Notes under the pieces: generated by a model
The model's input: only the letters and a program-made list of their open reading frames with translations
Databases searched by the model: none
Told to the model about the DNA's origin: nothing
Assembly: GCA_023259035.1 (NCBI GenBank)
Contig: JAHFRA010000006.1
Coordinates: 1-64,000 of the forward strand
Reading direction: 5' to 3'
Length of the DNA stretch: 64,000 bases
Origin: Gallionella sp.
Lineage (GTDB): Bacteria; Pseudomonadota; Gammaproteobacteria; Burkholderiales; Gallionellaceae
Position numbers and translations under genes: made by a program
Shown: in pieces, positions 1-64,000 of the stretch
How the letters are laid out: every line of letters starts with the position of its first letter
How positions within the stretch are numbered: the stretch's first letter is position 1

Positions 1-318
1 GGGGATACCCCTCAATACCACGTTGGTTCCCATGACGCTGGGCTCGTGCCCTGCCGGTCTGGTGGTGTATGCGCCCGGCGAAAACTTGAGAGCTTCGTCC
101 GGCGAATGAATATTCATGTTGTCGATGTTTTTGGCAGACACGACGCTCACTGATGCGGGAGCTTCGGAAGAGGATTGCTCGGTCTTGGTTGCGCTCACAA
201 CCACATCGCCCAGCGTTTCAGCACCCTTGTTATCCGCTGCGACTGCCGCATGCATGACGCTCACATAAATACAACTCAATACAAATAAATTTCCGCTGTT
301 AAGTAACCGTTTTTTCAT
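1..318 (-). CDS. TonB-dependent receptor, N-terminal part (truncated by window edge)
   Basis: Reverse translation from ATG at 318: MKKRLLNSGNLFVLSCIYVSVMHAAVAADNKGAETLGDVVVSATKTEQSSSEAPASVSVVSAKNIDNMN..., i.e. signal peptide, TonB-box-like DVVVSATK and plug-domain start; open to position 1. Confidence 0.8.
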   Translation of the reverse strand, partial: MKKRLLNSGNLFVLSCIYVSVMHAAVAADNKGAETLGDVVVSATKTEQSSSEAPASVSVVSAKNIDNMNIHSPDEALKFSPGAYTTRPAGHEPSVMGTNVVLRGIP

Positions 319-407
319 CACTGCATCTCCTCACGTTTAATGGCTAAAATTGCTTATAAATTCTTTGAAAGTGTGCGGATGCTACAGATGAAAAACCGGT
401 TTGGGAA

Positions 408-424
408 TGTGGCAAATTGTCGCA
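408..424. promoter_or_regulatory. 17-bp imperfect palindrome TGTGGCA-AAT-TGTCGCA upstream of the TonB receptor; putative regulator site
   Basis: Same motif with the same flanks (GGGAA...CCCC) recurs at 12841-12872 upstream of the second TonB receptor. Confidence 0.5.
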
Positions 425-604
425 CCCCCAAACGAATCGCCCCACATGGAGGACATGGGGGGCGATCAACAACAATGGCGGAGCGACTGCCCCGGCTGAA
501 ATAGAATCAAGCCGCTATTTTTTTGCGCTCATTAAAGCAGGCGGGACAGGAATCCGCCGAGACTTTCATATGCCTGTGCTGTCACGCAAACAACGCGATG
601 TGGT

Positions 605-3600
605 TCATGCCAAATCCTTATCCACCCGCTCCTTGATCCGATCCAGCAGAGTATGCATTTGACTGACAATCTCGTGCGCCTGTTTTACATTCCCGCCGCT
701 CTCGCCACACTTTTCCAAGGCATGGCATAGATTGGCAAACCCCATCGCGCCCGTCATTCTGGCCGGCGATTTGACATGGTGTCCCAATGCGCCCAGTGCC
801 GCCAAATCATTGCGTTCAAGTGCCGCTTCGATTTCCCTGATATCTCCGCGCACGGATGCCAGAAACTTGAGGGCAAATTCCCGCATCTTCAGTTTGTCGC
901 CCCCAACCAGATCGGCCAGCACTGACAGATCGATCACATCGGGATTCCCCGTCCAAGCTGGTTCGACAGCCGGGATGGAAGATGTGGGGGAAAAAGGCTT
1001 TGGTTGCGGTCGCGCCGAGAGCCAACGGGCAACCGTGGTGTAAAGTTCAAAGGGCTTGAACGGTTTGCTGATGAAATCGTCCATGCCTGTAGCCAGACAG
1101 TATTCGCGATCCTCATCCGATGCGTTAGCCGTCATGGCAATCACCGGTATGTTCGCCAAGTCCGGATTGGCGCGAATCAGCCGGGTAGCCTGGAAACCGT
1201 CCAGCACCGGCATCTGCAAGTCCATCAGCACACAATCAAAAGACTCTTTTTGCAACAGATCGATCGCCTCTTTTCCATTCTGGGCAACGCATACGACAGC
1301 ACCGGCGTTCTCAAGAAATTCGGTGACCACCTCCTGGTTAAGCAAGTGGTTTTCTGCCACCAGAATCCTGGTTCCGTTGAGCGCTGCCAGAATATTTTGC
1401 GGCACAGCTGTTTCATCATTGATTTTAGGCGCATGAAGCACGCCGCTTTTGCCTAGCCGCACGCTGAACCAGAAGGTGCTGCCCTGGCCCAGAGTGCTAT
1501 CTACCCCCACCTCCCCCTCTTCCATCATCCCGGCCAATTGTTTGCTGATGGCAAGCCCGAGACCGGTGCCGCCATATTGGCGTGTGATGGAGGTATCGGC
1601 CTGTTGAAACGGCTGGAAAAGCTTGGCTTTCTCCGCGTCGCTCATGCCAATGCCGGTATCCTGCACCTCAAAGCGCACCAGGCAACTTGTTTCGCGCTCA
1701 CCAATTTTCCTGGCGCGGATAATAATTCTGCCTTTTTTAGTGAATTTGATGGCATTGTCGGCGTAATTGATCAGCACCTGAACAAGCCGCAACGGGTCGC
1801 CGCGCAAGTTATTCGGGATGCCGGGATCGATGTCAAAAACCAGTTCCAGCCCCTTTTTATCGGCCGTCTCGGCAATCATGTTGCCGAGCCTTTCCATGAC
1901 TTCGTCTAACGCAAAATCAACTTTCTCAATTTTGATTTTTCCGGCACCAATCTTGGCAAAATTAAGCAAGTCGTCAATGATACCCATCAGGTGTTCGCCA
2001 GAAGATTGGATTTTTTTGAGGTAACTGCGATTGTTGGGATTAATCTCTGCCCGGAGTGCCAGATGTGCCATGCCGAGAATGCTATTCATCGGGGTGCGTA
2101 TCTCGTGGCTCATATTGGCAAGAAACTCGCTTTTGATCTGGTTGGCAGCTTCGGCCATCCCTTTGGCTTGAATCAATTCATGACTGCGCTGCTCAACCCG
2201 ATCTTCCAGCTGTTCATTAAATTCGCGTAGCTGGCGCTCGGCCTGCTTACGCTCGGTAATGTCAACAGACATGCCGATCAGGTACAGCGGGTTGCCCGCT
2301 TCATCGAAAACCGGTTTTTTGTAAGTGTGCACAATCCGGTTTTCCCTGCGGGACGCGCTCCACGCAGCTTCCTCGAAATCAACCAACTGCCGGTTGGCAA
2401 ACACCTCTTTGTCCTTGGCCAGAAAAAGCGCCATCTGTTCAGGCGGGAAAAACTGACTGGCATCAGTGCCGCGCAAGTCGGAAAAAGACATGCCCCATTG
2501 CTCCTCGCAGGCCCGGTTCATCAGTATGATTTTGCTGGCGGAGTCTTTGATGAATAACGCCACCGGCATCACATCGATAATTTCCTGCAAACGTGCTTCG
2601 CTCGCGCGCACAATTTCTTCGGTCTGCTTGCGATCGGTAATCTCGCGTGAAAAACCGGAGGTGCCCAGCACCTTGCCGTTCTCGTCAATGATGGGGGTTT
2701 TGAAGGTTTCCATCCAGAGAGTCCTGCCGTCATCGAGTGCCGGCTCCTCGATACATTTCTGTTGCCGCGAAGCCAGCACCGCCACATCGTCATTGTGATA
2801 TTTCTTCGCCAGCTCCATCGGCCAAATGTCAAAATCTGTCTTGCCAATGAGCTGCTGTAGCGCACCCACCCGGACAGAATCGAGAAATCTTTTGTTTGCC
2901 TTGATGTAGCGACCCTCGGTGTCTTTCAGCCAGATCATATAGGGTGAATTGTCCAGGATGGCGTTCGTGCTCGCTTCGCTTTCCCGCAACGCTGTCTCGG
3001 ACCGGTCGCGCTCGGCAAGATAAGTCGCCAGCGCCATGCCATTCACGGACAGCACAAACATGTAAAGCCAGTAATTGACCAATTGGGTTTTGGCGATGTC
3101 GTTGGCGAAGTAACCGATTCCATGGTACGCGCCCCACAGCGCATGGATTGCCATCATCAGCACAGCGATCACTGTTCCACGGGTTCCAAGACGCAACGCT
3201 ACCCAGGTGCCCAATAAAAACATCCAGGCGCCTCTGGCCAAATTGGCAATACTGTCGGGGAACCAGCCAAGAAAAATTACCTGGCCAAGCAAAAACGTCA
3301 GACCCAGCAGCAAGATCGCTTCGGATATCCATTTCGCTTCGAGCCAATCTCTTTTTGTCCGCCACCAAACCAGGATCAGGGGCGTAATCAGAGCCACCCC
3401 AAGCACCTCACCCATCAACCGGTGAGCCAAGGTTACGACATAGGTTTCGGAGGCTTGCAATCCGAGAACCAGCAATGCCGTAGTTTCAGTCAGAGCACAG
3501 ATGATGCCGCCAACACTTCCCGCCAGGATCAGCAACAAATAAGCGCGCAACGATCGAAGGCGCAAATCAAAGCTGCCGTTGCGCGTGAGCAACCAGGCAG

Positions 3601-3889
3601 CAATAAGCACCTCCAGTGTATTGCCCAAAGCGATAGTGAGCGCCCCCCAGAATGAGCCATTCGATATCGCATTGGTCAGGAGTGCCCCGAGGAGTATCCC
3701 CCAGACATATTGCCTCCCGCCAATCAATAGTACGGCCAACGCCAATCCGCACGCAGGCTGGAAAATACTGATAATTCCCTTGCTGTTGAAATAGAGATCG
3801 CTGGTATAGTCAATCAACGCGTAGAGCGCAGCAATGCCGAGTTGCTTCAGCAGGTCTGTCAAGCGGCGTCGGGTATCTGAATGGGGCAT
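605..3889 (-). CDS. Hybrid sensor histidine kinase/response regulator (MASE1-like membrane domain, two PAS, HisKA, HATPase, REC, HPt)
   Basis: Motifs: [24 protein letters not shown] (H-box), [40 protein letters not shown] (REC), [15 protein letters not shown] (HPt-like). Confidence 0.92.
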
Positions 3890-4022
3890 CTCGGTTAAAC
3901 TGTTCTCATGAGGTTATATGGTATTAACAAACCACCCCTTGCTCAAAAATATTTTTGCTTCTAGTCAAAATCAATTTCGTCTAGAATTAAGAACCGACCG
4001 AAAAATTTGACGGGTATGACAC

Positions 4023-4592
4023 ATGAAATATAGCACATTCACCCTCTTGACCTGTTTCGTCCTGCTCACCGGGTGTGCGACGCTCAGCGAAAATGAATGC
4101 CGCTCCGCAAACTGGTACCGGCTTGGCGCCAAAGATGGTCAAAAAGGTGAGCCGGTGGGTTTGTTGGATGAGCACAAGGAGTCCTGCGCGCGCTATGGCA
4201 TTCGACCAGACGAAAACCAATATCTGGCGGGGCGAGAAGCCGGGTTAAGGCAATACTGCCAACTGGGCAACGCTTTCCGCACCGGCCTGAACGGCGAAGA
4301 ATACAAGGGGGTTTGTCCGCTGGATGTAGATGCGGATTTCCGCCGCTATAACACCTCCGCACTGGAGGTGCACAATTCAAAAGAGAAAATCGAAGATATC
4401 GACCGCCAACTCAGTGCCAAGGAACATGAGTTAGGCAAAAAGGACACCCCTGAAAAAGAACAACTCCGCCTTCGGGAAGAAATCAAGAAGCTGGATCACA
4501 AGCGTGACCGCTTGCGTAGCGATCTGCGCTATCAGGAACGTGAAGTGGATCACCTGATGGATGAAGCAAGGTATCACGGCGTGCGTTATTGA
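4023..4592 (+). CDS. DUF2799-like lipoprotein
   Basis: Lipobox LLTGC; ENECRSANWYRLGAKDGQKGEP...YLAGREAGLRQYC pattern. Confidence 0.7.
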   Translation: MKYSTFTLLTCFVLLTGCATLSENECRSANWYRLGAKDGQKGEPVGLLDEHKESCARYGIRPDENQYLAGREAGLRQYCQLGNAFRTGLNGEEYKGVCPLDVDADFRRYNTSALEVHNSKEKIEDIDRQLSAKEHELGKKDTPEKEQLRLREEIKKLDHKRDRLRSDLRYQEREVDHLMDEARYHGVRY

Positions 4593-4613
4593 AATCGAAC
4601 AAACCCGCCAGCG

Positions 4614-5759
4614 TCAATTCGCCCGTAATTTCCACCCGATCAGCAACAACCCCAGCAATGCCATGCCTGCACTGCATGAATACATCGCGCTCGCACCCCA
4701 GTGCTGCCATAGCGGGCCGCTCATCAGTCCGCCCGCCATACCGCCTGCGCCGTAGGTGACGCTGCCGAACAATGCCTGCCCCTTGGACTGGTGTCGTCCC
4801 TGGAAAAAATCGTGGATCAGCGCCACCGCAGCAGCGTGGAATGCGCCGAAAGTGGCGGCATGCAGCGCTTGCGCGACAAGCAGCAGCCACAAGGAATCCA
4901 CGAGCCAGGCAATCATCAGGAAACGCAACACGGCACAAGCAAGGCTTACCATCAGAATATGCGGCAGGGTGCAACGCCTTGTCAGCCAAGGCATCAGGAA
5001 AAACACACCAATCTCACAGACCACCCCCAACGCCCACAACCAGCCCACCGCACTCTTGGCATAGCCATGTTCGACCAGATAAATCGAGAAGAACGTGTAG
5101 TAAGGCCCGTGCGCAACGGACATCAAAAAACATGCGCCAAAAAAAACCAGCACCTGCGGCTGCGACACAATGCGCATGATCGGCTGACTGTCGGTATGGT
5201 GCGCCAGCACTTCGGTAGGCGGTATCTGGCGCGCGAAAAGCAGGATGCCGAGCTTGAGCGCCATGCCCACCCACAATATCCAGGCAATCGCGATGGTATC
5301 AAATGCGTAACCCAGTCCGAGCACGGTCACGACAAAGCCAACCGAGCCCCAGGAGCGGATGCGCCCGTAATGTGCCGCATGCTTGCCCAGATAAGTCAGC
5401 GTGGTCGCTTCCACCAGCGGCATCGACGCGCTCCAGAAAAAGCTCATCATCCCCAGCACCAGTAACATGCCGTAAAAACCGGTGGTCGCAAACACGCCCA
5501 GATAACTCAGCGCGCTACACAATGCCGCCAGTTGCACCACCAGCAGGCGCTTGCCGGTGCAGTCGGCCAGCCAGCCCCACAGCGCCGGCGCCAGCATGCG
5601 CATCATCGGCATCACCGACATCAGAATGGCGATTTGCACCGCATCGAACTGGATGGACTTCAGGTACAGGCTCCAGTAGGGCGAATACATGCCTACAAAG
5701 GCGAAGTAAAAGAAATAGAAACCGGCGATGCGCCAGTGGTAGTTTTTGGTGGTGGACAT
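4614..5759 (-). CDS. MFS transporter, 3-phenylpropionate transporter (HcaT)-like
   Basis: 12-TM hydrophobic pattern; YHWRIAGFYFFYFAFVGMYSPYWSLYLKSI start and RIRSWGSVGFVV motif. Confidence 0.75.
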   Translation of the reverse strand: MSTTKNYHWRIAGFYFFYFAFVGMYSPYWSLYLKSIQFDAVQIAILMSVMPMMRMLAPALWGWLADCTGKRLLVVQLAALCSALSYLGVFATTGFYGMLLVLGMMSFFWSASMPLVEATTLTYLGKHAAHYGRIRSWGSVGFVVTVLGLGYAFDTIAIAWILWVGMALKLGILLFARQIPPTEVLAHHTDSQPIMRIVSQPQVLVFFGACFLMSVAHGPYYTFFSIYLVEHGYAKSAVGWLWALGVVCEIGVFFLMPWLTRRCTLPHILMVSLACAVLRFLMIAWLVDSLWLLLVAQALHAATFGAFHAAAVALIHDFFQGRHQSKGQALFGSVTYGAGGMAGGLMSGPLWQHWGASAMYSCSAGMALLGLLLIGWKLRAN

Positions 5760-5822
5760 AACGACGACAGCTTCTGAACGGGGCTTATTATCTCACGCGA
5801 CAAAAATAATTTTGCTTCTGCC

Positions 5823-5849
5823 CTTGAAAACAAAAACTCTACCCCAATT
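5823..5849 (+). promoter_or_regulatory. Putative sigma-32 heat-shock promoter of grpE
   Basis: CTTGAAA (5823-5829), 12-nt spacer, CCCCAATT (5842-5849), 30 nt upstream of the grpE ATG. Confidence 0.75.
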
Positions 5850-5878
5850 AGTCTGCGGATCGAAACACGGAGAACACC

Positions 5879-6427
5879 ATGGAACAGAACGAAACCAACC
5901 CGCTAACCGAACAGCAGGCAGCTACGCCGGACGCTGATCCCGCCGCCGCAAGCACGGCTGAAGTCATGCCCAGCCCGGAAGAGATGCTCAGGGAAGCCGA
6001 GCGCAAGGCGCAGGAACATTACGATGCCTGGATGTACGCCAAGGCCGAGGGCGAGAATATCCGCCGCCGCGCGGCGGATGACATCAGCAAGGCGCAAAAA
6101 TTTGCCGTGGAGCGTTTCTCCGGCGAGATTCTGGCGGTGAAAGATAGCCTGGAGGCCGGTCTGGTGGTAAAGACAGAAAATATCGAAAGTTTCAAGAGCG
6201 GCATGGAGTTGACGCTCAAGCAACTGTCTGGCGTATTCGAAAAATTCAACATCAGCGAGATCAATCCGGTCGGCGAGAAACTGGACCCGCACAAACACCA
6301 GGCGATCGGCATGATCGAAAGCGATCAACCCGCCAACACCGTGGTCAGCGTGATGCAAAAGGGTTATGTGCTGAATGACCGCGTGCTGCGCCCGGCACTG
6401 GTGATGGTGGCGAAAGGCAAGGAATAG
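5879..6427 (+). CDS. grpE: Nucleotide exchange factor GrpE
   Basis: [17 protein letters not shown]...[28 protein letters not shown]; directly upstream of dnaK. Confidence 0.95.
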
Positions 6428-6434
6428 CCTGTTG

Positions 6435-6525
6435 CGCGGCCAATCTGCGGCGTTGCGTGCTCGCTCACTCCTCGCCTACCAGAACGGTAGTCTCGTCGTT
6501 CGCTGCGCGGCGCCTTGCATCTTGC
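6435..6525. repeat. Imperfect inverted-repeat intergenic element between grpE and dnaK
   Basis: GGCCAATCTGCGGCGTTGC...TACC / GGTAG...GCGGCGCCTTGCATCTTGCC arrangement; resembles a dispersed intergenic repeat. Confidence 0.35.
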
Positions 6526-6643
6526 CCTGCTCACGACGGCTCTTCAGGTTAGGGGCTTGAAATAATCAGCACCGCCCCTATGTTAGGCGGCAAGGCAACA
6601 ACGGCATTCAATCTTTAAGTATTTAACTGAAAGGAAAAGCATC

Positions 6644-8590
<1,947 letters not shown>

Positions 8591-8606
8591 AACTCATTAG
8601 CAACCC

Positions 8607-8689
8607 GTAGCCCGGATGCAGCGAAGCGGAATCCGGGGATATTTGTAACGTTACAAGCCCCGGATTCCGCTTCGCTGCATCCGGGCTAC
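8607..8689. repeat. Perfect 32-bp inverted repeat with a 14-bp palindrome in its loop (REP-like)
   Basis: Arms 8607-8638 and 8658-8689 are exact reverse complements; loop contains TTGTAACGTTACAA. Confidence 0.95.
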
Positions 8690-8763
8690 GTTGCTATTCA
8701 GTCCAGGCTAGATGAGGTTTCTGCACCCACACTCGCTTTAATGAAATCGCTCAAGGACAAAAC

Positions 8764-8814
8764 ATGAAGCTGCAACGCGTTTCACATTTCACGTTTCACA
8801 TTTCACAACCATGA
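8764..8814 (+). CDS. 16-aa leader ORF ([16 protein letters not shown]) overlapping the dnaJ start
   Basis: AAGGA at 8753-8757; TGA stop (8812-8814) overlaps dnaJ ATG (8811-8813). Confidence 0.4.
8779..8806 (+). repeat. Four tandem 7-bp units [G/A]TTTCAC
   Basis: GTTTCAC ATTTCAC GTTTCAC ATTTCAC immediately before dnaJ. Confidence 0.9.
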
Positions 8815-9935
8815 GCAAAAAAGACTACTACGAAGTGCTAGGCATCAACCGCGATGCCTCTGACGAAGAAATCAAAAAAGCTTATCGCAAGCTGGCGATG
8901 AAGCATCATCCCGACCGCAACCCGGACAACCCGAAGGCGGAGGAACGCTTCAAGGAAGCCAAGGAAGCTTATGAGACGCTGAGCGACGGGCAAAAGCGCG
9001 CGGCTTACGACCAGTATGGCCATGCCGCCTTCGAGTCGGGTGGCATGGGCGGCGGCGCAAGTGGCGCAGGCGCGGCGGGGTTTGATTTCTCCGACATTTT
9101 CGGCGACATTTTCGGCGGCGGACGCGGCGGTGGCGGACGCAGTAATGTGCATCGCGGCGCCGACCTGCGTTACAACATGGAAATCACGCTGGAGCAAGCC
9201 GCACGCGGCACCGAGACGCAGATTCGCGTGCCAACCATGGCGGAATGCGAGACCTGCAAGGGCAGTGGTGCCAAGCCCGGCACCACTCCGACCTCGTGCA
9301 CCACTTGCGGCGGACATGGACAGGTGCGTATGCAGCAGGGCTTTTTCTCGATCCAGCAAACCTGTCCGCGCTGTCACGGCACCGGCAAAATAGTCGCCTC
9401 GCCGTGCAAGGATTGCAGCGGCAACGGACGCATCAAAAAACACAAGACGCTGTCGGTGAAAATCCCGGCTGGCGTGGACAACGATGACCGCATCCGCCTG
9501 TCCGGCGAGGGTGAACATGGCGTGAACGGCGGGCCTCCCGGCGATTTGTATGTGGTGATCCACATCAAGCCGCACGCGGTATTCCAGCGCGACCATAACG
9601 ACCTGCATTGCGAAATGCCGATCAGTTTCAGCGCCGCCGCGCTGGGCGGCGAAATTGAAATCCCCACGCTGGATGGCGTGGCGCGCATCAAGATTCCTGC
9701 CGAAACACAAAGCGGCAAAATCTTCCGTCTGCGCGGCAAGGGCATCAAGGGTGTGCGCAGTACAAGCCACGGCGATTTGCATTGTCACGTCATAGTGGAA
9801 ACACCGGTGAACCTGACCGAACGGCAAAAGGAACTGTTGCGCGAATTTGAAACGATCAATGCAACCGACAGCGGACACCACAACCCGCGCGCCAAATCCT
9901 GGATGGACAAAGTGAAGGATTTCTTTGCGACGTAG
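8811..9935 (+). CDS. dnaJ: Chaperone DnaJ
   Basis: [38 protein letters not shown]-domain; G/F region; CxxCxGxG zinc fingers. Confidence 0.98.
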
Positions 9936-9975
9936 GCTATTGGCTCCGCCATAACCAGCAGGTTAGTCTGCGCCG

Positions 9976-10000
9976 CAACAAGCCGCGATGCGGCGTGTTG
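9976..10000 (+). terminator. Hairpin downstream of dnaJ, possible terminator
   Basis: CAACAaGCCGC-GAT-GCGGCgTGTTG followed by TCTTT. Confidence 0.45.
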
Positions 10001-10088
10001 TCTTTGGGTGCGCTACCTAAAGAGCTGCGGACGAAACCACAAGGTAATTTTTAGCAACAGCCAAGGCGTACCAGCAACGGAGGAAATC

Positions 10089-10529
10089 ATGCAGATCAAA
10101 GCACTCGGCCATGTGGTACTCAAGGTGCGCAGCCTGGACATCTCGGTCGCCTTTTATCGCGATCTTCTCGGCATGAGGGAAGTCGCGCGCTATCGGGATA
10201 CAATGGTGTTTTTTTCGCTCGGTCAGAACCACCACGACCTCGGCCTGCTGCAACTCGGCGCACAGGCAGAGCTGCCCGCTCCGCACAGTATCGGCCTGTA
10301 TCACGTCGCCTTCAAGGTGGGCGACTCGCTCGACGAACTACGCGAATGCAAGGCACATCTTGAACAGCATGGCGTTGCCATTCTCGGCAGCAGCGACCAC
10401 GGCGTCAGCCAATCGCTCTACATCAAAGATCCGGACGGCATCGAAATCGAGTTGTACGTGGATTCCGACCCCGTGCTATGGCGCGACGATCCGGCTGCCG
10501 TGGCGACGATCAAACCGCTCAGGCTGTAG
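10089..10529 (+). CDS. VOC (glyoxalase/extradiol dioxygenase) family protein
   Basis: LGHVVLKVRSLDISVAFYRDLLGM...LYIKDPDGIEIELYVD. Confidence 0.88.
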   Translation: MQIKALGHVVLKVRSLDISVAFYRDLLGMREVARYRDTMVFFSLGQNHHDLGLLQLGAQAELPAPHSIGLYHVAFKVGDSLDELRECKAHLEQHGVAILGSSDHGVSQSLYIKDPDGIEIELYVDSDPVLWRDDPAAVATIKPLRL

Positions 10530-10628
10530 AAGAATGCCGGATGGGAAATATGTACACCAACTTTCCCCGATAACCGTCTGACTAGCATCGCGTCACAGAA
10601 TTGGTCGGCGGCGTAATTGTATCGCCAA

Positions 10629-10662
10629 TAAAAAACCGCCGGATAAAACCGGCAGCTTTTTT
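10629..10662. terminator. Rho-independent terminator, possibly bidirectional, between VOC gene and TonB receptor
   Basis: AAAAAACCGCCGGATAAAACCGGCAGCTTTTTT. Confidence 0.75.
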
Positions 10663-10683
10663 GTTATCGCAACCGGTCGAGCC

Positions 10684-12777
10684 TCAATCAATCTTGAAAT
10701 TTGCCTTCAACCACAAATTGCGCCCCATCTCATTAACGCGGGTAGAAGAAGGCAACCCGCTGACCCCCATATTCACACGGCTGATATGCTCGGCATAAAC
10801 ACGGTTGGCCAGATTGTCCACCCCTGCGCTGACCAATACGCCCTTGTTGGCACGCCATGTCGCGTTAAATGACAGCACGCTGAAACCGCTTGTGCGGCCG
10901 ATATCCTGCCCGACGATATTGCCCTTGAATTGGTCGAAGCGATCCTGCGCCGCTACCATGCGCAACAGGCCGCCGACATTCCACGCTCCGCTGTCATAAG
11001 CCATGCCGATGCGGCCTTCCAGTGGTGCGATTTGCGCCAGCGCGGTGTTGTCCGTATCGTTGTTGCCGCGCACATAAGCCAGCGAACCGTCCGCTTTCCA
11101 TTGCGGGGCAAATTGCCATGCCGCGTTAGCTTCACCACCCCAAGTGGTAGCCGAAACATTGCGTGTCATCGAAACAGCATGGTTCATTCCACACGCGCTG
11201 CCCAATCCAACAAATGCATTCATGTTGCTTTTACATGCCGATTCAATCAGGTTGTAATCACTGATTTTGTTATAGAAACCCGACAATGAGCCGGAGACCA
11301 TTCCCTGTTTATAGGTCATACCGACATCCAGTTGGGTGGTTTTTTCCGGGCGCACCGTATCGAAAGCGCTCAATGTGGCAGTAGTTTGCTTGTAGATCAA
11401 TTCCCAGTAATCCGGAGAGCGTTCTGCATGACCCAAGCCAGCATAAAAAGTGCCTGCATTACTTAATACGTCACGCTCAAAACGTGCGAAGCCGCTCTTC
11501 AAGGTATCGCTGCGTGAATGGTTGGCAGTTGGATTCGCTGTGGCGGTCATCCCCATCATACCCGCCAATACGGTTGCTCTCTTGTCTTGCGCCTTCCACC
11601 AATCCGCACGCAACCCGCCGATGATGCGCGAATCGTTACCAAGTTGATGGGTAGCTTCGCCAAACAGCCCTTGATTCTGGAAGTTTGCATCTTCTGTTCG
11701 CGGCTGCAAGTCATAGCTCATCGCGCCATTGCCGGGAGCTTTTCCGGTGCGCCCTGTATGCACATTCGACTGAGCATCCAGCCCCAGCTTGAATTGTGTG
11801 GTATCGGCAGGATTCAGCGTGCCGATAACTTTCCCGCCAACTGTTTTGCGATCCGGGTTCATGGCCGCCATCATGCTTGCCGGATTACCACCAGTACGCA
11901 TGCTGTAGCTATCCATCACATGGTCGATGTAATTGCGATAAAGCTGGGTTTCCACTTTTTCCAGCAAGCCGTGATTTGCATTACTCCAGTCAGCTTTCAG
12001 CCCGATGTTGTCACGGGTAAATTTTGAGCCGTCTACCGTACGGTCTGCGTAGGCGGCTTTACCATCGCTTTTCGCCATGGACAATTCCACCCGGGTGTTT
12101 TCATTGGGTGTCAAACCAACCGCACCATTCGCACTCCAGCGCGAATAATAGGAATGCACGCTTGTCCCGTTACCATCCTTGTAATCACCAGCACGCGAAC
12201 TCGTCCCAATGGCGCGCGCATACCAATTCGGCGAACCGCCATGCACATCGCCCATCACATCGGTGCGGCCAAAACTGCCGGCTGTTATGCTACCGTCAAA
12301 CCCTGCGCCGGTATCGCTACGGTGAGCAAAGTTGCGCTCAAACAACACCGTGCCCGCCGAGGTGCCTGCCCCGTACAGCACAGACTGCGGCCCTTTCAGC
12401 ACAGTGATCTTGTCGTAGGAGGATGGAAACACGTAAGCAGTGGGGGGATCCATGCGTGAGCCGCAACCACCCAGAATTTGCTCGCCGTCGAGCAAAATAT
12501 TCAGCCGGGAGCCTGCCATACCCCTAAACACAGGGTCGCCATCGGTGCCGCCTTTGCGGATCGCCGAAAAACCGGGGATAGTCTTCAGATAATCGGCGCC
12601 ATCATGTGCCGGAACCGGCTGGCGCGGCTGGCGTGGATCAGTTTTTACGACTAATGGCTGCTCCATCGCCGGTGCGGTAACTACTACTTCTGGCAAAGCT
12701 GTTTCAGTTGATTCAGCCGCAAACGCGCTGTACGTGAACGCCAATGCGACACAGATAGTTATACGCTTCAATTGCAT
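10684..12777 (-). CDS. TonB-dependent copper receptor (OprC/NosA-like)
   Basis: Signal peptide, plug (GGCGSRMDPPTAYVFPSSYDKITVLKGPQSVLYGAGTSAGTVLFER), many HxxM/M-rich segments, beta-barrel C-terminus ending NLWLKANFKID. Confidence 0.85.
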   Translation of the reverse strand: MQLKRITICVALAFTYSAFAAESTETALPEVVVTAPAMEQPLVVKTDPRQPRQPVPAHDGADYLKTIPGFSAIRKGGTDGDPVFRGMAGSRLNILLDGEQILGGCGSRMDPPTAYVFPSSYDKITVLKGPQSVLYGAGTSAGTVLFERNFAHRSDTGAGFDGSITAGSFGRTDVMGDVHGGSPNWYARAIGTSSRAGDYKDGNGTSVHSYYSRWSANGAVGLTPNENTRVELSMAKSDGKAAYADRTVDGSKFTRDNIGLKADWSNANHGLLEKVETQLYRNYIDHVMDSYSMRTGGNPASMMAAMNPDRKTVGGKVIGTLNPADTTQFKLGLDAQSNVHTGRTGKAPGNGAMSYDLQPRTEDANFQNQGLFGEATHQLGNDSRIIGGLRADWWKAQDKRATVLAGMMGMTATANPTANHSRSDTLKSGFARFERDVLSNAGTFYAGLGHAERSPDYWELIYKQTTATLSAFDTVRPEKTTQLDVGMTYKQGMVSGSLSGFYNKISDYNLIESACKSNMNAFVGLGSACGMNHAVSMTRNVSATTWGGEANAAWQFAPQWKADGSLAYVRGNNDTDNTALAQIAPLEGRIGMAYDSGAWNVGGLLRMVAAQDRFDQFKGNIVGQDIGRTSGFSVLSFNATWRANKGVLVSAGVDNLANRVYAEHISRVNMGVSGLPSSTRVNEMGRNLWLKANFKID

Positions 12778-12840
12778 TACGCTTCTCCCTTTAAATAAAA
12801 AATGCGGCGCGATTATCGATGCAATTTATTTGACTGGGAA

Positions 12841-12872
12841 TGTGGCATATTGCCGCGCGGCAAAATGTCGCA
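12841..12872. promoter_or_regulatory. Two overlapping 17-bp palindromic motifs (TGTGGCA-TAT-TGCCGCG and CGCGGCA-AAA-TGTCGCA)
   Basis: Matches the motif at 408-424; lies between divergent TonB receptor and tolC-like genes. Confidence 0.5.
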
Positions 12873-12992
12873 CCCCTTAAGATAGCCGACGTCAATGCGA
12901 TACCAATAAAAAAACAATTTCTTACAAAAGAAGCATTGCTGGATAATATCGAACCGCTATACTGAAAAAAAAGAAAACTCCATTTCCTGCTT

Positions 12993-14513
12993 ATGCGCCC
13001 TCATCTAATGCGTTACGTTTGCGCCCTACTCTGCTTTTGGAGTGGCTTGGCTATTGCCGAGGGGACAGTCGACCCGTTCAACACGGAAGCGCTGCTGCCG
13101 CTCAAACCGGCGCTGCGGTTGGGTGGCGCAGTTGGCGATCCATGTGCGGAGGCCATGCTGAATGGCGCGCTCAATCTGCCAGAGGTGGTCAACCTCGCGT
13201 TGTGTAACAACCCGCAAACCCGCGAGGCGTGGGCAAGTGCACGAGTGCAGGCGGCGCAGATCGGCATAAGCAAGGCAAGTTATTTGCCCAGTCCCAGCCT
13301 GACTGCTTCAGGCAACCGCAGCAGGATAGATACTGCGCCCAGCGTGTACCAGCGCAACCTTGGCTTGAGTCTTTCCTATCTGCTATATGATTTCGGTACG
13401 CGTGCTGCCAACCTGGAAAATGCGCGCCAGTTGCTGGATGCTGCAACCGCCACACAGGACAGCACGGTACAAGCGGTGTTTCTCTCTGCGGTGCAGGCTT
13501 TCTACCAAACACAGGCAACGCTTGCCGCATTAAATGCAGCGCGCGAATCGGAACGCGCCGCGAAAGAAAGTTTCGCCGCCGCCGAGGCACGCTATGCCAC
13601 CGGAAGCGCAACACCTGCCGACAAGCTGCAGGCACAGACAGCTTACTCGCAATCCACGCTGAACCGTATTACCGCCGACGGCAACATGAAAAATGCAAAA
13701 GGTGCGCTGGCAAATATGCTCGGGCTGGATGCCAACCGGGATGTGTCTCTGGTAGCTGCAAATGGTTTTTCTGCCCAGCAAAGCTCCTTCACCAACCCGC
13801 CAAAACTTGATGTAACTACTCCAACAAAGGGTGCCGGTTACGCGGAAGAAGGAGATGCACTTAAGGTTTTTGAGCGTGATGTTGCTGCGCTGATTGAAGA
13901 AGCACGGCAGCGTCGCCCCGATATTTATGCCGCGACAGCACAAGTAAAAGCCGCCGAATCCAATGTGGATGCGGCGCGCGCGTCAGGCAAACCCTCTATC
14001 TCCCTAACCGCTTCAACTAATCAAAGCGCCAATGCCGGTGTCATCTCACGCGGTTCATCGGCCGGCATCAACCTAAGCGTGCCAATTTTTTCCGGCTTTG
14101 CGCCAACCTATCGGATACGTGCTGCCGAGGCACAAGTGGAAACCCAAAAAGCAAAACTGGAAGGTTTGCGCTTAAAGGTCGCACTGGATGTCTGGACGGC
14201 TTACCAGAATCTCACCACTGCGACACAGTCGCTACGCTCGACTGCCGACCTGCTGAACAGCGCTGAGCAATCGGAACGGGTCGCACTTGGCCGCTACAAG
14301 GCCGGGGTGGGCAGCATGCTGGACGTATTAAATGCGCAAAGCGCTTTGGCCAGCGCGCGTCAGCAGCGCATTCAATCCACGTTTAGCTGGAATATCAGCC
14401 GCGCCACGCTTGCCCAGGCAATGGGTAGTCTGGATGCCAACTTATTGCAGACCTTGCCGGACAGCAGCCAGCTACCCGGCGCGGCTCTTCAACAGGAAAA
14501 AAACCATCCATGA
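12993..14513 (+). CDS. TolC family outer membrane efflux protein
   Basis: Two OEP repeats (LSYLLYDFGTRAANLENARQLL..., LSVPIFSGFAPTYRIRAAEAQVE...); in operon with MacA/MacB. Confidence 0.9.
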   Translation: MRPHLMRYVCALLCFWSGLAIAEGTVDPFNTEALLPLKPALRLGGAVGDPCAEAMLNGALNLPEVVNLALCNNPQTREAWASARVQAAQIGISKASYLPSPSLTASGNRSRIDTAPSVYQRNLGLSLSYLLYDFGTRAANLENARQLLDAATATQDSTVQAVFLSAVQAFYQTQATLAALNAARESERAAKESFAAAEARYATGSATPADKLQAQTAYSQSTLNRITADGNMKNAKGALANMLGLDANRDVSLVAANGFSAQQSSFTNPPKLDVTTPTKGAGYAEEGDALKVFERDVAALIEEARQRRPDIYAATAQVKAAESNVDAARASGKPSISLTASTNQSANAGVISRGSSAGINLSVPIFSGFAPTYRIRAAEAQVETQKAKLEGLRLKVALDVWTAYQNLTTATQSLRSTADLLNSAEQSERVALGRYKAGVGSMLDVLNAQSALASARQQRIQSTFSWNISRATLAQAMGSLDANLLQTLPDSSQLPGAALQQEKNHP

Positions 14514-15753
14514 AAAAACTATTGCGTTCTCCGATGGGTTTGCTCTTCCTCGCTGTTGCCGTTATCACCGCAGGCATCGCCATTTATCGGCAGTTCTACA
14601 TGGCCGCACCAACGCAGCAATATCGCTTGCAGGAAGTAATAAAAGGCGAAATCAGCCAGGTCGTCTCAGCCAATGGCACAATCAATCCGGTAACGCTGGT
14701 CAATGTGGGCACGCAAGTTTCCGGCACGGTAAAAAAACTCTATGTAGACTTCAACAGCAAAGTCGAGAAGGGACAGATTTTGCTGAAGCTGGATGATGCC
14801 CTGCTCGCCGCACAGCAAAAACAAAGTCTGGCCAACGTGCAAAGTGCCAATGCTTCGCTGGAATTAACCACCGCAAACGAAGCGCGTATGCGTAACCTGT
14901 TCGCGCAGGAATACGTTTCGCGGCAGGAGCTGGATACCGCGGTGCAAGCCAAAAAAGCCGCCGAAGCCCAATTGCAATTGGCGCGTGCGACGGTGGAAAA
15001 AGACCATGCCAACCTGGCTTATTCGGTAATCCGCTCACCGGTATCCGGTGTGGTGGTGGATCGCTCGGTAGATGTCGGTCAAACCGTTGCGGCCAGCTTG
15101 CAGACCCCGACATTGTTCAAGATTGCGCAGGATCTATCCAAAATGCAAATCGATGCAAACTTTGCCGAGGCGGATATCGGCAACATCCGCGTCGGGCAGA
15201 CGGTGCGCTTCACCGTGGATGCCTTTGCCGGGCGCAACTTTCAGGGCGAGGTCAAGCTGATAAGGCTCAATCCGACCACCGTGCAAAATGTAGTGACCTA
15301 CGATGTGGTGATCAACGTGGATAATCCCGAGCAGATTTTGCTGCCCGGCATGACTGCCTATGTGAGCATCGCGGTAGCCAGGCGCAAGAATGCACTGCTG
15401 GTTCCCAACGTTGCGCTGCGTTTCAAGCCTGCCAATGATGACAGCCAAAAAAACACTGCCCGCCAAGCGCCTGACAACGCGCAGAAACGCGGTGGTGGCC
15501 AGGCAGGCAGCACGACCGGTGGCGGCGCCTCAAAACCCAAGCGTGACGCTCTTTCCGGAAAAGTATATGTGCTGGAACGCGGCAAACTGACACCCATCAG
15601 CGTGTCACTCGGCATCACCGACAACCGCAATACCGAAATTGTCGCCGGTGATCTCAAGGAAGGTGTCCAGATAGTCGTTGGTGACGCGCAAACGGAGGAT
15701 AAATCAAAAAGCTCCAGCAGCTCTGGCAGCAGGCCACCGATGAGAATGTTCTG

Positions 15754-15754
<1 letters not shown>
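14510..15754 (+). CDS. macA: MacA-like efflux periplasmic adaptor (HlyD/MFP)
   Basis: VSANGTINPVTLVNVGTQVSGTVKKLYVDFNSKVEKGQILLKLD...; overlaps tolC-like stop. Confidence 0.85.
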
Positions 15755-16566
<812 letters not shown>

Positions 16567-16642
16567 ACACGGTGCGCGTAGCGTTGGCGCGGCTAGAAGT
16601 CGCCGCACGTGGCGTTTTATGCTCGCCCGATGAGGTGGCCGC

Positions 16643-17863
16643 ATGATGTTCGCCATGCTTGGCGAAGCCTGGCGCGCGATGGGTGCGAACCGGCTGCGCA
16701 CCATGCTGACCATGCTCGGCATGGTGATCGGCGTTGGCGCGGTGGTGCTGATGATGTCGATCGGACAAGGCGCGCAATATGCCATCAAGCAAACCATTGC
16801 GGCGATGGGCAGCAATCTGTTCGTGCTGCTTTCCGGCAGCACTTCGACAGGCGGGGTTCGCTCGGGCGGCGGCGGCAATCTCACCCTGACGGTCAGCGAT
16901 GCCGATGCCATCGCCGAGCTGCCCGGCGTGCAGGTCGCGGCGCCGATTCACCCCGGCAACGCGCAGATTGTGTACGGGCCGAACAACTGGAACACCTCCA
17001 TCATCGGCACCACCCCGGACTATCTGGAGGCGCGTTCCTGGCCGGTTATTTCGGGTTCGGCCTTCACCGACTCGGACGTGCGCTCCGCCACGCGCGTCGC
17101 ACTGATCGGCAGGACTGCCGCCGAAAATTTATTCGGCAATGAAGATCCGGTCGGCAAGACCTTCCGCATCCGGCAAAGCCCGTTTACCGTCCTCGGAACA
17201 TTGGCGGCCAAGGGCCAGGGCATGGATGGGCGAGATCAGGATGACACCATCATCATTCCGCTAACCACGGCGCAGCGCCAGGTATTCGGCTCCCAGTTTC
17301 AGGGGTCGGTGCGCATGATCATGGTGCAGACCACTACCCAGGAAGCCATGCCTGCCGTGGAAAAATCCATGACCGAATTGCTGCGTCAGCGGCATCGCAT
17401 ACGCGAAGGCATGGACAACGATTTCTTCCTGCGCAACCTGACTGCCGCAGCCGATTCCGCCGAAGAAAGCACGCGCGTCATGTCGCTGCTGCTCGGCGCG
17501 ATCGCCTCGGTATCGCTGCTGGTGGGCGGCATCGGCATCATGAACATCATGCTGGTTTCGGTGACCGAGCGCACCCGCGAGATCGGCATCCGCATGGCGA
17601 TCGGCGCGCGCGAACGCGACATCCTGCTGCAATTCTTGCTGGAAGCCATCATCATCTCGGTGGCCGGCTGTTTCATCGGCCTGCTGCTGGGCATCGGCGG
17701 CGCGCTAACGGTTAACGCGTTGACCGGCACAATGGTTATCATATCGGGCAGTTCGGCGGTCGTGGCATTTGGCGTGGCTGCCACGGTGGGTATCTTTTTC
17801 GGATTTTATCCGGCGCACAAAGCGGCCCAGCTTGATCCGATAGAAGCATTGCGCTACCAGTAA
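16643..17863 (+). CDS. MacB-type ABC transporter permease (FtsX domain)
   Basis: LRTMLTMLGMVIGVGAVVLMMSIGQGA; GGIGIMNIMLVSVTERTREIGIRMAIGAR. Confidence 0.9.
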   Translation: MMFAMLGEAWRAMGANRLRTMLTMLGMVIGVGAVVLMMSIGQGAQYAIKQTIAAMGSNLFVLLSGSTSTGGVRSGGGGNLTLTVSDADAIAELPGVQVAAPIHPGNAQIVYGPNNWNTSIIGTTPDYLEARSWPVISGSAFTDSDVRSATRVALIGRTAAENLFGNEDPVGKTFRIRQSPFTVLGTLAAKGQGMDGRDQDDTIIIPLTTAQRQVFGSQFQGSVRMIMVQTTTQEAMPAVEKSMTELLRQRHRIREGMDNDFFLRNLTAAADSAEESTRVMSLLLGAIASVSLLVGGIGIMNIMLVSVTERTREIGIRMAIGARERDILLQFLLEAIIISVAGCFIGLLLGIGGALTVNALTGTMVIISGSSAVVAFGVAATVGIFFGFYPAHKAAQLDPIEALRYQ

Positions 17864-17928
17864 TGCGAAGCGCGGTCAATCGCATTACCATTCGCAATTC
17901 AAAAACAGATTTAAATGGGACTTTATAG

Positions 17929-19140
17929 ATGAACGTTGTGTCTCACGAAAAACCTTCGACACACATCAAGCGGCGCACAGGAATTGCACTGGCAGCCATT
18001 TTGCTTATTGCACTGGCCGTCGCAATCTGGTTGTGGCGCGCCAGCAGCCCTGCGGCCAAGTCCAAGGAAACGGGCATGATCCAAGTGGTGAGCGCCGTGG
18101 TGGCGCAAGCCGATGTATCGGTCAGGCTCACCACCAACGGCACGGTGTCAGCGCTGCAAACGGTTGATATACGCCCGCAGATCAGTGCGACAATCAAAGC
18201 GGTGCATATTAAAGAAGGACAGTTCGTGCGCAAGGGCGACAAAATGTTCTTGCTTGATATCCGCACCGAAGACGCCAACCTCAGCAAAAGTTCTGCACAG
18301 ATAGCAAAAGATCGTACCGACCTGATGAACGCCGAGCGTAATCTCGAACGCCAGCGCGAGTTATTCAGGCAGGAATTTATCTCGCGTGCCGAGTTTGATG
18401 CAGCACAAAATCAGGTGGACATATTGCGGGGCCAGCTTGAAGTCGATCGCGCTTCCGTGGAGGCAAACCAAGTAGCACGCAGTTTCGGCGAGATCACCGC
18501 GCCAATTGCCGGGCGCACGGGCGCCATTACGATATATCCGGGAAGCCTGGTACAACCGAACGGCGTTGCGCTGGTGAGCATCACGCAGATCGACCCGATC
18601 AATGTCAGTTTCACGTTGCCGGAACGCGAGCTTGCAGCTTTGCAACAGGCTTTTGCCAAAGGCGAAGTACCTGTCAGCGCGAAGCAGGATCAGGCCGACC
18701 AGCCAATCCTGAAGGGGCGTCTGGTTTTTATCGACAATACGGTGGATATGGCAAGCGGCACGATTCGTCTCAAGGCGAAATTTCCCAATGCTGACTATCG
18801 CCTCTGGCCGGGCATGTTCGTCACGGTGGATCTTGCGCCGCGCACACTGGCCGGCGCGGTTACAGTTCCAGTGCAGGCGGTGCAAACCGGGCCGGAAAAG
18901 AAATTTCTTTATGTGATCGGGGAAGACCGCAAGGTAATTTTGCAGCCGGTGAATGTGCGCTTGATTCAGGACAATATCGCTGTAATTGAGGGTGTCGCAC
19001 CGGGCGCGCGTGTCGTCGTGGAAGGCGCACAGAACCTCAGGCCCGGCAGCGTGGTGGCGGAGTCAGAGGACAGAGGACAGAGGACAGAAGACAGACAAAA
19101 CAAAAGCGCTACAAAACCCGACAGCGCAGGCAAGCAATGA
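17929..19140 (+). CDS. RND efflux periplasmic adaptor subunit (MFP)
   Basis: VSVRLTTNGTVSALQTVDIRPQISATIKAVHIKEGQFVRKGDKMFLLD; stop overlaps next gene start. Confidence 0.9.
   Translation: MNVVSHEKPSTHIKRRTGIALAAILLIALAVAIWLWRASSPAAKSKETGMIQVVSAVVAQADVSVRLTTNGTVSALQTVDIRPQISATIKAVHIKEGQFVRKGDKMFLLDIRTEDANLSKSSAQIAKDRTDLMNAERNLERQRELFRQEFISRAEFDAAQNQVDILRGQLEVDRASVEANQVARSFGEITAPIAGRTGAITIYPGSLVQPNGVALVSITQIDPINVSFTLPERELAALQQAFAKGEVPVSAKQDQADQPILKGRLVFIDNTVDMASGTIRLKAKFPNADYRLWPGMFVTVDLAPRTLAGAVTVPVQAVQTGPEKKFLYVIGEDRKVILQPVNVRLIQDNIAVIEGVAPGARVVVEGAQNLRPGSVVAESEDRGQRTEDRQNKSATKPDSAGKQ
19064..19095 (+). repeat. Heptamer tandem repeat (CAGAGGA)x3-CAGAAGA-CAGA within the MFP C-terminus
   Basis: Direct reading 19064-19095. 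Confidence 0.9.
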
Positions 19141-22100
19141 ACATTTCCGAGCTGTGTATCCGCCGCCCGGTCATGACGGTGCTGCTGTCGGCCTCCGCCG
19201 TGCTGGCCGGCATTCTCGCCTACGGCGGCATACCCATTGCCGCGTTGCCGAGTTACGATACTCCCACCATCTCGGTTAACGCAACGCTACCCGGCGCCAG
19301 CCCGGAAACCATGGCCTCATCGGTGGCCACGCAACTCGAGCGCCAGTTCTCCACCATCTCCGGCCTGGCTGTAATCAACTCGACAAGCACGCTGGGCAAC
19401 ACCTCGATCACGCTGGAATTCGATCAGGGCCGCAATATCGACAGCGCCGCCATTGACGTGCAGGCGGCGTTGCTGCGCGCACAGCGCTCTCTGCCGACGG
19501 AAATGACCACGCCACCGTCGTATCAAAAGGTCAACCCCGCCGACGCACCGATCATTTTCCTGACGCTGACCTCGCCCTCGATGTCGCTGTCGGATTTGAA
19601 CAGCTTCGCCAGCGACCTTATTTCACCGACGCTTTCCACGCTGCCCGGCGTGGCGCAGCTAAACATCAACGGACAGAAAAAATATGCCGTGCGAGTGCGC
19701 GTAAGTCCGGGGGCGCTTGCGGCACGCAACCTGACTGTCGATGACATTGCCACCGCGTTGCGCAACGCTAACGCCAATTCTCCGGTCGGCACGCTCGAAG
19801 GGCCGCGCCAGACGCTCATCATCCAGGCCAACCGCCAGCTCGGCAACGCCGCCGCGTTTGCCAATCTGATTGTGGCCACCGCCCCGGGCGGCAGTCCGGT
19901 GCGACTCTCCGAGGTTGCAGTGGTCGAGGACAGCGTGGAGTCGGTGACGACGGCCAGCTGGGCCAACGGCGAACGCGCCATCACGCTTTCGGTGCAGCGC
20001 CAGCCGGGCGCCAACACCGTCGCGACAGTGGATGCGATCAAGGCGGCAATGCCCGGCCTCATTGCCCAGATGCCGTCGTCGGTTCAACTCAAGCTGCGCA
20101 GTGACCGCTCGGTGTCGATCCGCAATGCGATCCACGATGTGCAGGTCACGCTGGCGATCACTGTCGCCCTCGTCGTGCTGGTGATTTTCCTGTTCCTGCG
20201 CAAGGCTACCGCCACTTTTATTCCGGCGTTGTCGCTGCCGATTTCGCTATTGGGCAGCGTGGCGCTGATGAAAGCCTTCGGCTACAGCCTGGACAATATT
20301 TCGCTGCTCGCCATCACCCTTGCGGTCGGACTGGTGGTGGATGACGCCATCATGATGCTCGAGAACATCGTGCGCCACATCGAAACAGGCATGCCGCCGC
20401 TGCAGGCCGCGCTGCAAGGATCGAGAGAAATGGGCTTCACCATCATTTCGATTTCCCTGTCGCTGGTCGCGGTGTTCATTCCGATTTTCTTCATGCCCGG
20501 CGTGATCGGACTGCTGTTTCATGAGTTCGCCGCCGTGGTCGGGATCGCCGTGCTGGTATCGGCGGTGGTGTCGCTCACGCTGATCCCGATGTTGGCCAGC
20601 CGTTACCTGGTTCAGCATGAAACAGAGGGGCGAGGCATGAGATGGACAGCATGGTTCGAGCGTGGTTTTACCCAAGTGCTGGAATCCTACGAACGCGCGC
20701 TCGACTGGTCATTGCGCCACAAACGCGCGGTGCTTGGCATCGCGGTCGGCACCTTGCTCGCCACCATCGTGCTATTCATGGTTTTACCCAAAGGATTTTT
20801 CCCCAACGAGGATATCGGTCAGGCAATCATCACCGTGGATGCGGTCGAGGATATTTCCTTTCCCGCCATGGTTGATCTGTTAAAACGCACTGGCGACGTG
20901 ATTCGCGCCAACCCTGCCGTCGATACGCTTATTGTCAACGCCAGCGCCAGCAACAGCGGACGCCTGTTCATGAACCTCAAACCGCTTGGCGAGCGTCCGC
21001 CCATCGACAAGGTGATCGAGGAACTGCGCCGCGAGACTCGATCCATTCCCGGCGTCAGTGTCTTCATCAACCCCATTCAGAACCTCCGGCTGGGCAGTCG
21101 CGTCAGCAAAAGCCGCTATCAGTACATCATGCGCAGCGTGCGCGCCGAAGAGCTGCGCGTGGCGTCCGACGGCCTGATAGCGCGGATGCGCGAGGAAGCG
21201 ATTTTCCGCGATGTCACCAGCGACGCGCAACTGAAAGGCTTGCAGGCGCGGCTCAATATCAACCGCGACAAGGCCAACCTGCTGGGCGTGCAGATCGCCG
21301 ACATCCGCTCCGCACTCTACAGCGCTTTCGGCGAGCGCCAGATTTCGACAATCTACACTTCCAGCGACAGCTATCAGGTCATCATGCAGGCCGCCGCCGA
21401 GGATCGCGCCGACGAAAGCGCCTTCGACAAGATATATGTGCGTGCCAGAAACGGCACACTGGTTTCGCTGGCCAGCGTTGCGACCGTCAAGCGCGAAGTG
21501 GGGCCACTCGCGATCAATCACGCCGGACAGCTTGTGGCACTGACGATTTCCTTCAATCTCGCGCCCGGCGCTGCGCTGGGCGATGCATCCAGGCGCATCG
21601 AGCAATTCAAGCGCGAGCTCAATATGCCGGTGAGCGTTCTCACCAGCTACGGTGGCGATGCGGCGGCATTCCAGTCTTCACAATCGAGCCAGGTGGTGCT
21701 GATCATCGCCGCGCTGCTGGTGATCTATGTGCTGCTTGGCGTATTGTATGAAAGTTATATCCACCCGATCACCATTCTTTCCGGACTACCCTCGGCTGCG
21801 GTCGGCGCGCTGGCGATGCTGTGGCTGTTCAACATGGATCTTTCGGTCATCGCGATGATCGGCATTCTGATGCTGATCGGCATCGTCAAGAAAAACGCCA
21901 TCATGATGATCGACTTTGCTCTCGATGCGCAGCGCAGCGGCGGCATGGCGCCGCGTGAGGCGATCCGCACCGCCTGCCTGCTGCGTTTCCGCCCGATCAT
22001 GATGACCACCCTGGCGGCACTGATGGGCGCTCTGCCCATCGCCATGGGGCTCGGCGCAGGCGCCGAACTGCGTCAACCGTTGGGCCTCGCGGTGGTAGGA

Positions 22101-22211
22101 GGATTGCTGTTCTCACAAGTGATCACGCTTTTCATCACGCCGGTGATCTACCTTTATCTCGATCGTTTTTCCGGTAGCGGACCACTCCAACTGGCGAGCG
22201 ACAAAGAGTAA
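19137..22211 (+). CDS. RND family multidrug efflux permease (MdtB/MdtC/AcrB-like)
   Basis: 1024 aa; MNISELCIRRPVMTVLLSASAVLAGILAYGGIPIAALPSYDTPTISVNATLPGASPETMASSVATQLE; conserved TM blocks. Confidence 0.93.
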   Translation: MNISELCIRRPVMTVLLSASAVLAGILAYGGIPIAALPSYDTPTISVNATLPGASPETMASSVATQLERQFSTISGLAVINSTSTLGNTSITLEFDQGRNIDSAAIDVQAALLRAQRSLPTEMTTPPSYQKVNPADAPIIFLTLTSPSMSLSDLNSFASDLISPTLSTLPGVAQLNINGQKKYAVRVRVSPGALAARNLTVDDIATALRNANANSPVGTLEGPRQTLIIQANRQLGNAAAFANLIVATAPGGSPVRLSEVAVVEDSVESVTTASWANGERAITLSVQRQPGANTVATVDAIKAAMPGLIAQMPSSVQLKLRSDRSVSIRNAIHDVQVTLAITVALVVLVIFLFLRKATATFIPALSLPISLLGSVALMKAFGYSLDNISLLAITLAVGLVVDDAIMMLENIVRHIETGMPPLQAALQGSREMGFTIISISLSLVAVFIPIFFMPGVIGLLFHEFAAVVGIAVLVSAVVSLTLIPMLASRYLVQHETEGRGMRWTAWFERGFTQVLESYERALDWSLRHKRAVLGIAVGTLLATIVLFMVLPKGFFPNEDIGQAIITVDAVEDISFPAMVDLLKRTGDVIRANPAVDTLIVNASASNSGRLFMNLKPLGERPPIDKVIEELRRETRSIPGVSVFINPIQNLRLGSRVSKSRYQYIMRSVRAEELRVASDGLIARMREEAIFRDVTSDAQLKGLQARLNINRDKANLLGVQIADIRSALYSAFGERQISTIYTSSDSYQVIMQAAAEDRADESAFDKIYVRARNGTLVSLASVATVKREVGPLAINHAGQLVALTISFNLAPGAALGDASRRIEQFKRELNMPVSVLTSYGGDAAAFQSSQSSQVVLIIAALLVIYVLLGVLYESYIHPITILSGLPSAAVGALAMLWLFNMDLSVIAMIGILMLIGIVKKNAIMMIDFALDAQRSGGMAPREAIRTACLLRFRPIMMTTLAALMGALPIAMGLGAGAELRQPLGLAVVGGLLFSQVITLFITPVIYLYLDRFSGSGPLQLASDKE

Positions 22212-22289
22212 TGCCATTTCAAGGGCACATTTTTGCACCATGGTAATTTGTCGTGTGTTTGGTATACGGAGTTCTAATGAACGAATGCC

Positions 22290-22310
22290 AGATTTTGGAA
22301 TCCAAAATCT
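22290..22310. terminator. Perfect inverted repeat AGATTTTGGA-A-TCCAAAATCT
   Basis: Exact 10-bp arms, 1-nt spacer, about 80 bp after the RND stop; no U-tract. Confidence 0.35.
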
Positions 22311-22634
22311 GTAAAGATAATGGGGAAGCCGCTAAGATTCTTTGAAAATACCGGTATGCACCGCCACTTTGCATTGTGTTAGCCGGTGTGCAGACGGTAT
22401 CTGCATTGACCGTATACCGCACTTGCCGACACAGAGTAGCATTCAAAGAAGATTGGCACCACATGCCATCCACTCACCAGCAACCCCGAGCGGTGTAAGC
22501 GGGTGTACTGCACGTTGTGCATGCTGACAAGTTTCTCGTTTTTGCGCACGGCATAGTAGACGCGCTTGGCAAGACCAAGTATCCTCGAAACGGCTGATGC
22601 GTTACGGGTCAATGCCCATCAAGAGAGAACGGTC

Positions 22635-24206
22635 ATGGATATTTCACCGATCATTTCGTCTTCAATTGTACAAACAAGCCTTATTGGTACGGTCGGCGTT
22701 CAGCCTGTTACCTTTTTGTACACCCCGTCCGCGACGACAGCCGTGAGCAGTGTCGATATTTCAGGTCTGGGACAATTGCTTTCGGCGTCATCAATATTTG
22801 AAACTGGAATATTAAAGGCAGCCGCAACTAACCAAGCTAGCTTTTCCACTGTCGTTGCCGCCACACAATTCTTTGTCGATGCATTTAACAGCTTTTTGCA
22901 AAGCGACAGCTTGCAAAGTTCGCTGGGTGGATCGCTCAGCAACCTGTTTACGCAGATGCTGAACACACAAACGGCGGCGAGTTCGAGTAACGGAAAATCG
23001 ATCATCGCCAGACTGTCCGAGATCGGAATCAAGTTTCAGGCGCCTGCGAGTCAGAATACTACTGGTCTGATGACTATCGACTTCGAGACGCTGCAATCTG
23101 CATTCAATGCCGACCAACTCGGAACTGTCTCGCTGCTGGCGCAAACAACTCAATCGATTGGACAGCTTGCCGCAGAATTTACGAGCCTTTTCGTCCAGAT
23201 GGGTGATCTAACGCAAAATTCACAAGGTTTGCCCAACACAGCCACATTAAACGGATTGCTGGCGGCAACAGCTACAGGAACGATAGCGGCTGCGGGAACG
23301 ATAGCAGCTACGGGAACAACAGCGGCTACGGAAACGACAACAGCTACGGAAACGACAACAGCTACGGGAACGACAGCGGCTGCGGGAACGACAGCGGCTG
23401 CGGGAACGACAGCGGCTGCGGGAACGACAGCGGCTGCGGGAACGACAGCAGCTACGGGAACAACAGCGGCTGCGGAAACGACAGCAGCTACGGGAACGAC
23501 AGCAGCTACGGGAACGACAGCAGCTACGGGAACGACAGCGGCTACGGGAACGACAGCGGCTACGGGAACGACAGCGGCTACGGGAACGACAGCGGCTGCG
23601 GGAACGACAGCGGCTACGGGAACGACAGCAGCTACGGGAACGACAGCGGCTACGGGAACGACAGCAGCTACGGGAACGACAGCAGCTGCGGGAACAACAG
23701 CAGCTGCGGGAACAACAGCAGCTGCGGGAACAACAGCAGCTGCGGGAACAACAGCAACTGCGGGAACAACAGCAGCTGCGGGAACAACAGCAGCTACGGG
23801 AACAACAGCGGCTGCGGGAACGACAGCGGCTGCGGGAACGACAGCAGCTACTGGAACAACAGCAACTGCGGGAACAACAGCAACTGCGGAAACGACAGCA
23901 GCTGCGGGAACGACAGCAGCTGCGGGAACAACAGCAGCTACGGGAACAACAGCAGCTACGGGAACAACAACGGCTGCGGGAACAACAGCGGCTGCGGGAA
24001 CGGCAGCAACCGCGGGAACGGCAGCGGGAATCATCGATGCAAATAACCCGGCGGTCGCTGCGGCCATCGCCGCCTATCACGTAGTCGACGGGATTTTCGA
24101 CAGCAGCAAGCCTCATGGCGAAGCAAGCTCCGCCTCTTTTCCTGGTTATAGCGAAATTCGGCCCGCTACGCCGGTCCAAACAGTCAAGCTTGACCTTTAC
24201 GCATGA
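22635..24206 (+). CDS. Low-complexity Ala/Thr/Gly hexapeptide-repeat protein with an N-terminal region weakly reminiscent of FliD C-terminal segments
   Basis: ATG at 22635 ([16 protein letters not shown]); [45 protein letters not shown] before about 42 xAxGTT hexapeptides. Confidence 0.7.
23266..24021 (+). repeat. 18-bp coding minisatellite, about 42 units (consensus GCNGCTRCGGGAACRACA)
   Basis: Units counted by eye from the ORF translation; boundaries approximate. Confidence 0.92.
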
Positions 24207-24230
24207 GTATTTTCAGAGTCAAAAATAGCT

Positions 24231-25358
24231 ATGTCACAGTTAAGGAACGAAGGAATGTCTGGCATTGAGAATCCAACCGGCCTGCCCGACGAAACCTTGA
24301 GCGAAGCCAACCGCACCAAGTTGCTCTCGGATGAGGCCTACACCCTCAAATCGCTGGGTCGGCTGGAGGATGCGCTTGGGCCGCAAAGCCTTGTGCATCA
24401 ACGGACATGGGAAGCGGGGGACTGGAGCAATTTCTGCCGCTCCGGCGAAAACCTCGTGTCCCTGCTCACTCCACTGGGACGCTGGGCCGAGGCGGAAGCG
24501 GTGAGTCGCGAGGCCGTAAGCGTGGCAAATGGCATCAAGGACAAGGAGGAACGCTGGCAACGCACCACGACAGCTCTCGCCTACTTGGGCCATACCCTGC
24601 ACGGTCGTGGTTATCTGAAGCAGGCATCTACAGCTTACACGCTGGCCGAGATGGTGCAGGCGGAAGCGCATCATCATCCCAAGCTCTATAGCATCTATGG
24701 GTACAACTATGCCCAACTCCTGCTGGAACAATCTTGTCAGGAGACGGGCTGGCGCGAGGTTCTAGAACGAAGGCATACTTCGCTTGATATTGCCGTGAAA
24801 TTAAATCATGCCCTCTCGCAAGCTCTCGACCACGGCACCATCGGCCTCGCCCGCGCGGCCCTGGGCGAACCCGATACCGTGCTGGCCCTAGATCTGGCCG
24901 TGACCACCATGCAGCGCGCGGGCACGGTCATTCATCTGCCTGCCATGCACCTTGCCCGTGCTCACTACCAACGCAGTATCCACGACCTCCCCTCCGCCTG
25001 GACAGACCTTGAGGCCGCCCAAACCATCGCTCAGCGCAGCAATATGCGTACTTACCTCGCCGAATGCGCCCTGCTGGGTGGGAACCTGTTCCTGGATGAA
25101 GCCCGCGTACCCGAAGCCGCCGCACAACACGCCAGCGCCGCACAACTGATCCGCGAAGACGGCTATGGCAGGCGGCTGACCGAACTCCATCTGCTGTATG
25201 CCAGATTGCTGCACACCCAACGCGACCCGGCCGCCCTGCAAGCGCTGGCCGATGCTCAAGCCCGCATCCGCGAGGCGGGACAGTGGTATTTCTGGCGCGA
25301 ACTGCGCGCCGTAGCAAACGAAATCGCCGCGCCCGACCCTGGCGAGTGTCCAACTTAG
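24231..25358 (+). CDS. TPR-like hypothetical protein
   Basis: Helical, A/L-rich repeats (LGRLEDALGPQSLVHQRTWEAGDWSNFCRSGENLVSLLTPLGRWAEAEAVSREAV). Confidence 0.6.
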   Translation: MSQLRNEGMSGIENPTGLPDETLSEANRTKLLSDEAYTLKSLGRLEDALGPQSLVHQRTWEAGDWSNFCRSGENLVSLLTPLGRWAEAEAVSREAVSVANGIKDKEERWQRTTTALAYLGHTLHGRGYLKQASTAYTLAEMVQAEAHHHPKLYSIYGYNYAQLLLEQSCQETGWREVLERRHTSLDIAVKLNHALSQALDHGTIGLARAALGEPDTVLALDLAVTTMQRAGTVIHLPAMHLARAHYQRSIHDLPSAWTDLEAAQTIAQRSNMRTYLAECALLGGNLFLDEARVPEAAAQHASAAQLIREDGYGRRLTELHLLYARLLHTQRDPAALQALADAQARIREAGQWYFWRELRAVANEIAAPDPGECPT

Positions 25359-25428
25359 TGTATTACTATCGATTGGGCCATGATTAAAGTCCACTTTTCC
25401 GCCACCCACCCAACATGATCAGAATCCT

Positions 25429-26184
25429 CTACAGGCGTAATTTGTAACCCGACTTCAACAAAGCCAGCGCGAATCCCGCCAGCATCAATAAACTCCCGCT
25501 CACCACAGCCAAACTGAGCCACGGGGATATGTCCGACACGCCAAAAAATCCGTAGCGAAAGCCGTCGATGATATAAAAAAATGGGTTTAATCTTGACACT
25601 TGTTGCCAGAAAGATGGCAGGGAGTGAATGGAATAGAATGCGCCAGACAAAAAAGTCAGCGGCGTAACAATGAAGTTTGCGTACCCTCCAAGCTGGTCAA
25701 AATTTTCCGCCCAGATTCCCGCCACCACACCCAGCGAACCGAGCAGCGCACCACCCAGCAAAGCGAACAATATGATCCAGCACGGAAACTGCATGGGCGG
25801 CTGGGCAAACCAGAGCGCAGCCAGATACACACCCGTTCCCACCACCAGTCCACGCACCACTGCAGCCAGCACATAAGCCAGAAAAAATTCCCAATAGGCA
25901 ATCGGCGCCAGCAATGCGAATACAAGGTTACCGGTGATCTTGGACGCACTCAGGCTGGTAGAGCTGTTGGAATAGGCGATCTGCAGCACCGTCATCATCA
26001 CCAGACCCGGAATCAGAAAAGCGGTATAGCGCACACCCGGATAAATCTCGGTTTGCTGCTCCAGCATGTGCGAGAAAATCAGCAAGTAAAGCAAGGTGCT
26101 CAACACGGGTGCCAGCACAGCCTGGATACCCCCATTCCATATCCGAAGAAGTTCCTTGTAGAACAAGGCATAGAAGCTCAACAT
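25429..26184 (-). CDS. ABC-2 type transporter permease
   Basis: MLSFYALFYKELLRIWNGGIQAVLAPVLSTLLYLLIF...FLSGAFYSIHSLPSFWQQVSRLNPFFYIIDGFRYGFFG; start trimmed to the ATG overlapping the ATPase stop. Confidence 0.88.
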   Translation of the reverse strand: MLSFYALFYKELLRIWNGGIQAVLAPVLSTLLYLLIFSHMLEQQTEIYPGVRYTAFLIPGLVMMTVLQIAYSNSSTSLSASKITGNLVFALLAPIAYWEFFLAYVLAAVVRGLVVGTGVYLAALWFAQPPMQFPCWIILFALLGGALLGSLGVVAGIWAENFDQLGGYANFIVTPLTFLSGAFYSIHSLPSFWQQVSRLNPFFYIIDGFRYGFFGVSDISPWLSLAVVSGSLLMLAGFALALLKSGYKLRL

Positions 26185-27077
26185 GCGCGCCCCACCACAC
26201 GCATGAAAACATCTTCCAGGTCGGTTTGCTCCAAAGCCATTTCCTTTATTTCCACACCGTCCATGCGCAGTTCCGCCAGCACTGGCTCCAACGACTGGTA
26301 AGACGGCAGTTCCAGCAGGTAGTCCTCTCCCGTCTGTTCGGCTATCTGCGGCAACAATGCGGCAGGTAATGCGCCAGCCAGCTTCAACCGGACACGAACA
26401 CCAGCCATGCTGCCAAGCAGGTTTTGCGTGCTGTCCAGCGCCATTATCCTGCCCTGCTTGAGCATGGCGATGCGTCCACACAGGGCTTCCGCCTCTTCCA
26501 GGTAATGCGTAGTGAGCACGATGGTATGACCGTCGCGGTTGAGCTGCTGGATGAAACGCCACATGGTCTGGCGCAGCTCCACATCGACCCCGGCAGTGGG
26601 CTCGTCCAGGACGATCACCGGCGGCTTATGCACCAGCGCCTGCGCCACCAGTACACGGCGTTTCATGCCGCCGGAGAGGCGGCGCATATTGGTTTCGGCT
26701 TTGTCGGTCAAATCCAGATGATGCATCACCTCATCTATCCAAGCCTCGTTGTGGCGCAACCCGAAATAGCCGGATTGCAAGCGCAACGTTTCACGCACAT
26801 TAAAGTTTGGGTCAAACACCAATTCCTGCGGCACCACACCCAACAGACGGCGGCTGGTGCGATACTGTTTAACGACATCGTGGCCCAAAATAGAAAATTG
26901 TCCGCTATCCGGACGTGCCAGCCCAGCCAACAGGTTGATCAGGGTGGTCTTGCCCGCGCCATTGGGGCCGAGCAAGCCGAAGAATTCGCCCTGCTCGATG
27001 CGTAAATCCACGCCATCCACTGCGTGCAGGCTGCCATAGCGCTTGTGCGCCTTGCGGACATCAACAGCGGGAAGCAT
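26178..27077 (-). CDS. ABC-2 transporter ATP-binding protein
   Basis: GPNGAGKTTLINLLAG, LSGGMKRRVLVAQALVHKPPVIVLDEPTAGVD. Confidence 0.9.
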   Translation of the reverse strand: MLPAVDVRKAHKRYGSLHAVDGVDLRIEQGEFFGLLGPNGAGKTTLINLLAGLARPDSGQFSILGHDVVKQYRTSRRLLGVVPQELVFDPNFNVRETLRLQSGYFGLRHNEAWIDEVMHHLDLTDKAETNMRRLSGGMKRRVLVAQALVHKPPVIVLDEPTAGVDVELRQTMWRFIQQLNRDGHTIVLTTHYLEEAEALCGRIAMLKQGRIMALDSTQNLLGSMAGVRVRLKLAGALPAALLPQIAEQTGEDYLLELPSYQSLEPVLAELRMDGVEIKEMALEQTDLEDVFMRVVGRAC

Positions 27078-27321
27078 AAAGGAAATCCATAAAAACCCAC
27101 ATTTGCGAGCATCCTTTCCGGAATATATGTGCGCGGAAAAACGAAATTCAATAGAGTTTAACTATCGGCGAACTTACTTGTGTGACCGCTATTGTATTGC
27201 CGAACTGAGCTTCGGTTATTGTAGTAGCTATCATGAAAGGCGATGGAGCTTTGCGGCCAGATATATTGCCGGTAGCAGATGCCAGGCAGCAACCTGACAC
27301 GCCATTACTCTTTCCAGATTG

Positions 27322-28059
27322 TTAACGAAATTCTTTCAGTCGATATTGAGATAACTCATCCTGACGAAGAACGCGCACACCCCCATTGGGAACCAAAAAC
27401 ATGGCGTCGGCCAGATCCTCAGCCACACCCATTGAGTGAAAGTAATCACGCATAATCTGTTTGGATCTGGACAGCAGTGCCGGTACATCGTCCCCGGGGC
27501 CTGCGGCTCTCAAGAAATGAGGGGAATCAATTCCGACTTTACCCATAATTGTGCGGGCCGCACCCCCGGCAAGTATCAAGACACATGCGCTAATACAACT
27601 GGCTTCTTGAGGGATAAACACTTCAACACCATTAGCTCGCAGTAGCCTGCCAATTTCCATGGCTTCTCCTATTAAACCTCCGGGTGAATGAATCAGTAGG
27701 CGTCGAATTTGGTGACCGTCATCCGTTCGATTTATCTCGGAAAGTAGCGCCTCTACTTTTTTTGCGTCGCCGTTTTCAATCTGCCCGGAAATAATAACCG
27801 CTGAAACGTTTAAAGGAGGGTAAGTTCCGGCGACATCTTTACGGCTTAATCCGATTTCAGCAGCTTTGCCAGTTGGCGATAACAGCGATAAAAAAACAAA
27901 AATTCCGGCGAGAGCAGCACTCAGGATTATAATTTCCCCCGATCTTGACGGATTCATTTTAGCTCGACGGATTCCGGATAAAAGCGCAGAAAACAATGAC
28001 AGACCACCACTCCGTAATAACGGCTTTTGAGCTTCCGGTGATTTATCGTCAATTGACAA
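27322..28059 (-). CDS. Membrane-anchored/periplasmic ClpP-like (crotonase-fold) protein
   Basis: VIISGQIENGDAKKVEALL..., LIHSPGGLIGEAMEIGRLLRANGVEVFIPQEASCISACVLILAGG. Confidence 0.65.
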   Translation of the reverse strand: MSIDDKSPEAQKPLLRSGGLSLFSALLSGIRRAKMNPSRSGEIIILSAALAGIFVFLSLLSPTGKAAEIGLSRKDVAGTYPPLNVSAVIISGQIENGDAKKVEALLSEINRTDDGHQIRRLLIHSPGGLIGEAMEIGRLLRANGVEVFIPQEASCISACVLILAGGAARTIMGKVGIDSPHFLRAAGPGDDVPALLSRSKQIMRDYFHSMGVAEDLADAMFLVPNGGVRVLRQDELSQYRLKEFR

Positions 28060-28249
28060 GTTCCATGCTACCAGTTTTTCAAACAGCTGAGCGATGAAGG
28101 CCGATCTTCTCCAAAGTAATTTCAGCCAGTCGCATTTCCTTTGATGAAACCACCCACCTTCTGATTTTACAAATTAGTCACCCACAAGACCTACAGTTCC
28201 TCCACAATATGCCGATGAGCAACACGACACCCCAGCTACAGGAACATCC

Positions 28250-28909
28250 GTGAATATCAATGAATTCATGCCGTTGGTCAGGAAAATTGCGGTAGAAATC
28301 CACCGGACATTGCCTTCCAGCATCATGCTGGACGACCTCGTTCAGGACGGCATGATCGGGCTGATCATGGCATTTCGCGAACACGAAGCGGACTCTGGCG
28401 CGTCATTCACAACCTTCGCGTGGAACAAGATCCGCTGGTCCATCATAGACGGTCTTCGGGTTGGCGATTGGGCTGAAAGATCCGTGCGAAGACGCGCCAA
28501 CAAGGTCGCAAAAAAAATAGAAAAATTACAAGCATTGCTGCATAGAGAGCCCACCAAAATCGAGATCGCAGATGCGCTCGGGGTGCGTGTGGACGATATC
28601 ACGACCATTCTAGGCGACGCCTACGGCTATAATTTCGTGAGTATCGACGAAGTCGTTCAAGGCAAAACACAAGACATTCCCGATTCGCGCATGGAACCCT
28701 CTGCCATCGTGGAGAAGCGCGAGGAATATTCCCGTGCGGTCGCCGGCCTAAAAACCTTGCAACCCAACGAAAGAAAGGCCTTCATTCTGCGCATCATGTG
28801 CGACTTGAGTGGGCGGCAAACAGCTACTGAAATGGGGTTGAGCGAATCCAGAGTAAGTCAATTGTATAAAACAGCAACCGAGAAACTCGCCGACTACATC
28901 TCGCGCTGA
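28250..28909 (+). CDS. Sigma-70 family RNA polymerase sigma factor, FliA (sigma-28)-like
   Basis: VRKIAVEIHRTLPSSIMLDDLVQDGMIGLIMAF...FTTFAWNKIRWSIIDGLRVGDWAERSVRR; C-terminal LSESRVSQLYKTATEKL. Confidence 0.8.
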   Translation: MNINEFMPLVRKIAVEIHRTLPSSIMLDDLVQDGMIGLIMAFREHEADSGASFTTFAWNKIRWSIIDGLRVGDWAERSVRRRANKVAKKIEKLQALLHREPTKIEIADALGVRVDDITTILGDAYGYNFVSIDEVVQGKTQDIPDSRMEPSAIVEKREEYSRAVAGLKTLQPNERKAFILRIMCDLSGRQTATEMGLSESRVSQLYKTATEKLADYISR

Positions 28910-29012
28910 TCTCCGTAGCACAAACCGACCTTTCGTCAATGACTGCCGATTCCAGATAAACTAAAGAACGCCGCCCCAGTGCGGAGCATTACACTTCCAA
29001 CTTAAACCCGCC

Positions 29013-29807
29013 CTATCTTTCACCGAATATTTCGCGCAAAAACACCGTGGCTTGCTGCCACGAGTCTTTGTCGGCAGCAGCGTTGTAAGCCAGCGGCAAG
29101 CCGAATTTCTTGCCCAACGCATCCGCATCTGGATTGGTGAAGCTGTGCTTCACTCCGGGATAGGTGACCACACGAAAACTCGCCCGCGCATTTTCCATTT
29201 CCTGCTTGAAGGCGCTCACCTTGCCAGCGGTGATCATCACATCATCCTCGCCGGTAAAGGAAACGATGCGCGCTTTGATTTTGCCGGGTTGCGCAAGAAT
29301 ATCGGTATCCAGCGAGCCGTGAAAACTTGCCACGCCTTTCAAATCCTCGCCGATGCGCGCCATGTTCAGCACCACGCCGCCACCGAAACAATAGCCAATT
29401 GCCGCCACTTGCTTGGCATCCACGGTTTTTTGCCCGCGCAGCAACTGCAGGCCCGCCTCAAAACGCACCTTGGCCAGCGGCATATTTCTGCTCACCTCGG
29501 CGGCGAACTTGCCCGCCTCATCCGGATGATTGGCCTGCTTGCCGTCGCCATACATATCGACCGCCAGCGCGGTATAGCCCAACGCTGCCAGCATGTCGGC
29601 ACGCTTGCGCGCATAGGCATTGTGCCCCCACCATTCATGCACCACCAGCACCGCCGGACGCTTGCCCTTGATGGCATCGTCATAGGCGAGATAACCCTTG
29701 AGAGTCGTGCCATTCGCTTGGTAGCTGACTTCCTTACCCTGCACCGCCGCTTGCGCCGCAGAAGCGGCTATACAGCAAAATGATACCAGCAACAAGAATC
29801 TTTTCAT
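29013..29807 (-). CDS. Dienelactone hydrolase family protein
   Basis: RPAVLVVHEWWGHNAYARKRADMLAALGYTALAVDMYGDGKQ, AIGYCFGGGVVL; ATG at 29807 follows with a signal peptide. Confidence 0.9.
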   Translation of the reverse strand: MKRFLLLVSFCCIAASAAQAAVQGKEVSYQANGTTLKGYLAYDDAIKGKRPAVLVVHEWWGHNAYARKRADMLAALGYTALAVDMYGDGKQANHPDEAGKFAAEVSRNMPLAKVRFEAGLQLLRGQKTVDAKQVAAIGYCFGGGVVLNMARIGEDLKGVASFHGSLDTDILAQPGKIKARIVSFTGEDDVMITAGKVSAFKQEMENARASFRVVTYPGVKHSFTNPDADALGKKFGLPLAYNAAADKDSWQQATVFLREIFGER

Positions 29808-29834
29808 GGTCGTCTCCGTCGTAAAAACAATCAA

Positions 29835-30425
29835 CTACGCCACCGCCAGATACACCCCGCACAACGCGATACCGGCTCCGGCAACATGGATAACCCGCTC
29901 ATGCGCCGACCGCAGCATTCCCCAACCGAATGCGATACCCATAATGTGCAACAACGCCGTTGCCATCACAAAACCCAGCGCGTAAGCCATACCAGATGCC
30001 GCTGCCGGCATCTCGGCACCGTGCGCATGACCGTGCCATAACGCGAACAGCCCAACCATGCTGCTGCTCAACCAGAGCGGCAAACGAACCGATGCGGCGA
30101 TCAACACGCCCAGCAGCAGAACCGACAGCACGATGCCCTGTTCGACAAACGGCAGACTGATGCCCATCATTGGCAATGCGCCGCCCAACGCCATCACGCC
30201 GACGAAGGTGAGCGGCACTGCCCATACGGAACGCCCGCCCATCTGTGCAGCCCACAGTCCGACCGCCAGCATCGCGCAGACGTGATCCAGGCCGCTGGTT
30301 GGATGCGCAAGACCATGCAGAAAGCCGCTGGCCTCGCCGACACCAATATTGGCATATGCAAAGGACGGCAGCAACGCACCTGCCGCAACAAACAATATCG
30401 AACGCAGCAAAACTGATTTACTCAT
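29835..30425 (-). CDS. HupE/UreJ family protein
   Basis: GFLHGLAHPTSGLDHVCAMLAVGLWAAQMGG; LWHGHAHGAEMP. Confidence 0.88.
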   Translation of the reverse strand: MSKSVLLRSILFVAAGALLPSFAYANIGVGEASGFLHGLAHPTSGLDHVCAMLAVGLWAAQMGGRSVWAVPLTFVGVMALGGALPMMGISLPFVEQGIVLSVLLLGVLIAASVRLPLWLSSSMVGLFALWHGHAHGAEMPAAASGMAYALGFVMATALLHIMGIAFGWGMLRSAHERVIHVAGAGIALCGVYLAVA

Positions 30426-30451
30426 GACGCCCCCTTATCAAAAAACATCTT

Positions 30452-30757
30452 TCAAACAATTCCCGACTGAACCTGATAGCGCACAAAAAAGATATTCAAA
30501 TTCTGTGCGCGCAACCGTTGCATGATCTGCTCGGCGAGCTTGTCGTCCAGAATAAACTCCACCTTCACCGCCAGTTCCCCGGCGAGTTCGAAAAAGGTTT
30601 CCTCATGCAGCCTGCCGTGCCGCCCGAACCCGGCAATGGCGCGGAACGCCGAGCCGCCGAGGATACCGAGAGCCTTGGCCTCTTCGAGCAGCCACTCATA
30701 CAATGGCATACCGGCGTGAAGCTGTTTTTCAGTGACATAGAATGTGAGCTGATCCAT
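30452..30757 (-). CDS. DUF190 family protein, crcB-associated
   Basis: ARGMPLYEWLL-like HAGMPLYEWLLEEAKALGILGGSAFRAIAGFGRHGRLHEETFFELAGELAVKVEFI. Confidence 0.85.
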   Translation of the reverse strand: MDQLTFYVTEKQLHAGMPLYEWLLEEAKALGILGGSAFRAIAGFGRHGRLHEETFFELAGELAVKVEFILDDKLAEQIMQRLRAQNLNIFFVRYQVQSGIV

Positions 30758-30766
30758 CGTTGCCTC

Positions 30767-31150
30767 CTAGTGTTGAAGCCATTTGAAAGTTTGAATACCC
30801 AACACCGTCATCAGCAGCGAGCCGCCGAGATGCGCCGCGATGATGCCCGCTCCCCACGCGTACTGTCCGCGCAGCAACAGTGTGACAGTCTCCGCCGAGA
30901 AAGTTGAAAAGGTGGTCAGCCCGCCGAGGAAGCCGGTGATGATGAACAGCCGCCACTCCGGCGACAGCCCCGGATGCTGGAGAAAAAACGCGACAGCCAA
31001 TCCGATCAAATAACCGCCGAACAGATTGGCCGCAAGCGTGCCGAGCGGCAATTCGGGCAATGCCGGATTGAACCACAGCCCGAACCCCCAGCGCAGCCAC
31101 GCACCGAGCGCCGCGCCGAGTCCCACCGCAAGAAAAGCATGAACCGTCAT
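30767..31150 (-). CDS. crcB: Fluoride efflux transporter CrcB
   Basis: [17 protein letters not shown]...[22 protein letters not shown]...[21 protein letters not shown]. Confidence 0.95.
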
Positions 31151-31180
31151 GATGAACTGATCCGCAAAGATGACTGTATT

Positions 31181-32584
31181 CTATCCCAGCACACGCACCG
31201 GCGCGAAGCCGCCGCCCGGCGTGCGGAAGTTGGTAGTCTGGCCTTGATAGAGCCGCGCCGCAACCAGTTGCACCTGCGCGGCGTAAACATAGCAGCGCAC
31301 ATCGTACTTGAGCGGTTGCGCTTCCGCCGCCTCCGCACAGACCATGCGCTCGCCCGGCGCGGCCATATGCTGTGCGACATAACCGCCCTGCATAATTTCA
31401 CCGAACACGCGGCGCGTAAGATTCGCGCCGCGATACGCGCCCTTGCTGCCATAGCCTGTTGCGGGCTTGAAGAACCATTGCTTGCGCTCCCGCCACAACA
31501 TTTCTTCCAGTTCGGGACGCACCATGAGGGTGTGCGGCACACCCAACCGCAGAGTGGCGATGTCGGCATCGCTTGCTCCGAGCGCGCGTAACCCATCCGC
31601 GTCGGTCAGCCGCATCAGATTGCGCTTGTCGGCGTAGCGGGCATAGTGCATCGGATCAGGTGTCAGCACCACGCCGCCATCCAGATACGCCTGCCGCAAG
31701 ACGGAATGCTGCTGCAAGGAAAAATCCGTCAGGCGGTTATACACCAGGTCGATCTTCCGGTCGTCGCCGGAAGATTCAAGATACAACCCTTCGCCGCGCG
31801 AATGCAACACAGCGGGATCGGCGATATACGCCGCGATTCCGGCACGCTCGAACATGTGCTGCGCCAGAAGGAATTCGGGGTACAGGTATTGTGCTTCCGG
31901 CTGCTCGTCGACGATAGCAATGCAATTGAGCGGCGTATCGCCGCGCGCCAGCCGCCACTCGTTGCGGAACATATCAAGAAAAGTCTTCTCAAGGTTTTCT
32001 TCCGCCACCGCCACACCCGGCAAGGCAGCGTCGCGCTGGCTGTCGAGCAGCAACGCATTCAAAAATCCGCCGCCCGCATTGCTATTGATTTCGATCAGAT
32101 GCGCGCCATCGGCATTCAGGTGGAAGTCGTAGCCGAAAAACACGCCGAGAGTTTTATTATTCTGCGCCGAAGAGGCGACAATTGTTCCCTCTCCCGCAGG
32201 CGGGAGATAACCAGCGACTTGCCCGCTTGCGGGCTTAGTCGAATGGCTATAACCAACCACTTGGCAACCGTCTTCTGGTTGCTTAGTGGGATGGCTAGTT
32301 GTTTCATCAGTTGTTCCATCAGGGTTAGGGAGAGGGGCGTGGAAATGAACACCATTCGTCCACCCCGGCAACCCTACCACCCGCTCCAGCGCATCAATCA
32401 CTTCGCGCATCTGCTGCATCTGCGCAACAGTTATAAATACCGGCACATCGGCAAACAAATGCGGGCAACGCTCCGTCACCAAACCATGCCACGCCTCGCC
32501 TTGCGCCTGTATCGCCTGCCGCAGGGCGGCACGGCTCAATCCTGCCGCATGACCATCCGCATTCAGCAGCTCTGCCTCGATCAC
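31181..32584 (-). CDS. ATP-grasp domain-containing protein carrying an in-frame palindromic repeat insertion
   Basis: GVFFGYDFHLNADGAHLIEINSNAGGGFLNA, KQWFFKPATGYGSKGAYRG; residues PLPNPDGTTDETTSHPTKQPEDGCQVVGYSHSTKPASGQVAGYLPPAGEG encoded by repeat DNA. Confidence 0.75.
   Translation of the reverse strand: MIEAELLNADGHAAGLSRAALRQAIQAQGEAWHGLVTERCPHLFADVPVFITVAQMQQMREVIDALERVVGLPGWTNGVHFHAPLPNPDGTTDETTSHPTKQPEDGCQVVGYSHSTKPASGQVAGYLPPAGEGTIVASSAQNNKTLGVFFGYDFHLNADGAHLIEINSNAGGGFLNALLLDSQRDAALPGVAVAEENLEKTFLDMFRNEWRLARGDTPLNCIAIVDEQPEAQYLYPEFLLAQHMFERAGIAAYIADPAVLHSRGEGLYLESSGDDRKIDLVYNRLTDFSLQQHSVLRQAYLDGGVVLTPDPMHYARYADKRNLMRLTDADGLRALGASDADIATLRLGVPHTLMVRPELEEMLWRERKQWFFKPATGYGSKGAYRGANLTRRVFGEIMQGGYVAQHMAAPGERMVCAEAAEAQPLKYDVRCYVYAAQVQLVAARLYQGQTTNFRTPGGGFAPVRVLG
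32187..32336 (-). repeat. 150-bp composite palindromic element in frame inside the ATP-grasp ORF
   Basis: Ends are CCCTCTCCC (32187-32195) and GGGAGAGGG (32328-32336); interior is copy A of the hairpin family. Confidence 0.85.
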
Positions 32585-33144
32585 TGCCGGCCCAACAGCT
32601 TTTGTTTAAGATCGCCCTGCGCCGGCTTCTCGCCCAGCCAGATTTTCAGCAATGCAGTATTAAATGCCGCTCCGGCGATATTGCCTTTGGCAACGCCATT
32701 CACGCTGACCTGGGTTCCGCTGGAAGGTTGATAGTCCAGCGCGATGACATCGCCTTTTTTCACTTCAGACATCGTGTTAAAAATTGCCGAAAACTCCTTG
32801 ACCGAAGCATCCAGCACAGCCATTTCTGCGGGCGCATGGTTGGCGGCGATGGCGGCATTAAAAGCATCCAGCAATGTTTTGGCAGCTACGTCGCGCAACA
32901 AATGCAACGCCACGCGTTTCTCGGTTGTATCGGACAGCACAGCCGCAGCACTGGTTTTTTTCTCGCCCAGATACAGCGCCGCGACATACACATCAAAAAA
33001 TATTTTGGTGCGGACTCCCGCACCGTTCAATTGCAGCGTTGCATTTCCCACCTGAACCTTGTCGTCCAGCTTGATACCAGCCACTTCAAGGGCAAACGCC
33101 TGTGAGACCAAACACAGCATGAATAATACGATCAGTTTTTTCAT
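32581..33144 (-). CDS. Chalcone isomerase-like periplasmic protein
   Basis: LEVAGIKLDDKVQVGNATLQLNGAGVRTKIFFDVYVAALYLGEKKTSAAAVLSDTTEKRVALHLLRDV. Confidence 0.88.
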   Translation of the reverse strand: MKKLIVLFMLCLVSQAFALEVAGIKLDDKVQVGNATLQLNGAGVRTKIFFDVYVAALYLGEKKTSAAAVLSDTTEKRVALHLLRDVAAKTLLDAFNAAIAANHAPAEMAVLDASVKEFSAIFNTMSEVKKGDVIALDYQPSSGTQVSVNGVAKGNIAGAAFNTALLKIWLGEKPAQGDLKQKLLGRQ

Positions 33145-33278
33145 TTTTTTCCCTTCAGTTCAGAAGACAGATGAAGATTTAACCCCCGCCCTAACCCTTC
33201 CAAGGGGAGGGAATAATACCGCTTTTAACTATCCTTTAATGGCCGCCGCATAGGTCAAACCCTTGTGAGCCCCCCGGC

Positions 33279-33340
33279 ATAACCAATGACTAACCCAGCG
33301 CCTTTTGCTGGGTTAGTCAGATGGCTAGCTGTTTCATCAG
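33279..33340 (-). repeat. Hairpin family copy B (perfect 13-bp stem)
   Basis: Minus strand: TGATGAAACAGCTAGCCATC-TGACTAACCCAGC-AAAAGGC-GCTGGGTTAGTCA-TTGGTTAT. Confidence 0.85.
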
Positions 33341-33576
33341 AGCCGGGTGTTTACCTTGGTGAATCAATGGAAAGCGGCCTGAATACAGGGGGCAGGCCCA
33401 CAAGAGTGATGTCCGGTTCGTAGCGCAGGCCTTCGCGGGTGCTGGCGGTCGCATTGCGGTATCTTCGCGCCAATAGGCGCGGCTATCGGCTTGGCGCGGG
33501 ATGCGCAAACCTGCCCGCAAATCGCCTCGCCATCATCACGCGATCCGGGGAAATATCCGGGCTAGTCCCTCGATCA

Positions 33577-34356
33577 TCATTCCGCCATCAACACCATCAG
33601 CAACCCGACCGTTGCCACACCCAGCACGATCAACCCAACCTGTTGCACGGTATCACGCAGCTGTGCGCGCTTGTGCAGGCCGGGTATCAGGTCGGCCACG
33701 GCAACATAGATCATGCTCGCTGCCGCCAGCGCCAGCAACGACGGTATCCACGATTGCATGGTCTGCAAGATGAAGTAACCCAGCACGCCGCCCGCCACCG
33801 AGGCGAAACTGGAAATCAGGTTCAACTGAAAAGCCTTGGTTTTGCTGTAACCGGAATGCAGCAGAATGGCAAAATCACCGACTTCCTGCGGTATCTCGTG
33901 CGCGATGATAGCCAGCGCGGTGACAATGCCGAGATGCATGTCGGTCAGGAAGGCCGCCGCGATAATGACGCCGTCCACAAAGTTGTGGAAGGTATCGCCC
34001 ACCATGATCATCATGCCGCTACGCCCGTGGTCGTGGTTATGCTCGGCATTCAACAGTTCATGCGCCTCGCAATGCTCGTGATGGCAGTGCCGCCACAACA
34101 CCAGTTTTTCCAGAACAAAAAACAGCAGAATGCCGAACAGCACCGTGCCAAACAAAGCGGGCACATTCGGCGTGAGCTTGATCGCCTCGGGAAGGATGTC
34201 GAGAAACACCGCGCCGAGCAACGCGCCGATGGCATAGCTCACCATCGCGCCAAGGTAGCGCTGTGCATGATCGTTGAGCGCGAACACTGCGGCACACAGT
34301 ACGCTCAACGCACCGCCGGCCAAACTGGCCGCAACGATCCACAGCAAAACAGCCAT
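33577..34356 (-). CDS. ZIP family metal transporter
   Basis: MVGDTFHNFVDGVIIAAAFLTDMHLGIVTALAIIAHEIPQEVGDFAILLHSGYSKTKAF. Confidence 0.93.
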   Translation of the reverse strand: MAVLLWIVAASLAGGALSVLCAAVFALNDHAQRYLGAMVSYAIGALLGAVFLDILPEAIKLTPNVPALFGTVLFGILLFFVLEKLVLWRHCHHEHCEAHELLNAEHNHDHGRSGMMIMVGDTFHNFVDGVIIAAAFLTDMHLGIVTALAIIAHEIPQEVGDFAILLHSGYSKTKAFQLNLISSFASVAGGVLGYFILQTMQSWIPSLLALAAASMIYVAVADLIPGLHKRAQLRDTVQQVGLIVLGVATVGLLMVLMAE

Positions 34357-34413
34357 AAAGTTGATTCAGGAAATAAGGGTGCAGATTATAACGAATTAAG
34401 GCGCCGCTGCTTT

Positions 34414-34446
34414 TTATCGTTCCCACGCGGAGCATGGGAACGATAA
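34414..34446. repeat. Inverted repeat TTATCGTTCCCA-CGCGGAGCA-TGGGAACGATAA
   Basis: Perfect 12-bp arms, 9-nt loop; resembles a common dispersed CGTTCCCA..TGGGAACG repeat. Confidence 0.85.
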
Positions 34447-34464
34447 GTACTTGAACACTACCGG

Positions 34465-35208
34465 TCAAGCCAAACAGATAAACGTGCCCATGCGTCCCGT
34501 CACACCGTCGCGGCGGTAGGAAAAAAACTTCTCGCTCTCGCGGTAAGTGCAGCAGTCCCCGCCGTAAATTTGCGTGATGCCCAACGCGTTGAGGCGCAGT
34601 CGCGCCAGTGCATAGATGTCGGCGAAGTATTTGCCGGATTGGCCGGGAATGAAAGCAGAGGCTGCCTGTGAATCATATTTCACAAAAATATCTCGCACTT
34701 CATCGCCCACTTCAAACGCATCCTGACTGATCGCCGGGCCGAGCCACGCCATTAAATCTTGCGGTGCGGCGTTCATCGCCTGCACGGTGGCTTCTATTAC
34801 GCCCGCCGCCAAACCTTTCCATCCGGCATGTGCCGCGCCGACCACGCTGCCCTGTTTATCGCACAACAACACCGGCAAGCAATCGGCGGTCATCACCACA
34901 CACACCGCCGCGCGATGCCGGGCAATGCAGGCATCGGCCTGCGGCAGACAACTTGCGGCATCGGCATTTGCCACCAGCGTACCGTGCGCCTGCTCCAGCC
35001 ACACCGGCTCGCTGGGCAGCAGATGATTGAGCAACATGCGGTTGCGCGCCACCGCCAGCGGCGCATCGCCGACATGGCCGCCAAGATTGAGGCTGTTGTA
35101 GGGTGCGCCGCTGACGCCGCCTTGGCGGGTGGTCTGCAAGGCTTTGACCTGCGCGGGCGCAGGCCAGTCGGGGATGATGCAATATTCAAGCTGGTTCACG
35201 CATCGCAC
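34465..35208 (-). CDS. pgeF: Peptidoglycan editing factor PgeF (laccase-domain/YfiH family)
   Basis: VWLEQAHGTLV, CVVMTADCLPVLLCDKQGSVVGAAHAGWKGLAAGVIEATV. Confidence 0.93.
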   Translation of the reverse strand: MRCVNQLEYCIIPDWPAPAQVKALQTTRQGGVSGAPYNSLNLGGHVGDAPLAVARNRMLLNHLLPSEPVWLEQAHGTLVANADAASCLPQADACIARHRAAVCVVMTADCLPVLLCDKQGSVVGAAHAGWKGLAAGVIEATVQAMNAAPQDLMAWLGPAISQDAFEVGDEVRDIFVKYDSQAASAFIPGQSGKYFADIYALARLRLNALGITQIYGGDCCTYRESEKFFSYRRDGVTGRMGTFICLA

Positions 35209-36283
35209 TCCTGATCTGTTGCAACAATTGCCGCATATCCTCCGGCAGCGGCGCGTGCCATTCCATCATTTCACCGCTGACCGGATGTTCCAGCGCGAGG
35301 CGCGTGGCATGCAATGCCTGGCGCGGGAAATTATTCAATAACGTACGCAGTTGCGGCACGCATTTTTGCGGGCCTTTGAGATACACAGTATCGCCCACCA
35401 ACGGATGTTTGATATGCGCCAGATGCACGCGAATCTGGTGGGTGCGTCCCGTTTCCAAACGGCAGCGCAGCAGGGTGCAGCTTATAAATTTCTCTTCGAT
35501 TTGATAATGCGTGACGGCAGGTTTGCCGCCCTCCACCACCGCCATTTTGACGCGCTGGGCCGGATGGCGGTCGATTGGCGCATCCACCATGCCGCCGTGA
35601 CGCAGCTCACCCCACGCCAGCGCCAGATATTCGCGCTGCACGCTGCGCGCTTCCAACTGGCGCACCAGATTGGTTTGTGCGGTAAGCGTTTTAGCCACGA
35701 CCAGCAGGCCGCTGGTGTCCTTGTCGAGACGGTGCACAATACCGGCGCGCGGCACGCCTTCAAGTTGCGGCGCATAGTGCAGCAGCGCGTTCAACAGCGT
35801 GCCCTCCCAGTTGCCGCTACCCGGATGCACCACCAGTCCGACCGGCTTGCTGATCACCAGCAGGGCCTCATCTTCATAAACGATGTCGAGCGCAATATTC
35901 TCGGCCTGGTACGGTTGCTCGGCGGGATGCGACTGCGGCAGTACGGCGATCGCCTCGCCGCCCCACACCTTTTGCTTCGCGGCAGCAGCGGCTCCGTCCA
36001 GCGTGGCCTGCCCCGCCGCGATCCATTCCTGCAGGCGGCTGCGCGAATACGCCGGCAGCAGTTTTGCCAGCACCTGATCGAAACGCATGCCCCCGCAATC
36101 ATCGGCCACGGTAAACCGCAGCGCGTCGGGCGCGGCACGGTTTGAGTTAGTGTCAATCCCGCATTCAGCTTGCCGGATCGCGGATTCGTTAAAAACGGGT
36201 GATCCTCCAAGCTCTTGCGAACTTAAGGAATCGTCACGCCCGCCTTTGGTATAATCGCGCAAATTATTTCTGGATTTAGTCAT
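35186..36283 (-). CDS. rluD: 23S rRNA pseudouridine synthase RluD (start uncertain)
   Basis: GIVHRLDKDTSGLLVVAKT, ETGRTHQIRVHLAHIKHPLVGD; upstream part overlaps the bamD promoter region so the true start is probably further downstream. Confidence 0.9.
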   Translation of the reverse strand: MTKSRNNLRDYTKGGRDDSLSSQELGGSPVFNESAIRQAECGIDTNSNRAAPDALRFTVADDCGGMRFDQVLAKLLPAYSRSRLQEWIAAGQATLDGAAAAAKQKVWGGEAIAVLPQSHPAEQPYQAENIALDIVYEDEALLVISKPVGLVVHPGSGNWEGTLLNALLHYAPQLEGVPRAGIVHRLDKDTSGLLVVAKTLTAQTNLVRQLEARSVQREYLALAWGELRHGGMVDAPIDRHPAQRVKMAVVEGGKPAVTHYQIEEKFISCTLLRCRLETGRTHQIRVHLAHIKHPLVGDTVYLKGPQKCVPQLRTLLNNFPRQALHATRLALEHPVSGEMMEWHAPLPEDMRQLLQQIRSAMREPA

Positions 36284-37100
36284 GCGCCATAGTTTAGCCG
36301 TATTCCTGATGTTTACGTTAACTGCTTGCAGCATATTCGATCCGTTGCCGGACGGTTCCGCGCCGACCAAATATCTGTCTGTTGAAGAAAACTACACTCA
36401 AGCCAAAACCGAATTGAACGATGGCAACTACGAATCGGCCATTAAACTTTACGAAACACTGCAATCGCGCTATCCATACGGTCGTTACGCGCAACAGGCA
36501 TTGCTGGAAGTGGCCTATGCCTACTATCGCCAGGGTGAAGCGGAATCATCGGTCTCCGCCGCCGATCGCTTTATCAAACAGTACCCGAACAACCCGCACG
36601 TGGATTACGCCTATTACGTAAAAGGTCTGGCCAACTTCAACGGCGAGATTAACGCCCTCAGGTCAATAGGCGGACAAGACCCCTCCGAGCGCGACCCGAA
36701 GGCAACGCAAGATTCTTTCGCCGCATTCAAGGATCTGGTGGCGCGCTTCCCGAACAGCAAATACACACCGGACTCCAGATTGCGCATGCAATATCTGGTG
36801 AACTCGCTGGCCAGATATGAACTGCATGTCGCCAGCTATTACCTGCGCCGGGGCGCGCATATCGCTGCGGCGAACCGGGCGCAAGGTGTTTTGACGCAAT
36901 ACCCGAACAGCCCATCGACGCGCGACGCGCTGAAAATTCTGGCGCAAGCCTACGACGCAATGGGCATGACAGATTTGCGCGACGATGCCCGGCGTGTGCT
37001 GGCAATAAATAGCGCTGTGCCTGCACACCTCTCCGACAGCGGGGAAACAACTGCCGACGAGGCAAACTCGGGGAATTCCTGGTGGCAGATCTGGAAATAA
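36282..37100 (+). CDS. bamD: Outer membrane assembly factor BamD
   Basis: Lipobox LTAC; YTQAKTELNDGNYESAIKLYETLQSRYPYGRYAQQALLEVAYAYYRQGEAESSVSAADRFIKQYPNNPHVDYAYYVKGLANF. Confidence 0.95.
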   Translation: MRHSLAVFLMFTLTACSIFDPLPDGSAPTKYLSVEENYTQAKTELNDGNYESAIKLYETLQSRYPYGRYAQQALLEVAYAYYRQGEAESSVSAADRFIKQYPNNPHVDYAYYVKGLANFNGEINALRSIGGQDPSERDPKATQDSFAAFKDLVARFPNSKYTPDSRLRMQYLVNSLARYELHVASYYLRRGAHIAAANRAQGVLTQYPNSPSTRDALKILAQAYDAMGMTDLRDDARRVLAINSAVPAHLSDSGETTADEANSGNSWWQIWK

Positions 37101-37657
37101 GCTTCTGCCCATCCTGCGGCGCAGCGATTGAATTACGCTGCCCCGACAACGACAATCGTCTGCGCCACATATGCACGGTCTGCGGCACGATCCATTACCA
37201 GAACCCCAGGATGGTGATCGGCTCGATTCCGGAATGGGAAGATAAAATCCTGCTGTGTCGCCGGGCTATCGAGCCGCGTCACGGCCTGTGGACATTGCCC
37301 GGCGGCTTTATGGAAAACGGCGAAACCACGGTCGAGGCAGCCATCCGCGAGACCCTGGAAGAAGCCAACGCGCGTATCTCGGTTACCGACCTGTATTCGA
37401 TGTATAGCCTGCCTTACATCAATCAGGTGCATTTGCTGTTCCGCGCCAGATTGCTCGACCTAAACTTCTGGCCCGGCGCGGAGAGTCTGGAAGTGAAGCT
37501 ATTTGCCGAAAATGAAATCCCGTGGAATGAAATCGCCTTTCGCCCGGTAAAATTCAGCCTGGAGCATTATTTTGCAGACCGTCAAAAAGGCCGCTTCGTC
37601 TTCCACATGGGTGAACTGACTGCGCCCCTGCGCACCGCAGCATCCGCATTTACCTGA
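37082..37657 (+). CDS. NUDIX hydrolase with N-terminal zinc ribbon
   Basis: FCPSCGAAIELRCPDNDNRLRHICTVCGTIHYQNPRMVIG; NUDIX box GGFMENGETTVEAAIRETLEEANA. Confidence 0.92.
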   Translation: MADLEISFCPSCGAAIELRCPDNDNRLRHICTVCGTIHYQNPRMVIGSIPEWEDKILLCRRAIEPRHGLWTLPGGFMENGETTVEAAIRETLEEANARISVTDLYSMYSLPYINQVHLLFRARLLDLNFWPGAESLEVKLFAENEIPWNEIAFRPVKFSLEHYFADRQKGRFVFHMGELTAPLRTAASAFT

Positions 37658-37707
37658 ATCAGCCAAAGCGCATATAATTCGCGCAGGTTCCCAGCTAACC
37701 GAAAAAC

Positions 37708-38715
37708 ATGAACACCGCCCGCACCTTTTTGATGGAACTACCGGTAAAACAACTGGCCATCCGGCTAACCCAGCAAAAGACGCTGGATAAGCCATTGGTT
37801 ACAACCATTCGACCCAGCCGCCAAAAAACGACAGCCACCAAGTCGCTGGTTATAGCCCTTTCCACCCTCGTCCTGACTGGCTGCGCCTCCACTCACGCAA
37901 AAAATCCTGCCGATCCGCTGGAATCGTTCAATCGCAGCATGTACCAATTCAACGACACCATGGACAAAGCCGTCGCCAAACCGGTCGCGAAGGGCTACAG
38001 CGCTGTGATGCCGGATTTCGGCAAGATCATGGTGAACAATTTTTTCTCCAATCTGGATGACGTCATCATCACCGCCAACGACCTGCTGCAATTCAAAATC
38101 AACCAGGCCGCTTCCGACGGCTCGCGCTTTCTGATCAACTCTACCTTCGGCGTACTCGGCCTATTCAATGTGGCGAATAGACTCGAGAAACACAATGAGG
38201 ATTTTGGTCAGACGCTGGGCTACTGGGGCATCGGCAGCGGCCCCTATATCGTCCTGCCTGTTCTGGGGCCAAGCACGCTGCGTGATAGCGTCAGCCTGTA
38301 CGCAGATAGCCGCCTGAGCCTGCTGCGCGGCATCAAACACATGCGCACCCGCAACCAGATGTTTGCGTCCAAGGCGATCAGTCGCCGCGAACAGCTCCTG
38401 AATCAGGAAAAAGTGCTGGATGAGGCCGCGGTAGATCGCTATGAATTCATCCGCGATTCCTACTTGCTGCGTCGCAAGAGCCAGATATATGACGGCAATC
38501 CGCCGCGCGAACGATACGATGACGAAGAAGAAGATATCAAACACGAACAAGTGCCGATTCCAAACACGCCATCGGCTCAACAAAACAACACGCCCGATGC
38601 CCGGCCTGTCAGCACGGCACAGCAACAACCGGCGCCTGCCACACCCCAGACTGGTACTGCGGATCGCCACAGCACCCATAAAATATGGGTGGTACAACAC
38701 GTCGGCATACGTTAA
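37708..38715 (+). CDS. mlaA: MlaA (VacJ) family phospholipid-transport lipoprotein; N-terminus encoded by repeat element
   Basis: LVIALSTLVLTGCAS lipobox; DPLESFNRSMYQFNDTMDKAVAKPVAKGYSAVMP. Confidence 0.93.
   Translation: MNTARTFLMELPVKQLAIRLTQQKTLDKPLVTTIRPSRQKTTATKSLVIALSTLVLTGCASTHAKNPADPLESFNRSMYQFNDTMDKAVAKPVAKGYSAVMPDFGKIMVNNFFSNLDDVIITANDLLQFKINQAASDGSRFLINSTFGVLGLFNVANRLEKHNEDFGQTLGYWGIGSGPYIVLPVLGPSTLRDSVSLYADSRLSLLRGIKHMRTRNQMFASKAISRREQLLNQEKVLDEAAVDRYEFIRDSYLLRRKSQIYDGNPPRERYDDEEEDIKHEQVPIPNTPSAQQNNTPDARPVSTAQQQPAPATPQTGTADRHSTHKIWVVQHVGIR
37730..37857 (+). repeat. Hairpin family copy C, overlapping the mlaA start
   Basis: TGATGGAACTACCGGTAAAACAACTGGCCATC...TTGGTTACAACCATTCGAC...AAGTCGCTGGTTATAGCC aligns end to end with copy A. 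Confidence 0.85.
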
Positions 38716-38740
38716 CCGGCCCCCTGTTGATCAAATTAAA

Positions 38741-38770
38741 AAGGCCTGCGATTGCAGGCCTTGTTTATTG
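38741..38770. terminator. Hairpin terminator between convergent mlaA and htpX
   Basis: AAAAAGGCCTGC-GATT-GCAGGCCTTGTTTATT. Confidence 0.8.
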
Positions 38771-38786
38771 TGTTCCTCTCGATGCC

Positions 38787-39668
38787 TTAACGTCCCGAGC
38801 GTAGTGCCTCGATCCGCTCATCCAGCGGCGGATGGGTCATGAACAATCTCGAGAACCCGTGACCGCCGGAGATGCCGAATGCCGCCATTTTTTCCGGCAA
38901 TGTAACCTGTTCGTGGTTAGCCTTCAGACGCTCGAGCGCCGCAATCATTTTGTTGCGCCCGGCCAGGTTGGCGCCGCCCGCATCGGCACGGAATTCGCGC
39001 TGGCGCGAGAACCACATGACGATGATGCTGGCCAGTACACCCAGCACCAACTGCGCCGCCATTTCGGCGACAAAAGCGCCGATGCCACGGCCATTCCTGC
39101 CGTCATTCTTGAGCAGCACGCGATCCACGAAAAAGCCGAACAGCTTGGCAAAAAATATTACGAAGGTATTCACCACGCCCTGGATCAGCGCCAGCGTCAC
39201 CATGTCGCCGTTGGCGACGTGGCTGATTTCGTGCGCCAGCACCGCCTCGGCCTCGTCGCGGCTCATGTTGTGCAACAGGCCGGTGCTCACCGCCACCAGC
39301 GCATCGTTGCGGTTCCAGCCGGTGGCAAACGCATTCACGTCCGGCGCGTCGTAAATCGCCACTTCCGGCATACCGATACCCGCCACTTGCGCTTGTTGGC
39401 GCACAACATCCACCAGCCAGCGTTCGGTCGGGTCAATCGGGGTTTCAATGACCTGCGCGCCAACCATGCGTTTGGCCGACCACTTGGACATCGCCAGCGA
39501 AACCAGCGAACCGGCAAAACCGATCACGGCAGACATCGCCAGCAGCGCGCTGAAATTTATGCCGCCTGTCTGGTTCAACCAGCGATCCACACCGAGCAGG
39601 CGCAGCGTGATGTTGATCACAAACACCACCGCCAAATTGGTCAAGATGAACAAGAAAATCCGTTTCAT
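38787..39668 (-). CDS. htpX: Protease HtpX
   Basis: [34 protein letters not shown]; four-TM layout; [12 protein letters not shown]. Confidence 0.97.
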
Positions 39669-39717
39669 ATACTTGCCTCCATTATTCGGAAAATCACGGC
39701 GTATAGTTTAACACCAC

Positions 39718-39801
39718 TGGTGAAACGACTGATGGGACTACTAGCCATTCCACCAGCCAACAAAAGAACGGTTGCATGGTGGCTGGTTATAGCCATCTGA
39801 C
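39718..39801 (+). repeat. Hairpin family copy D
   Basis: CTGATGGGACTACTAGCCATTCCACCAGCCAACAAAAGAACGGTTGCATGGTGGCTGGTTATAGCCATCTGAC. Confidence 0.8.
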
Positions 39802-39826
39802 TGAAAGCGGGAAGTGAAATGTAAGA

Positions 39827-40093
39827 TCAGTGGCTGTGCAACTTCTCTTGCAGCCAAACTTTTATAAGTGACTGGTAAGGAACATCACGAGAATTCGCTG
39901 CCGCCTTGATGGAATCCAGAAGATGTTGGGGCAGTCGCAGCGAAATCGTTTTTGTCGTGGGCTTCAAGTTAGGCAGCACAACCCGTTGGGCTTTCGTCCA
40001 ATCCAGATAATCTGTGGAGTCGTGCTTTTCCCAAAAGGCCTGCTCTTCAGCCTCATTGGCAAACTTTGGAACAGCTTTAAGTTGTTTGCTCAT
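39827..40093 (-). CDS. brnA: BrnA/CopG-like antitoxin
   Basis: FANEAEEQAFWEKHDSTDYLDWTKAQRVVLPNLKPTTKTISLRLPQHLLDSIKAAANSRDVPYQSLIKVWL; overlaps BrnT stop. Confidence 0.85.
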   Translation of the reverse strand: MSKQLKAVPKFANEAEEQAFWEKHDSTDYLDWTKAQRVVLPNLKPTTKTISLRLPQHLLDSIKAAANSRDVPYQSLIKVWLQEKLHSH

Positions 40094-40376
40094 AAATCGT
40101 ACGCTCCTTTCTGTGCATGCCTCTAGCCGAAATTACGCGAATCCTCTTGCCAGCATTACGTAAGGTGAAAGTGATATGCAATGTTCGCCCTTCGTCTGTC
40201 TTGCCTAATGCGTAAAAGCGGGATTCAGCTTGACTGTGCTTCGCATCTGCAATCAGCAGCAGCGGTTCATTGAAAAAAACCTGCTCCGATTCAGCCATTG
40301 AAACGCCATGCTTGTCGTTTTTGCGAGTGTTCCCGTCGTCCCAATCGAAGTCGGTAATCTTGGCCAGATCAATCAT
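40077..40376 (-). CDS. brnT: BrnT family toxin
   Basis: FDWDDGNTRKNDKHGVSMAESEQVFFNEPLLLIADAKHSQAESRFYALGKTDEGRTLHITFTLR...IRVISARGMHRKERTIYE. Confidence 0.92.
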   Translation of the reverse strand: MIDLAKITDFDWDDGNTRKNDKHGVSMAESEQVFFNEPLLLIADAKHSQAESRFYALGKTDEGRTLHITFTLRNAGKRIRVISARGMHRKERTIYEQTT

Positions 40377-40509
40377 GTGCGTATATTATGAAGATATACA
40401 ATAATAAGCAAGCTAGGTTGCTCTGATGTCCGTTAGCAGTTGATGTCACGTATGCCATTCGGGCTTGGGCGTTTTTGCAGACATCCATCCGCAAAGCCGA
40501 TTCACGAAG

Positions 40510-42504
40510 CTAGTTACCGGGAGGTGATTCCATTTCCCCGTCAGCCTCCATCAGCAGGTGTTTGATCAACGATCTCAGCTTGCCGGGCTTGACGGGTTTG
40601 TGCAGTAAATGGTGCCCACATTCATTTGCCACACTCAAGACTGCCTGGCTGGTATCCCCGCTGATCAAGATACCGGGGATCAATTTGTTGTGGTGCTGCC
40701 GCACCAGGGCGATAACATCGGTGCCATCCATATCGCCTCCCAACTGGTAATCGCTGATAATAATATCCCACGTCGCGCCGTCTCTCAGGAGCTGCTCGAC
40801 CTGTAAAAACGAGGCTGCCGAGCTGGTTTCGCAGCCCCATGACCGCAGCAGGCCGGATGTGCCGGACAACACCGCCGCGTCATCATCGACTACCAGCGCC
40901 CTTATTCCGTTTAGCAGCGATTCATCAACCCCAGGCTCGCGGTCAAGGAGAGATTGAATACTTGATACGCGCTGACCGGCGCTGGTCGCAACCGGCACCT
41001 CCAACGCAAACACAGACCCTTCGCCCGGTGCGGAACGCAGTTCCATACGATGCCCAAGCAATTTCGCCAGCCGCTTCACGATCGACAAACCCAGCCCCAG
41101 CCCTTTATTTGCGTCCAGTTGGGCTTGTGTCACCTGGAAAAACTCGCGAAAAACGTCCGTCTGGTTTGCCTTGGAAATGCCAACGCCACTATCGCGAACC
41201 TCGATGCGCAAGTGTTCGCCCCGCTTCCGGCAGGCAATCAGTACCGAGCCGTTCGGACGGGTATAGCGAATCGCGTTGCTCACCAGGTTCCCCAGAATGC
41301 GCCCCAGAAGTTGCGGGTCGCTGATAACGTGCCTGGTGCAGGGGCGCACCACCAAACGAATATTCTTGAGCTGTGCGGGCATTCGGTAATCTGACACAAC
41401 GCGCGCCAGTATGGCGCTCAAGTCGCAAGTTTGTATGTGCGTGGTAACCACGCCGGCATCCAACTTGGAAATATCGAGCAAAGCATTCAACAGCGCGGAA
41501 AGCGCTTCGATGGATTGCTCTACCTGGCCGACTAAATGTTGCAGGTTGGTGCCGGACACGTTGCGCTGCAATTCGGCAACGTATAAACCCAGCGCATGCA
41601 GCGGCTGGCGCAGATCATGGCTGGCCACTGCCAGGAAATGGCTTTTGCCCTGGCTGGCATGTTCCGCCTGTTCTTTTTCCTCGCGCAACGCCTGTGTTGC
41701 TTTATCTATGCGGCTCTGCAACCCCGCACGCTCTTGTTGCAGATTTGCGGTCGTCTCATTTAATCCTTGCACCAAAGTGGCCAGTTCATCCACGCGCGTT
41801 GCCAGGGAAACGCGCGTATCGAGATTGCCTGCGCCGATCTGCTGCACGGCTTCACTGAGCTTGCGGATCGGGTAAGTAATGCTGCGGCTGGCGAGATATA
41901 CCAGGTAACAAGCGAGAATCAAAAACAAGGTTGTTGCGGACAATGTAACCCACAGCATTCGTGTCTTGAGCCCTTCTTTGCGAAGCCTGCTGATCTCCAC
42001 AATAACTGCGCCTGTCGGTTTTATGGCTGTTGTCGCGCCACCATCATCCAATACAATTTGTGCGGGAATAATTGCGTGATAAACCCACATGCTGCCTGTT
42101 CCGCTGTTTGTCGGCTGCGGCAGAATGACCGCTTCATCCATTTTTTCAATTGGTCCCAATAACGGATTCTTGCCGATAATTCTGCTTTTCAGGGAGGAGG
42201 AAAACTCGCCCGCGCTGGCCAATATTTCGGCGCCCGAATTCAAAACCGCCGCGCCGCGTACATCCGGCTGCTGCAGGGCTCCGCTGACAATGCTTTGCAG
42301 GAATGCCTGATTGTTTGAAAACACGCCATATTCGCTGCTCGCGGCAAGTTGATGGGCTATCAATTCTCCCTGGCTCCGCAGATCCTCGTCCATATCCGCA
42401 AAGCGGTCGTGCAGGAAAAAGGCTTCGAAGCCAATCGCCATAATCAGCAACGGGATAAACGTTAAGCCGGCGACTTGCTGGCGGATACCGTAGCGCTTCA
42501 TCAT
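40510..42504 (-). CDS. Hybrid sensor histidine kinase/response regulator (HAMP-HisKA-HATPase-REC)
   Basis: FLAVASHDLRQPLHALGLYVAEL; GLGLGLSIVKRLAKLLGHRMELRS; DIIISDYQLGGDMDGTDVIALVR. Confidence 0.92.
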   Translation of the reverse strand: MMKRYGIRQQVAGLTFIPLLIMAIGFEAFFLHDRFADMDEDLRSQGELIAHQLAASSEYGVFSNNQAFLQSIVSGALQQPDVRGAAVLNSGAEILASAGEFSSSLKSRIIGKNPLLGPIEKMDEAVILPQPTNSGTGSMWVYHAIIPAQIVLDDGGATTAIKPTGAVIVEISRLRKEGLKTRMLWVTLSATTLFLILACYLVYLASRSITYPIRKLSEAVQQIGAGNLDTRVSLATRVDELATLVQGLNETTANLQQERAGLQSRIDKATQALREEKEQAEHASQGKSHFLAVASHDLRQPLHALGLYVAELQRNVSGTNLQHLVGQVEQSIEALSALLNALLDISKLDAGVVTTHIQTCDLSAILARVVSDYRMPAQLKNIRLVVRPCTRHVISDPQLLGRILGNLVSNAIRYTRPNGSVLIACRKRGEHLRIEVRDSGVGISKANQTDVFREFFQVTQAQLDANKGLGLGLSIVKRLAKLLGHRMELRSAPGEGSVFALEVPVATSAGQRVSSIQSLLDREPGVDESLLNGIRALVVDDDAAVLSGTSGLLRSWGCETSSAASFLQVEQLLRDGATWDIIISDYQLGGDMDGTDVIALVRQHHNKLIPGILISGDTSQAVLSVANECGHHLLHKPVKPGKLRSLIKHLLMEADGEMESPPGN

Positions 42505-43421
42505 CTGCCCATCTCCACTTTATTCATGCGCTCGCGTATTGCATCGGGCGAAGCCATCTCGATCCCCAATGAGCGCGCAACTTGCTGGTTTACTCCGATA
42601 CTGAACGACGCAGGATATTGCGGCTCGGGTAGCTTTCCGCCACTTGCAAACGAAATGATTGTTTCAACAACCTGCGCGGCAAGCTGTTCGGGCGCGGAGA
42701 AGATGGCGCAAAGCGCACCGGCATTCACGTAGGCTTGCGAAATGCCGACCAGAGGTACTTTCTGCCGGTAGCTGGCCAGCAAAATATTGCGCACATTGCT
42801 GCTGCTGTAAATTTCGCTGTCGGGAATGACCAGCAGCACATCGCTGCTGGCCAGGATATTTTCCAGAGCGGCAAACAGGCTTTCGGTAGCGCTGACCGAC
42901 TTGACGTTGAGCGACATCCCACGTGGCAAACGGGGCAGAACGATGTGTGTATCCGGCGAATACAGCATGCCGACTATGCTGTGTTTGGGAAGGGCGACCT
43001 GTATAAAATGCATCTGCCGATCCCAGGGCTGATCGAGATAAATCGCCGATGCCGCTTTTGCCGAACGTTTTGCGGAAGACGTTTCGTGCAGCGTTTCATA
43101 AGCGGTTCTGGGGATCATCACGCTCAGTTGCGGCGTGCTGGAATCGGTTAAAGCAAACTCCGTCGCTTTCGCGCCGACGGCAATGATCAAATCGATTTTC
43201 GTGCTGCCGGAGGTGGGGGGTGCATCAGCCTGAGATTCAATAACCGTCACATCGGCGTTGTTTGCGGCAAGAGCCTTGTTGAATGCAGCCGAGAATTGCC
43301 GGTAAGGCGGCGTGTTGTCGCTCAACACCAGGCTGACATTGAGTGTTCCCGCCTGAACCAGGGTCGTCAGGAGCAGCGCGACTGCGCTCGATAACAAGCG
43401 GATGGCGAATTGCCGAAACAC
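42501..43421 (-). CDS. Periplasmic ABC substrate-binding-like protein (PF04392-type)
   Basis: Signal peptide; DLIIAVGAKATEFALTDSSTPQLSVMIPR...ILLASYRQKVPLVGISQAYVNAGALCAIFSAPEQLAAQ. Confidence 0.8.
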   Translation of the reverse strand: MFRQFAIRLLSSAVALLLTTLVQAGTLNVSLVLSDNTPPYRQFSAAFNKALAANNADVTVIESQADAPPTSGSTKIDLIIAVGAKATEFALTDSSTPQLSVMIPRTAYETLHETSSAKRSAKAASAIYLDQPWDRQMHFIQVALPKHSIVGMLYSPDTHIVLPRLPRGMSLNVKSVSATESLFAALENILASSDVLLVIPDSEIYSSSNVRNILLASYRQKVPLVGISQAYVNAGALCAIFSAPEQLAAQVVETIISFASGGKLPEPQYPASFSIGVNQQVARSLGIEMASPDAIRERMNKVEMGR

Positions 43422-43432
43422 GATGGCTAGCC

Positions 43433-45559
43433 CTATAACTCCAGCGTTGCGGTCAGGTAGGTGCGCCGCTTTTGAATGGCTGTAATGCTGTAGTCCAAAT
43501 GATGGTCACTCAGCGCGTTTTGCACTACCAGGGCGACTTCTCCTCCGCCCGTTTTTCCTTTTTTGCTTTGCCATGAACCGAAGCGTTGAGCGATTCGCAA
43601 GTCGAGATAGCGCGCCAACGGTTGCGGGGTTCCCGCATCCAGAGCCTTAACCTTGTCTGTATGGTAAAAACCCACCCCGAGTTGCATCCCGCCGGAGAAG
43701 TCATGCGAAAGCAACAAGCTGGCGCTATTCAGCGGTACGGTCTGGGAGTATTTGCGGGCGTAACTTAGCAGCGACGCATTGATCGATGCAACGGGAGAAA
43801 CACGCGACGGAACCGCGCCGGCAACCTGATGCCCATAATTCACGGTCAGCTTGCTGCCCGCTCCCAATGTGTAATTGAGCGTACCTTCCAGCCCGCTATA
43901 AAAAGCGTTGAAATCGCTCTTGAAGCTTTGCGGAGTGACGATTGAATTCGGGTCAGGGACGAGATCCAACCAGATGATGTCGCTGATCTGGTCATGAAAT
44001 GCCCTGACGTCAAGGGTCGAGCCTACATCGTCCAAACGCCCGATATAGCCGATTTCACGGGAAATCGCTTTTTCCGGACTCAACCCGCCAGCCGCCGAAA
44101 TTTTGTGCCAGGTATATTGTTTGGCTCCCACATTGTTTAACAGGGTATTTATATTCCCCAACTCCTCGATCATTTCAGGATTGCGGTAGGCGACCGAAAC
44201 ACTGGCACGCAATGTATTTCGTGGAGATAGATGGTAGTTATATGAGATGCGCGGCGAAACGCGTGCTTGCCCCAGCACATTTTTTTCACCCATCGCCCCA
44301 ATATTCACCAAGCTTGCCGGGGTAATGCGCCACTCGTCATGCGCGAATACGCGGTACTCCCGCCAATTTACCGATGGATACCGCAAATTGTTGGGGGAAT
44401 CCACCGCATCCTGACGCGCTCCGATTCCCCACACCACACGATTATCATGAGCAATGTTCAGCGTCTGCTGCAATTCAACATCGTGGCGGTGAATGACGGC
44501 ATTATCGGCAACCAGATAGCTCCCTGGAGCGGCCAGTGTCAAGGCTGCAGAACAGCTGGCATGAACTATAGAAACACAGGGCATACTGTATCGTTCGTCT
44601 TTGGAATTCCTGCCTATGTGGTAGTAACTGAGCTGGAGATCGTTATCTCCACCGAGCGTACGCAACCAGCTAAGCTGTTCAAAATCGGAACTGACTTTCT
44701 GGTCGCGCAATGTGGCAAAAATTCCGGAAGTAGACGGTGACGGAAACTGGTCTCCAAGCCCCCTTGAGGCGTTGCTGTATCCGAGCCGAACATCGAGAGT
44801 GTCTGTGCCGGTCGGTCGGTAGCTGATCTGTGTGTTGATCAACTGTGCGCGGCTGTTATCATTCAGCGGGAGATTTGCGGTAATTGCAACATTTGGATCA
44901 AAACCGGTATCGCCGCGCGAAGCCAGCGTTACCCGGTAATCCCAATTCTCTCCCACGCTGCCCAGGCGAGCCGAAACATCCGCGACACCCGCCTCTCCCA
45001 GTCTGGCTGAAACCTGTGTCCTGAAAATATCGGGGCGGCGCGTGAGAATATTGATCACGCCCTGCACGGAATTTGAACCGTGCGAAGCGGCGGAGGGACC
45101 GCGCACCACCTCGATCCGCTCTATATCGCCGATATCCAGAGGAAGTTCCGTCCAGTCCACTTGCCCGTATAGCGGCAGGTAAATCGAACGTCCATCGACC
45201 AGCACCTGCATTCTGCGCGCATAGCCGTCGGTAATGCCACGGTATGAAACGATGGGCGAATGCCCGTTTTCATATCCCACATACATCCCCGGCACCAACT
45301 TGAACACATCGGCAATGTTGCGTGCGCCGGTAGCCGTGATCATGTCGCGGTCGATGACTGTCATCGCATTGGGTGTTTCCGAAATGGGTTGCGACAAACG
45401 CGAGGCGCTGAGCACAACGGGCAGTTCCTGAAAATAATCCTGCTCGCTTGGGTAGTCGGCAGCCCAGACATTTACGCAGGCCATGACAGTCGATGAAACA
45501 GCTGCACATAGCCGACACAGCAGTTTTTTTGCTTTCAACATTTTCATTTCCTTCCCCAC
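43433..45559 (-). CDS. TonB-dependent receptor
   Basis: Signal peptide; plug ITATGARNIADVFKLVPGMYVGYENGHSPIVSYRGITDGYARRMQVLVDGRSIYLPLYGQVDWTELPLDIGDIERIEVVRGPSAASHGSNSVQGVINILTR. Confidence 0.95.
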   Translation of the reverse strand: MGKEMKMLKAKKLLCRLCAAVSSTVMACVNVWAADYPSEQDYFQELPVVLSASRLSQPISETPNAMTVIDRDMITATGARNIADVFKLVPGMYVGYENGHSPIVSYRGITDGYARRMQVLVDGRSIYLPLYGQVDWTELPLDIGDIERIEVVRGPSAASHGSNSVQGVINILTRRPDIFRTQVSARLGEAGVADVSARLGSVGENWDYRVTLASRGDTGFDPNVAITANLPLNDNSRAQLINTQISYRPTGTDTLDVRLGYSNASRGLGDQFPSPSTSGIFATLRDQKVSSDFEQLSWLRTLGGDNDLQLSYYHIGRNSKDERYSMPCVSIVHASCSAALTLAAPGSYLVADNAVIHRHDVELQQTLNIAHDNRVVWGIGARQDAVDSPNNLRYPSVNWREYRVFAHDEWRITPASLVNIGAMGEKNVLGQARVSPRISYNYHLSPRNTLRASVSVAYRNPEMIEELGNINTLLNNVGAKQYTWHKISAAGGLSPEKAISREIGYIGRLDDVGSTLDVRAFHDQISDIIWLDLVPDPNSIVTPQSFKSDFNAFYSGLEGTLNYTLGAGSKLTVNYGHQVAGAVPSRVSPVASINASLLSYARKYSQTVPLNSASLLLSHDFSGGMQLGVGFYHTDKVKALDAGTPQPLARYLDLRIAQRFGSWQSKKGKTGGGEVALVVQNALSDHHLDYSITAIQKRRTYLTATLEL

Positions 45560-45686
45560 GTCAAATCAAGCACCGTCCAACAACGGGGCCATTGTACAGG
45601 GGTCACGGTGACAGGAGCGTTTGCAGGCTCCATTTTGGCTGCTGCCAATAGTCGCAATTTGTGTTGGTCTTTCTCGTCTGCCCGGC

Positions 45687-46434
45687 TCACGAACACGTGC
45701 CTTCGCTCAAGTTTTTTTGCAGGCATTCGTTCAACGACCGCCGTTGCTTCCCGACCTGCTTGCACCTTGGCAAGCCGGCATGGTGCCCGATGCGCAACGG
45801 CGCGCCTTCTTTCGCAACGCTTTTCAAACCAAGCTTGCCGAGTATCCGGCCTTTGTGCATGCAGACCGTTTTGTCGCTGACAAAAAGTTGCCTGGCAATT
45901 TCGTTGAGGCTTTCTCCTTGCACGATCAGGCGCAAGACCTGCAACTCACGTTCCGGAAGAATAGGCCTACGAAGCGGCGACATAGGCCAGCCGCTCAGCC
46001 ATTTCCGGTTCGAGATATTTGCCCGTCTCAACAACTTTCCGGATCGCTTCAAGCAGGATTTTTGGCGAACAGTCCTTGCAGATGTAGCCGGACGCGCCCG
46101 CTTTCATGGCGCGCAACACCACCTCTGTTTCATTATGCATGCTGAGGACCAGAATACGCATATCGGGGTAGCGGCTCTTGATGCGGGCGATCAAATCCTC
46201 GCCGCTCATGCCGGGCATGGACATATCGAGCAACAGCAGGTCAACCTTGGTAGCGCGCAATGTCGCCAACAGTTCATCACCACTGGACGCTTCGGCAACC
46301 ACCTCGATGCCCGGCGATGACCCCAGGAATTGCACCAGCCCCGCACGAACCAATTCATGATCGTCAGTTATTAACAAGCGAATTTTCATATGCGCCACCT
46401 TCCTCTTCCTTGCAACAAAATAGGGGTAAGCCAA
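45687..46434 (-). pseudogene. LuxR/NarL-type response regulator, REC and HTH in different frames
   Basis: REC ORF 45967-46434 (KIRLLITDDHELVRAGLVQFLGSSPGIEVVAEAS...) stops after AYVAAS; HTH continues in another frame (RRPILPERELQVLRLIVQGESLNEIARQLFVSDKTVCMHKGRILGKLGLKSVA, 45687-46052). Confidence 0.65.
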
Positions 46435-46531
46435 ACTTCAAGACGCTATGTTGCCTCTAACAACACAAGCGCCGGATCATCTGCTGAATTCGTCTGCGGG
46501 CGCAGCAACGATGCGGCGAAGGATCACCGGT

Positions 46532-46966
46532 TCAAATCGGATTAAAGTCATACGGATAACTTTGCAATACCGGCTTCAACCTCATATCCTCGCCGCTGAT
46601 ATGCTCGATAAACCAATCCCGCAAAAATATGGGGTAATGCCCCATCGCGTATTCGCACCATGCTTCGTTCAACATGTCGCCCCCAACCAACTGGCTCAAT
46701 GTGGACTCAAGCTTCTTCAACAAATGCCGATGTGCCAGTTCGTGTTGCTCAAAATGGAAATTGAGCGTCCGCGCAAACCTGGCCTCGTTTGCAAAATGAG
46801 CCTGCGCACAGTTCTTGAGCGATTCGATCGCCCTCAACAAGGCGTGAATGTCATTTTTGTTAATCAGGTATTCAATGTTATTGATCATTCCTATCAGATT
46901 TTTATGTTCCAAATCCAGCACGGCATTTCCGACACTCAAATGATTTTTCCATATTAAGGCCATCAT
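46532..46966 (-). CDS. Bacteriohemerythrin
   Basis: IWKNHLSVGNAVLDLEHKNLIGMINNIEYL...HFANEARFARTLNFHFEQHELAHRHLLKKLE...LRDWFIEHISGEDMRLKP. Confidence 0.93.
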   Translation of the reverse strand: MMALIWKNHLSVGNAVLDLEHKNLIGMINNIEYLINKNDIHALLRAIESLKNCAQAHFANEARFARTLNFHFEQHELAHRHLLKKLESTLSQLVGGDMLNEAWCEYAMGHYPIFLRDWFIEHISGEDMRLKPVLQSYPYDFNPI

Positions 46967-47029
46967 TAATTCCTTGAGGTAATATTTTCGCGTCTTGATG
47001 AAACGCCGTATAGCTATAACCCATGCCGC

Positions 47030-47275
47030 CTACGGCTGTGCCATATGCTCGTCACCGCATCCCGTCCGTACCGGTTTGTCGTGCATGGGCAAGGTGGCTA
47101 CCCAGTGTTTAAACGCCGCCTCCAACGTATCAAACTGGGCGTCTATCTCTACCACTTGCCCGATTGTCAGCTGGCCAACCGCATAGCGGTTATTTTCCAG
47201 CTTGGCGACGCTGTGGTTGATATGCTCTTTGACTACCCTGCCTAATATTTTCCTGATTCGCATTATGTTCGCCAC
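47030..47275 (-). CDS. Small hypothetical protein between two hemerythrins
   Basis: 81-aa ORF, same strand, fits the gap: MANIMRIRKILGRVVKEHINHSVAKLENNRYAVGQLTIGQVVEID. Confidence 0.5.
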   Translation of the reverse strand: MANIMRIRKILGRVVKEHINHSVAKLENNRYAVGQLTIGQVVEIDAQFDTLEAAFKHWVATLPMHDKPVRTGCGDEHMAQP

Positions 47276-47303
47276 TCCCGATGTTGATTGAATCTGTTAA
47301 CGG

Positions 47304-47750
47304 TCAACAGCAACTACAGGCATCCGCTCCGTCAATCTTGAAGTCGTATGGGCGGGTTTGCAGCATTCGTTTCATCTGCATGTCTTCATCGGTGATGTGC
47401 CCGATCAGCCAATCCCGCAAAAACTGAGCGTAATGCTCCATTACGTATATGGCCGTTACGCCATCCTTCTCCACTTCATGTCTTGTAAGATTTATTTCTG
47501 CCAGAATGTTCTGATGATCGATCTGGTGTTTGACGAAAGGAATGTCGAGTGCAAGCGCGAACAGTTGCTCGTTCAAAAAATGGTGATTCATGCAGGCATT
47601 GAGCCGTTTGAGCGCGCGTGACACGGCAAAGTAGTCTCTCGCTTTAGTTACACAGTCAATATCCTGGGCCAATCCCATCAGTTTTTTATGATCGGAATCG
47701 AGAATTGCATTCCCGACACTCAATTGCCCTGTCCACACCAAGTCCATCAT
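47304..47750 (-). CDS. Bacteriohemerythrin
   Basis: VWTGQLSVGNAILDSDHKKLMGLAQDID...HHFLNEQLFALALDIPFVKHQIDHQNILAEI...LRDWLIGHITDEDMQMKR. Confidence 0.92.
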   Translation of the reverse strand: MMDLVWTGQLSVGNAILDSDHKKLMGLAQDIDCVTKARDYFAVSRALKRLNACMNHHFLNEQLFALALDIPFVKHQIDHQNILAEINLTRHEVEKDGVTAIYVMEHYAQFLRDWLIGHITDEDMQMKRMLQTRPYDFKIDGADACSCC

Positions 47751-47867
47751 GATTTTTTGTCCACTGTTATTACGACACGACGCATCGGGTCAATTCCACA
47801 TGAAACAGATCATCGTTCAGCTTGCCGAACAATACGAATATGGGTACTAAAACTTCTCCGCAACAGC

Positions 47868-48893
47868 TTAATTCCACGGCATCCTGAATCTAATCCCGGG
47901 AGTTTGATCCCAGCAAATATTAAATACCTTTTTCTGGGTTTCTGCCGGCAGATGCAAATAACCTGCTTCAAGATTTCTCTTGTCCCCCTTGTCGTAAGCC
48001 CACTCGAAAAATTCCAGGACTTTTTTGGCGTCCGCAGATTTGTGAACCAGAATAAAAGTGGCGCTGGTGATGGGCCAGGCTTCCTTGCCGGATTTGTTGA
48101 TCATGGGTTCACAGAAACATTTGGATGATTCGATGCCAATGGAAGCGGCCCTGAACGAGGCTTCAGATGGTTTGACGAAGCTGCCGTCGCGGTTTTTCAG
48201 CTGGGCGTAATTTATTTTATCTTGCATGGCGTAGGTATATTCCAGATAGCCGATGGAACCACTGACACTTTTTACATAAGAAGCCATCCCTCCGCTGCCG
48301 TGGGTGCCGATACCGGTTTTCCAGGGAACGGTATTGCCCACACCCATGCCAGACTTCCACTCCGGGCTGACTTGCGACAGGTAGGAGGTAAAAATCCGTG
48401 TCAGGCCGGAATCGTCGATACGATGCACCACATTGATTTCCAGGTCGGGCAGCTTCACGCTGTTATTGTCGGCGGCGATACGCGCATCGTTCCACTTGGC
48501 AATCTTGCCCATAAAAATATCGGCCAGCACCTTGCCTGAAAGTCTGAGCTGCCCCTCGGCGACACCCGCCAGATTAATCACGGGTACCACGCCACCAACC
48601 AAGGACGGAAACTGGATCAAGCCATTCTTTTCCAAGTCTTCCTGTGTCATTGGAATATCGGTGGCGCCGAACTCAACGGTGTTGTGCAGAATTTGCTCGA
48701 CGCCGTCACTGGACCCTGTGGGGTTGTAGTACACCCTGATGCCGGTCTCCATTTGGTAGTTATTGGCCCATCTCAGATAAGCCGTGGAGGGAAAGGTGGC
48801 GCCTGCGCCAATGATAAAATCTTCAGCCGGGGCGACATTTGCCACCGACAGCAAGACTGCCAGCCCAATACAGCGGGTCAGACGATTAACCAT
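47868..48893 (-). CDS. pstS: Phosphate ABC transporter substrate-binding protein PstS
   Basis: IIGAGATFPSTAYLRWANNYQMETGIRVYYNPTGSSDGVEQILHNTVEFGATDIPMTQEDL. Confidence 0.93.
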   Translation of the reverse strand: MVNRLTRCIGLAVLLSVANVAPAEDFIIGAGATFPSTAYLRWANNYQMETGIRVYYNPTGSSDGVEQILHNTVEFGATDIPMTQEDLEKNGLIQFPSLVGGVVPVINLAGVAEGQLRLSGKVLADIFMGKIAKWNDARIAADNNSVKLPDLEINVVHRIDDSGLTRIFTSYLSQVSPEWKSGMGVGNTVPWKTGIGTHGSGGMASYVKSVSGSIGYLEYTYAMQDKINYAQLKNRDGSFVKPSEASFRAASIGIESSKCFCEPMINKSGKEAWPITSATFILVHKSADAKKVLEFFEWAYDKGDKRNLEAGYLHLPAETQKKVFNICWDQTPGIRFRMPWN

Positions 48894-48954
48894 TTTCGTT
48901 CCCCATCAATCTACACATGGACGCGCACCATACGCACTATTTATCGATATTGGT

Positions 48955-48986
48955 ATAGGCCGAAATATCTAGATATTTCAGCCTAT
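48955..48986. promoter_or_regulatory. 32-bp near-perfect spacerless palindrome upstream of pstS
   Basis: ATAGGCCGAAATATCTAGATATTTCAGCCTAT: 15 of 16 symmetric pairs match. Confidence 0.7.
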
Positions 48987-49170
48987 TGACTTTAGGAGAT
49001 TGATCCGGGTCGGAACAATACAAACCAAGCGCAAAACAGGCTAGCCACTCCCGTGCAGCATAGCCTCAGCGGCAATTGCCGGGAACGGTGGCGAATTCCA
49101 ATATGCCTCTTGAACCGGTACGAGTTAAGATATGAACTGTTCAAATGATCAAGGGAATTGGAAAATCACC

Positions 49171-49710
49171 ATGACCAATCGCTACACCCGCACCGCCATC
49201 ACCCTGCACTGGACAATCGCCCTGCTGATCTTTGCCGCCTTTCCGCTTGGTGTGTATATGCACGACTTACCCCTGTCGCCGAACAAGCTCCAGCTATATA
49301 GCTATCACAAGTGGATTGGGGTCACCATTTTTCTGCTTGCCGTGCTGCGCATGGCGTGGCGTATCACGCATCGCCCGCCGCCGCTTCCGGGGATGCAACG
49401 CTGGGAGAAGATCGCGGCGCATGCCACGCACTACCTGTTGTATGTGCTGATATTCGCCATACCGTTAAGCGGTTGGTTGATGAGCTCCGCCAAGGGTGTC
49501 CAGACCGTGTGGTTCGGCGTGCTGCCGCTGCCCAACCTGGTTTCCAAAAGCAAGGAATTGGGGGAATTGCTCAAAGAGGTGCATGAAAGCCTGAATTTTC
49601 TCATGCTGGGCCTGGTATTTGCCCATGTCGGAGCCGCACTCAAACACCATTTCATCGAGCGCGACGATATACTGGCGCGCATGATTCCGTCCCTGAAGAG
49701 AACATCATGA
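49171..49710 (+). CDS. Cytochrome b561 family protein
   Basis: MTNRYTRTAITLHWTIALLIFAAFPLGVYMHDLPLSPNKLQLYSYHKWIGVTIF; conserved His residues. Confidence 0.93.
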   Translation: MTNRYTRTAITLHWTIALLIFAAFPLGVYMHDLPLSPNKLQLYSYHKWIGVTIFLLAVLRMAWRITHRPPPLPGMQRWEKIAAHATHYLLYVLIFAIPLSGWLMSSAKGVQTVWFGVLPLPNLVSKSKELGELLKEVHESLNFLMLGLVFAHVGAALKHHFIERDDILARMIPSLKRTS

Positions 49711-50264
49711 AACGTTTTCTGATTATTCCGCTGCTGCTCGCGGCCTTGCCGGCACCCGGCACAGAGTTCAACGTGCTTCGCCCGCAGCAAAGCAGCATTA
49801 CTTTTGTATCAAAACAAATGGGCGTGCCGGTGGAGGGCAGCTTCAAAAAGTTCACGGCACAGATCGCCGTGAACCCGGCCAAGCCGGAAGCCGGCACGGC
49901 GCGCATCGATATCGATCTGGGCAGCATCGACACCGGTAGCGCAGAAGCAGATGAAGAGGTTGCGGGCAAGGCATGGTTTGACAGCAAGAAATATCCTGCT
50001 GCCAGCTTCTCGTCCAGCGGTATCAGCAGCCTGGACAAGGGTCGTTACGAGGTGCTCGGCAAGATGTCCATCAAGGGAAAGACGCTGGACATCAAAGCCC
50101 CTTTCACGCTCAAACAGGAAGCTGATACACTGATCGTCGAGGGCCAGTTCCCGCTCAACAGGCTCGATTATGGCATCGGTTCCGGCGTCTGGTCAGACCC
50201 CAGCGTGGTAGCCGACGCAGTACAGATCCGCTTTCGTTTTGTCGTTGTTGCAGCAAAAAAGTAA
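49707..50264 (+). CDS. YceI family protein
   Basis: FNVLRPQQSSITFVSKQMGVPVEGSFKKFTAQIAVNPAKPEAGTARIDIDLGSIDTGS. Confidence 0.92.
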   Translation: MKRFLIIPLLLAALPAPGTEFNVLRPQQSSITFVSKQMGVPVEGSFKKFTAQIAVNPAKPEAGTARIDIDLGSIDTGSAEADEEVAGKAWFDSKKYPAASFSSSGISSLDKGRYEVLGKMSIKGKTLDIKAPFTLKQEADTLIVEGQFPLNRLDYGIGSGVWSDPSVVADAVQIRFRFVVVAAKK

Positions 50265-50305
50265 TTCCCATATTGTCCGTTAACCACCCTGAAGGGAGAA
50301 GCCCC

Positions 50306-50881
50306 ATGAATAAAAACTTTACGAGTATCGTCGCAATCGCCTTGACCGGTCTGCTCGCCGCGCCCGCGTTCGCTGCGGATAGCTATACCGTTGATCCCCG
50401 GCATACCTTTCCGATGTTCGAGGTCAACCACATGGGTTTCTCAACCCAACGCGGCCGCTTCAACCAGAGCAGCGGCAACATTACCCTCGACACCGCCGCG
50501 AAAAAAGGCAGCGTGGAACTTACCATTGCTACCGCATCCCTCGATATGGGGTTGGATAAATGGGACGAGCATCTGAAGTCCGAGGATTTTTTCAACGTCG
50601 CGCAATTCCCGACCATGCACTTCACTTCGGACAAACTGGTGTTCGACGGTGACAAGGTGGTGGCAGCCGAGGGCAGCTTTACCCTGCTCGGCGTGACCAA
50701 ACCGCTGACGCTCACCGTCTCCAATTTCCGCTGTGCGCCCCACCCGATGAACAAGAAACAAACCTGCGGCGCAGATATCACCGCCACCTTCAAACGCTCT
50801 GAATTCGGCATGACCAAGTACGTCCCGGGCGTGAGCGATGAAGTGAAAATCTCGACCCCGGTGGAAGCGGTAAAAGATTAA
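50306..50881 (+). CDS. YceI family periplasmic protein
   Basis: MNKNFTSIVAIALTGLLAAPAFAADSYTVDPRHTFPMFEVNHMGFSTQRGRFNQSSGNITLD. Confidence 0.93.
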   Translation: MNKNFTSIVAIALTGLLAAPAFAADSYTVDPRHTFPMFEVNHMGFSTQRGRFNQSSGNITLDTAAKKGSVELTIATASLDMGLDKWDEHLKSEDFFNVAQFPTMHFTSDKLVFDGDKVVAAEGSFTLLGVTKPLTLTVSNFRCAPHPMNKKQTCGADITATFKRSEFGMTKYVPGVSDEVKISTPVEAVKD

Positions 50882-50957
50882 TGGCCTGCTGATTCAACAG
50901 GTGTCCCCCTTGGCACGGAACAGCGTGCCCTGATGATTTTGTGAATAAAAAACGACG

Positions 50958-51500
50958 ATGAACTTGAAAGAAACCCGCATAGACTCGGCCTTGATGTATG
51001 AAGGCAGTTTCATGCAGGTACGCAAAGATAGCGTGCTTCTGCCCGATGGTGCGGTAAGCAGCCGCGAATACATCACTCACCCCGGTGCAGTGGCAGTGCT
51101 GGCAATATTAGATAACGGCAATCTGGTGATGGAGCGGCAGTACCGCTATGCGCCGCAACGCGAATTCATCGAATTGCCTGCCGGAAAAATAGATCACGGC
51201 GAGGATGCTCTGATCACCGCGCAACGCGAGTTACTGGAAGAAACCGGCTACGTGGCAGACGAATGGGCGCATCTGACCACGGTGTGGCCATGTATCGGTT
51301 ATGCCGACGAGCGCATGGAATATTTCCTGGCGCGTGGCCTCACCCATCAAGGCTCTCACCTCGACGACGGTGAATTTCTCGAAGTGTTCGAGCTGTCACT
51401 TGCCGAAGCGATAGAGTGGATCGGGCAAGGCAAAATCAACGACAGCAAGACTATCGTCGGACTGTTCTGGCTGGAGAAGACGCTCAAGGGGTGGGGATAA
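50958..51500 (+). CDS. NUDIX hydrolase, ADP-ribose pyrophosphatase-like
   Basis: LPAGKIDHGEDALITAQRELLEETGYVADEW. Confidence 0.92.
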   Translation: MNLKETRIDSALMYEGSFMQVRKDSVLLPDGAVSSREYITHPGAVAVLAILDNGNLVMERQYRYAPQREFIELPAGKIDHGEDALITAQRELLEETGYVADEWAHLTTVWPCIGYADERMEYFLARGLTHQGSHLDDGEFLEVFELSLAEAIEWIGQGKINDSKTIVGLFWLEKTLKGWG

Positions 51501-51602
51501 GGACGGTCGGGGCCAGAAGCCCGCATTGGATCGGGCTCTTGCCGAGTAAAGCACACCGTTTACCAACGAGGGAATCCGATTATATTTAAGTCAAATGAAG
51601 AA

Positions 51603-51866
51603 TTGTTTCAGGCCGTGAAAAACCTTGTCGGCTCGCTTGAGCGATGCGGGCATGGTTCGGAAGCCGGTGTCTTGAAGAACGGGCTGGCCTCGCTTAACGG
51701 CTTGACCGATGGGTGGGCGCTTTTGCTGGATGCTGTACGGGAGGTAGAGAGCAAGGCTGCATCCGTTTTTACCGATTCTGAAAAAGAAACCATCAGTAAA
51801 ATTCATGACGCTGTTTATCAAGCTGTCTATCGGCGTAAACGCAAGGCTTGGTGGAATTTTTGGTAG
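51603..51866 (+). CDS. Hypothetical small protein (start uncertain)
   Basis: 87-aa ORF; LFQAVKNLVGSLERCGHGSEAGVLKNGLASLNGLTDGWALLLDAVREVE. Confidence 0.55.
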   Translation: MFQAVKNLVGSLERCGHGSEAGVLKNGLASLNGLTDGWALLLDAVREVESKAASVFTDSEKETISKIHDAVYQAVYRRKRKAWWNFW

Positions 51867-51950
51867 GGTCACCGGCTGTCAAATTGTTGCGGGCTTGGCA
51901 CGTTACAACAAGACGAACCATGGATAAGTATCGCTTACAGGGAGCGCATC

Positions 51951-52559
51951 ATGAAGCTGCTCGGCACCAACGCCAGCCCCTATGTGCGCAAAGTGCGCCT
52001 GGTGCTGCTGGAGAAAAACATCCCGCACGATTACGTCGTTGATCCGCCGCGCGGGCCGGGCAGCCAAGTGGCGCGCGTCAATCCGTTGGGGCGGATTCCT
52101 GCGCTGATACTCGACGATGAAACCTGCGTGTTCGATTCGCCGGTGATCGCCGAATTTGCCGACAGCCTGAACGACCATCCGATCCTGATTCCGCGCAACG
52201 ATGCGCGGGCGCGTATGCGCGTCAAGCGCTGGGAGGCGCTGGCGGATGGCATCATGGATTCCGCGGTCACGGTGCGCACCGAAAGCATGCGCCCTGCTGA
52301 GAAGCAGGAAGCCGGCAATATCAACCTGCACAACAACGCCATCACGCGTGCACTGGTTTATGCGGCAGATCAATTGGGGGCAAGCGAATGGTGCGAAGGC
52401 GATTCCATCGCGCTGGCCGATCTCGCGCTGGCGAGCGCCCTGGCCTATCTGGATTTGCGCCAGACCGGGCGCGACTGGCGTAGCGCCCATCCCAACCTGG
52501 ACGCATGGTTTATCCGCATCAGCAAGCGTGCCAGCGTCCGCGCCACGCTTGCCGGTTGA
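51951..52559 (+). CDS. Glutathione S-transferase family protein
   Basis: MKLLGTNASPYVRKVRLVLLEKNIPHDYV...NPLGRIPALILDDETCVFDSPVIAEF. Confidence 0.92.
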   Translation: MKLLGTNASPYVRKVRLVLLEKNIPHDYVVDPPRGPGSQVARVNPLGRIPALILDDETCVFDSPVIAEFADSLNDHPILIPRNDARARMRVKRWEALADGIMDSAVTVRTESMRPAEKQEAGNINLHNNAITRALVYAADQLGASEWCEGDSIALADLALASALAYLDLRQTGRDWRSAHPNLDAWFIRISKRASVRATLAG

Positions 52560-52680
52560 GCGCCACCAAACGCCCCGTCTTTGTGCGCACCGCGGCGCAG
52601 CGCACCTAATTAGCGCGCGCATTGGTATTGCTCTGACGCTAAACATTACAAAACCTTTACGAATCAACATCACTTGTCGA

Positions 52681-52697
52681 TGGAACAGAAATTGCTT
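52681..52697 (+). promoter_or_regulatory. Putative sigma-54 promoter of amt
   Basis: TGGAACAGAAATTGCTT: GG-N10-GC spacing, about 40 bp upstream of amt ATG. Confidence 0.65.
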
Positions 52698-52734
52698 ACT
52701 GTTTTCTGATTTGTTCTCACATAGGGGTTAAGAC

Positions 52735-53946
52735 ATGGAAAATCTGGGAAACCTGAAAGCAGGCAGCGATACGCTGTTCATCCTGCTCGGTGCCGTCATG
52801 GTGTTGGCGATGCACGCCGGGTTTGCTTTTCTGGAACTGGGTACGGTGCGCAAGAAGAATCAGGTAAACGCGCTGGTGAAAATTCTCACCGACTTTGCCG
52901 TCTCCACGCTGGCATATTTTTTCATCGGTTACAGCATCGCCTATGGCGTCAATTTTTTCACCGGCGCGGAACAGTTGGCGCAGAAAAATGGCTACGAGCT
53001 GGTCAAATTTTTCTTCCTGCTCACCTTTGCCGCCGCCATTCCCGCCATCGTTTCCGGCGGCGTAGCCGAGCGTGCGCGGTTCAACCCGATGCTTGCCGCC
53101 ACCTTCGTGTTGGTGGGTTTTATTTATCCTTTCTTTGAGGGTATCGTCTGGAATCATAGATTCGGTGTTCAGGATTGGCTGCATGCTTCATTCGGTGCGG
53201 AATTCCACGACTTCGCCGGTTCTGTTGTGGTGCATGCGATGGGCGGCTGGATAGCATTGGCGGCGGTACTGTTGCTCGGCGCTCGGCGCGGTCGCTACAA
53301 CAAGGATGGGCGCCTCTCGGCACATCCTCCTTCGAGCATCCCGTTTCTCGCGCTCGGCGCGTGGATACTCACCGTGGGCTGGTTCGGCTTCAACGTCATG
53401 TCGGCACAGGAAATCAGCAAGATCAGCGGGCTGGTTGCGGTCAACTCGCTGATGGCAATGGTGGGCGGCACACTGGCCGCGCTGTGGCTGGGCAAGAACG
53501 ACCCCGGCTTCGTGCATAACGGCCCGCTGGCCGGGCTGGTGGCGGTATGCGCCGGTTCCGACCTGATGCACCCGATGGGTGCGCTGCTGACCGGCGGCGT
53601 GGCCGGTGGTCTGTTTGTATGGATGTTCACGCTCACGCAGAACCGCTGGAAAATTGACGACGTGCTCGGCGTATGGCCGCTGCATGGCTTGTGCGGCGCA
53701 TGGGGCGGTATCGCTGCGGGCATTTTCGGCATGAAAGCTCTGGGCGGCCTGGGTGGCGTGAGCTTCATGGCGCAATTGTTTGGCACGTTGCTCGGTGTGG
53801 TGATAGCCTTCGCCGGCGGCTGTCTGGTGTATGGCGCGTTAAAGATGTTGGTCGGCATCCGGTTGGATGCAGAGGAAGAATTCAACGGTGCGGATTTGAG
53901 CATCCACAAAATCACTGCCACGCCGGAGCGCGAATCGGGCTGGTAA
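52735..53946 (+). CDS. amt: Ammonium transporter Amt
   Basis: FAGSVVVHAMGGWIALAAVLLLGARRGRY; GWFGFNVMSAQ; WPLHGLCGAWGGIAAGIFG. Confidence 0.96.
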   Translation: MENLGNLKAGSDTLFILLGAVMVLAMHAGFAFLELGTVRKKNQVNALVKILTDFAVSTLAYFFIGYSIAYGVNFFTGAEQLAQKNGYELVKFFFLLTFAAAIPAIVSGGVAERARFNPMLAATFVLVGFIYPFFEGIVWNHRFGVQDWLHASFGAEFHDFAGSVVVHAMGGWIALAAVLLLGARRGRYNKDGRLSAHPPSSIPFLALGAWILTVGWFGFNVMSAQEISKISGLVAVNSLMAMVGGTLAALWLGKNDPGFVHNGPLAGLVAVCAGSDLMHPMGALLTGGVAGGLFVWMFTLTQNRWKIDDVLGVWPLHGLCGAWGGIAAGIFGMKALGGLGGVSFMAQLFGTLLGVVIAFAGGCLVYGALKMLVGIRLDAEEEFNGADLSIHKITATPERESGW

Positions 53947-53995
53947 ATTCAATTTGCTTGGCGGATCCAAGAACCAACTGCTACTAAACAATAAT

Positions 53996-54163
53996 ATGCC
54001 TCTGAACTATTCTCAGGCACTTGTTGGTTCACTCCTTCCCCTGCTTGCGGGGGTTGGGATGGGGGCAAACAACGGCGATTAGCAAGGCAAACGCCCCCTC
54101 CCCCGCGCGCTACGCGCGCAAGGGAGGGAGCATGTGCATCTCCTGAGAATGGTTCAGAGGCAT
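53996..54163. mobile_element. 168-bp MITE-like element with 22-bp TIRs and 9-bp target duplication
   Basis: TIRs ATGCCTCTGAACTATTCTCAGG (53996-54017) and CCTGAGAATGGTTCAGAGGCAT (54142-54163), 21/22 complementary; flanked by AAACAATAA at 53986-53994 and 54164-54172. Confidence 0.85.
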
Positions 54164-54171
54164 AAACAATA

Positions 54172-54200
54172 AAGCACCCCGTAGCTTGCTGCGGGGTATT
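54172..54200 (+). terminator. Hairpin downstream of amt, probable terminator
   Basis: GCACCCCGTAGCTTGCTGCGGGGTATT. Confidence 0.6.
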
Positions 54201-54306
54201 AACGGCGCTCTTCAATCCGCTGGTTCAATCAGCCTTCGCTCCAAAGAGCGGGGAATTGAACCCGTAGAGATTAAACTGTTGCGGTTGGTTATTGAATCCG
54301 TCCTGC

Positions 54307-56262
54307 TTATTCCTTGAATTTCCAGCCGATGGAGCCCGAATCCTCCGAGAATATCCGCGCCTTACGGCTATCCACTTTATGCAAGACGGCCTTGATGTCG
54401 TTACCCGACATGCCGTTAAAAACATCTGCGCCGTTAGCGGACATCATGGTCTGTCCAATGGTGTGGCTAGTAATTTGATCTATAACACACGCGATGCCAT
54501 CCCCCATTCCGTTCCGGTCACGCGTGGCACAGGCAATCTCCTCCTCGTATCCTTTAACCGAAAGGTCAAGCGCACTCATTTCCGCATTGAGCTTTGCCAG
54601 TTGATTGGCCGCCTTGGCGTTATTTTCCACCAGTTTCCGCCAGTTGCCGGCTTGATCCTCCGTCAGTTTGATTGCGCCGCTTTTGATCCGCTCATGCAAC
54701 GCCAGATACTTCGCGAACTCCTGGTCAGATTTCAACGACTCAATTTCTTGCATCCTAGTTTTGCTGGTTTCCCGATCCTCGACAATTTTCTTTTTCAACG
54801 CTGCGATACTTTGATCAAATTCCGACAAATCGGGGACCAGCATCGTCACCAGCGTCTCTTTGCCCCGGCATTCACCGGCGGAGGCGATCTTGATTTTTTC
54901 GGCTGCAATCATGCATCCCTCAACAGCATCTGCGAACACTTCATCGGCAATTATTTCGCAGCTTACCGCATGTTCGACACGGACAATTCTGCCGATAATT
55001 GTGCTGTGCTCGCAGTGATGGATCGTTACCTCCCCATCACGGGCGCGAACCATGGCGCGCGCGACATGTTTGCCCAAGGTGACATTTCCGCCCTGCGATT
55101 CCACCCGCCCACCCGCCGCGTTGCCGGCGATGAAGATGTTGCCGCCTCGCGAAATCACGTTGCCGAAGACATCGGAAAGAAAGGTCATGTGCTTACCCTT
55201 CACCGTGCACCCTTCCTGCACCTCGCCATGCTCGACGAATTCGTCCACTCCCAGCTCCAGATCACCAGTCGTCCTGGCGCTGACGCCCCCTGTGGTTTCG
55301 ATTTTTTCGACAACCGAAATACTGTTCGATTGCTCATCCAGCATGATGAAACCATCCAGCATCGACACGATATATTCGCCATCGGACGCCTGCTCCACGC
55401 GTGTTCCCGCCGACGCGAGCGCGTGTAGATCAAGCTCTTTTGGAATTCCCGGCTCGATGATTTCGCCTGTCACCTTGTAGCCCTGCTTGCCCAACGCTCG
55501 CGGGACTTTTTTGAGCAAGCGCTTCCCTTTGGCAATTTGCGGAAAACGATTTTTGAATGCCTTCAAGTCGGCCTTGCCATCCCGCAAAATCTTGGGGGAA
55601 TTATCGCGGCGCAACTCGAGGTGCACCTCCTGAATTCCGGCATCGCGCCCCTCCGTGGGCGCAAGATACCGGGCGATCGTTACGCGGGCCGATGCGCCGC
55701 TCGCGATGGCCTGGCGCACCGCATCCGCGTCGATGCCGAACTTCACCCCTTTCAGCCACATAGCGGCGACAAACTCATCGAAATCCAGCTTGGTCGGCAC
55801 TTGCCTGGTTTTACTCACATACCCGGTGACCGGCGGTACGCCGTCCTCTCCGGGTTCGCCATAAACCGGCTCTTCATAAGTTTCCTCGATACTGGCCGGC
55901 TCAAAAACATATTCGGCACTATTCCCTCTATCAAGTAGCTTGACTGCCCTATAGAGCGCCTGGCGCTGCGGCGAAAACCGAATAATTTTCGTAGCAATTC
56001 TTGCCTCGGCGCACTTGCCTTGCATCGCTGCCAGCCAGTCAGCATCATGAAGCAATTTGAGAAAAGCGGCATAGTCCAAGCCGGAAAAGCGCATCTCTCC
56101 GGTAAACAACCGATTAACAAAAAACTCAAACCCGCCGACCGCCAGAGCCTGTGCGCGCAGGTCAATGATCACCCCCTCCGGCTGTATCGAGATAAAACCG
56201 GGAAGAATCAGCTCATTTTGCAGAATTTCAGAGGAACCGTTTGGCAAATTGGCAGATGTCAT
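54307..56262 (-). CDS. DUF342/FapA family protein
   Basis: GEIIEPGIPKELDLHALASAGTRVEQASDGEYIVSMLDGFIMLDEQSNSISVVEKIETTGGVSARTTGDLELGVDEFVEHGEVQEGCTVKGKHMTFLSDVFGNVISRGGNIFIAGNAAGG. Confidence 0.85.
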   Translation of the reverse strand: MTSANLPNGSSEILQNELILPGFISIQPEGVIIDLRAQALAVGGFEFFVNRLFTGEMRFSGLDYAAFLKLLHDADWLAAMQGKCAEARIATKIIRFSPQRQALYRAVKLLDRGNSAEYVFEPASIEETYEEPVYGEPGEDGVPPVTGYVSKTRQVPTKLDFDEFVAAMWLKGVKFGIDADAVRQAIASGASARVTIARYLAPTEGRDAGIQEVHLELRRDNSPKILRDGKADLKAFKNRFPQIAKGKRLLKKVPRALGKQGYKVTGEIIEPGIPKELDLHALASAGTRVEQASDGEYIVSMLDGFIMLDEQSNSISVVEKIETTGGVSARTTGDLELGVDEFVEHGEVQEGCTVKGKHMTFLSDVFGNVISRGGNIFIAGNAAGGRVESQGGNVTLGKHVARAMVRARDGEVTIHHCEHSTIIGRIVRVEHAVSCEIIADEVFADAVEGCMIAAEKIKIASAGECRGKETLVTMLVPDLSEFDQSIAALKKKIVEDRETSKTRMQEIESLKSDQEFAKYLALHERIKSGAIKLTEDQAGNWRKLVENNAKAANQLAKLNAEMSALDLSVKGYEEEIACATRDRNGMGDGIACVIDQITSHTIGQTMMSANGADVFNGMSGNDIKAVLHKVDSRKARIFSEDSGSIGWKFKE

Positions 56263-56300
56263 TTCGTGACCTTAATTTTGCAAGCCGACATCGTAAAACA

Positions 56301-57206
56301 TCAACTTTTCTTTATCACCTGCATCGCGGTGGCGACCATTCCGGCAATGTCGGCGGCGTTGCCGGGCAGGATCATGGTGTTGCCTTGTTTGGCGATGTTG
56401 CCGAACGCATCGACGAATCTTTCGGCGACTTTGAGGTTGGCGGCGACGAGGCCGCCTTCGCTTTGAATCGCGTTTGCTACCACCTTGATCGATTCGGCGG
56501 TGGCGTTGGCAACCAGCAGCAGGGCTTCCGCCTCGCCCTGCGCGTTGTTGATGGCAGCTTGTTTTGATCCTTCGGATTCGCGGATCGAGGCGGTCATCTT
56601 GCCTTCGGCGAGATTGATTTCTTCCTGTTTCTTGCCTTCCGATTGGGCGATCAGCGCGCGCTTTTCGCGCTCGGCGGTGATCTGTTTCTGCATCGCGGCG
56701 AGCACCTGCTGCGGCGGGGTGATGTCCTTGATTTCGTAGCGCAGCACTTTCACGCCCCAGTTCGGGCTGGCTTCGTCGAGCGCGAATACCACGGTGCGGT
56801 TGATCGCATCGCGGTCTTCCAGCAATTTATCCAGGTCGCGTTTGCCGCATTCCGAGCGCAGCGCAGTCTGCGCGAGCATGGTGATGGCGGCGAGATAATT
56901 CGAGGTGCCATAGCTGGCACGCGAGGCATCGGTGATCTGGTAATACAGCACCCCGTCCACTTGCACCTGGGTGTTGTCGCGCGTAATGCAGACCTGCGGA
57001 GCAATATCCAGCGGGAACTCGGTGAGACGGTGGCGATAGGCGACGCGGTCCATGAACGGAATGACGATATTCAGGCCGGGTTCCAGCGTCCGGTTGTATT
57101 TGCCAAACCGCTCGACCACCCACGCGTTTTGCTGCGGCACGATTTTGATCGACTGAAAGGCCAGAATTACCGCGAAGATTCCCAATACGATGACGAACAT
57201 ATCCAT
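56301..57206 (-). CDS. SPFH domain (stomatin/HflK-like) membrane protein
   Basis: IKIVPQQNAWVVERFGKYNRTLEPGLNIVIPFMDRVAYRHRLTEFPLDIAPQVCITRDNTQVQVDGVLYYQITDA. Confidence 0.94.
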   Translation of the reverse strand: MDMFVIVLGIFAVILAFQSIKIVPQQNAWVVERFGKYNRTLEPGLNIVIPFMDRVAYRHRLTEFPLDIAPQVCITRDNTQVQVDGVLYYQITDASRASYGTSNYLAAITMLAQTALRSECGKRDLDKLLEDRDAINRTVVFALDEASPNWGVKVLRYEIKDITPPQQVLAAMQKQITAEREKRALIAQSEGKKQEEINLAEGKMTASIRESEGSKQAAINNAQGEAEALLLVANATAESIKVVANAIQSEGGLVAANLKVAERFVDAFGNIAKQGNTMILPGNAADIAGMVATAMQVIKKS

Positions 57207-57264
57207 GTTTTTCTCCTTGCGTTGAGGTGGTTACAAATTACATCCGCGTTGCTCGAAGACCGAG

Positions 57265-57681
57265 CTACTCGATTATCAGACGGGAGCCGGAAATTTCCTT
57301 GATGCGCCATGTCTGCCGGGCTGCGTCCGCCACCGCTTCGCCCGCCAGTTCGGCATCCCATTCCGCCCCGCGATAGCTGACACGGGCATGGCGTTCGTCC
57401 GACCAGTTCACGGCGCGCACGGTCTGGCCGATATCGTTGGCGAAGTTGACATTCTCATGCGGGCGGGCGTGTTGTTTATTCCACCGATAGATGCCCGCCA
57501 CGCTCGCCGAACACAACACTGCCGCAACGATGGCCTGTCCGCTCCACGCCACACCCATATACGCAACGAAACCTGCAACCGCCAGCCCGAATGCGACGGC
57601 AATCAGATAGAACGTGCCGCTGGACATTTCGGCTATCACCAGCGCCACCGCCGCCAACCACCATATCCAATATGCTTCCAT
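57265..57681 (-). CDS. NfeD family protein
   Basis: MEAYWIWWLAAVALVIAEMSSGTFYLIAVAFGLAVAGFVAYMG; pairs with SPFH gene. Confidence 0.88.
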   Translation of the reverse strand: MEAYWIWWLAAVALVIAEMSSGTFYLIAVAFGLAVAGFVAYMGVAWSGQAIVAAVLCSASVAGIYRWNKQHARPHENVNFANDIGQTVRAVNWSDERHARVSYRGAEWDAELAGEAVADAARQTWRIKEISGSRLIIE

Positions 57682-57751
57682 CTCGCCTCCTCGTTTGTTT
57701 TTCCGACGGGTGCATTTTGCCACGTTTACCGGATAATTCGGTGATCCAAAC

Positions 57752-57780
57752 AAAAACTCCCGCTCACGGCGGGAGTTTTA
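57752..57780. terminator. Rho-independent terminator between the nuo operon end and nfeD
   Basis: AAAACTCCCGC-TCACG-GCGGGAGTTTT. Confidence 0.8.
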
Positions 57781-57805
57781 GCACAGCGATAATGGCAGCC
57801 CGGCT

Positions 57806-59263
57806 TTAATGCAGCAACAACGATTGCTGTACCGCTACGGCGCAAACCGACATCAGCTTGCTTGGCAACAAGCCAAGCAACAATACTCCCAAACCGTTGG
57901 CACTCATCAGCAACACGGTGTCTTGTTCGAAGGTAATCGCTGCGTGGCTTTCCGGCGCATCGAAGTACATCAGTTTGACGATGCGCAGGTAGTAGAACGC
58001 GCCGATCAGCGAGAACAATACCGCAACGACGGCCAGCCAGATATGTCCCGCCTGCACGACAGCGTTCAGCACTGAAAATTTGGCGTAGAAACCGACCGTG
58101 GGCGGCACGCCGGCCATGGAAAACATCAGCAACAGCATCAGGAAAGCGAGCCACGGGCTGCGCCTGCTGAGCCCCTTGAAATCATTGAGGGTATCGGCCT
58201 CAAATCCATCTGCGCGAGATAGCAGCATGATCATGCCAAACGCGCCCAGCGACATCAGCGCGTACACCACGACATAGAACATCGACGCTCCATAACCCTC
58301 GGTGTTGCCGCTCAATAAGCCAAGCAGCAAAAATCCCATGTGGGTAATGGTCGAGTAGGCGAACATGCGTTTGAGGTTGGTTTGTGCGATCGCGGAGATG
58401 TTGCCGAGCGCCATCGAAGCAATCGCAAGAATAATCAACATACCCGACCAGTGTTGCACCAGGGGTTGCAGCCCTTCGGCCAGAATGCGCGCAGCAAAGG
58501 CGAATGCAGCGAGCTTGGGAGCCGAGCCGATCAGCATGGTTATGGCGGTTGGCGCACCTTGATACACGTCCGGCACCCACATGTGAAAGGGCACTACGCC
58601 GAGCTTGAAGGCCAGGCCGGAGACCATGAACACCAGACCGAACACCAGCAAATTCTTGTCCGCCGCGCCGGACTGAATCGCCTGCGACACAACACTCAAC
58701 TGCAGCGCGCCGGTCGCGCCATACAGCATCGACATGCCGTATAACAACAGGCTGGAAGCCAGCGCGCCAAGCACAAAGTATTTCATCGATGCTTCGATGG
58801 CGACGGAAGAATCGCGTTGCAAGGCAACTATCGTGTACAGGCTGAGAGAGAGCAGTTCCAGACCGAGATACAGGGTGAGGAAGTGGTTGGCGGAGATCAT
58901 CACCATCATGCCGAGCAGCGCGAACAAGACCAGCACCATGAACTCGCCGGTGAACAGGTCGCGCGCAGTGAGATATTGGCGCGAATATACCAGCATCATG
59001 GACAACGCCAGACAGGTCAGCAGTTTCAGCACATCGGACATCAGATCATCGACGACCATATCGTGAAAGGCATATACCACGCCGTTTTCGTGCGTGCCGA
59101 CGATAATCAGCGAACAGCCCAGCAAGGTGAGTTGCACCAGCAGGTAGGTGGCCATCCTGCCGCTTTGCCTGATCAACAAATCTGCAATCAGTATCACGCA
59201 CGCCATGGTCAGCACGAAGACCTCGGGAAGCACAGGCAATAAATTGGATATGGCAAAGTTCAT
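57806..59263 (-). CDS. nuoN: NADH-quinone oxidoreductase subunit N
   Basis: NuoN-specific pattern: [49 protein letters not shown]. Confidence 0.95.
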
Positions 59264-60900
59264 AGCGTCTGTTTCCGATCCCAGTTAGAGATTTGACAAG
59301 GCGGCGCGCGGCATGAGTCAGCAGGTGCCCGGTCGGCTGCGGCGGTGTTCACCACGGCATGCTGAGCTCTCCGGTCAGGCAGCGGCGGATGTACCACGTC
59401 ATTATGTCCTTCGATATTGTTGACGCCCCGAACCGACGACATCTCCGACACGACATGTTTGACGCTCGCCCGTATCCTGTCGAGGAACGGTTCCGGATTG
59501 AAGCCGATCCAGAAAACCAGCACCAGCAGTGGCACTAGCGTTGCGATCTCGCGACCGTTGAGGTCGGCAACAACAACGCCCTCCTCCCGGCTATGCTCCC
59601 CCCAAACAATCCGTTGCAACATCCAGAGCATGTAGGCCACTGTGAGCACCACCCCGCCGATGGAGATTGCCCCGGCTAACAGGTTGCTTTTAAAGGTTCC
59701 GACCAGCACCAGAAATTCCCCGACAAACGAATTCGTCCCGGGAAGCCCGAAGGAAGCAAATGAAAAAATAGCCAACAGCGTCACATAAATCGGCACCGTC
59801 ATCCGCAACCCGCTGCAATCCAGGATAAGCCGGCTGTGGGTTCTTTCGTAAATTATTCCCACGCAGAGAAACAGCGCCCCGGTGGTAATCCCGTGGTTGA
59901 CCATCTGGAGAATGGCCCCTTCGATACCCTGTGAGTTAAAAACGAATATTCCCAATGTAACGAATCCCATATGCCCGACGCTGGAGTAGGCAACCAACTT
60001 CTTGAGATCGGTCTGCACCAGCGCCATGTATGAGCCCCAGATGATGGCAATCAACGAAAGCGCCAGAATGATCGGCGCAAAAGCGTGGCTCGCATCGGGT
60101 GCCATCGGCAAGCTGAATCTCAAAAATCCGTAGGTACCCAGCTTCAGCATCACGCTTGCCAGCATCACGCTACCGGCGGTGGGCGCCTCGACGTGGGCAT
60201 CGGGCAGCCAGGTGTGAAACGGGAACATCGGGACCTTGATCGCGAAGGCCAGGAAAAAAGCCCAGAACACCCAGAACTGGAACGTTGCGCTGTATGCTCC
60301 TTTCGATAATTCCCGAATATCAAACGTCTCGCCGCCCGTGTAATACAGCGCCAGTATTGCCACCAGCATCGGAAGGCTTCCGGTCATCGTATAGAGAAAG
60401 AACTTCAACGCGGCATATACCCGGCGCTGACCACCCCATACTCCGATGATAAGGAACATCGGGATGAGTTCGGCCTCCCAGAAGACGAAGAACAGGAACA
60501 AATCGAGCGACACAAAGACTCCGATTAGCGCCGCCTCCATGACCAGGAGCGCCATCATGTACTCCTTGACCCGCGTATCAATAGCCTTCCATGAACAGAG
60601 CACGCAGAGCGGGGTAATCAGGGTGGTGAGCAACACCAGCAGCACGCTGATACCGTCCACTCCGACGGCATAGTTAATGTTGAAAGCGGGTATCCATGAC
60701 ACCCGCGTAACAAACTGCATTTCGTGGCTGGCGGTATCGAAGGAAAACCACAGCGGAAGCGAAACAACAAAAACCAGCAACGTAAAAGCCAGGGCGATCC
60801 AGCGTGACCACCCGTCATTGCGCGGGGCAAGGCCGATTATCGCCGCGCCGAGGACTGGGAGAAATATAAGCAAACTTAATAGATTGGATTCGTGTATCAC
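59260..60900 (-). CDS. nuoM: NADH-quinone oxidoreductase subunit M
   Basis: [83 protein letters not shown]. Confidence 0.95.
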
Positions 60901-60909
60901 GCTATAACC

Positions 60910-62658
60910 TCAGAACAGTGAATAAAGGCTCAGGATTAAAAGTGATCCCACCATAACCAGGGCGTAATGCTGGAGTTGTCCGGTTTGCATCTGCCGCAGC
61001 GTGCCGGCCCCTTTCACCACCGCCGCTGCAACGGCGTTGACAGCCCCGTCAATAACGTTCTTGTCAAGCCACAGCCCTTTTGTGCCAAGTGTCAGATTGC
61101 CGCGGAACACGTGACGGTACACCTGAATAAACCAGTTCTCGATGGGGGTTACCACGTGGTACACGAACCGCATAAACAGGCCCGCACCCTTCCGGTAGAA
61201 CCAGTCTACATCCAGGGTAATCTTGCGCAGCCCCCCGAGTTTCTTGCGCAGCATGAAGAAGCCCATGGCGGTAAACAGCAGTATCTGCAACGCCCAGACG
61301 ATATGGGTTGGCGTGTAAGAGTGGTAATCAACGAGGTTCGGCAGCTTGTCGTAAAGCCATGCCGGATAAACACCGATGAAGACACACAAAAACGCGGCCA
61401 TCCCCATCGCCACCAGCATGTTGCGCGGTGGTTCGGTTGGCCGTACCCCGCAATCTTTGCCAAAGAAGGTGTAATAGGGTATTTTCAGCCCCAGACACAG
61501 GAACGTTCCGACGGAAGCCAGCGTGAGCAGCAGCCATATCTGGGGAAGATGCATTTCGGCGGCGGCAGAAATTTCCATGGACTTGCTGACGAATCCGCTA
61601 AACAGGGGGAAAGCCGAAATCGACAAGGCGCCGATCATATAGAGAACGAAGGTCACCGGCATGTAGCGGTATAGCCCTCCCAGTTCGCTCAGCTTGCTCC
61701 GCCCGGTCATTTGAAGGACGGCCCCCGCCCCCATAAACAGCAGCCCTTTGTACAGGATGTGCGCGAAAGCATGGGCGACCGCGCCGTTGACAGCCAGAGC
61801 CGACCCCATCCCCACGGCGGCCACCATAAAGCCCACCTGGCTGATGATGTGGTAGCCGAGAAGCCTGCGAATATCGTTCGACAGCATGGCAAACACCACG
61901 CCGTAGAGTGCCATGACGGTGCCCATCCAGATGAGTATCTCTGTCCCGGGGTAGGCGCGGATCAAAGCATAAACCGCCGTCTTGGTGGTGAAGGCGCTCA
62001 GGAAAACCGCTCCGGTCACCGTTGCTTCAGGGTAGGCATCGGTCAACCATGCATGCAGCGGAGGAACGGCAGCGTTGAGCATGAAGCCGATCATGATCAG
62101 ATAGAACGCCGGGCCTTGTTGTCCCTGCATCACATCGAAACGGGTCGATCCGGTCGTCACATAAAAGATCACGATCCCGGCAAGCAGCACCAGGCCTCCG
62201 ACGGCATGCACGAGCAGATACCGGTACCCGGCTTCGATCGAGGCCTGTACCCGGCGCGACCAGATAAGCCAGACCGAGGCGAACGCCATCAGCTCCCAAA
62301 ACACAAACAGCGTCAGGAGATCGCCGGCAAACGTTGCGCCGAGCGATGACCCGGCATAGACGAACGCGGCGATATGTTGCCCATTGTCCTTGACATGCAG
62401 CGCATAGATTGACCCGATCAGCACCGCGCATGAGAACACGTAGGCGAAAGCCAGGCTGAGCTTGTCCACCCGGCCGAAGATCAGTTCAAATCCGAGGAAC
62501 TTGACGACACCATGGACGCCGGGCGACATCAGCATCACGGTCAACAGCGCAAGGACCGGGAGGAGAACGAGATAAATCTGCTGTGCTCTGCCCTTGAAGA
62601 AAGGAATGAGCAATGCCCCCAAAATGAGGAAGGCTGAAGGGTGAACCCAATCAATCAT
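60910..62658 (-). CDS. NuoL/MrpD-like proton-translocating antiporter subunit
   Basis: LFVFWELMAFASVWLIWSRR...PLHAWLTDAYPEATVTGAVFLSAFTTKTAVYALIRAYPG; NuoL-like C-terminus GTLRQMQTGQLQHYALVM. Confidence 0.88.
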   Translation of the reverse strand: MIDWVHPSAFLILGALLIPFFKGRAQQIYLVLLPVLALLTVMLMSPGVHGVVKFLGFELIFGRVDKLSLAFAYVFSCAVLIGSIYALHVKDNGQHIAAFVYAGSSLGATFAGDLLTLFVFWELMAFASVWLIWSRRVQASIEAGYRYLLVHAVGGLVLLAGIVIFYVTTGSTRFDVMQGQQGPAFYLIMIGFMLNAAVPPLHAWLTDAYPEATVTGAVFLSAFTTKTAVYALIRAYPGTEILIWMGTVMALYGVVFAMLSNDIRRLLGYHIISQVGFMVAAVGMGSALAVNGAVAHAFAHILYKGLLFMGAGAVLQMTGRSKLSELGGLYRYMPVTFVLYMIGALSISAFPLFSGFVSKSMEISAAAEMHLPQIWLLLTLASVGTFLCLGLKIPYYTFFGKDCGVRPTEPPRNMLVAMGMAAFLCVFIGVYPAWLYDKLPNLVDYHSYTPTHIVWALQILLFTAMGFFMLRKKLGGLRKITLDVDWFYRKGAGLFMRFVYHVVTPIENWFIQVYRHVFRGNLTLGTKGLWLDKNVIDGAVNAVAAAVVKGAGTLRQMQTGQLQHYALVMVGSLLILSLYSLF

Positions 62659-62905
62659 TGTAGTAATCCTCAGGCCGTCCCAGCCAATAGTGCCCCAACG
62701 TCTTCGAAACGACGACGATCAGGATAAAAGAAAGAAGGCCGTAGACAGCACTAAACCCCGGGATATCGTCCCAGAAATAATGTGAGTGGTGCCGGGGAAG
62801 AAAAAAATCGATCACGACAAGGAGCGCCAGAACCGTGAAACCGATCCGCTTCAACGTGTTTGCGTTATTCACCAGGTTTTCCAGAATTTTGCCAATATCC
62901 ATCAT
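62651..62905 (-). CDS. Small membrane protein between antiporter-like subunits
   Basis: 84 aa, overlaps both neighbours' start/stop; LKRIGFTVLALLVVIDFFLPRHHSHYFWDDIPGFSAVYGLLSFILIVVVSK. Confidence 0.75.
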   Translation of the reverse strand: MMDIGKILENLVNNANTLKRIGFTVLALLVVIDFFLPRHHSHYFWDDIPGFSAVYGLLSFILIVVVSKTLGHYWLGRPEDYYND

Positions 62906-64000
62906 CGAATTCCCACCTTGATTAAATTAAGAAAGTGGTCTGGATATATGCCCAGAGCCACCGTTCCCGCCGCCGTAATCAGTAACGGTATCAGGACTTT
63001 GTAGGGCGCTTCGCTGATCCCCTCATGCCCGTCCGCCGGAGGAGTTCCAAACACAGCCTTATAGACGACCGGTGCGAAGTACGCCGCGTTGAGCAAACTG
63101 CTGGTCAATATCACCCCGAGCAGCATCCAGCTTTTGGTCTCGATAGTGCCAATGGCAAGATTCCACTTGGTGATGAATCCGGCGAACAGCGGCACTCCGA
63201 TAATGCTGAGCGAGCCGATGGCGAAGGCTGCGATCGTCCACGGCATTTTCCGCGCAATTCCGGACATCTCGCTGATGTTGGTCTTGTGCGACGCGACATA
63301 GATCGAGCCGGCGCAGAAAAACAGTGTGATTTTCGTGAAGGCATGATTCACGATGTGAATGATGCCGCCGGTGATCCCGCTGACCGATAGCAGCGCCACC
63401 CCCAGCACGATGTACGAAAGCTGGCTCACCGTGGAATAGGCCAGCCGCATCTTGAGGTTGTCCTGGGTCAGCGCGTAGGCCGACGACGCCAGGATGGTGA
63501 TGGAGGCGATAATGGCCGTGTAGTCACCCAAGTGGAGATTCTGCATCGTCGGAACCCCGAACACGTCAACCACCAGCCTGACGATGCAGAAGGCGCCAAC
63601 CTTGACCACCGCCACGGCGTGGAGCAGCGCGCTTACCGGCGTGGGCGCCACCATTGCGGAGGGAAGCCAGTTGTGCATCGGCATCAGTCCGGCCTTGGCA
63701 AAGCCGTACAGGAACATGAAATACATCACGGTCAGGAGGGTCGGTATCTCCATCCCCGAGAACGTCGTGGCCGTTATCCCGGCGAACATCCCCGCCTTGT
63801 TGAATTCCAGCGTGCCGGTAAGGCAATAGGTCAGGATGATGGCACCCAGAAGTATGCTACTCGATGCGCCTACCAGATAAAGCAGGTACTTGCGCCCCGC
63901 ATCCCAGTCCTTGGCGGCTTCATTGTGAATCACCAGCGGCAAAGTACACAAGCTCAGTATTTCGTAGAAAAAGAACAACGTGAACAGATTCCCCGCAAAG
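62902..64000 (-). CDS. MrpD/NuoM-like antiporter subunit, truncated at window edge
   Basis: Frame open to 64000 (FAGNLFTLFFFYEILSLCTLPLV); MPMHNWLPSAMVAPTPVSALLHAVAVVKVGAFCIVRL. Confidence 0.88.
   Translation of the reverse strand, partial: FAGNLFTLFFFYEILSLCTLPLVIHNEAAKDWDAGRKYLLYLVGASSSILLGAIILTYCLTGTLEFNKAGMFAGITATTFSGMEIPTLLTVMYFMFLYGFAKAGLMPMHNWLPSAMVAPTPVSALLHAVAVVKVGAFCIVRLVVDVFGVPTMQNLHLGDYTAIIASITILASSAYALTQDNLKMRLAYSTVSQLSYIVLGVALLSVSGITGGIIHIVNHAFTKITLFFCAGSIYVASHKTNISEMSGIARKMPWTIAAFAIGSLSIIGVPLFAGFITKWNLAIGTIETKSWMLLGVILTSSLLNAAYFAPVVYKAVFGTPPADGHEGISEAPYKVLIPLLITAAGTVALGIYPDHFLNLIKVGIR

Follow-up and report, generated by a model that had tools for sequence, protein, structure and literature searches.

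An in-frame insertion of a mobile hairpin, very probably into a pre-existing signal peptide, in mlaA of a Gallionella-type bacterium

What lies at the 5' end of this mlaA gene? The window, by which we mean the whole 64,000-nt stretch of DNA that was analysed, comes from a Gallionella-type MAG (2.88 Mb, 93.65% complete, 4.94% contamination) that we label G000. The mlaA ORF in the window is the single MlaA of that genome; a second mlaA was looked for in the genome, and none was found. The N-terminus of the encoded precursor now reads MNTARTFL, followed by 41 residues encoded by a repeat element and then by ALSTLVLTGC; the N-terminal peptide quoted in the initial annotation of this DNA is correct. 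The mlaA features and the other copies of the repeat family in the window are as follows.

37708..38715, + strand: mlaA ORF, 335 aa plus stop; Pfam MlaA (PF04333), E=1.9e-73, aa 68-258
37708..37730, + strand: start codon and n-region codons taken as native (MNTARTF and the first two bases of codon 8), aligning with MN..R.L/F of element-free orthologs
37731..37853, + strand: inserted element, 123 nt or 41 codons, in frame, made of two nested hairpin units; limits from empty-site comparison
37731..37742, + strand: left part of the outer unit, from the layout common to other copies
37743..37802, + strand: inner 60-nt unit, inserted into the outer unit; R1 match 37742-37803, 58.4 bits
37803..37853, + strand: right part of the outer unit, with the KSLVI-encoding end ...AAGTCGCTGGTTAT; from blastn and unit layout
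37854..37884, + strand: hydrophobic core and lipobox taken as native, ALSTLVLTGC, homologous to element-free orthologs
32207..32321, - strand: copy A, composite, in frame inside a 474-aa ORF (31184-32605, - strand)
33278..33339, - strand: copy B, in the loop of a CCCGGC...GCCGGG hairpin, without coding sequence on both sides
39730..39791, + strand: further copy, downstream of an htpX-like ORF; covariance-model match

The initial annotation had described a dispersed repeat over the 5' end of mlaA, and this repeat is genuine: a blastn search with 37730-37857 gave 43 matches in G000, the best other copy being 82% identical, and a covariance model of the family gave 98. The limits first assigned to it, 37730-37857, have to be narrowed, since empty sites place them at 37731-37853. 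The insert enters codon 8 after its second base, and the two bases ahead of it are TT, unlike the typical CT. An outer unit of 63 nt and an inner unit of 60 nt make up the insert, and the reading frame is kept; the same nesting recurs at loci L002, L003, L004 and L006. The mlaA copy is indeed read in another frame than copy A, whose unit at 32248-32309 lies on the minus strand. The residues KSLVIA had been ascribed to the conserved tail of the element; KSLVI is almost wholly element-encoded, but the final Ala is native, its codon GCC standing after the element end. Similarly, the repeat had been said to span the start of the ORF. The candidate start ATG 37732 does lie inside it, but ATG 37708 is upstream of it. 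Counted from ATG 37708, there are 59 codons from Met to the lipobox Cys, against mostly 18 in orthologs, and the n-region has 44 residues, an unusual length for a lipoprotein. Hydropathy over 10 residues peaks at 2.84 when the insert is present (LVIALSTLVL) and at 2.18 when it is absent.

The family unit is 60 nt long, with the consensus GATGRAACWACTAGCCATTCGACTAGGCTGCCAAAARACGRCAGCCAAGTCGCTGGTTAT, and folds into an 18-bp stem with a 5-nt bulge. In an alignment of 17 units of G000, 91.5% of cells are paired and 34 two-sided changes are seen, against a shuffled mean of 13.5, as befits a dispersed palindrome; structures slid along the unit pair in at most 45% of cells. Unit length, taken from 42 copies located by a loose pattern, is 60 nt in 36 copies, 54 nt in three and 59 nt in three. 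Among the 39 copies whose length is divisible by three, phase +0 is open in 35, +1 in 27 and -0 in 28, and the other three phases are open in none. Within the genus, 39 of 41 genomes contain covariance-model matches (0-105 per genome); copy numbers are low in G023, G036, G029 and G031 and high in G016 and G022. At a stricter cut-off, matches extend thinly into other genera of the order, with 12 of 200 genomes containing them, three of the 12 from the same genus. Rfam returned no match to the hairpin family, and literature on Gallionella and palindromic repeats, searched at title level, offered no description of it. Separately from this family, the window contains a long array of 18-nt direct repeats (from 23137 to about 24000; 40 overlapping 300-nt registers at 18-nt spacing), which is probably the repetitive part of a protein gene.

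How does the element insert? In 35 of the 42 copies there is C at position -2, and in 38 of 42 there is T at -1. The ends of the unit were set by comparing filled with empty sites among relatives. The empty glnD site reads GAA AAA CTC TTG GCC (GAAAAACTCTTG|GCC) and is filled with exactly 60 nt in three species (the window genome, G069 and G066), and it is empty in six others. Likewise, CCT^CCC in cysS is filled with a 60-nt GAT...TAT, and TCT^CCC in aroA-cmk is filled in the same way (+60 nt). At these glnD, cysS and aroA sites, no target-site duplication was found beyond an ambiguity of 1-2 nt. Several copies sit in the loops of other palindromic repeats, and the composite copies consist of one unit inside another at its own ACT^AGCC site. 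Two of these loci have a further feature. In aroA-cmk of the close relative G017 (L176), only a palindrome of the CCCTCTCCC...GGGAGAGGG type is present, in frame, at the element site, and it looks like the target before insertion. Around the glnD insertion point there is a second, older indel, in which SEKLLAGHP is present or absent (L188-L190 versus L186, L187 and L191). As to a mobiliser, a Y1/RAYT transposase was considered and rejected: among ten Y1_Tnp loci of the genus, an element copy stands at one only, and there already inside an nnrD-like gene, and the element flanks none of the Y1_Tnp genes examined. Among the transposases searched, which were Y1_Tnp only, there was no parent IS.

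The mlaA copy is one of many within genes. In G000, at least 17 copies, mlaA included, are in frame with coding sequence on both sides, as called by a codon-usage score on either side that was trained on these same loci. Family models bear out most of the hosts, among them metH, phosphoglucomutase, aroA-cmk, glk, an MFS transporter, an RND transporter, rlmM, cysS, an nnrD-like gene, a YbbP-like permease, glnD, glnE and apbE; the 474-aa ORF that hosts copy A has no Pfam match. In a second species (G027), eight of 30 copies are in frame in genes, among them cysS and a gene resembling the nnrD-like host. Empty sites are present in relatives wherever this was tested. Counted by eye over both genomes, and with some orthologous sites included, about 17 in-frame copies are read in +0 (hydrophilic, DETTSHSTRLPKNDSQVAGY-like), five in +1 (LAIRL..KSLVI-like, as in mlaA) and four antisense; this by-eye skew suggests that the hydrophilic +0 reading is the better tolerated. 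The cysS linker is a hotspot, because elements occupy different positions in it in three species and other repeats occupy it in other species. One such repeat, the widespread GTTCGCCCTGAGCCTGTCGAAGGG type, is also in frame in the linker in G027 and G016 (L169, L170), and in G027 the 60-nt element sits at the centre of a repeat of this type, giving nested in-frame repeats of two families. G027 has another in-frame copy (L203), placed by eye in the linker after the lipoyl domain of a putative dihydrolipoamide acyltransferase.

Which part of the MlaA signal peptide is older than the repeat? In all 40 same-genus MlaA proteins whose gene has an unambiguous ATG close to the lipobox, the signal peptide is compact (18-24 aa, and exactly 18 in 33 of the 40) and free of the element; MNAIRILIALAAVALTGC is one example. 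Element-free orthologs have in common the outer N-terminal pattern M-N-x-x-R-x-L/F ... IALxxxxLTGC. Excising 37731-37853 from the window gene leaves MNTARTFLALSTLVLTGC, whose 18 residues reproduce the ortholog length and pattern and which is close to MKTIRIFLALAALALTGC of G015. Excision thus restores an ortholog-like peptide, and we therefore conclude that the element split an existing signal. Upstream of mlaA there is a nudix gene, both here and in 26 of the 35 orthologs with enough upstream sequence, and because this neighbour is conserved, the 5' flank of the window gene is native as well. Among the same-genus mlaA 5' ends read, only those of the window genome and of G020 have an insert. 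On these comparisons, ATG 37708, the n-region MNTARTFL and the core ALSTLVLTGC appear to be native, and the repeat appears to be a later in-frame insertion. The initial annotation had seen in the repeat the origin of the mlaA start. When the mlaA 5' ends of related genomes are compared, element-free orthologs encode the same outer N-terminal residues, and this rules out recruitment of the repeat as the original start. Its companion claim, that the repeat forms part of the secretion signal, stands in a reduced form: the repeat now encodes most of the n-region and KSLVI of the core, but it did not supply initiation or the beginning of the signal.

We propose, with high confidence, that a non-autonomous mobile hairpin inserted in frame into a pre-existing MlaA signal peptide, which still starts at the native ATG 37708 and is processed at the native lipobox. 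The outer unit would have entered codon 8 of an ordinary lipoprotein signal peptide, and the second unit would be the one that now lies inside it. Translation would still begin at ATG 37708. The element would make the n-region long and basic, and with KSLVI, at its end, it would restore the front of the hydrophobic core. Export through the Sec pathway and processing by Lgt and LspA at the native lipobox would go on as before, leaving mature MlaA unchanged. The insertion would be no adaptation of MlaA; it would be tolerated, since a frame-neutral element has landed in the part that is removed. The same tolerance may explain the in-frame copies in cysS, aroA-cmk, glnD, metH and other genes; the element would land behind CT, and frame-neutral insertions at tolerant sites would survive. 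Broken base pairs in the inner stem of the mlaA copy, and unremarkable folding of the RNA near the start, agree with an old, decaying insertion.

Could the element itself, as the main alternative to our proposal has it, be the working translation start, with ribosomes beginning at TTG 37795 or ATG 37732 and ATG 37708 lying in the leader? The product from TTG 37795, MVTTIRPSRQKTTATKSLVIALSTLVLTGC, would be a textbook lipoprotein signal, a weak GGA stands about 7 nt upstream of that codon, there is no SD-like triplet upstream of ATG 37708, and a published caution holds that a repeat found at the N-terminus of an ORF may precede the true start (PMC3733652). However, an SD-like triplet precedes the ATG in only 15 of the 40 mlaA orthologs, so its absence at ATG 37708 is normal in the genus; ATG 37732 has no such triplet either, and TTG is a weak start that falls in the 3' part of the inner hairpin unit. 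ATG 37708 and the codons after it are still ortholog-like, and a native start conserved beyond the insert speaks against that caution as a full account of mlaA. We thus regard initiation within the element as doubtful, and a shorter MlaA product from an internal start is possible. That the hairpins regulate mlaA, through RNA structure at the start codon or through mRNA stability, with the protein reading incidental, would suit a strongly covarying hairpin less than 150 nt from the mlaA start codon. Yet 37670-37880 folds about as well as its shuffled versions do (z -0.10), and most of the AUG region is left unpaired; some pairs of the mlaA copy are broken, and other copies lie deep inside genes. 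We rejected the hairpin as a translation regulator of mlaA on its folding energy, which does not differ from that of shuffles, and regulation in general seems very improbable. A repeat wrongly stitched into mlaA during assembly or binning deserves thought in any MAG, and some 98 family matches can mislead assemblers; this reading is hardly credible here, as the mlaA copy is unique and diverged from every other match in the genome, all 123 nt leave the reading frame intact, mlaA sequence stands on either side, G020 has an insert at the same site, and comparable in-frame copies recur in other assemblies.

The mlaA gene of G020 has an insert as well. This insert, 117 nt long, interrupts codon 8 at the identical nucleotide and in the identical phase, and excising it leaves MFATLALFAFAALALTGC. 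The outer element could therefore be an ancient insertion that G000 and G020 share by descent and that was precisely lost elsewhere, rather than two parallel insertions, and forcing the two MlaA sequences into one clade is not rejected (p-AU 0.236). Against descent, the best MlaA tree places G000 with the insert-free G017, G016 and G069 (95/93) and G020 elsewhere, and the two inserts are built up differently, by nesting at ACT^AGCC in G000 versus extra sequence near the loop in G020. On balance, we think a single ancient insertion rather unlikely. The G020 gene (L028, 1470-1640) has one further peculiarity: the DNA of its h-region, TTCGCCGCACTCGCCCT, is repeated nearly unchanged right behind the start codon, as TTCGCCACACTCGCCCT, so that the two flank the insert.

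Rickettsia and Wolbachia are the best-known bearers of in-frame palindromic inserts in conserved proteins, which are commonly explained there by relaxed selection in small intracellular populations. The Gallionella-type genus is free-living and rich in species, with as many as about 100 copies in a genome and with sharply defined empty and filled sites. We suggest tentatively, and at somewhat less than even confidence, that this free-living lineage carries a mobile hairpin shaped for intragenic life (frame-neutral at 60 or 54 nt, stop-free in three of six phases, and inserting into existing palindromes as well as into itself), which repeatedly arrives at the same protein sites, the cysS linker and codon 8 of mlaA, and which has replaced most of the MlaA n-region and the front of its core without loss of the gene. 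If this is true, the mlaA insert is a natural experiment in signal-peptide tolerance. The genus permits direct tests of how such elements move, which phases and protein sites are tolerated and whether part of a signal peptide can be taken over by a mobile element. There is also a caution for annotation: start sites and extra loops in Gallionella-type genomes may derive from the element.

Where does the element stand among known repeats? The palindromic elements of Rickettsia (RPE) and the protein-coding palindromes of Wolbachia (Ogata et al. 2000, 2002, 2005), as described in PMC2229807, PMC10969869 and PMC3767692, resemble it in several respects. In those descriptions, too, a small palindrome stands in frame in unrelated housekeeping genes that have insert-free orthologs, host proteins, here the predicted ones, stay full length, and some sites are common to several species while others act as hotspots that hold different inserts. 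We likewise found the element in frame in several unrelated conserved genes whose orthologs lack it. On the same descriptions, lengths and hosts differ from those of the RPE families: an RPE measures about 100-150 nt and belongs to an obligate intracellular alphaproteobacterium, whereas the present unit has 60 nt and belongs to a Gallionella-type betaproteobacterium. Unlike RPE, it also has a CT target, no target duplication and self-nesting, and one copy splits a secretion signal. On repeats in signal peptides or extended lipoprotein n-regions, our literature search found no paper.

MITE-type repeats such as ERIC/RU-1, RU-2, RU-3 and Correia (PMC2229807, PMC2759123) are similarly non-autonomous, dispersed and foldable, and they are occasionally fused in frame to genes, including those of predicted exported proteins. 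MITEs, however, typically have terminal inverted repeats that match an IS, and target duplications; here no target duplication was seen at the glnD, cysS and aroA sites. Intragenic REPs with GTAG or CGTC tags, known for example from O. terrae, Thauera and Rickettsia conorii (PMC3733652), are many short palindromes, some of them wholly within ORFs and in free-living bacteria, and their dimers or clusters encode several tens of residues, all of which recalls the present family. REP units are described as 20-40 bp, in contrast to the present unit, and a GTAG or CGTC tag near either end was found in none of our 42 copies, which places the family outside the GTAG/CGTC REP superfamilies. Finally, although we found no described family that contains it, the element acts like the Rickettsia palindromic elements and the intragenic REPs.
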